From a virus, in the IMG/VR virus record IMGVR_UViG_3300036885_000200, positions 1 to 26,615 of that record: 26,615 bases of DNA. One strand, given 5' to 3'. Made by a program: the position numbers and the translations under genes. The notes under the pieces were generated by a model. The model had not been told where the DNA came from, did no database searches, and saw only the letters and a list, made by a program, of their open reading frames with translations. This document shows positions 1 through 26,615 of the stretch, piece after piece (position 1 is the stretch's first letter; each line of letters starts with the position of its first letter).

Positions 1-1
1 T

Positions 2-148
2 CCTTGGTACATGGCTTTGTACTCTTCTCATGTCTATGACGATTTGCCAAGAGAAGAAATAGACATGATCAAGAGCAGAGCAAGATACATATTGGCTAAT
101 AAAGATTTTGGAAAGAGAATCATTGAGACAGCTAGAACCTCTAGATAG
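2..148 (+). CDS. C-terminal end of an unrecognised protein (cut by window edge)
   Basis: An open frame enters from the left edge and stops at TAG 146-148, giving about 48 residues that end in RIIETARTSR. It is hydrophilic and probably helical, with no recognisable motif. The next gene follows after 31 nt with its own ribosome binding site, so this is probably the preceding member of the replication operon. The start lies outside the window and the function is unknown. Confidence 0.55.
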   Translation, partial: PWYMALYSSHVYDDLPREEIDMIKSRARYILANKDFGKRIIETARTSR

Positions 149-179
149 AGGGTTTCATTGTAGTTAGGAGGATTCAGTA

Positions 180-1472
180 GTGGCTGAATACGGGTGGAGT
201 GATGTCTTCCAGAGAAAGATTGTGGCTTTGCTGATCAGAGAACCTGCGAAGATGATGAGTCTGGTAGAGCCTAAGTTCTTTGCATCGCCAATCTTGACAG
301 ATATCGCCAGACTCGTCAAGGAAATCTACGCTCATCACAAGGAACCAATAACCCTCTCGCGAAGCACGTTGTCTGAAATTGTCAAGGCTTGGCTTGGTAG
401 GAAGAGACGAGAGCTCTGGCGAGCATATCGTCACGAGATCCGTCTGGTCTATGGGGATAAGCTTCGGGACAAGATTGTCATCTTGAACCAAGCCATCGAG
501 TTTGCCAAGGATATGAAGTTCCGAGACGCCTTGGCGGAAGCAGAGAAGGATGTCAATGCTAGGCATTATGATAATGCAATCAAACGGTTTCATGATCTAG
601 CAGCATTCGGTCAGGAATCTGATCTCGGTGTAGAATATTGGAAAGATATTACAGCTAGAGACCGATGGCGGGAAGATCGAGTGAATGTTATCAGGACATT
701 CTATTTCCCGACTCTTGACAAGTACATGGCTGGAGGTCTTGGCGGTGGCGAACTAGCCATTATTCTTGCATCCCCAAAGGCAGGACAATCTACTATCCTT
801 GGGGACATTGCTGCTGGGGCCATGTGGCAGAAGAAGACAGTGGCTATTGCAACAGGAGAGATTTCTGCCAAGAAATATCGTCGTAGAATTGATGCTCTTA
901 TGTCTGGTGTTCCAGCTAATGAGTTGACAAGGTCCAAGAGAGCTAGAGTTAAGGCACGGAAGAGGCTTAGGATCTCTCTTCATCAGGTGAAAGGGAAACT
1001 TTTCATCAAGCAGTTCCCAACTGGGAGGGCGAGAATCCGTGATATCGAAGCATGGCTGGACGAGCTTGAGGAACAGGGTCACAAGGTTGATCTGTTAGTT
1101 GTGGATTACTTGTATCTGTTCCAGCCAAATGAGAAATTCGAGGAACGACGCATGAATATCGGTCAAGCTGCTATTGATCTGAGAGGATTAGCATGCACCA
1201 AGAGTATCCCGATTTGGACAGCCTCAAAAGGTAACAGGGCTGCACTGGAAAAGGAGATTCTTGGGCCCAAAGATTTTGCAGAGGACATATCACAGTTTTG
1301 GGTGCTAGACTTTCTCATTGCTCTTTGTCAAAGTAATGCGGAAGCGCAAGTGAAGCCTGAACGAGCGAGACTTATCTTGTCGTACGCTCGGGATGTTGGC
1401 CGGGGAGGAGTCATCCCAATAAAGATGGATCGGTCAATCTATGCCATGTCTGAATTGAGGAAAAGCGAATGA
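180..1472 (+). CDS. DnaB-like replicative helicase with altered Walker A
   Basis: 430 aa, GTG start 8 nt after AGGAGG (166-171). The order is that of DnaB/gp41-type hexameric helicases. A small helical N-terminal domain (about residues 1-65) is followed by a linker and a RecA-like core. The core shows the P-loop region GGGELAIILASPKAGQST, an H1a-like ATGEIS, Walker B VDLLVVDYLYL (Asp about 309), and the terminal ARDVGRGG, where an arginine finger is expected. It should unwind the phage fork 5' to 3' with the primase encoded next; the reading frames overlap by 4 nt. The P-loop reads AGQST where the family has GKT/GKS, so the nucleotide-binding lysine is Gln203. The family call is secure from layout; ATPase activity is not. 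It could be a helicase relative acting as a loader or a degenerate copy. Confidence 0.85.
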   Translation: MAEYGWSDVFQRKIVALLIREPAKMMSLVEPKFFASPILTDIARLVKEIYAHHKEPITLSRSTLSEIVKAWLGRKRRELWRAYRHEIRLVYGDKLRDKIVILNQAIEFAKDMKFRDALAEAEKDVNARHYDNAIKRFHDLAAFGQESDLGVEYWKDITARDRWREDRVNVIRTFYFPTLDKYMAGGLGGGELAIILASPKAGQSTILGDIAAGAMWQKKTVAIATGEISAKKYRRRIDALMSGVPANELTRSKRARVKARKRLRISLHQVKGKLFIKQFPTGRARIRDIEAWLDELEEQGHKVDLLVVDYLYLFQPNEKFEERRMNIGQAAIDLRGLACTKSIPIWTASKGNRAALEKEILGPKDFAEDISQFWVLDFLIALCQSNAEAQVKPERARLILSYARDVGRGGVIPIKMDRSIYAMSELRKSE

Positions 1473-2434
1473 TTCAAGGTGACTTCTCATATCTGCAGAA
1501 TCTGTTTGCTGTTGTCAAAGAGACGAACGAAGGCTTCCGTGCGTGTTGCCCTCGTTGTGAAGACACCGAGTTCAAACTGTACATCAATACATCGAACGGT
1601 TTGGGCTGTTGCTTCCATCAGGATTGTAAATGGCATGTCAGCAAACACGGTGTGAACGCAGCACGCTTGTCCACATTCGTCGGTGGTAAACTCCCAACCA
1701 GCTATGTTACAACTGTTATTGAGAGTGAAGAAACAGAAGTCAAGCTTCCGGAGGAATTTGAACTCCTGAAGGATTTGGAGAATCCCATTCGGGAGAGTGT
1801 CTATTCATATCTCGCGTCTCGTGGCCTTAATAAGAAACTCCTTGACATGATGCAAGTCGGATACTGTCGAAGTGGCAGGAGTTGGGGATACATCATATTC
1901 CCAGTCTTCAATGCAGAAGGAGAAGTCGTCTGGTGGCAGGGTAGGCGATACAAGAAGCGTGAACCAAAGTTCTATAATCCAAAGGCAAGCTACAAGAGCG
2001 AGCTTGTCTATTGTGTTGGGGTGGCCCGGCGGCCAAAGAAGATCATTTTGGTTGAGTCCATCATCAATGCTTTGACCATCGGATCATTCGAGCATTCCAA
2101 ACGGCTTGTCTTCGCTATATTTGGGAAGTCTCTGTCCGATGCGCAGTTGCATCGTATCCTAGTGTATGAAAAATGTTTGGAGGGTGTTGTGGTTGCTTTG
2201 GATCGTGACGCTTGGCCTGAGTCAGTCAAGATTGCTGACCGACTGGCTGGCATTTTGCCTATTGTCAAGATAGCCAAGTTCCCACCTGATGTTGACATCA
2301 ACGATGTCGGCCGCCAAGCAGCTTGGGACATCATCGAGCAGGCTCAGCCATATTTCAAAGACAGTCGAATGCAGATCCTACTTCAGGATCCGCACCCTTG
2401 GGAGAGGAAGACTTATGAGCCGACTGTTTACTAA
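1469..2434 (+). CDS. DnaG-like DNA primase, zinc finger plus TOPRIM
   Basis: 321 aa, ATG overlapping the helicase stop (ATGA), which indicates translational coupling. The N-terminus has a CHC2-type zinc finger: Cys27-x2-Cys30, then Cys48, His50 and Cys53 in CCFHQDC. The middle and C-terminal part is a TOPRIM catalytic core: the conserved Glu in ILVESIINALT and the DxD-type pair in VVALDRDAW, which bind metal for RNA primer synthesis. It is about half the length of bacterial DnaG and lacks the C-terminal helicase-binding domain, as in many phage primases. It would lay primers at the fork for the PolA-type polymerase at 22172. Confident family assignment. Confidence 0.9.
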   Translation: MIQGDFSYLQNLFAVVKETNEGFRACCPRCEDTEFKLYINTSNGLGCCFHQDCKWHVSKHGVNAARLSTFVGGKLPTSYVTTVIESEETEVKLPEEFELLKDLENPIRESVYSYLASRGLNKKLLDMMQVGYCRSGRSWGYIIFPVFNAEGEVVWWQGRRYKKREPKFYNPKASYKSELVYCVGVARRPKKIILVESIINALTIGSFEHSKRLVFAIFGKSLSDAQLHRILVYEKCLEGVVVALDRDAWPESVKIADRLAGILPIVKIAKFPPDVDINDVGRQAAWDIIEQAQPYFKDSRMQILLQDPHPWERKTYEPTVY

Positions 2435-3125
2435 ATTGTTCAAGCACCACGGTCTCTTTTGTAGGAGAGGAACCACCGACAATCAGCTTGTGTCTGGAGC
2501 CAGAACCGAATATCGATTATTGAACTTGACTTCTGGAGATGTGGTGCTGGACATCGGTGGCCACGTTGGAGGGTTCGCTCGCCATGCCGAGGCTCTGGGT
2601 GTGGCAAGAGTCATTTCTGTGGAGCCGGATTCAGACAACTTCGGGCTACTCAGGAAGAACACTATAGGGTTCGGCAAGATCACACGGATCAACAGAGCGG
2701 TAGTTTCTAGCAAGGTGACGAGTTGGAAGGTGACTCTGTATAGAAACACTCACAAGTCCAGGGGGTTGCACACTTTGCTTCCGATGAGAGGTCGCAAGCC
2801 GGTCATCGTGCGAGCGATCCAATTTCTCAAGTTGCTACGGAAATATCGGCCAGACAAAGTCAAATGCGATTGCGAGGGTGGCGAGTACGACCTACTGTTC
2901 AATACCATCTTGCCAAAATTCGTTAAGAGGTTGGCGATTGAGATTCACTTCCAACCCAAAGCTGTCGTTGGGCCTCTGGCTGTCAAATTACACAAGCGAA
3001 TTCTTTCCCAGGGATTTGTGGCTGTTAGAGAGCCAAGGTTCGGTCTCTACCACAGAAAGGGTGTGGGAATTGTCCCTGTTGGGAGGCATACGTTGGCTGT
3101 CTATAAAAGGAAAATCTATGAGTGA
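2415..3125 (+). CDS. FkbM-family SAM-dependent methyltransferase
   Basis: 236 aa from ATG 2415, which follows GGAGAGGAAG. The frame is open further upstream, but that part overlaps the primase and lacks a ribosome binding site. The Rossmann motif I is VVLDIGGHVGGF, motif post-I is ISVEPD (acidic residue binding SAM ribose), and the FkbM signature is VKCDCEGGEYDLL. FkbM enzymes usually O-methylate sugars or small hydroxylated molecules. The substrate here is unknown; a modified DNA base or a sugar made by the 14-22 kb cluster is possible but only inferred. It overlaps the primase end by 20 nt and the next gene by 8 nt. Confidence 0.85.
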   Translation: MSRLFTKLFKHHGLFCRRGTTDNQLVSGARTEYRLLNLTSGDVVLDIGGHVGGFARHAEALGVARVISVEPDSDNFGLLRKNTIGFGKITRINRAVVSSKVTSWKVTLYRNTHKSRGLHTLLPMRGRKPVIVRAIQFLKLLRKYRPDKVKCDCEGGEYDLLFNTILPKFVKRLAIEIHFQPKAVVGPLAVKLHKRILSQGFVAVREPRFGLYHRKGVGIVPVGRHTLAVYKRKIYE

Positions 3126-3423
3126 GAAGTTGACACACAGAAGCTTGTCATACTATGCTGGTGTGTTCGATGCGAAGGCTAAGATCCACATCCATCAGGG
3201 TGTACCGTATGTCTCACTCTGGATGCGCGGTAGTCTTCCGAGGCGGATCTTCGTTCTGTTCGGAGGGTCTTTCCATGAGTTCGATGGTGGCGGCTGGGTG
3301 CGGTGGTACGGTTCTCACACTGCGAAATTAGCAAAGCGCCTTCGCAAGTATGTAAGGATTTTGTCTGATGATTTTGGAGACCTCGCAGTCGGAGAAACCC
3401 CGAGAAGGCTGAGTGTTCTGTGA
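3118..3423 (+). CDS. Degenerate single-motif LAGLIDADG-like protein
   Basis: 101 aa, ATG 3118 after AAAAGGAAA, overlapping the methyltransferase stop. The segment SYYAGVFDAKAKIHI resembles the first LAGLIDADG helix and strand of homing endonucleases (usual form YLAGFFDGEG). The later part (LFGGSFHEF, then a Trp-rich strand and a helix TAKLAKRLRKYV) fits the alpha-beta-beta-alpha continuation of that fold. The catalytic acidic residue of the motif is Lys here, so cleavage is not expected. It is also short for a monodomain enzyme. It is the last gene before a terminator and the giant RNA. Assignment is by motif resemblance only; it could be an unrelated small alpha/beta protein. Confidence 0.5.
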   Translation: MSEKLTHRSLSYYAGVFDAKAKIHIHQGVPYVSLWMRGSLPRRIFVLFGGSFHEFDGGGWVRWYGSHTAKLAKRLRKYVRILSDDFGDLAVGETPRRLSVL

Positions 3424-3440
3424 GGCTCATCGCGACGAGA

Positions 3441-3464
3441 CCCGAGGATTACTCGGGATTTTAT
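3441..3464 (+). terminator. Rho-independent-type terminator after the primase operon
   Basis: CCCGAG (3441-3446), loop GATTA, CTCGGG (3452-3457) form a perfect 6-bp GC-rich hairpin followed by ATTTTATA. The T tract is short, so termination may be partial. It lies 18 nt after the last stop and just before the promoter-like sequence of the noncoding RNA. Confidence 0.65.
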
Positions 3465-3477
3465 ACCAAGATTTTTC

Positions 3478-3506
3478 TTTACATTGGAACCTAGAAATAG
3501 TAACAT
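3478..3506 (+). promoter_or_regulatory. Sigma-70-like promoter for the large noncoding RNA
   Basis: TTTACA (3478-3483, 5 of 6 matches to the -35 box) and TAACAT (3501-3506, 4 of 6 to the -10 box) are separated by exactly 17 nt. Transcription would begin near 3513, where the structured region starts. A terminator lies immediately upstream and no credible gene follows for about 880 nt. Confidence 0.6.
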
Positions 3507-3512
3507 AATACC

Positions 3513-4371
3513 CTAAGTAAGAAGTGAATAGGGGGCAACGGATACCCGGACGGCGAGTCCAAAAGTAGCTGACCCTTAAACGTCCTTTGACAAATCAAAC
3601 CTTTCAGGCAGTGGTCAGGCGCCACGTGTAAACCAGTTAGGGCCACGGTTCCCGTTGCTTCGGCTTCATTTAGGGAGAGCACCGCAGGGTACGGCTGGAA
3701 ATAAAGGGACGTCTGATTCAAAGCCAAGATGCTCAGTCTTACGCAAGGATCCCTAGACGTAAAGTCCAACAGGAGACTTAGGCTGAGACGGTAGGCAGCC
3801 GGCGAAAGGTAACATACAAAGTTCCACTAGACCAAGCGAACCTCCTATGAGGGAAAAGTTTTCCCCACAGAGGACTCGGTTGGCCGCAGGAGCCGCAAGG
3901 TTTTCTGTCTGCCATAGTGGAACAGGCTAGTGTCTGATGAAACGGACGACGCCCAGAAGGCATGTTGGTGATGGTGGCCAAGACCTTCGTAGCTGGTGGC
4001 CTTTCAGTAGGCTGGTCCGCTTGGCCAGACACGAGAACCGTGGTAAGGACAATCCGAGTCCGATTCTGATAAGTAGTAGATGGGTACTAAAGCCACCCAC
4101 CTGATCCACTATCAGATGAAACCACGTGAGGAGACCAAGGACAAACCAAAGCCACAATGCCAAATATGGCGTGGCAAACCTGTAGGTTCTCCGAAATACT
4201 TCCAGGACTTTGATAGAGTCCGAGCGAAGGTGAGCGCTTATCTGCTATGCCCAAAACCAAAAAGATTACAGTCGTTGGGAAGGTTCCTTCACTGAGAACC
4301 TTCCAGCGACTAGAACCGTTCAGAGATGGACGGCTCTACTCGCTGAAACAAATCGGGTGACGTCCTACGTC
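3513..4371 (+). ncRNA. Giant structured noncoding RNA candidate (GOLLD/ROOL-like or new)
   Basis: About 860 nt with no credible gene and with dense pairing. Perfect or near-perfect helices include: 3548-3551/3557-3560; 3569-3574/3613-3618; 3646-3653 with 3673-3684, capped by a GC(TTCG)GC tetraloop at 3657-3664; 3709-3714/3755-3760; 3821-3829/3915-3923 (9 bp); 3930-3936/4026-4032 (7 bp), enclosing 3976-3985/4014-4026; 4039-4044/4121-4126, enclosing 4066-4070/4111-4115; 4151-4162/4167-4175; 4205-4209/4217-4221; 4271-4286/4296-4310 (15 bp with one bulge); 4312-4321/4328-4337; 4359-4362/4368-4371. Long-range helices enclosing multi-branched interiors are typical of large ornate phage RNAs such as GOLLD and ROOL. 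I cannot align it to those consensuses, so the class is open. It has its own promoter-like box but no clear terminator, and runs toward the gene at 4392. Role unknown. Confidence 0.75.
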
Positions 4372-4391
4372 GATATTTGGAGGTGAGTATC

Positions 4392-4676
4392 ATGGCCAAG
4401 AAATCAATTGATAGATTCAGGTGCTCGAGATGTGGCATGTCTAACACGCAGGCTAATACGTTGCTGCGAAAGGCTGGCCACTACAAGTTGGACATGTGCA
4501 TCGACGTTCTGAAGTGTGAAGTCGCTCGTCTCAACAAGGCTCTGGAGAAAGCTCAGGCCCAGCAAGTTCGTCCAGTGACGGCAAATTACGACGAAAAGAA
4601 GATGTCGGCAAAGAGCTTTCATGACCTCTATCTCAGCTACCATCAGAGAAAAGCGAATGACCGACGAGGGATATGA
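4392..4676 (+). CDS. Small Cys-containing protein of unknown function
   Basis: 94 aa. ATG 4392 is chosen because GGAGGTG (4380-4385) sits 7 nt upstream; the TTG at 4377 would place the ribosome binding site inside the gene. FRCSRCGMSN near the N-terminus is a CxxC knuckle, and a further Cys pair (LDMCIDVLKC) may complete a zinc site. The middle (CEVARLNKALEKAQAQQ) is a likely coiled-coil segment, followed by a basic tail. It is the first gene after the large RNA and could be read from the same transcript. Not recognised. Confidence 0.75.
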   Translation: MAKKSIDRFRCSRCGMSNTQANTLLRKAGHYKLDMCIDVLKCEVARLNKALEKAQAQQVRPVTANYDEKKMSAKSFHDLYLSYHQRKANDRRGI

Positions 4677-4698
4677 CAGAATGGCAAGGGTGTGAGAC

Positions 4699-5100
4699 AT
4701 GAAGAAAATAGTTGCGGTTCTGGATACTATGTGGGGAGGAGAAGGTCATGCACCGCGCTTCTTCTGCATTAATCCCTACAATCACAGCGGACGGCGTCTG
4801 TATCGGCTCATAGGCGGCGACGCGAAACTCTTTGTCACAAACGCCTGCTGTGAGTATGTCAACAACGCAAGGAAACATGGCAATCCTGATCCTGACTGGC
4901 TTGCCGAGAATCTTCGTAGGCTTGAAGAAAGGATTGGAATCGATGTGCTCCTCGTATGTGGCAAGATTGCTCAGAGGACATATCGCGACTGCGGCTATCG
5001 TCCGAAGAATGCCAGAGTCCTGAAGATACTTCACCCAGCGGCACGGACCTGGACAAAGGCCAAGATCAAGAGGGTGAGTAGGCGAATTTCAAAAGCATGA
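4699..5100 (+). CDS. UDG-superfamily-like small protein
   Basis: 133 aa, ATG start 7 nt after a modest AAGGGTG. The order of motifs recalls the uracil-DNA glycosylase superfamily fold: FFCINPYNHSGRRLYRL near residues 22-38, the strand VTNAC, the strand LLVCGKIAQRTY, and near the end LKILHPAARTW, which resembles the family's HPS/HPA motif before a helix. The length is short compared with UDGs, which usually exceed 180 aa. If correct, it could recognise or excise a base, or act in mismatch recognition, beside a genome that may carry modified thymidine. It lies between unknown small genes. Moderate confidence in the fold only. Confidence 0.5.
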   Translation: MKKIVAVLDTMWGGEGHAPRFFCINPYNHSGRRLYRLIGGDAKLFVTNACCEYVNNARKHGNPDPDWLAENLRRLEERIGIDVLLVCGKIAQRTYRDCGYRPKNARVLKILHPAARTWTKAKIKRVSRRISKA

Positions 5101-5120
5101 CAAACTTCCAGGAGGCAAAA

Positions 5121-5303
5121 ATGGCCAAACCAAATTTGATTATTGAAGCACAAATCTCCCAATGCGGAGAGACACGTCTAGCAGTTGGCAAGGAAGGGGA
5201 TTTCTATTTCTTTCCGTTCGACTCTCTTCGTGAAGGCTACGACTTCGTTGACGAGATCCTCGAAAAAGAAGGGCAACAGCTTCTCAATTCGAAGGCCAAC
5301 TAA
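5121..5303 (+). CDS. Small hypothetical protein
   Basis: 60 aa, ATG 5121 after GGAGG (5111-5115). It begins MAKPNLIIEAQISQCGETRL and continues with short strands (LAVGKEGDFYFFPF) and an acidic helix (EGYDFVDEILEKEG). It has no cysteine cluster, membrane segment or known motif. It lies 20 nt after the previous gene in the same transcript. Unknown. Confidence 0.7.
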   Translation: MAKPNLIIEAQISQCGETRLAVGKEGDFYFFPFDSLREGYDFVDEILEKEGQQLLNSKAN

Positions 5304-5321
5304 CTCAGTGCTGTGACAACC

Positions 5322-5339
5322 AGGATGGTCATCCATCCT
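5322..5339 (+). other. Intercistronic hairpin upstream of the FtsK-like gene
   Basis: AGGATGG (5322-5328), loop TCAT, CCATCCT (5333-5339): a perfect 7-bp stem in the 60-nt gap before the FtsK-like gene. No T tract follows, so it is more likely an mRNA stability or processing element than a terminator. Confidence 0.5.
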
Positions 5340-5363
5340 AGAAATCAAAGGAGATTATCTACC

Positions 5364-6791
5364 ATGGAAAATCATTTCCAGAATTTCGTTGCCACCGTCT
5401 TCAACAAGAAGGCCAAGCAGCTTGAGCTATTGGTCTTCGAGCGAGATGTTCCTAGTCAGAAGGAAAAGGTGAAGGAATCCAAGCGTATTCTGACAGCCTT
5501 GGCAAAGGAATACTCGCGTGTCGAATCCATCGGTTGGTTTACCACTGTCACAACTTTCTCCCAGAAGCCTTTCGTGGTTCCCCCAACCGGCAAAACCCAG
5601 CGGTTCCCTCGTCTGATTCCTCAGTGGGATCCCGAGCAGAAAAGGGTCGTCAAGTTGATCGAAGAGAAATGTGCTGACATGGAAGTCACCGGCAAGGTTG
5701 TCGCCATCAACTCCGGCCCAATCGTTACTGAATACGAATTTGTACCAGAACGTTTCACTCGTGTCAGGCGGCTGAAATCCGTTCACGAAGACTTGGCTGT
5801 TGCTATCCCAGCCGATGCGGTCACCGTCCAGAGGATCCCTGGCAAAGGTTGTGTCGGAATCACGGTTCCGAACAAGGAGCACAAAGTTGTGGATTTCAAA
5901 GCGACCTTGAAAAATGTTCTGGCCCATCGTTATGACATGGCGTTGCCTCTCAATCTTGGCATCCGTGCCAATGGTGACCCGTTCTTGGAAGACCTGACTC
6001 TGCTGCCTCATCTGCTCATCGCAGGGTCTACAAATTCGGGCAAGTCTGTGTTGCTCAATGGGATCATCAACTCATTGACCCATATTCGGTCACCCAAAGA
6101 GCTCCAGTTGTATATGATTGATCCGAAGTCAGTGGAGCTCCTGCCATACAAAGATTTGCCTCATGTGGCTTCGGAGCCAGTTGCAGGAGTGTACGAAGCT
6201 TTGGCTTTGATGGAGAAGATCGTTCTGGAAATGCGTCGGCGGATGTCTTATCTGCAGATCCGCAAGGTCAAGAATCTGAAAGAACTCAATTCACAGTTGG
6301 ACCCCAAGGATCGGCTGCCTTATTGGGTCTTGGTCATTGACGAAATGGCTGACCTGATCCTCCAGGAAAAGAAGCTCTTCATCAGGTCGATGGCCGAGAT
6401 AAGTTCGATGGCCCGCGCTGCTGGGATCCACGTCATTGCTGCTACCCAGAGGCCCAGCGTCGATGTTTTGCCCGGAAAGGTCAAGGTCAATTTCCCTGCT
6501 CGCCTGTCGTTCCGTGTTCCTGGCGATGGGGACTCTCGTACGATACTTGGCCGGAAGGGCGCGGAGCAATTGATAGATCGGGGGGACATGTTCTACATCT
6601 CTCCGTCACAAGCTGGCATGCAGCGTTTGCATTCGCCTTTCTGCCAAGAGACAGATATCGCTCGGATGATTGCGGAAAGCATCGCTCTTGGGGAGAATAC
6701 CTCTGCTGTTCCGGCTGATGGTCCGGTGTCGGACGCTGCTCTCGTTGCAGCGATTCCGATTAAGAATGTGAATGCCACTGTTGTTCAGTAA
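5364..6791 (+). CDS. FtsK/SpoIIIE-type DNA translocase, soluble, no gamma domain
   Basis: 475 aa, ATG 5364 after AAAGGAG (5347-5353). Residues about 85-190 resemble the FtsK alpha domain (GPIVTEYEF, AVAIPADAVTVQRIPGKGCVGI). The RecA-like motor follows: Walker A GSTNSGKS (Lys227), LYMIDPKSVELLPYKDLPH, Walker B YWVLVIDEMADL, the sensor region IHVIAATQRPSVDVLPG and the terminal FSRTILG-like segment GDSRTILGRKGAEQLI. The N-terminal four-helix membrane anchor of bacterial FtsK is absent and there is no winged-helix gamma domain after the motor, so it should be a free cytosolic pump. In a phage it may move, segregate or load DNA; this is inference. Strong family call. Confidence 0.9.
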   Translation: MENHFQNFVATVFNKKAKQLELLVFERDVPSQKEKVKESKRILTALAKEYSRVESIGWFTTVTTFSQKPFVVPPTGKTQRFPRLIPQWDPEQKRVVKLIEEKCADMEVTGKVVAINSGPIVTEYEFVPERFTRVRRLKSVHEDLAVAIPADAVTVQRIPGKGCVGITVPNKEHKVVDFKATLKNVLAHRYDMALPLNLGIRANGDPFLEDLTLLPHLLIAGSTNSGKSVLLNGIINSLTHIRSPKELQLYMIDPKSVELLPYKDLPHVASEPVAGVYEALALMEKIVLEMRRRMSYLQIRKVKNLKELNSQLDPKDRLPYWVLVIDEMADLILQEKKLFIRSMAEISSMARAAGIHVIAATQRPSVDVLPGKVKVNFPARLSFRVPGDGDSRTILGRKGAEQLIDRGDMFYISPSQAGMQRLHSPFCQETDIARMIAESIALGENTSAVPADGPVSDAALVAAIPIKNVNATVVQ

Positions 6792-6802
6792 AGGAGGTTG
6801 TT

Positions 6803-7024
6803 GTGAAAGTCTATCGGGTGAAGTTTCGTGACACTTGGTATGGCTCTTTTTGCAAGAAAGTGGTTCTTGCAAAAAATGGAGAGCAAGCTGTAAAAGATGC
6901 CAAGAAGTTGGTGCGGAAAGATGACTACTATCCATCAATCTCTATCAAGAAGTCGGAGTTGAAATTGCAGGTAGCAATCCAATCCATGGGCCGAGATTGG
7001 AGGAAGAATTGGAGTGTCTCGTAG
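6803..7024 (+). CDS. Small basic hypothetical protein
   Basis: 73 aa, GTG start 5 nt after AAAGGAGG (6790-6797), which overlaps the stop of the FtsK-like gene. It reads MKVYRVKFRDTWYGSFCKK, then a helix (GEQAVKDAKKLV) and a lysine-rich strand. The beta-alpha-beta order with many Lys residues suggests a small nucleic-acid-associated or regulatory protein, but no family is recognised. Confidence 0.7.
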   Translation: MKVYRVKFRDTWYGSFCKKVVLAKNGEQAVKDAKKLVRKDDYYPSISIKKSELKLQVAIQSMGRDWRKNWSVS

Positions 7025-7036
7025 AGCTTAGCCAGT

Positions 7037-7082
7037 AATCGGAAGTCACATATCGTGTCCCCACCACGCTAACTGGAGAGAA
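7037..7082 (+). promoter_or_regulatory. Duplicated leader element, copy A
   Basis: 46 bp matching 7357-7402 at 42 positions. It holds a hairpin with stem CGTG (7054-7057)/CACG (7065-7068) and 7-nt loop TCCCCAC. The stem flanks are identical between copies; three of the four differences are in the loop. It sits just upstream of the ribosome binding site of the gene at 7100, so an operator or translational control element is likely. Confidence 0.7.
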
Positions 7083-7099
7083 TTGGAGTATCCTTTACC

Positions 7100-7303
7100 A
7101 TGAAAACCAAAACTGAAAAAGTGAAGAGGACATATTTCAGTGAGTCAGAGGTAAGCGGATTGGTTTTCTACTTATTTGACTGCAGCACTGAGGTACTTTC
7201 AGAAGCATGGAAGAAAGCCCAGCGCAAGTATCCTGGGTATGTTGGCTCTAAGAAGTGCCAGGCTGCTTTCAGCAAGGTCGTGAAAGAGTTGCAAAAAATC
7301 TAG
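7100..7303 (+). CDS. Small lysine-rich hypothetical protein
   Basis: 67 aa, ATG 7100 behind the leader element and a weak GGAG (7085-7088). It starts MKTKTEKVKRTYFSESEVSG, similar in its first residues to the gene at 7417 (MKTKIKKSKK). The C-terminal FSKVVKELQKI is encoded in a 44-bp unit that is repeated in tandem just after the stop. It has one central hydrophobic helix (GLVFYLFDCSTEVL) that is too polar for a membrane segment. Function unknown; the shared leader suggests co-regulation with the Lys-rich protein at 7417. Confidence 0.7.
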   Translation: MKTKTEKVKRTYFSESEVSGLVFYLFDCSTEVLSEAWKKAQRKYPGYVGSKKCQAAFSKVVKELQKI

Positions 7304-7354
7304 ACCTTCCTTTCAGCAAGGTCATGAAAGAGTTGCAAGAAATCTAGATCTTCC
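7267..7354 (+). repeat. 44-bp tandem duplication at a gene end
   Basis: Copy 1 (7267-7310) and copy 2 (7311-7354) are directly adjacent and differ at 3 of 44 positions. Copy 1 holds the last 11 codons and the stop of the gene at 7100. Copy 2 still reads FSKVMKELQEI-stop in its own right but is outside the gene. It looks like a recent duplication with early divergence. Confidence 0.9.
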
Positions 7355-7356
7355 GA

Positions 7357-7402
7357 AATCGGAAGTCACATATCGTGCCCCTATCACGCTAACTGGGGAG
7401 AA
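7357..7402 (+). promoter_or_regulatory. Duplicated leader element, copy B
   Basis: Second copy of the element at 7037-7082. Stem CGTG (7374-7377)/CACG (7385-7388), loop CCCCTAT. The loop CCCC could pair with GGGG at 7395-7398, just before the ribosome binding site (AGAAGGAG, 7399-7406) of the gene at 7417, giving a possible pseudoknot control. This pairing is a suggestion from sequence only. Confidence 0.65.
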
Positions 7403-7416
7403 GGAGTATTACTACC

Positions 7417-7752
7417 ATGAAAACCAAAATCAAGAAGTCCAAGAAAGCTACCAGCTCAAAGAAGGCTGCTGTCCAGGCGAAGAAGGCAGCACGTCTGGCC
7501 AAGCGTCAGCTCAAGAAGACACGGAAAGCGTTCAAGAAAGAGCGTCGCCTGGTCCTCCGGTCTCTGAAGAAGGTCAGCACTCTGGAATCTCGTTTGGCCA
7601 AGCACGTGTTCAAGGTGGAAGGCTTTGCCAAACTCGCCGGCAATTTCGATGCTCTTTCGAAGGGTATCCAGGAACTTCTGAAAGACGCCAAGAAGATGAA
7701 GGTTGCCAAGCCGAAGAAGTCCAAGAAGACCAAGAAGACCGATGAGGAGTAG
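7417..7752 (+). CDS. Lysine-rich histone-H1-like/coiled-coil protein
   Basis: 111 aa, ATG 7417 after AAGGAG (7401-7406). About a third of the residues are Lys or Arg. The first 55 residues are an unbroken basic helix (KKAAVQAKKAARLAKRQLKK). A less charged middle follows (VEGFAKLAGNFDALSKGIQEL), then a PKKSKKTKK tail. Composition resembles bacterial and phage H1-like DNA-condensing proteins. It probably binds DNA or RNA non-specifically. It is followed by a strong hairpin, suggesting a highly transcribed unit. No close family can be named. Confidence 0.75.
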   Translation: MKTKIKKSKKATSSKKAAVQAKKAARLAKRQLKKTRKAFKKERRLVLRSLKKVSTLESRLAKHVFKVEGFAKLAGNFDALSKGIQELLKDAKKMKVAKPKKSKKTKKTDEE

Positions 7753-7784
7753 TCGGCCGGCAAGTTTCAGCGTGTGAAGATTGT

Positions 7785-7813
7785 GGGGAGCGCTCCTCGC
7801 TCCCCAACCTTTT
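7785..7813 (+). terminator. Strong hairpin terminator after the Lys-rich gene
   Basis: GGGGAGCG (7785-7792), loop CTCCT, CGCTCCCC (7798-7805): a perfect 8-bp GC-rich stem followed by AACCTTTT. It ends 17 nt before the next start codon, whose ribosome binding site lies just downstream, so read-through would still allow expression. Confidence 0.75.
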
Positions 7814-7830
7814 CTCAAGGAGGAAATCTC

Positions 7831-8139
7831 GTGGCAAATGACTTTCCGTTCAAATATGGAAACGAATTAGTGTGTGTTTGTGAATATCTAGCAAGCGAGC
7901 ACTATCGAATCGCCAAAGCTCTGGCACACACTTCGCGGTGTCAGTCTCTGTTTTCTCGGAGCACAAATGCTGATCTCCGTCGCTTTATTCGGCGCTTAAA
8001 CAAAGTTCTTGATGGCAGAGCTACACGCCGCAATCTTACTAGCATGGTAGAGGATCTTCAAGTATATGTTGCAGCAGAGCAAGATTCTCGGGACATCGGG
8101 AAGGAGGAAGAAGATGTCAAACATTCTCGATCGCATTGA
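7831..8139 (+). CDS. Hypothetical helical protein
   Basis: 102 aa, GTG 7831 chosen because AAGGAGG (7818-7824) lies 6 nt upstream; the frame is open earlier but would run through the terminator hairpin. Mostly helical (LASEHYRIAKALAHTSRC, ADLRRFIRRLNKVLDG) and charged toward the C-terminus. It overlaps the next gene by 26 nt. No recognised domain. Confidence 0.7.
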   Translation: MANDFPFKYGNELVCVCEYLASEHYRIAKALAHTSRCQSLFSRSTNADLRRFIRRLNKVLDGRATRRNLTSMVEDLQVYVAAEQDSRDIGKEEEDVKHSRSH

Positions 8140-8278
8140 CAGTGCTATTGACGAGAGGCATGTCGGAAGCACACATGATCCATGGAAGTGTTGGATATGC
8201 CGATTCACACGTATGGCCTTCTATCTTGCGATTGGGCTCCTGCTTTTGGTTCTCATCGTGAAACATTGCGAGTTGTGA
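8114..8278 (+). CDS. Small single-pass membrane protein
   Basis: 54 aa, ATG 8114 after AAGGAGG (8101-8106), nested in the end of the previous gene. The hydrophilic N-terminus carries a CWIC pair (Cys27-x2-Cys30). A clear hydrophobic span (MAFYLAIGLLLLVLIV) is followed by KHCEL, so one membrane helix with a short tail is expected. The CxxC near the membrane could bind metal or be redox-active. It may sit in the host inner membrane. Function unknown. Confidence 0.65.
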   Translation: MSNILDRIDSAIDERHVGSTHDPWKCWICRFTRMAFYLAIGLLLLVLIVKHCEL

Positions 8279-8307
8279 CATATTTCATTCCCTGAAAGGG
8301 GACTCAA

Positions 8308-8457
8308 GTGTCAGCCAAGAAACTGAAATACACTGGCGTTAGGGTTCCTGCGGATTTGATGTGGGGGTGTAAGGCGCAAGCTGCCGGAGAACACCTCTCG
8401 GTGCAGGAATTTGTAGCTCGTGTCCTCAGGAAGTATCTTGATTCAGTTGCGAAATAA
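8308..8457 (+). CDS. Tiny ribbon-helix-helix-like protein
   Basis: 49 aa, GTG 8308 after AAAGGGG (8295-8301). The pattern KYTGVRVPADLMWGCKAQA, then SVQEFVARVLRKYLDSV, fits an Arc/ParG-type ribbon-helix-helix fold: a strand with alternating residues, helix A, a turn beginning with Ser, and helix B. Such proteins dimerise and bind operators, so it could be a transcriptional repressor or an antitoxin-like regulator. No toxin gene is evident next to it. The structured block 8461-8692 begins 4 nt after its stop, so it might be this RHH protein's DNA site or an RNA under its control. Confidence 0.65.
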   Translation: MSAKKLKYTGVRVPADLMWGCKAQAAGEHLSVQEFVARVLRKYLDSVAK

Positions 8458-8460
8458 AAT

Positions 8461-8692
8461 TTGCCACCAAGGGAGCCGAACAGCCTCAGGTGTAGGTGCT
8501 CCCCAATGCACCTGCATAATGTCTTGAGGGCGGCGATGATCCTGGTGGCAACTGTTTGGAGTGGACACTGTTGTGTGTCCCTCCATTGCTGCTCTGCTAA
8601 GGCGATTGGCCTCGCCTGCCTCCGGCCTGGCATTTGTCTGTGTTTCCTCCAGGCACTAAAAGCCAGGAATTTGTAGCAGAGCAGCAATGGAG
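8461..8692 (+). ncRNA. Second structured RNA (or DNA inverted-repeat) candidate
   Basis: 232 nt without a credible gene. P1: 8461-8469 pairs perfectly with 8543-8551 (9 bp) and encloses CCTCA 8484-8488/TGAGG 8525-8529 and 8492-8499/8508-8515 (8 bp, one G-T). Next is a hairpin GGACAC 8563-8568/GTGTCC 8575-8580. Directly abutting it is a perfect 19-bp stem, 8581-8599/8674-8692, that encloses GGCGA 8601-8605/TCGCC 8612-8616 and CCTGGC 8626-8631/GCCAGG 8662-8667. The nested, branched layout suits a folded RNA. The perfect 19-bp arms could instead be a DNA element such as an origin or a miniature inverted-repeat element; I see no target-site duplication. No match to a known class can be made by eye. 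Confidence 0.6.
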
Positions 8693-8718
8693 CGAGAGAC
8701 TCCAAGAAGGAGACAAAC

Positions 8719-8946
8719 ATGGAAAAGGCAACAAGGAAAAGAGTTGACAGAGGAGATCAAAGCCAAATTGATGCTGGCGTCTATGCCCCAAAAGCTCCAC
8801 CAACTCCAATCCCTCCTGGCGTCACGGATTGTTTTGGGAAATACAACGATCCTCATGTTGACACTTGTAGTCTATACTGCTATGAGTTTGAGACGTGTGC
8901 GTTCAAAGTGTCCCTTGTTAAGCATCTGACTCCAAGAGGGAGGTAG
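8719..8946 (+). CDS. Small zinc-motif protein with IPPGV-DCFGK signature
   Basis: 75 aa, ATG 8719 after AAGGAG (8707-8712). The centre reads PTPIPPGVTDCFGKYNDPH and continues to a Cys cluster of pattern C-x11-C-x3-C-x5-C, likely a zinc-binding site. The same signature (IPPGV-DCFGKF-DP and C-x11-C-x2-C-x5-C) occurs in the protein at 12687. CFG-type Cys clusters occur as small modules in other phage and mobile-element proteins. The N-terminus is basic. It may be a nucleic-acid-binding or adaptor module; function unproven. Confidence 0.75.
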   Translation: MEKATRKRVDRGDQSQIDAGVYAPKAPPTPIPPGVTDCFGKYNDPHVDTCSLYCYEFETCAFKVSLVKHLTPRGR

Positions 8947-8948
8947 CC

Positions 8949-9299
8949 ATGAGAGTCTTGATTTGTGGCGATCGTCATTGGAAGGATGGCCATGCCGTCA
9001 AGCGTGAACTTCTGAAGCTTGAGGGCGTTCGCTGTGTGATAGAAGGAGAGGCAAGTGGCGCGGACATTTTTGGAAGGGTCGCAGCGGAGTCCTTGGGTAT
9101 TCAAGTCAAGCCATTCCCGGCTCTGTGGAATCTATATGGGAAGGCTGCTGGCCATGTCCGTAATCGGCAGATGCTCGTTGAGGGGAAGCCAGACTTGGTT
9201 CTTGCGTTCCACTCGAACATCGAGAAGAGTAAGGGTACCAAGAATATGGTAGAGCAAGCCAGGAAGGCAGGCGTTCCTGTCAAAATCTTCAAAAGATAA
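8949..9299 (+). CDS. SLOG-superfamily protein (YspA/DprA-like Rossmann)
   Basis: 116 aa, ATG 8949 after GAGGGAGG (8936-8943), 2 nt after the previous stop. The pattern is that of YspA-like SLOG domains: MRVLICGDRHWKD, then VIEGEASGADIFGRVAAE (GxxxGAD nucleotide-binding loop), FPALW, AGHVRNRQML, LVLAFH, KGTKNMVEQA and GVPVKIF. SLOG proteins bind nucleotides or nucleotide-derived ligands. Small phage members are common, and their role is mostly unknown. All conserved motifs look intact. The family call is secure; the role in nucleotide sensing or salvage is inference. Confidence 0.85.
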   Translation: MRVLICGDRHWKDGHAVKRELLKLEGVRCVIEGEASGADIFGRVAAESLGIQVKPFPALWNLYGKAAGHVRNRQMLVEGKPDLVLAFHSNIEKSKGTKNMVEQARKAGVPVKIFKR

Positions 9300-9308
9300 G
9301 GTGACTAG

Positions 9309-9512
9309 ATGAATGCAGCAACATTCTACAAGTGTGTGGACCATTCAGACCCACGTTATACAACGACCCTTCGGTACATTCGGAGATTTGTTGGGGCAAG
9401 ATTTGTCCCTCACGTTCTCTCAGACTTGCGGTGCCAGGCTGTGATGCCGCAAGAGGTGCGTGACCTGGTCTGCAAGACATTCATTGAAAAGGAGGTAAAC
9501 TCTCATGGCTAA
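9309..9512 (+). CDS. Small hypothetical protein
   Basis: 67 aa, ATG 9309 after AAGGTGA (9299-9305). Basic and helical (TTLRYIRRFVGARFV, PQEVRDLVCKTF), with three cysteines that do not form a clear zinc pattern. It overlaps the next gene by 8 nt. No family recognised. Confidence 0.65.
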   Translation: MNAATFYKCVDHSDPRYTTTLRYIRRFVGARFVPHVLSDLRCQAVMPQEVRDLVCKTFIEKEVNSHG

Positions 9513-10098
9513 GATGCTCAAGGAGGGTAGCGTGACTTTGTCACAAGCTTGCCGGAACGCTGTTGAGAGTAATAAGGATCTTGTTGTTAGAATTGGACAG
9601 GTTGAGACTATTGCCGCTATCCTCAAGACATCGGTTGATGCATATCTCAAGACGATTGTCGAGCTCCGAGAGCAACTAGCGCCGGTGGTATTGCTGGTCG
9701 GTGCTCTCCAGGACAAGGTCAAGGTTCTGGGAGACCCTTCCGATGAATCCAGCCCTGGTTTGCTATGGAAGGTTCATCGTCTCGAGCGGAGGGTTGTGAC
9801 AAATCAGAAGATGATTGAGGAAAGGGTCCTTGCATATTTCACTTCTGATGATTCTGAAGGGCCTGCCCCGAATTTGCCTGCAAGAGTTCATCGTCTCGAG
9901 GACATGACCGAAAGGATAGACGATGACCTTGATACTTTGCTGGTACACTTGGCTGCTGGCAAAGACGATGATCCAATTATCAACAGTGATAATTTGGATT
10001 CTCCTGAGCCGACAACGACAGAGTCTAGCCCGAAAGAAAAAGAAGGGCATGATTTCCCTGTAACACCAACAGGATTTGCAGGAGGAATAAAAGGATAA
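9505..10098 (+). CDS. Coiled-coil protein with acidic low-complexity tail
   Basis: 197 aa, ATG 9505 after AAAGGAGG (9489-9496). Long heptad-like helices (VETIAAILKTSVDAYL, KTIVELREQLAPVV) are followed by two related segments, LLWKVHRLERRV and LPARVHRLEDMTERI, which suggest an internal repeat. The C-terminal 45 residues are rich in Asp, Ser, Thr and Glu and end TPTGFAGGIKG. It is probably an oligomeric scaffold or structural-type protein, but no phage family can be named. Confidence 0.75.
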   Translation: MAKMLKEGSVTLSQACRNAVESNKDLVVRIGQVETIAAILKTSVDAYLKTIVELREQLAPVVLLVGALQDKVKVLGDPSDESSPGLLWKVHRLERRVVTNQKMIEERVLAYFTSDDSEGPAPNLPARVHRLEDMTERIDDDLDTLLVHLAAGKDDDPIINSDNLDSPEPTTTESSPKEKEGHDFPVTPTGFAGGIKG

Positions 10099-10115
10099 AA
10101 TGAGGAGGTGTCTAG

Positions 10116-10409
10116 ATGTCAGGAACATGGGTGTTTGACAAGCGTCCTCTGAACGATGTGATGCGTCTCAACAAGCCATCGGGTTACAAATTCGATGTGT
10201 ACAAGGTGACGAGCCCAGATTCTGGTGAAGTCTATTGGGTGCAGGTCGTACGAGGAGCGTCCGGAATGGGCGAGAAATTGAAAGCACCAATCGTCCTCTG
10301 CGACTGTCCCGTCGGCAAGTTTCAGGCTCTACTCATCGTTTTGGGATTGGAGGACTTCATCTGTAAGCATGGGCAAGCGTTGCTAGCATATCTCAAAACA
10401 CAAAAGTGA
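10116..10409 (+). CDS. SWIM-type zinc-finger small protein
   Basis: 97 aa, ATG 10116 after GAGGAGG (10100-10106). The C-terminal half shows CDC (x about 19) CKH in the order CDCPVGKFQ ... FICKHGQALLAYL, the CxC...CxH pattern of SWIM zinc fingers including the usual Ala-rich helix after CKH. The N-terminal half is a small beta domain (YKFDVYKVTSPDSGEVYWV). SWIM domains bind DNA or partner proteins. In phages they appear in small, uncharacterised proteins. Good motif match, function unknown. Confidence 0.75.
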   Translation: MSGTWVFDKRPLNDVMRLNKPSGYKFDVYKVTSPDSGEVYWVQVVRGASGMGEKLKAPIVLCDCPVGKFQALLIVLGLEDFICKHGQALLAYLKTQK

Positions 10410-10415
10410 GGCAAA

Positions 10416-11216
10416 ATGGCCAACGTCTCGAACGTCTCGAAAGTAACTCTTAACAAGCGTGTTATTCTGAAGCGGAAGAGGAAATTTGCAGGTCTCACAT
10501 CAGCGCGGCGAATCCAACTTCACTTTGGCACGCCAGAGGAAATACAGACACGACGAGATCGTCTCGAGAAGCAGAGACTCTTTGATTCGGCACGAGCGAT
10601 CCGCCGCCAACGCAAGAAAGGCTTGACTGTTGCGGAAAGAGAATTGGTGAACATATTCCGCGAATTTGGAATTTCTTATTGGTCTATGCTGCCATCAGAC
10701 GCTTTCAAAATGGTACCCAAGTGTCTGGAAGGCAGAAAGGTCTCAACTCTCTCGCAGAAGGCACTTGGTTTCCTGCAGGAGAATTTCGATTCAGAGCAAG
10801 TGGAAGACCCAGAAGGAAGGGTCTTAATAAAATTCAATTCAAACAAAGGAGAACCAACTTCTATGTCACTACTCGCTGATCTCGCCACTGAAAGTGGCCA
10901 ACCGAGAAAGATCGTGCGTGCTATCTATGACGCACTGATGACTGTTGTCAAGAGCAATCTCAAGGCTGAAAGAGCCTTCCGTCTCCCTGGGCTGGGCAAG
11001 CTCAGGATTGCTTACAAGCCTGCGCGTGAGAAACGCAAGGGCATCAATCCCTTCACCAAGAAGCCTGCTATTTTCAAGGCCAAGCCCGCCAGCAACCGGC
11101 TGCGATTTCGCCCATTCCGTGAACTCAAGGACTTTGTTGCCGACCTGCCCGTTGTGAACATCAAGAAAAAGAAGAAAGGCAAGAAGACCAAGAAGTCCAA
11201 GAAGAATCAGGATTGA
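10416..11216 (+). CDS. HU-like DNA-binding protein with long N-terminal extension and Lys tail
   Basis: 266 aa, ATG 10416 with GAGG 10408-10411. Residues about 150-245 resemble HU/IHF: helices LADLATESGQPRKIVRAIYD and LMTVVKSNLKAERAF, then RLPGLGKLRIAYKPARE, the beta-arm Pro in KGINPFTKKPAIF, and LRFRPFRELKDFV. The first 150 residues, starting with a basic patch (KRVILKRKRKF) and a helical segment (VAERELVNIFREFG), are unfamiliar. The tail is KKKKKGKKTKKSKK. HU is normally about 90 aa, so this is an enlarged architectural protein, probably coating or bending phage DNA. A hairpin follows at 11232. Confidence 0.8.
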   Translation: MANVSNVSKVTLNKRVILKRKRKFAGLTSARRIQLHFGTPEEIQTRRDRLEKQRLFDSARAIRRQRKKGLTVAERELVNIFREFGISYWSMLPSDAFKMVPKCLEGRKVSTLSQKALGFLQENFDSEQVEDPEGRVLIKFNSNKGEPTSMSLLADLATESGQPRKIVRAIYDALMTVVKSNLKAERAFRLPGLGKLRIAYKPAREKRKGINPFTKKPAIFKAKPASNRLRFRPFRELKDFVADLPVVNIKKKKKGKKTKKSKKNQD

Positions 11217-11231
11217 GTCGTCCTTCTGCAA

Positions 11232-11261
11232 CCCAGAGCGTGTGAAATATCGCGCTCTGGG
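11232..11261 (+). terminator. Hairpin after the HU-like gene
   Basis: CCCAGAGCG (11232-11240) pairs perfectly with CGCTCTGGG (11253-11261) across a 12-nt loop. The sequence after it, AATACTCCC, has no T tract, so it may be an RNA-end stabiliser or a weak terminator. Similar hairpins follow the Lys-rich genes ending at 7752 and 13754. Confidence 0.5.
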
Positions 11262-11286
11262 AATACTCCCAAAGGAGGATAAAATT

Positions 11287-11448
11287 ATGGGACGATTGTT
11301 GTGTCTTTTAGGATTTCACAAAAAGGTGCTAATAGGGTATATGCAATCTGGAAATAGAAAGTTTCCGGTCTACAAGTGTGGCCGTCCTGGTTGCTATATT
11401 GATGGCAAACGCGCTGACATGTGCATGATAAATGATGGGAGCATGTAA
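11287..11448 (+). CDS. Tiny Cys/His protein resembling phage DUF1660-type
   Basis: 53 aa, ATG 11287 after AAAGGAGG (11272-11279). It begins MGRLLCLLGFHKKV, close to the L-C-x-L-x-G-H-K opening of short phage zinc proteins (DUF1660-like). A CGRPGC pair follows at mid-length. A single zinc site using Cys/His is likely. It has no enzymatic motif. It is one of several small Cys-rich proteins in the window. Confidence 0.65.
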   Translation: MGRLLCLLGFHKKVLIGYMQSGNRKFPVYKCGRPGCYIDGKRADMCMINDGSM

Positions 11449-11459
11449 AGGAGGTGACT

Positions 11460-12014
11460 ATGGATCTTGCCCTAGCCAGGCAGAATGGTCTTGTACCAGG
11501 TAGTCGGGTCGTGCACCAAGTTTCAGGGATGACTGGGGAGATACACAAAGTCCTCCCGGAGTGGGGTGTCCAGGTCTTCAATCTTGATAGGAGATTTGAG
11601 AGGGAGAATTGGACCTGGGCAATGTTCACCATACGCTTACCACGGCTGATGAAGAGATATCCTCGTCCGCTGCGGTGGCCTAGACTGAAGCCAAGTCAGC
11701 AGTGTCATTGTAGAATTGGAAAATTGGAGGTGCTCGATGTCAATAAAGGACAAGTCAAGTGCCTCAGATGTGGGTTCTACATTGGCACAGAGAGTATGCC
11801 TGGCAGATTTGCCAAAGGTATTAAGCTCTTGCGTCGAGCGCACTCTCGAGTTGGCAAGACGTCGCAGCCCACAAGCAAGGTTGGTCTCGCTAGAACTGAG
11901 TCCAGAAAGACTATACATATCCGTCAACGAAAGCGGAAAACACGGACCAATCGTTCAGTGGTCCTTCGTAGCAAGAGGGCTGTCCGAGCGAAGAAAGGAG
12001 GTAGGAATGGCTAA
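11460..12014 (+). CDS. Zinc-ribbon protein with basic tail, overlapping a second frame
   Basis: 184 aa, ATG 11460 after AAAGGAGGTG (11448-11457). Residues 1-50 form a small beta-rich domain (GSRVVHQVSGMTGEIHKV, WGVQVFNLDRRF) like KOW/CarD-type barrels. A zinc ribbon follows: CHC ... VKCLRCGFYIG. After about residue 120 the translation turns into monotonous Arg/Lys/Ser/Thr text, while another frame (11737-12093) reads like a normal protein over the same bases. The first 120 residues look real; the rest may be carried only because no stop occurs until 12012. Confidence 0.6.
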   Translation: MDLALARQNGLVPGSRVVHQVSGMTGEIHKVLPEWGVQVFNLDRRFERENWTWAMFTIRLPRLMKRYPRPLRWPRLKPSQQCHCRIGKLEVLDVNKGQVKCLRCGFYIGTESMPGRFAKGIKLLRRAHSRVGKTSQPTSKVGLARTESRKTIHIRQRKRKTRTNRSVVLRSKRAVRAKKGGRNG

Positions 12015-12093
12015 GGTAGTGAGATTTCCAAGAGTCGGGAAGAAAAGGTTCCCGAGAATCTCGACTGCTGTCCAGCGATTTCCCCGCTTCTGA
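11737..12093 (+). CDS. Overlapping-frame protein of unknown function
   Basis: 118 aa, ATG 11737 with an ideal GGAGGTG (11726-11732) placed inside the gene at 11460 and in a different frame (+1). It reads naturally: helix LADLPKVLSSCVERTLELA, then strands ARLVSLELSPERLYISV and PIVQWSFVARGLS, ending with a repeated FPR motif (RFPRVGKKRFPRI, QRFPRF). An internal in-frame ATG at 12007 has its own AAAGGAGG (11995-12002) and could yield a 28-residue product of just the FPR tail. Which of the overlapping frames is expressed cannot be decided by eye. Not recognised. Confidence 0.5.
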   Translation: MSIKDKSSASDVGSTLAQRVCLADLPKVLSSCVERTLELARRRSPQARLVSLELSPERLYISVNESGKHGPIVQWSFVARGLSERRKEVGMAKVVRFPRVGKKRFPRISTAVQRFPRF

Positions 12094-12109
12094 AATTTAC
12101 AGTGTAGAA

Positions 12110-12754
12110 GTGGCTCTTCGTAGATTTCAGAATCTCATCAAGTGGGCAGCCAGACGGTACTCCATTCGGGGAAACTATCGAATGGAGAGAGACGATTTGG
12201 TTGGCGAGGGCCTGCTTGTATTGGTTCGTTGTTGCAACAAATTCCCAACCGGGGAAGAACGGTTCGCTCGATATTTCAAGCGAGCTTTGTATAACCATTA
12301 TAAGAAAATGATTCGTTTTCGAAACCAAGAGATGCGTCGTGGACAGGAGGTTGATCTGGATGCTGTAGAGCCTCACAAATTGTCTCATCAGGACCATTCA
12401 AGGGTAACATGGTTCTGGACGAAAGGGTACAAGCCACACCTATCCTCCGGAGCCTACAAATTCATGGAAGCGATCATTGACCCTGGAGAGGAGGTGACTG
12501 AAACAGCCTGGCGAGATTTCTGTCGGAGAAACAAACTCAACTCTATGGGTATTCTAGTACAAGGCTGGAAGAAGTTCGTGATTAAACCACGCCACATCCG
12601 ACAGGCCATGAGCATTTCTGTAGCAGACGCAAGACGTTATCTTCAAGAAATCCGATCCGTATATACACGACTAAAGGGAGGACTGAATGAAAAATGTAGG
12701 AAAAAAGAAAAAGCACAACAAGGCCAAGAAAGGGAAGTCAGCGCCAGATGCTGA
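12110..12754 (+). CDS. Sigma-70-like factor (region 2 only evident)
   Basis: 214 aa, GTG 12110; no strong ribosome binding site, so coupling to the gene ending 17 nt earlier is likely and the start is uncertain. Residues about 8-70 match sigma region 2: LIKWAARRYSIRG, ERDDLVGEGLLVLVRCCNKF (the D-L-x-x-E-G core helix) and FARYFKRALYNHYKKMIR. The rest lacks an obvious region 4 helix-turn-helix, though residues about 160-195 are helical and basic. It may redirect host RNA polymerase to phage promoters or be a small sigma-related regulator. Its last 68 nt overlap the next gene. Confidence 0.65.
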   Translation: MALRRFQNLIKWAARRYSIRGNYRMERDDLVGEGLLVLVRCCNKFPTGEERFARYFKRALYNHYKKMIRFRNQEMRRGQEVDLDAVEPHKLSHQDHSRVTWFWTKGYKPHLSSGAYKFMEAIIDPGEEVTETAWRDFCRRNKLNSMGILVQGWKKFVIKPRHIRQAMSISVADARRYLQEIRSVYTRLKGGLNEKCRKKEKAQQGQEREVSARC

Positions 12755-13754
12755 TGATGACGACGAAGAACCAAAGAAGAAAAAGAAGTCGGATGATGAA
12801 GATGATGACGATTCCGACGACTCCGATGATGATGACTCCGACGACTCCGATGACTCCGACGATGACGATGATGACTCCGATGACTCCGATGATGATTCGG
12901 ATGAAGACGAAGACGACAAACCCAAAAAGAAGAAAAAGAAGTCCGATGACGATGACGAAGATGAAGACTCGGACGATGACGATGATGACTCCGATGACTC
13001 CGATGATGATTCGGATGAAGACGAAGACGACAAACCCAAAAAGAAGAAAAAGAAGTCCGATGACGATGACGAAGATGAAGACTCGGATGAGGATGACGAA
13101 GAAACTGACGACGAAGACGAGGACGAAGATGAGGAGGAAAAGGGCGGGAAGAAATCCAACCTGGTCCGGATCGATCCCGAGAGTTATACTCCTCGTCCGC
13201 CGTCCTCACCCATCCCTCCTGGTGTACAGGACTGCTTTGGCAAATTCCGCGACCCAGACGTTCCGGAATGCAGACAATGTCTGGAATCCGATAATTGCAA
13301 TACAGTCATGAAAGCCAAGAAGGAAGAAGGCGGAGGTACTGTGAAGAAAGCCAAGAAGAAAGCCAAGAAGGAAAGGGAGGATCGGTCGGAGAAGGAATCC
13401 GCACCGAAGTCCACTGGCCTGTCTGAGACCTTGCAGTCAATCTTGAACAGGTCTCGGTACAAGAAACTTGGTGGTGAACTCACCCAGAAAGCCAAGAAAC
13501 CGTTGTTCTTCGTTTCCATCGCCGGCAAGAGATTCGCTCGGATTGCCAGAGCGAATCGCGATGAGGGATTTGTCGTTCGTCTTTTGACTCGGCTCAAGCC
13601 TGCGGCCATCGGCATGAAGTCTACCGACTGGAAACCTGCTGGCAAGGGCAAATACGAGTTCAAGGGCAATGTGAAATTCCTCGGCAAGAAACTGCGCATC
13701 ATCTTCAAGAAGGCAAAGATGAAGATGAAGGCCAGTGAAGAAGAAGAAGAATGA
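12687..13754 (+). CDS. Asp/Ser-Lys block-repeat protein with CFG zinc motif
   Basis: 355 aa, ATG 12687 after AAAGGGAGG. Residues about 20-150 alternate acidic Asp/Ser/Glu runs with KPKKKKKKS blocks, two units being a perfect 38-residue duplication. About residues 172-208 hold SSPIPPGVQDCFGKF and a C-x11-C-x2-C-x5-C cluster, shared with the protein at 8719. A basic helix (KKAKKKAKKERE) follows. The C-terminal domain of about 105 residues contains SGLSETLQSILNRS, FFVSIAGKRFARIARA and a Lys-rich end with EEEEE. Probably a nucleic-acid-associated, partly disordered protein. A strong terminator follows. No family recognised for the C-terminal domain. Confidence 0.8.
   Translation: MKNVGKKKKHNKAKKGKSAPDADDDDEEPKKKKKSDDEDDDDSDDSDDDDSDDSDDSDDDDDDSDDSDDDSDEDEDDKPKKKKKKSDDDDEDEDSDDDDDDSDDSDDDSDEDEDDKPKKKKKKSDDDDEDEDSDEDDEETDDEDEDEDEEEKGGKKSNLVRIDPESYTPRPPSSPIPPGVQDCFGKFRDPDVPECRQCLESDNCNTVMKAKKEEGGGTVKKAKKKAKKEREDRSEKESAPKSTGLSETLQSILNRSRYKKLGGELTQKAKKPLFFVSIAGKRFARIARANRDEGFVVRLLTRLKPAAIGMKSTDWKPAGKGKYEFKGNVKFLGKKLRIIFKKAKMKMKASEEEEE
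12858..13085 (+). repeat. Perfect 114-bp tandem duplication inside the block-repeat gene
   Basis: Copy 1 (12858-12971) and copy 2 (12972-13085) are identical. Each encodes 38 residues: an Asp/Ser/Glu run, KPKKKKKK and a second acidic run. The length is a multiple of three, so the frame is kept. Perfect identity points to a recent expansion; the copy number may vary between isolates. Confidence 0.92.
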
Positions 13755-13795
13755 TCCCTGACGTCGTGTAGTCCTAGTGAAGTCGTGTAACTCCA

Positions 13796-13830
13796 GTGGG
13801 GCAGGGGAAACTCTGCCCCACACATTTCTT
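13796..13830 (+). terminator. Rho-independent terminator
   Basis: GTGGGGCAG (13796-13804) pairs perfectly with CTGCCCCAC (13813-13821), loop GGGAAACT, followed by ACATTTCTT. It ends the transcript of the block-repeat gene just before the tRNA. Confidence 0.8.
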
Positions 13831-13832
13831 GC

Positions 13833-13908
13833 TCGGAGGTTGGTTAGGGGGGTAGGCCAATGGACTTTGGACCCATCAACGAAGGTTCGAGACCTTCTCT
13901 CCAAACCA
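13833..13908 (+). tRNA. tRNA-Gln (anticodon TTG), CCA encoded
   Basis: 76 nt. Acceptor 13833-13839 pairs with 13898-13904, with one C-A mismatch at the second pair and the weak T1-A72 end typical of tRNA-Gln. D-arm 13842-13845/13855-13858. Anticodon stem 13860-13864/13872-13876 with loop CTTTGGA, anticodon TTG at 13867-13869. Variable loop CAAC. T-arm GAAGG/CCTTC with loop TTCGAGA. Discriminator A, then CCA at 13906-13908. The arms are complete, so it is probably functional and reads CAA (and CAG by wobble). Confidence 0.9.
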
Positions 13909-13930
13909 CTTTCATTCAAAAGGAGCTTCT

Positions 13931-14221
13931 ATGAGAAGAGAAGCACTGAATGTAGTAAATTGCCATCTTGACAATGCTATCTCTGAGATCAGGATGGCTG
14001 TGAAGGAGGCCAACTATCAACTCAAGCATTGGAACGTCCTTTGGAGTTCTAGGCGTACTGTCTTGGCTTGCGCAAAGAAGGGAACTATCATGCGGAAGGA
14101 AATCCCTGCTCTCTACGAAATAGCAAAGAGGATCACTCTGATGGCAGGAATGTCATACACAGATCCTCGTACACTGAAGACGACGGAGTCAAAACCAAAA
14201 AGGAGGAAGAAACCAGCATGA
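13931..14221 (+). CDS. Hypothetical basic helical protein
   Basis: 96 aa, ATG 13931 after AAAAGGAG (13918-13925). Helical throughout (HLDNAISEIRMAVKEANYQL, EIPALYEIAKRITLMAG) with a PKRRKKPA tail. It overlaps the next start by 4 nt (ATGA), so it leads the sugar/hypermodification operon. No recognised family. Confidence 0.7.
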   Translation: MRREALNVVNCHLDNAISEIRMAVKEANYQLKHWNVLWSSRRTVLACAKKGTIMRKEIPALYEIAKRITLMAGMSYTDPRTLKTTESKPKRRKKPA

Positions 14222-15072
14222 AAACAATAGCGATCGTTGGCTGCGGCTATGTGGGAACCCACATGCTCAACTTCTTGAGAAAGGCGCACGAGTCAGTTTG
14301 CGTGGTCAAGGCTCTATACGATCCTCCATATCTGTTGGCACAGTCTGCTCCAATAGGGGAAGTCAATGCCTGTGACATTGCTTTCGTCTGTGTCCCAACT
14401 CCCACAGAAGAGAATGGAGATCAGGATCTCTCGATACTGAGAGAAATCTTTGTTTGGATCAAGTGCCCAACTGTTTGTATCAGGTCCACAGTGTTGCCTG
14501 GAACCTGTCGAAGATTGATGACTCGTTGGATGGAGGGTGAGTCGTCCGTCGTATTTGCGCCAGAGTTCATTGGCGAGCGAAACTTCCTCTCGTCTCACCC
14601 TTATGAGGATGGTCCTCCGTTCCTCATCCTTGGCGTCACCGATGATTTAAAGAAAGCTCAGGAGGTGGCGGACATATTTCGGCATATTCATGGGCCTGAA
14701 CTCCGAGTCATGCTCGTTGATAGTCGTACCGCTGAGCTTGTCAAGTATATGGAGAATGCTTTCCTGGCTACAAAGGTGACGTTCTGCAATGTGTTCAAGA
14801 TCTTGGCCGACTCTGTGGGTGTTGACTACAACGTTCTGCGAGAAGCTTGGCTTATGGATGGCCGGATGGGCCGGTCTCACACTATTGTTACCGATGAGCG
14901 TGGATTTGGCGGAAAGTGCTTGCCAAAGGATTTGTTGGCAATAGCTCATTTTGCTTCAGAAAGCGGATTGGTGCTGTCTGCATCCAGATTTCTGCACGAA
15001 GTTTTGACAACTAACAACAACATCCAGGGGCTCCGGAAGGAGGAGTTGAAGAATGTCTCACGCAATGAATAA
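14218..15072 (+). CDS. UDP-glucose/GDP-mannose dehydrogenase-like, C-terminal domain missing
   Basis: 284 aa, ATG 14218 after AGGAGG (14201-14206). Rossmann NAD site MKTIAIVGCGYVGTHM, then VCVPTPTEENGDQDLS, IRSTVLPGTC, VFAPEFIGERNF, the central helix ELVKYMENAFLATKV and catalytic Cys234 in GFGGKCLPKD. These are the family's oxidation machinery: a two-step NAD-dependent oxidation of a nucleotide sugar to the uronate through a Cys thioester. Full-length enzymes have about 400-450 residues; the C-terminal UDP-binding domain is absent, so substrate binding must differ or come from a partner. It lies two genes before a glycosyltransferase. Family call secure; substrate unknown. Confidence 0.88.
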   Translation: MKTIAIVGCGYVGTHMLNFLRKAHESVCVVKALYDPPYLLAQSAPIGEVNACDIAFVCVPTPTEENGDQDLSILREIFVWIKCPTVCIRSTVLPGTCRRLMTRWMEGESSVVFAPEFIGERNFLSSHPYEDGPPFLILGVTDDLKKAQEVADIFRHIHGPELRVMLVDSRTAELVKYMENAFLATKVTFCNVFKILADSVGVDYNVLREAWLMDGRMGRSHTIVTDERGFGGKCLPKDLLAIAHFASESGLVLSASRFLHEVLTTNNNIQGLRKEELKNVSRNE

Positions 15073-15466
15073 AATGAGAGGGAACCCTCGCTGGGAGGAG
15101 CAGGCAGAAGAGAGATCTCCCGAGATTCAAGGTGATGGTGCTAGTGTCACTGCGGGCACATGTATCGAATGTAGCAAAGAAATCATCATGACTGCCAAGG
15201 AATACAAGTGGTGGCAGGACCTGGTGGCAAAGAAGGAGAGAGAGGGCGAGAACTTCTCTATGCCCAAACGGTGTCCCGAATGTCGAGCTAAGAGAAAGTC
15301 GGCCAAGGAGTCATCCAAGGTAAGCAATAGCACCAACCCCACTGTTGGCGATGTTGCTGAAGAGATACGGGCACTCTCGGAAGAATTTGTCACATCGAAC
15401 ATGACGGACGAGGTGCTCTACAGTCGTCTTCAGGAGATTGCTGACAAGTTGGATAATGTATCCTGA
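15053..15466 (+). CDS. Zinc-ribbon protein (zf-trcl-like), paralogue of 16922 gene
   Basis: 137 aa, ATG 15053 after GGAAGGAGG (15036-15044), overlapping the dehydrogenase end by 20 nt. Residues about 36-80 hold TCIECSKEIIMTAKEYKWW, then a charged helix and PKRCPECRAKRK: two CxxC pairs about 35 residues apart with the E-x-x-W-W helix between, the pattern of the probable zinc-ribbon zf-trcl domain. The rest is a disordered linker and an acidic helix (VGDVAEEIRALSEEF). Its relative at 16922 lies just past the glycosyltransferase, so both may be partners of it. Confidence 0.75.
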   Translation: MSHAMNKMRGNPRWEEQAEERSPEIQGDGASVTAGTCIECSKEIIMTAKEYKWWQDLVAKKEREGENFSMPKRCPECRAKRKSAKESSKVSNSTNPTVGDVAEEIRALSEEFVTSNMTDEVLYSRLQEIADKLDNVS

Positions 15467-15483
15467 GAAATGGGGAGACACGT

Positions 15484-16929
15484 ATGCGGCTTGGTACTCT
15501 TAAGTATGGACAAGCTTTTCATCTGGACTTGTCACAAAAAGGTACGTCGTCAGGTGGCAGCCGCATACGTGTTCGTCTTTGGCAGTGTCTTTTGAAGAAT
15601 GGCGTCGAGATTGTCGTCTTGTCTGAGATCGGAAAAGCACATTGGGAAGCGTTCAAGGCTCTGCAGAAACGCTTCCCTAAGCAACTTACATATCGTCCAT
15701 TCGGCCATACGAAGGATCTGGATGTTCTTCTTGTAGAGTGTGGCCCAACGAACACAACCTTCGCTGGCAAAGATCACATACCGTATATCGTGCTGGCCAA
15801 CAAGGTCATTGCGGGCTATGAAGGATTGGTCCTATATTTCGAGCATGACATTGACCTTGGCTTCGTCTTCACGCTGGAGTCATTTGGAGTCGAATCTTAT
15901 TTCATGCCCGGATACTACAAGATGGCGCCCTCTCTGGATCTGACTCGCGACAAAACATGGGTTGTGCTGGTACAGGCTTTCAAGCCCAAAGTCTTTACGA
16001 AGATCTGTAGCACGATGCGTTGGCCATATGAAAGTCTGCATATCCCGGCTGAGAATTTTCCTACACCGATCCTAGGAATCGAGGATCCGTTGCCTTTCTG
16101 CAAACATCCGGAGTGGGATCTCATGTACATTGGGAACCACCGTTCCCGGATGCAGATGTTCTTATCATATTACGACTATCCAGGCCACGTTGCTATCTAT
16201 GGCAATTGGCCACAATCTGTGTCCAACAAGCTGCCTCACGCCAAATTTCTAGGCAAGACTGCTCAAGGGACCAGTCGAGGGCACCTCAACACGGCTGCTT
16301 GCGTTGTGCATATCGGTGGGCCCAAGTTCGTCCAGACAGCAAATCTGGCGCCAAGGTTCTACGAAGTCTTGAGTTCAGGAACGGTGCTCTTGGTCGACAA
16401 TGCTTTCCATTTTGACAGTGACGTCACACATCAGTATGGCGAGTACATGCCAAAAATTCCAAGTTCATTATACGTTGTGCCAGCCAATGGCCATGACATG
16501 ATTGACTTTGTTGTTGGTCTGGATTATGGCAAGAGGAAATGTATGTGGGAAGCAGAATGGGCCGGCATCGAGAAGCTTAGAGAGAATAAGGAAGACCTGA
16601 TCATGGGCAGACTTGGCCGTATCATTGAAACGTACGAAGGTGTTGACTTGCATCAGTACGAACGACACGTTCAATATCTTCGAGCGTACAAAGAAGTTTT
16701 GAGAGAAGGAAATCCAGCAGAGCGTCTCAAAGCCAGACTGCTTGACAATCCGGACTCATTTTTGTATTGCCCACGAGTGTGCTACTCTTGTGGTGCAGAA
16801 CTTGCCGCACAAGGGGCCGTTGCATCCAAGCTTCGGTGCACAGATTGTGGCGGGAAATATGAAATTTTGTGTAGGCATCCACGGAAGATCCAATTTTCAA
16901 GAATGAGGAGGTGGCCAAGATATGATTAA
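15484..16929 (+). CDS. GT-B-type glycosyltransferase with C-terminal zinc ribbon
   Basis: 481 aa, ATG 15484 after GGGGAGA. Two Rossmann-like halves: the N-terminal part starts MRLGTLKYGQAFHLDLSQKG and contains LDVLLVECGPTNT. The C-terminal part contains LMYIGNHRSRMQMFL, VAIYGNWPQSV and APRFYEVLSSGTVLLVDN, which matches the donor-binding R-x-x-E-x-L-x-x-G element of GT-B transferases. After about residue 420, CYSCGAEL ... LRCTDCGGKYEIL forms a four-Cys zinc ribbon, unusual on such an enzyme and possibly a DNA- or protein-recognition add-on. A likely role is glycosylating modified DNA bases or a phage/host glycan; the cluster favours DNA but this is inferred. Confidence 0.75.
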   Translation: MRLGTLKYGQAFHLDLSQKGTSSGGSRIRVRLWQCLLKNGVEIVVLSEIGKAHWEAFKALQKRFPKQLTYRPFGHTKDLDVLLVECGPTNTTFAGKDHIPYIVLANKVIAGYEGLVLYFEHDIDLGFVFTLESFGVESYFMPGYYKMAPSLDLTRDKTWVVLVQAFKPKVFTKICSTMRWPYESLHIPAENFPTPILGIEDPLPFCKHPEWDLMYIGNHRSRMQMFLSYYDYPGHVAIYGNWPQSVSNKLPHAKFLGKTAQGTSRGHLNTAACVVHIGGPKFVQTANLAPRFYEVLSSGTVLLVDNAFHFDSDVTHQYGEYMPKIPSSLYVVPANGHDMIDFVVGLDYGKRKCMWEAEWAGIEKLRENKEDLIMGRLGRIIETYEGVDLHQYERHVQYLRAYKEVLREGNPAERLKARLLDNPDSFLYCPRVCYSCGAELAAQGAVASKLRCTDCGGKYEILCRHPRKIQFSRMRRWPRYD

Positions 16930-17377
16930 TCCAAGACTTCCGTCTGGGCCATGCTGGAACTGTGGTGCTCCTAAAGAGAATACCTATGGGCTCTGTTCCG
17001 GATGTGGCAGATTTGGTCTTAGCGATAATGAAATAATGAAAGGAGATGCAATTACGAGAAAATGGATAGTTTACGAATCCTTGTGCCGCAAATGTGGCAA
17101 GAAGATAGAGATGGCTGAGAAAGAAGTGGATTGGTGGAGAGGTAGGCAGCTGACTCTGCCAAATCTTTGTGCCGACTGTCGGCGAGAGCGAAGAATGTAT
17201 CGTCGACAAGAACTCGAGAAACGGATCCGTCAGGAAGAGGCCCGCAAGAGGTTGGCTGCGATAAGCGAGCTTCTCGTAGCCAAGCGAACAGAGATCAAGC
17301 AGATTGATGAGAAACTTGAACAACTGAGGAGGAGTGATGAATCAGTTCAAACCAAACAAAATCATGTACCACGCTGA
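16922..17377 (+). CDS. Double zinc-ribbon protein with coiled coil
   Basis: 151 aa, ATG 16922 after GAGGAGG (16904-16910), overlapping the glycosyltransferase end by 8 nt. N-terminal CWNCGAPKE and CSGCGRFG form one ribbon. A second, zf-trcl-like domain has CRKCGKKIEMAEKEVDWW, then LCADCRRERR, closely matching the protein at 15053. The last 70 residues are a charged coiled coil (LVAKRTEIKQIDEKLEQL). Probably an adaptor or DNA/RNA-binding partner for the neighbouring enzymes. Confidence 0.75.
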   Translation: MINPRLPSGPCWNCGAPKENTYGLCSGCGRFGLSDNEIMKGDAITRKWIVYESLCRKCGKKIEMAEKEVDWWRGRQLTLPNLCADCRRERRMYRRQELEKRIRQEEARKRLAAISELLVAKRTEIKQIDEKLEQLRRSDESVQTKQNHVPR

Positions 17378-18413
17378 AAGGGTTAGGGAATGGCACAAAT
17401 CACCAACTGACGCTTGGCCAATTTCGTGCAAACTTGACCCAACGAATGCATGCAATCACGAGTGTCCGGATTGCATATTCAAAGGCTTGCTCGCCACGAA
17501 CAGCAACAGCCTCTCTTATTCAGATATGGCCAGATTGATAGAGGACTTTAGCCACATCGGTCTGAAGGCAATCACATTTTCTGGCGGTGGCGAGCCTCTC
17601 GTGAATCCAGCCACTCGTGGCGCAATGCAACTTGCGAAAGACCTTGGGATACAGGTTGGTTTGATCACGAATGGCACCTTGTTGACGGACCCAGGATTCT
17701 TTATAGATATCTGCACTTGGGTTCGAGTCAGTCTGGACGCAAGTTGCATGGCACAGCATATGTTGACGCACGGAGCCGGACCAGCAGATTTCAAGAAAAT
17801 ATGCCTCAATCTGGTTGCGATGGCAGACTACAAGGGGCGGTATGGTGGATCTTGCACCATTGGTGCTGGGTATCTTACGGCGCCAAGGACGATGATGGAC
17901 ATCTATAGCTTTGCCCAGCTGTGCGCGAAGCTTGGCATAGACTACTGTCAGTACAGACCTTATCATCAAGTAGAGATTCTACAGGCTAAAGATCTTGCTG
18001 CGTGGGAAGAAATCTTCTATCACATGAAGATAGCAAAACAGGACTTCACAACTGACAAGTTCAAGGTCCTAGCAACAGAGGGTCAGTTCAAGGATGTTCT
18101 TGAGAAGAATTGGGGTCGCACTTATCATCGGTGTCACGCGCATGCCTTCGAGACAGTGATTGGTGCGACAGGGGAAGTCTTCTTTTGCTGTGCATATAAG
18201 GAAGACCCAAAAATGGTCCTCGGGAACATCAAAGACGAATCATTCATTGATATTTGGAAGGGCCATAGAAGGCTGGAACTGCATACGTCGATTGACACGC
18301 ACGAGTGCACTCCGCTCTGTCAGTTGAACCAAGCTAACAAGAGTCTGCAAGCGTATCTTGTCTTGGGAGAATTGCCTACAGACGATGCTCCCGATCACGT
18401 CAATTTCATCTAA
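17337..18413 (+). CDS. Radical SAM enzyme with SPASM-like C-terminal cluster
   Basis: 358 aa. ATG 17337 is 4 nt after AGGAGG (17327-17332); a GTG at 17334 would be too close. The radical SAM cluster is Cys39-x3-Cys43-x2-Cys46 in TNACNHECPDC, followed by the SAM-binding GGE-type motif ITFSGGGEPLVNPATR and LITNGTLL. The C-terminal part (CHAHAFETVIGATGEVFFCC, then LGNIKDESFIDIWKG and CTPLCQLN) fits a SPASM/twitch auxiliary 4Fe-4S domain. It should generate a 5'-deoxyadenosyl radical to modify a substrate by C-H activation. Between the glycosyltransferase and the hmdU-kinase-helical protein, a modified nucleobase is an attractive substrate, but peptide substrates are usual for SPASM enzymes. Confidence 0.9.
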   Translation: MNQFKPNKIMYHAERVREWHKSPTDAWPISCKLDPTNACNHECPDCIFKGLLATNSNSLSYSDMARLIEDFSHIGLKAITFSGGGEPLVNPATRGAMQLAKDLGIQVGLITNGTLLTDPGFFIDICTWVRVSLDASCMAQHMLTHGAGPADFKKICLNLVAMADYKGRYGGSCTIGAGYLTAPRTMMDIYSFAQLCAKLGIDYCQYRPYHQVEILQAKDLAAWEEIFYHMKIAKQDFTTDKFKVLATEGQFKDVLEKNWGRTYHRCHAHAFETVIGATGEVFFCCAYKEDPKMVLGNIKDESFIDIWKGHRRLELHTSIDTHECTPLCQLNQANKSLQAYLVLGELPTDDAPDHVNFI

Positions 18414-18426
18414 AGGAGGAAATTGT

Positions 18427-18621
18427 ATGGAAGAAGCCAACAAAAGGTCTGTGTTCATGAAAGTCGACAAGGTCTGCAAGAGAAGCGTTCGGTTCAAGGC
18501 GAACGAAGAGAAGGGCAAGAAGGCTGGCTTCTCAAATCTCTACATCAGCAAGAGTGTCATCCCAAAGGGATGTGAGAAGGTCAAAATCATTGTCCGATTC
18601 ATCATGGAGGATGGCTCTTGA
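18427..18621 (+). CDS. Small basic hypothetical protein
   Basis: 64 aa, ATG 18427 after AAAGGAGG (18413-18420). Short strands and Lys-rich loops (SVRFKANEEKGKKAGFSNLY, KVKIIVRFIMEDGS). The regular strand pattern suggests a small beta protein. It lies 13 nt after the radical SAM gene and may be co-translated. Whether it is a substrate or partner of that enzyme cannot be told; it has few Cys and no evident precursor-peptide leader. Confidence 0.65.
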   Translation: MEEANKRSVFMKVDKVCKRSVRFKANEEKGKKAGFSNLYISKSVIPKGCEKVKIIVRFIMEDGS

Positions 18622-18742
18622 GGAGGTGATGCCTTGTGGTTCCTAAGAAACTAAAAGAATCTGGGACACGTCTAACAGGGTAAGACAGGGGGATCACCGA
18701 GCCTGTCGAAAACGAGTGGTAATCTTCTAAATGGAGGCTAGC
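18622..18742 (+). promoter_or_regulatory. Short leader region: strong ribosome site, 15-codon frame, hairpin
   Basis: AGGAGGTGAT (18621-18630) is a complete Shine-Dalgarno complement, but the only frame at proper spacing is GTG 18636 to TAA 18683, MVPKKLKESGTRLTG. GACAGG (18684-18689) and CCTGTC (18702-18707) then form a 6-bp hairpin directly after its stop. The arrangement resembles a leader peptide or the remnant of a gene. No other gene is visible in this stretch. Confidence 0.4.
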
Positions 18743-18982
18743 ATGGCACCAACTTGGGAAGAGCAGATCGCGCAAATCAAGCCAGGAATGTCAAGAAGCG
18801 GGCAGATTGCAACAATGAATTCTATTGTTACACCTTGTTCCGATCCAAAGAAGCATTGGTGGCAATTCTGGATTAAGCGACACGATTGGGAAGATATCAC
18901 ATTGTGTTTGAATACTGTTACTTACACAACTGCTGACCGTTGCCGACGATGTGGATTGACCATGCTGAGCTCTGGAATATAG
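18743..18982 (+). CDS. Small CxxC protein
   Basis: 79 aa, ATG 18743 after GGAGG (18733-18737). The C-terminal half has KKHWWQFWIKRHDWED and then CRRCGLTML, a His/Trp segment followed by a CxxC as in short phage zinc proteins. The N-terminal 35 residues are neutral (WEEQIAQIKPGMSRSGQIA). Unknown; likely a single zinc site. Confidence 0.65.
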   Translation: MAPTWEEQIAQIKPGMSRSGQIATMNSIVTPCSDPKKHWWQFWIKRHDWEDITLCLNTVTYTTADRCRRCGLTMLSSGI

Positions 18983-19009
18983 TGTTTTTGAAATGTTTTG
19001 GAGGCCCCA

Positions 19010-20017
19010 ATGAGTAGCAAGGATCGGTATCGCCCTTGGAGGGAATTACCAAAGGTTAAGGTGGTCCAGAAACATCTGGATGAGTTCTACACGTTCATGT
19101 TTGAGAGGCACTCCATCTGGGTGCGGCGATTTCTCAAAAAGGAGCCTCCGCCATGGACAAAAGATCCGATTCTTCAACACTACAAGTTCGAAAATATCTA
19201 CCGCCAGCTTGACCGTGGCACAATTTGGTACAACGAGCACATCGCTGTTGAGTACCATGATGTAGAGAAGGTCGTCCATCGCGATGATGATCTTGATAAC
19301 GCAAAGATGAACCTCTTATGGCGAACGATTGTGTATAGACTCCTGAATCGAGTGGAGACATTTGAAGCTGTAGGAGGTGTTCCGTCTTGCACTGAGTACG
19401 ACCCTGTTAAATTTGGCAATAGCCTCCGTGAACTCAAGAAGGCGGGCAAGCCTGTCTTCACGAGTGCCCACCTCACACTCCCCACACATGAGATTGGATC
19501 CTCTAAGATTGACAAATACATCGAAGTTCTGAATTACACTATTTCGAACATCGAAGATCTATTCCTTGCAGTGAAATATGCACCTACACTGGAGGCAGTG
19601 TATGAGCGCTTGATGATAGTGCCCTGCATTGGAAATTTTATCTCTTATGAAGTTCTGACAGACCTCGTCATGGTAGGTGCAATCCCTTTCACCCACAACG
19701 ATTTTGTCAATCCTGGGCCTGGCTGCAAGGTCGGGATCTCAATCATCTTTCCGGACAGAAGCTATGTTTCCTTCGTCGATGCAATCAAGAAGCTTTGTAC
19801 TGAGCAGGAGCAGCACTTTGAGAGGCTTGGCCTGAAATTCCCATATCTGGTTGTGGGCGGCAAAGAGAAGAGGCTCACTCTACGGGAGATCGAACACTCA
19901 CTGTGTTGCTTCGCTAAGATTTGGAAGATGAGACACAACTGTGGTAAGGCCAGAATAAAGTTCACTCCGCGAGATGACGAACTCTACCACGGATCGCTGT
20001 TCAAGGCGAAGTCATGA
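19010..20017 (+). CDS. 5-hmdU DNA kinase helical-domain / aGPT-Pplase-type base-modification protein
   Basis: 335 aa, ATG 19010 after TTGGAGG (18998-19004). Residues about 25-75 read FERHSIWVRRFLKK, PPPWTKDPILQHYKFENIYR and QLDRGTIW, the hallmark of the helical (DNA-glycosylase-like) domain described with phage 5-hydroxymethyl-dU DNA kinases and alpha-glutamyl/putrescinyl-thymine pyrophosphorylases. Later matches are NLLWRTIVYRLLNRVETFE, VYERLMIVPCIGNFISYEVL, HNDFVNPGPGCKVGI, LGLKFPYL and EIEHSLCCFAKIWK. These proteins act on bases in DNA during thymidine hypermodification. No P-loop kinase domain is fused here, nor seen nearby, so it may be the stand-alone form. This is the strongest marker that the genome carries modified bases. 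Confidence 0.88.
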   Translation: MSSKDRYRPWRELPKVKVVQKHLDEFYTFMFERHSIWVRRFLKKEPPPWTKDPILQHYKFENIYRQLDRGTIWYNEHIAVEYHDVEKVVHRDDDLDNAKMNLLWRTIVYRLLNRVETFEAVGGVPSCTEYDPVKFGNSLRELKKAGKPVFTSAHLTLPTHEIGSSKIDKYIEVLNYTISNIEDLFLAVKYAPTLEAVYERLMIVPCIGNFISYEVLTDLVMVGAIPFTHNDFVNPGPGCKVGISIIFPDRSYVSFVDAIKKLCTEQEQHFERLGLKFPYLVVGGKEKRLTLREIEHSLCCFAKIWKMRHNCGKARIKFTPRDDELYHGSLFKAKS

Positions 20018-20210
20018 AGAGGATTTCTTTGACCTTCGCGAAAGGCTGTGGCAATCTCGAATAGACCTCAGCAAAGGCAGGAGGGTCTATTTAGGAACTT
20101 ATGCTGACATTATTGAAGCTGCTCAGACATACGATGCGGCTGCGCTCCTCTTTCATGGACAATTTGCCAACCTAAACTTTCCTATTCAGAGATTTCCTAG
20201 GAAATCGTAA
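19974..20210 (+). CDS. AP2-domain fragment
   Basis: 78 aa if ATG 19974 is used; this start overlaps the previous gene by 44 nt and has no good ribosome binding site, so it is uncertain. Residues about 28-72 match the second half of an AP2/ERF domain: WQSRIDLSKGRRVYLGTY, then ADIIEAAQTYDAAALLFHG and ANLNFP. In phages AP2 domains usually follow an HNH homing endonuclease domain; none is present here. It could be a remnant of such a mobile gene or a stand-alone DNA-binding protein. Domain identity is good; being an intact gene is less sure. Confidence 0.65.
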   Translation: MTNSTTDRCSRRSHEEDFFDLRERLWQSRIDLSKGRRVYLGTYADIIEAAQTYDAAALLFHGQFANLNFPIQRFPRKS

Positions 20211-20253
20211 CCTGCCCATCGAGGGGTTTCATTCTTATAAGGGGGATCTAAAT

Positions 20254-20502
20254 ATGGCGGAAATTCTTGAAGATCGGGTCAGAAGAATCGTCGTAGAGCA
20301 ACTTGGTTCGTCTGAAGAAGAGGTCATGCTGAAATCCAAGCTCAATGAAGATCTAGGAGCCGACCCTATTGACTTGGTAGAGTTGGTAATCGATCTGGAA
20401 GAGATCTTCGAGATTGCCGAGATAGATGATGGGGATGCCCAAAAGTTTGTCACGGTCCAGGATCTAGTGGACTATCTAAAGAAGAGAGGAGTCAAGGAAT
20501 GA
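20254..20502 (+). CDS. Acyl-carrier-protein-like, attachment serine replaced by proline
   Basis: 82 aa, ATG 20254 after AAGGGGG (20238-20244). Length and sequence match bacterial ACP: an acidic four-helix protein with VRRIVVEQLGSSEEEV, SKLNEDLGADPIDLVELV and EEIFEIAEIDDGDAQKF, then VQDLVDYLKK. In ACP the 4'-phosphopantetheine is carried by Ser in the DSL motif; here the residue is Pro38 (DPI), so it cannot be loaded in the usual way. It overlaps the thymidylate-synthase-like gene by 4 nt (ATGA). It may bind an ACP partner as a mimic, or serve as a structural subunit of the neighbouring enzyme. Confidence 0.85.
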   Translation: MAEILEDRVRRIVVEQLGSSEEEVMLKSKLNEDLGADPIDLVELVIDLEEIFEIAEIDDGDAQKFVTVQDLVDYLKKRGVKE

Positions 20503-21659
20503 AGGTCTATTCCGGAGTAGGATTAGGTTCGTTCTACCAAGAATTGTTCGCTGATCTGATTGCCCATGGTAGGCAAGTCACAGTTCGTGATCGGCGATGC
20601 ATCGAGATGACAGTGCCTGTGGTTCTTCAGTATGAGACACCTGGCGCCTGCTTTATGAAGATTCCGGGCCGGAGGTTCAACATCTTCTTCGCTCTGGCTG
20701 AGGTTATATGGATTCTCTCTGGTAACGGAAATGTGGAGTGGATATCCTTCTTCAACTCTAACATGAGGAAGTTTGCTGATGAAGGCCAGCCTGATTTTCA
20801 TGGGGCCTACGGCAAGAGGATTCGGGATTGTAGAGGCAGCTATGTAGGCCATTCTATCTACGTGGATCAGATAGAGGCTGTCTGTAACAAGCTCAAGGAA
20901 GACCCCTTTTCCAGACAAGCGATTATCTCCTTGTGGGACCCAATCTCTGACAATAAGCCAGAGTCAAATGACTACCCTTGTAACAATTGGGTGGCTTTCT
21001 CGCTTCGGGATGGCAAGCTGAATATGTCTGTCGCTATCCGTTCTAATGATATCATTTGGGGCACTCCCTATAATGCCGTCCAATTTACCCACTTGCTGGC
21101 CCTGGTTGCAGGTAATCTTGGTGTGCAGTGTGGAGCGATAACCTATTTCGTCCAGAATCTTCATGTGTATGCTGAGTATGAAGGCAGGGGCACGATTCAT
21201 GACGCAATACTAATCCATCCTTCTGACACCAATCAGTCAGACGCTCTAGGATCCGTTGTGCGCAGTGTAGGCGTTCAAGGCTTAGTGGCCTGCAAGATCT
21301 CTAGTTTTGAGCCCATATCTGACGAGAAGCTGAAGCCGACAATCGACTATGTCAACCAATTGGTTGAAGCTTACGGAAAGGGGAATCTCGTTGACCCATT
21401 GCATTATGCAAATATCTTGCCAGGGGTTGGCTACTGGGGCCTCCTTATACCAAAGATGCTTCTCATCTACTGCTCTGTGAAGACAGGAGCAGTATTCACT
21501 CCAGACCAGTATGCCTGGCTCATGGGTTCGATTGCATCTCTTCCAGAGTTGTTCAAGTGGTTGGTGCTGGATTTCTACAAGGGACAGATTGATAAGAATC
21601 CTCTCGCGAAAGAGATCGTTCTCAAATTCAGGAAGGAGGAACCTAACCATGTTGGATGA
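20499..21659 (+). CDS. Thymidylate synthase-family enzyme, possible dUMP hydroxymethylase
   Basis: 386 aa, ATG 20499 with AGGAGTCAAGG upstream. The ThyA-type fold is evident: PDFHGAYGKRIRD, DPFSRQAIISLWDP (phosphate-binding Arg), catalytic Cys161 in DYPCNNWVAFSL, LNMSVAIRSNDIIWGTPYN (the Asn that selects dUMP over dCMP) and AITYFVQNLHVYAEYE. The usual PCH after the catalytic Cys is PCNN, as in divergent phage or biosynthetic members rather than cellular ThyA. It therefore makes either dTMP or 5-hydroxymethyl-dUMP; the neighbouring hmdU-type gene favours the latter. Residues after about 240 are longer than in ThyA and of unknown role. Confidence 0.85.
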   Translation: MKVYSGVGLGSFYQELFADLIAHGRQVTVRDRRCIEMTVPVVLQYETPGACFMKIPGRRFNIFFALAEVIWILSGNGNVEWISFFNSNMRKFADEGQPDFHGAYGKRIRDCRGSYVGHSIYVDQIEAVCNKLKEDPFSRQAIISLWDPISDNKPESNDYPCNNWVAFSLRDGKLNMSVAIRSNDIIWGTPYNAVQFTHLLALVAGNLGVQCGAITYFVQNLHVYAEYEGRGTIHDAILIHPSDTNQSDALGSVVRSVGVQGLVACKISSFEPISDEKLKPTIDYVNQLVEAYGKGNLVDPLHYANILPGVGYWGLLIPKMLLIYCSVKTGAVFTPDQYAWLMGSIASLPELFKWLVLDFYKGQIDKNPLAKEIVLKFRKEEPNHVG

Positions 21660-22191
21660 AGCTACATTGCAAAAGCTGAAAGAAGAAAAACAGAAGCTCG
21701 AGAAGGGAATCTACGAAGCCTCTCGCGAAGCAGCTATCAGAAGGCCGACTGATGGAGATGAATTAGTTCAAGCTGCCGAAATAGGCTTCAGGAACGCTAT
21801 CTCGATGGTCTCCTCACCGGATTCTTTGGTTGCACAATTCTATCTTCCTGTCAATGGAAATTGTGAGAGTGCTTCTTTGTTTGCAGCTATGTGTGCCTTC
21901 CTCACAAAATTGGAGGCATTCAAAGGCAAACACTACCAAGCGTCTTGGTGTAGGCGTGGTTGGCCAGGGATCTTTGCAAACATAGCTCGGAAGTTTGACC
22001 GAATTGATGCTGTGGCTGGGGGAGACAGTGAGGCCGAAGAAACTCTTACTGAGACCCTTGGCGATTTGGCAGTGTACGCGATCAAAGCTCTCAGCTGGCA
22101 AGCGGCTGTGGCACCGATGGAGTTTGATGCTTGGCTGAAGAATATTCAGAGTCTTGGAACAGAGGGCTCTAATGACAAGAAAGTCGGATGA
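21649..22191 (+). CDS. Nmad1/DUF1599-like (MazG-like) nucleotide-modification-associated protein
   Basis: 180 aa, ATG 21649 after GGAAGGAGG (21631-21639), overlapping the synthase stop. The C-terminal half has KHYQASWCRRGWPGIFANIA, RKFDRIDAVAGGDSEAEETL and TETLGDLAVYAIKAL: an all-alpha MazG-like core with the acidic E-x-x-x-D-L metal-site helix, as in Nmad1 (DUF1599). Such proteins accompany base-modification systems and may hydrolyse the unwanted canonical dNTP or bind the modified one. The N-terminal half is a helical extension. Position next to the synthase supports a nucleotide-pool role. Confidence 0.75.
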   Translation: MLDEATLQKLKEEKQKLEKGIYEASREAAIRRPTDGDELVQAAEIGFRNAISMVSSPDSLVAQFYLPVNGNCESASLFAAMCAFLTKLEAFKGKHYQASWCRRGWPGIFANIARKFDRIDAVAGGDSEAEETLTETLGDLAVYAIKALSWQAAVAPMEFDAWLKNIQSLGTEGSNDKKVG

Positions 22192-24805
22192 AGACTGCCT
22201 AAAGTGTGGCCTCTTTCGCACGTGCAAGTCTGTTGTCATGAATGGCGAAGGTTCAGAGAATCCAGTCTTCCTCTTTGTGGGCGAGGCTCCCGGTGCGGAA
22301 GAGGACAACCGAGGATTTCCTTTCATCGGTAAGATTGGGCAATATCTTCGTGAGAAGATTGAGGAGCTTGGGTTCCTGATTCAGAAATGCCGCTTCTCTA
22401 ATGCTGTCAGGTGCCGACCTCCGAACAACAATATCCAGGCCCACAAATATGCCATAGAGTTCTGCCGAGCTAAGATCCTTCGAGAGATCCATTTCTACAA
22501 TCCAAAGGTCGTAGTCTTGCTTGGCAACGTCGCCATAAAATCAGTCCTCAATAGGACGGGCATCACGCGCCTGAATGGTGAGGTGTTCCGGGCGCATGGC
22601 CGTGCTTACATCTGCGTCGTCCATCCTAGCTATGTCTTGAGAGACGTTCCGAAGAACGAGAGAGATTTCCTCCAGGCGCTGAGAGCGGCCAAAGAATTGG
22701 GTAACGATACTAAGAGGAATGTCTCTCTAAAGAAAAGCAAGTTCAAGTGTGACGTTGTCAAAGACAAGAAGCAGCTTCAAGAGACAACGGATTTTTTGAA
22801 GAAACAAATTATCCTAACAACGGATATCGAGGGTAGCACGCTCAGCCCATTCAATCGCTTTATCAAGCCTGTCGTTGGCGTTGTTGGTTTTGGCTGGGAT
22901 GAATGGTCTGCGGCCTGTTATCCTATACACTCGAGAATTGGCTCTCTTGGGAAGAAGATCCACGTCTCTCCTGAAGAGTGTCTGGAAGCGATCAAAGAGC
23001 TTTGGGAGGACGAACACATCAGGTTCGCACTGCAGTTTGGCAAGTACGACCGTGTGTATATGTATGTCCTACACGGAATCTGGTTGCGGAACTATTGGCT
23101 TGACACTGGCCTTGGCTCTTATGCTCTGAACGAACAGAAGGGCACCCACGGATTGAAGCAATGGGCGTGGAAACTAGATATGGGCGGGTATGATGAACCT
23201 CTCAGAGTTTACCAGAGAGACCATCCAGAAACTAATCCAGAACATGGTGGAAATCTGTGCCTTGTGCCGGCCGATATCTTGTACGACTATAATGGCAGGG
23301 ATTGCATTGCAGACTGGAGGATGTTGGCCATTGTCAAGCATCGATTGGTGAAGCAAGGTCTGTACGAGAATCCATTTCGGTTCCCAATCATGTGGCACAA
23401 CGAATTAGCTTGCTATCTGGAGATTAATGGCGTAAAGATCTCTCGTGAAGAGAATGACAGGTTGCTTGAGCTCTTTCCGCAGAAAATAAAAGAGTATGAG
23501 GACCAGATTCGCGGCTTTGGGGACTTCAAAAAAGTTGAGGCCATCTATAAATGGAATCTGATGAAGAAGATTCTTGGGAGGGTCCAAAACTATAAGAGAG
23601 AGCCTAAGAATCCCAAGGCCAAAGCCATAGAACTGTTCACGAAGTCTTGGAAAGGCGTCAAATTCAATACCGAGACCATTCGTACTCTCTTGTTCAAAGT
23701 CAAGGATTGGGAGCCAGTCTTAGAGACGAAAACAGGCAAGCCTTCTGTTAACAAGAAGTCCCTTCAAAGGCTTGAGCGTAGGCACAGGAATGACAGAACG
23801 TTGCAACTCATCTTCAAGAGAAATGAATTCTATTATGGCTATACAAAATACGTTCTGCCTGTGGATGGTTGGATTGGGAGTGATGACAAGACCCATACGT
23901 CGTTCAAAGTACATGGTACTCTGACTGGAAGGGTCTCGAGTGAAAATCCTAATCACGAGAACTTCCCAAGTAGAGTCCATATCGCTTCCGTTCTGAAAGC
24001 GCAGTTCGTTCCGGACAGCGATGACTATCTATTTCTGGAAGGTGACGAGAAACAACTCGAGATGCGTCTCTTTTGTGACAGAGCTAACGATGACAAGATG
24101 TTAGAAGAGTTCCTGGCTGGTAAGGATCCTCATCGGATGGGCGCAGCAGCTGGATTCGAGATTCCAGAAGAGCAAGTAACAAAGGATCAGAGGAACTTCT
24201 CTAAGAACGCCATATCCTTTGGTTTACTCTATGGTCGCTCTGCCAGAGCCTTGGCTGCTGACATGGGTTGGCCACTTAAGAAAGCCCAACAATTCATTGA
24301 TCGGTATTTTGGTAAATACGACAACTGCTTGCAGTATCGGTATGACCAAGAAGAGCTTATCCGGGCTAACAAATTTGTGGTATCTTACTTTGGCCGCATC
24401 AGACACCTGCCTGCTGTAGATGACTCTAGGCCGGGTGCCGCAAACGAAGCTGTTCGTCAAGGAATAAATGCGCCTATTCAGGGCGACGCTTCAGATCTCA
24501 CATGGGTGGCTGGCAATCGGATGGCAAAGTGGCTCATGAAGAATAGAATGAAAACGAAGCCTATCAATGTGGTCCACGACGCCAATTATCTCATGGTACA
24601 CCGTAAGGAAACTGACGATGTGATCCCTAAGCTTTACGAGTTCATGACCGACCGAGACTTCCTGAAAGAGAAAATCGGGTGGTATTGCAAGGTGCCATTC
24701 GATGTTGATTTTAAGTTGACAGACAAGGATCTTGGCCACATGATTGAGTTGGAGCGTACAACACCGATGACCTGTAGTTTCGTTGTGCCTAGTCAGTTCC
24801 GTTGA
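22172..24805 (+). CDS. UDG-DNA polymerase I fusion (replicative PolA-type)
   Basis: 877 aa from ATG 22172; a TTG 18 nt earlier is less likely. Residues 1-175 are a family 4-type uracil-DNA glycosylase: Cys9-x2-Cys12 and VRC-x16-C for a 4Fe-4S cluster, FVGEAPGAEEDNRGFPFIG and VVHPSYVL. A 3'-5' exonuclease follows (TTDIEGS, FGKYDRVYMY, YNGRDCIADW). The polymerase has HGTLTGRVSSENPN, motif A GDEKQLEMR (Asp625), motif B RNFSKNAISFGLLYG (674-688) and motif C VVHDANY (His802-Asp803). UDG-PolA fusions are known from SPO1-like phages. In motif B the Lys-to-Phe spacing is one residue longer than usual. It should be the genome's main polymerase. Confidence 0.93.
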   Translation: MTRKSDEDCLKCGLFRTCKSVVMNGEGSENPVFLFVGEAPGAEEDNRGFPFIGKIGQYLREKIEELGFLIQKCRFSNAVRCRPPNNNIQAHKYAIEFCRAKILREIHFYNPKVVVLLGNVAIKSVLNRTGITRLNGEVFRAHGRAYICVVHPSYVLRDVPKNERDFLQALRAAKELGNDTKRNVSLKKSKFKCDVVKDKKQLQETTDFLKKQIILTTDIEGSTLSPFNRFIKPVVGVVGFGWDEWSAACYPIHSRIGSLGKKIHVSPEECLEAIKELWEDEHIRFALQFGKYDRVYMYVLHGIWLRNYWLDTGLGSYALNEQKGTHGLKQWAWKLDMGGYDEPLRVYQRDHPETNPEHGGNLCLVPADILYDYNGRDCIADWRMLAIVKHRLVKQGLYENPFRFPIMWHNELACYLEINGVKISREENDRLLELFPQKIKEYEDQIRGFGDFKKVEAIYKWNLMKKILGRVQNYKREPKNPKAKAIELFTKSWKGVKFNTETIRTLLFKVKDWEPVLETKTGKPSVNKKSLQRLERRHRNDRTLQLIFKRNEFYYGYTKYVLPVDGWIGSDDKTHTSFKVHGTLTGRVSSENPNHENFPSRVHIASVLKAQFVPDSDDYLFLEGDEKQLEMRLFCDRANDDKMLEEFLAGKDPHRMGAAAGFEIPEEQVTKDQRNFSKNAISFGLLYGRSARALAADMGWPLKKAQQFIDRYFGKYDNCLQYRYDQEELIRANKFVVSYFGRIRHLPAVDDSRPGAANEAVRQGINAPIQGDASDLTWVAGNRMAKWLMKNRMKTKPINVVHDANYLMVHRKETDDVIPKLYEFMTDRDFLKEKIGWYCKVPFDVDFKLTDKDLGHMIELERTTPMTCSFVVPSQFR

Positions 24806-24844
24806 AACTCGTGTCTAGAGGATTTCATTGTATAAGGAGGCGTT

Positions 24845-25030
24845 ATGGCCAATAGGAAGATCACTGTCAAGATTACGGGCGAAGGGCTATACACTCTCTT
24901 CAAGCGAGAGCCTCTCTCTGAAGTGTCAGGCGACATAGAAATATGTCTTGTCTTGGCCGATAACGTGGATCTCAACATCGTCCAAAGTCGCCTTGACGCA
25001 GCTTTTCTTCTAAAAGAGGAACGGTCATGA
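24845..25030 (+). CDS. Small hypothetical protein
   Basis: 61 aa, ATG 24845 after ATAAGGAGG (24832-24840). Alternating strands (RKITVKITGEGLYTLF, DIEICLVLADNV) and a helix (NIVQSRLDAAFLL). Overlaps the next start by 4 nt (ATGA). It lies between the polymerase and the possible UvsY-like gene, so a replication accessory role is plausible but unproven. Confidence 0.7.
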   Translation: MANRKITVKITGEGLYTLFKREPLSEVSGDIEICLVLADNVDLNIVQSRLDAAFLLKEERS

Positions 25031-25482
25031 ATCGTCTTCCTGAACCACCGAAGATCCAGATTACCATGCCACGTGGGGTCACAGAAATCGACCCATTCAG
25101 ACATTCGCGGATATCTCGTCACGATATCGGCCGCCAGTTGAGAGAGGCTCCATCTCTCTACCTATACTATGCCTCGCTGTACGCGAAGGTCAGCGAAATG
25201 GTGGATCGTCTCAGTGACAAGATTCAACACCTGGAAGCCGAACTCAGTGTTAAGTATAGTAAGAAATCGGAGGGTGTTCGGAGGTCCCGAGTCAAAGATA
25301 TTAAGGCTCTGATCTACTGCAATTCGGAGTATATGGAATTGCAGAAAGTGCTTCGTCGTTGGAGAGACGCTGAGCGAATGTTCAAGTATATTGAGAAGAC
25401 ATTCGACAAGAGAACGGAAACTCTTCGTTCTCTGAACGCTAACGATCGTCGCGAGAAGACGGAATCTGACTACAGTGAATAA
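25027..25482 (+). CDS. Possible UvsY-like recombination mediator
   Basis: 151 aa, ATG 25027. After a 35-residue lead it is a continuous charged helix: YYASLYAKVSEMVDRLSDKI, HLEAELSVKYSK, VKDIKALIYCNSEYMELQKV and RWRDAERMFKYIEKTF. The layout (a helical region with Tyr-containing substrate contacts, the D-I-K-A-x-I block, a final helix before an Arg-rich end) recalls T4-type UvsY, which helps load the recombinase on gp32-coated ssDNA. The gp32-like gene follows directly, supporting this. Sequence resemblance is weak; a generic coiled-coil protein is the alternative. Confidence 0.45.
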   Translation: MNRLPEPPKIQITMPRGVTEIDPFRHSRISRHDIGRQLREAPSLYLYYASLYAKVSEMVDRLSDKIQHLEAELSVKYSKKSEGVRRSRVKDIKALIYCNSEYMELQKVLRRWRDAERMFKYIEKTFDKRTETLRSLNANDRREKTESDYSE

Positions 25483-25506
25483 CATTTCAAAGGAGGAATA
25501 TAGCTT

Positions 25507-26615
25507 ATGGTCATGACGGCTGATGAGGTGAAAGAGTATCGCAACAAACAGCTGAAAGATCGGGAATCGGGTGGCGGCCAATATTTTGGTGTAGAGGAGG
25601 GTACAAAGTACGTTCGAATTGGCCCTCCTTGGTCTAAGAACGCTGAGTGTTGGCGAGATCGACTGTATCACGGCAAGTATCCCAACAAGCTCAATTGTGC
25701 ACACAACGACGCCAACGAGAAGACAGGCAAGCCTCGCTCTTGTCCAGCATGCAAGAAATATAAGGGACTAAAAGGGGACAAGTCAAAGGTTGCGAGAAGG
25801 CTTTCCGGATATCTGAGACAGAAGTCCGAAGGTCTCTGGAACGTTCTCGAATGCAAGATGAAGAAATCGGATGAAGGGAAGCTCCGTGTTGTTGGGTATG
25901 CTGATGGCAAATTCAAGATCTGGAGAGTCTCTCAACAGTGGCACCTGGATTTGGTTGACATATTTGCTGACGAGGACTATCGCAAGAAGTCAGCTTTTAG
26001 TGTTGCCGCTAAGAAATCTGGCCGGCCAATCCGTGTTGAGCGTGTTGGCAGTGGGATGAAAGACACGAAGTACAAGTTCAAGGTTTTGGACCCGTCCCCA
26101 ATCAGCAAGGATTCTGATCGGATGGAAGCTCTTCTCAAGACCCTCAACGACCTTGACGCAGCTTCTCAAGGGGCGAGCGACGAGGAATTGGAGGCCTTCG
26201 TCCGCAGTATGCTCAAGAAAGCTAAGCATGGTGGCGATGATGACGATGATGAAGACACTGGTGCTGACGTGTCGGACGAGGATGAAGACGAAGAGCCAAA
26301 GTCCAAGAAGAAAAAGAAGTCCAAGTCGGAGGATGAAGATGAAGACTCTGACGACGAAGAGGATGACGAAGATGAGGATGAGGATGAGGATGAAGAGTCC
26401 TCTTCCGACGATGACGATGAGTCTTCCTCCAAAAAGAAAAAGAAGAAAAAGAAGTCTAAAGACGGTGACGAGGAAGATGACGAGGAAGATGACGAGGAAG
26501 ATGAAGATGACTCCGATGATGACGATGAAGAGTCCAAATCCAAGTCCAAAAAGAAAAAGAAGAAAAAGAAGTCAAAGGATGAAGATGAGGACGAAGATGA
26601 GGATGAAGATGACGC
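25507..26615 (+). CDS. T4 gp32-like ssDNA-binding protein with giant charged tail (partial)
   Basis: 369 codons visible; ATG 25507 follows AAAGGAGG (25489-25496), and the frame is open to the window edge. The core resembles gp32-type SSB: a zinc site built from His55, Cys64, Cys79 and Cys82 (LYHGKYPNKLNCAH, SCPAC), an OB-like stretch (LWNVLECKMKKSDEGKLRVV), and FKIWRVSQQWHLDLVDIF. An acidic helix (SDEELEAFVRSMLKKAKHGG) leads into more than 120 residues of alternating Asp/Glu/Ser runs and KKKKKKKKS blocks. Acidic SSB tails bind replication partners, but this length and the Lys blocks are unusual. It would cover ssDNA at the fork with the polymerase and helicase here. Confidence 0.8.
   Translation, partial: MVMTADEVKEYRNKQLKDRESGGGQYFGVEEGTKYVRIGPPWSKNAECWRDRLYHGKYPNKLNCAHNDANEKTGKPRSCPACKKYKGLKGDKSKVARRLSGYLRQKSEGLWNVLECKMKKSDEGKLRVVGYADGKFKIWRVSQQWHLDLVDIFADEDYRKKSAFSVAAKKSGRPIRVERVGSGMKDTKYKFKVLDPSPISKDSDRMEALLKTLNDLDAASQGASDEELEAFVRSMLKKAKHGGDDDDDEDTGADVSDEDEDEEPKSKKKKKSKSEDEDEDSDDEEDDEDEDEDEDEESSSDDDDESSSKKKKKKKKSKDGDEEDDEEDDEEDEDDSDDDDEESKSKSKKKKKKKKSKDEDEDEDEDEDD
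26233..26615 (+). repeat. Low-complexity Asp/Glu/Ser-Lys coding tract
   Basis: From about 26233 the DNA is almost only GAT/GAC/GAA/GAG/TCC/AAG codons in alternating acidic and basic blocks, the tail of the gp32-like gene. No exact long unit repeats as at 12858. It is prone to slippage and to assembly error, so block number should be treated with care. Confidence 0.85.

Follow-up and report, generated by a model that had tools for sequence, protein, structure and literature searches.

The question raised by positions 3513-4371 of a 26.6-kb IMG/VR virus record (26,615 nucleotides, analysed in full and called the window below) is whether a stretch with no evident gene yields a giant structured RNA, as an earlier sequence-only reading had proposed, and, if so, whether this RNA belongs to a described family. 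To our knowledge, very few RNAs of such size and complexity have been described in bacteria and phages (GOLLD, ROOL and OLE), and their functions are open.

Genomic context and coding potential

The window carries a replication and DNA-modification module, of which a DnaB-like helicase, a primase, a UDG-like protein, an FtsK-like ATPase, a DNA polymerase, a thymidylate-synthase-like protein and a 5-hmdU DNA kinase are members. On the + strand, the region follows the genes for the DnaB-like replicative helicase (180-1472) and the DNA primase (1469-2434), the former kept as a neighbour in five RNA-bearing relatives (L002, L003, L004, L090 and L123) and the latter also kept in RNA-bearing relatives. 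Directly upstream of the RNA lies a small protein gene (3118-3423, + strand), the position of which is kept in the relatives as well; its product shares 24-29% identity with the copies in L002-L004, and those of L090 and L123 match the L004 copy. The first gene downstream, on the same strand, is a 94-aa ORF without a family match (4392-4676), followed by genes for a UDG-superfamily protein (4699-5100), the alignment of which led us to L090, and an FtsK/SpoIIIE-like protein (5364-6791). Further along, positions 18998-21659 encode a 5-hmdU DNA kinase helical-domain protein and a thymidylate-synthase-like protein, which suggests hypermodified thymine in the phage DNA.

On the + strand, positions 3513-4371 form a transcription unit that does not code for protein. 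Coding windows had a median period-3 signal of 7.1; the region had 2.6, a value that 12.5% of shuffled sequences reached. The ORFs in the region had no match in PHROGs and a single, spurious one in Pfam (E 0.04), and tblastx of the RNA region against the five relatives returned nothing. The absence of a credible gene, asserted from the sequence in the first place, is thus upheld.

The upstream gene unit is ended by an intrinsic-terminator-like hairpin, CCCGAGGATTACTCGGG followed by ATTTT (3441-3457, + strand), which is a consensus match rather than proof, as shuffles lead one to expect 1.1 such sites and two are present. A sigma70-like promoter, TTTACA-17-TAACAT, follows at 3478-3506 (+ strand) and is in line with the promoter-like box noticed earlier at the start of the region. 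About 0.8 promoters of this kind are expected by chance; L002, L003, L090 and L123 have promoter-like stretches at the corresponding position, with which the one at 3478-3506 can be aligned. With the terminator followed by the promoter, position 3513 is a plausible transcript start, in agreement with the sequence-only reading. The structured noncoding RNA would accordingly span 3513-4344 on the + strand (~830 nt), the 3' limit being set where the last conserved helix ends.

Homologous RNAs in related phages and their 3' domain

We found a homologous RNA at the same place in the five uncultured phages named above, through searches with the helicase, UDG, FtsK and motifs. The order helicase-primase-small gene-RNA-FtsK/UDG region is common to the RNA-bearing phages, the helicases of the five relatives share 46-53% identity with that of the window, and an ORF-poor stretch of ~0.9-1.4 kb occupies the RNA position in each of them. 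A pattern search with the 3' motif yielded one further member, L117/L123, and a contig from a second metagenome (L089) was 100% identical to L003 across the 4 kb compared. Wider searches were empty: distant blastn against 50,697 phage genomes returned nothing, the FtsK single-protein search no viral relatives, the scan with the primase alignment no new close relative, and that with the helicase alignment, over 84,980 genomes, no relative, so that no host or provirus was identified.

Collinear blocks are common to the noncoding stretches, and direct similarity of 3513-4371 to the relatives is weak (best E about 0.03). Among the RNA stretches of the relatives themselves, tblastx gave signals in many frames and on both strands, as a conserved RNA would, rather than a conserved protein. 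The six RNA sequences in all are too divergent for one alignment, and MAFFT over the full RNA length left the middle unusable. One similarity between the region and L004, AGGTAACATACAAAGTTCCAC, was not collinear and was taken as chance.

All six RNAs carry two helices at the 3' end, the penultimate helix Pn and, after 0 or 1 nt, the terminal helix Pt. In the window, Pn is formed by GGAAGGUUC / GAACCUUCC (4278-4304, + strand); its sequence is different in every phage, yet its pairing is perfect, and all eight pairs show double changes across the six phages. Pt consists of (A/G)GCG, a 4x4 internal loop, a 9-bp helix and CGC(U/C), represented in the window (4305-4344, + strand) by AGCG, the 4x4 internal loop, GAACCGUUC/GGACGGCUC and CGCU. 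Over both helices and six phages, 99.2% of cells were paired, a percentage inflated by the hand-picking of the arms and trimming of the loops, and 15 of 21 pairs carried double changes; none of 500 shuffles matched this result. Sliding the partners by 1-3 columns lowered the pairing to 42-51%.

When the window was left out of the training set and a covariance model of the five relatives was applied to the whole record, it gave a single match, at 4279-4344 (24.1 bits, E 0.0019, a rough value with an uncertainty of about fivefold). Among 680 kb of control loci, those not from RNA-bearing phages scored 17.0 bits at best with this model. It missed L090 and L123 themselves, presumably owing to apical loops that far exceed in length those trimmed for the model. 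Thus, Pn and Pt with the 4x4 internal loop, the mark of the RNA family, were both recovered blindly at 4279-4344 and seen to covary in six phages. A six-sequence model applied to 18 records of more distant relatives returned one weak match of 14 bits only. Two further hairpins precede Pn in the five relatives (45 of 45 cells paired and double changes at eight of nine pairs, with hand-picked arms).

Homologues in five relatives, covariation and the blind model match together bear out the giant structured phage RNA of the sequence-only reading; homologues with compensatory changes, the lack of which would have spoken against it, do exist. The compensatory changes concern the 3' double helix, which overlaps the earlier proposed helix 4271-4286/4296-4310, and the helices of the relatives; the proposed helices 3821/3915 and 3930/4026 lie outside this result. 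All helices listed by that reading are present in the sequence, including the long-range 3821-3829/3915-3923 (perfect over 9 bp, enclosing a branched domain at 3821-3923, + strand) and 3930-3936/4026-4032 (perfect over 7 bp, enclosing 3976-3985/4014-4026 within 3930-4032, + strand). Read by eye, the 5' part of the latter (3932-3949) could instead fold as a hairpin, GUCU-GAUGAAAC-GGAC, which resembles the second hairpin (H2) of the relatives, GUCC-GACUGAAC-GGAC, and would compete with the helix 3930-3936/4026-4032. ATGAAAC, proposed earlier as a repeated tertiary-contact module, has indeed no other + strand copies in the entire record than those at 3937 and 4116, but the relatives lend the module no support; tentatively, the hairpin at 3932-3949, kept in the relatives, may account for the copy at 3937 as its loop. 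The folding energy of the region is only moderately unusual (z -2.9 on the + strand and -4.2 on the - strand, 20 shuffles) and does not decide the matter by itself; the excess is clear in the 3' half alone, with z -5.3 at 4140, and the 5' half does not rise above background.

A separate intergenic hairpin of ~100 nt in L003 (19077-19183, the same in L089) has the same parts as the 3' domain, namely GGCGGAG-AUUC-GGAUGCUCUG/CAGAGCAUCC-UAGC-CUCCGCC enclosing GUCCGUACGACUGGACGUAAA. The models gave this hairpin 18.8-20.4 bits, and it may represent a small free-standing copy of that domain.

The boxA leader and the ORF-hosting loop

In the five relatives, the 5' end of the RNA shows a fixed order: a promoter-like region, a hairpin and, 1-3 nt later, the element TGYTCTTTGAAAAATAA, which is exact in L002, L003 and L004 and a near variant in L090 and L123. 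The hairpin is paired in 35 of 35 cells, with double changes at all seven positions. An identical 17-mer of TGYTCTTTGAAAAATAA stands 23 nt upstream of the 16S rRNA gene in a Nitrospira genome, and by its sequence we identify the near-invariant leader element as a boxA. In rRNA operons, boxA is necessary and sufficient for the antitermination complex, and the leader has the order boxB-boxA (PMC10250234); boxA also precedes CRISPR arrays (PMC7862264). Among viral contigs, the boxA pattern hit mostly coding DNA or chance sites, and accompanied the RNA only in the L003, L002 and L004 records. The 17-mer, preceded by a hairpin, was also seen at three contig ends of one Desulfobacteraceae MAG (L235, L269 and L278), positions as expected for a repeated operon leader. 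A further match near Peregrinibacteria (L281) was rejected as a 16S leader, as Rfam shows no rRNA there.

The window itself carries a degenerate boxA-like site, ACGTCCTTTGACAAATCA (3580-3597, + strand), with three mismatches to the core. Scored with a matrix derived from the five relatives, it ranked second among all sites in 53 kb (both strands), and a match this good would fall by chance within 128 nt of its expected position with a probability of ~0.005. The rrn-type arrangement, with a boxA soon after the promoter, is therefore found in near-invariant form in the five relatives and in degenerate form at 3580-3597. Upstream of the site, a small and weak hairpin, GGAC-GGCGA-GUCC (3548-3560, + strand), is a possible counterpart of the leader hairpin of the relatives, albeit it has 4 bp and, unlike theirs, is not adjacent to the boxA.

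Another feature of the relatives is a small ORF at one internal position of the RNA in L003, L004, L090 and L123. The helix enclosing it is paired in 34 of 36 cells over the four phages, with 155-334 nt between its arms. The ORFs are unrelated or loosely alike, encoding a 32-aa Cys-rich peptide, a 97-aa protein and basic proteins of 51 and 52 aa; the 97-aa protein (L004 13254-13547) is homologous to an HNH-like L003 protein, the HNH match of which reached only E 0.04. At the same position, the window and L002 have hairpins and no ORF. As the ORFs differ between phages and are absent in two, they look like guests of an RNA that is itself constant. In the window, the counterpart of the ORF-enclosing helix appears to be an interrupted helix without an ORF, CCAA.CGA.CCUC/GAGG..UCG.UUGG (3832-3883, + strand), with an inner hairpin GGGAAAA-G-UUUUCCC (3851-3865); here GTTTTCCCC-AGAGGA shows collinear similarity to L003 and L123 at E of only about 0.07-1.3. 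The sequence-only reading had picked up neither the boxA leader, nor the conserved gene order, nor the loop that hosts ORFs.

Nature of the RNA and competing explanations

Taken together, we consider it probable that 3513 to ~4344 specifies a stable structured RNA product with a boxA leader, found so far in one lineage of uncultured phages. Its own promoter would start RNA polymerase near 3513, and the boxA would be reached soon after. By recruiting NusB/S10, the boxA would render the polymerase Rho-resistant, as on ribosomal RNA and CRISPR arrays, and this antitermination would allow an untranslated RNA of ~1 kb to be completed and to accumulate. In the folded product, the 5' and central portions would be variable, a peripheral domain could accommodate small ORFs, and two adjacent helices would make up the conserved 3' domain. 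The phage RNA is probably abundant and probably acts as RNA. Points against a stable RNA are that no terminator lies downstream, that the 5' half is unremarkable, that the - strand folds slightly better, that the boxA-like site of the window is mismatched and has no leader hairpin beside it, and that the comparison covers just six divergent sequences. The ORFs in four relatives also leave room for an mRNA-like role.

The first of these points bears on the alternative in which the RNA, as a very long leader or 5' UTR, controls the downstream genes in cis, for instance through a switch in the last helix that frees or hides a ribosome-binding site (RBS). A terminator search downstream of 4344 found none, and an RBS and ORF come shortly after the 3' end of the RNA in the phage of the window and in all five relatives, so that the RNA could be a leader. 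In addition, in the five relatives the 3' strand of Pt, CCGC(U/C), can pair alternatively with a downstream GGCGG or AGCGG (AGUGG in L090) beside the RBS, as read from the sequences (L002 13521-13545, L003 13842-13860, L004 14203-14222, L090 7363-7390 and L123 9302-9335), and this pairing may act as a switch. Nevertheless, the downstream gene appears to vary between phages and the RNA is kept, a length of 0.8-1.1 kb is far above that usual for riboswitches and leaders, and a promoter of its own with a boxA suits a stable RNA. We therefore regard the leader as unlikely, although it is the strongest of the competing explanations.

That a divergent GOLLD or ROOL was overlooked by the Rfam models is very improbable. 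The RNA resembles GOLLD (>800 nt) in being large and phage-borne, with a 3' part better conserved than the 5' part, the latter being able to bear an insert, and ROOL in being elaborate and phage-borne, the latter occurring in phages and prophages with a studied member of 659 nt and a function not known (PMC12286853). Nevertheless, a search with 4227 Rfam models, at gathering scores and at E up to 10, gave only chance matches in the window, L002 and L004, none of them GOLLD, ROOL or an intron, and neither GOLLD nor ROOL matched L003, L090 or L123 at gathering scores. GOLLD and ROOL are typically near a tRNA island (PMC12286853). By contrast, the only tRNA of this record is ~9.5 kb away from the RNA, none was found in the L002, L003 and L004 loci, and the new RNA lies among replication genes. 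Moreover, the relatives have the boxA leader, which sets them apart from GOLLD, and the insert is a tRNA in GOLLD (PMC12286853) and protein ORFs in the new RNA. Thus, of the two options offered earlier, a divergent GOLLD/ROOL or a new class, the former finds no match and the latter is the one supported.

Other known RNAs are alike in some respects only. OLE is also large and ornate and forms ordered oligomers (PMC12286853); nevertheless, it is bacterial, described from extremophilic bacteria (PMC11332333) rather than phages, and no covariance-model match to it was obtained. The rrn leader and boxA-led CRISPR arrays share the series of promoter, hairpin, boxA and long untranslated RNA (PMC10250234, PMC7862264), whereas here the RNA that comes after the boxA is not ribosomal and is not a CRISPR array. 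The nearest counterpart in kind, a large untranslated RNA in an ORF-less phage gap, is the ~800-nt ncRNA of ICP1, which lies in the ~1-kb gp139-gp140 gap and is the most abundant ICP1 transcript in a phage without tRNA genes (PMC7567579). A relation between the two was rejected, as neither a match to the 3' model nor blastn similarity was found; unlike the new RNA, the ICP1 gap has no matching boxA that we could see and has a clear terminator-like hairpin with a T-run. On the basis of the Rfam models and the open-access literature, we judge the RNA to be a new class of large phage ncRNA. As far as its anatomy tells, it would work like an RNA of the ICP1 kind, outside the described families compared.

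The small ORFs at one internal position, one of them HNH-like, recall homing genes in intron loops, and the region could accordingly be a decayed or divergent self-splicing intron or mobile element. We give this idea scarcely any credence, as (i) Rfam models of the group I and group II catalytic cores had no match in the window, L002 and L004, (ii) the RNA is intergenic, has its own promoter and interrupts no gene, and (iii) the inserts vary between phages and are missing from the window and L002, as later guests would. Least probable of all is that the RNA is common to the five relatives and 3513-4371 is an unrelated sequence with fortuitous helices, as the weak direct similarity would allow, since the neighbourhood, promoter, boxA-like site and single blind match all fall where expected.

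For the stable RNA product, a role during replication as a structural scaffold, a decoy or an RNP component is conceivable. A stable scaffold or oligomer, comparable to GOLLD and ROOL, is the likeliest role, a choice we make tentatively, as a decoy or RNP core is equally compatible with the data, which do not discriminate between them. It is attractive to speculate, with similar reserve, that rrn-type antitermination makes the RNA very abundant, that it forms a large RNA-only or RNA-protein particle or a decoy for NusB, S10 or ribosome factors, and that its peripheral loop offers a platform for small genes. A further independent family in another gene neighbourhood is a new comparison point for GOLLD, ROOL and OLE, and the boxA leader hints at how phages in general may escape Rho when making long untranslated RNAs. 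The six sequences supply helices, a blind-tested model and probe-ready constructs.

Two other features of the window were noticed. The proteins encoded at 12687-13754 and 25507-26613 contain very long acidic stretches rich in Asp, Ser and Glu that alternate with Lys runs. A perfect 19-bp inverted repeat, CTCCATTGCTGCTCTGCTA...TAGCAGAGCAGCAATGGAG, lies between two small ORFs at 8581-8692 and forms a very stable hairpin.
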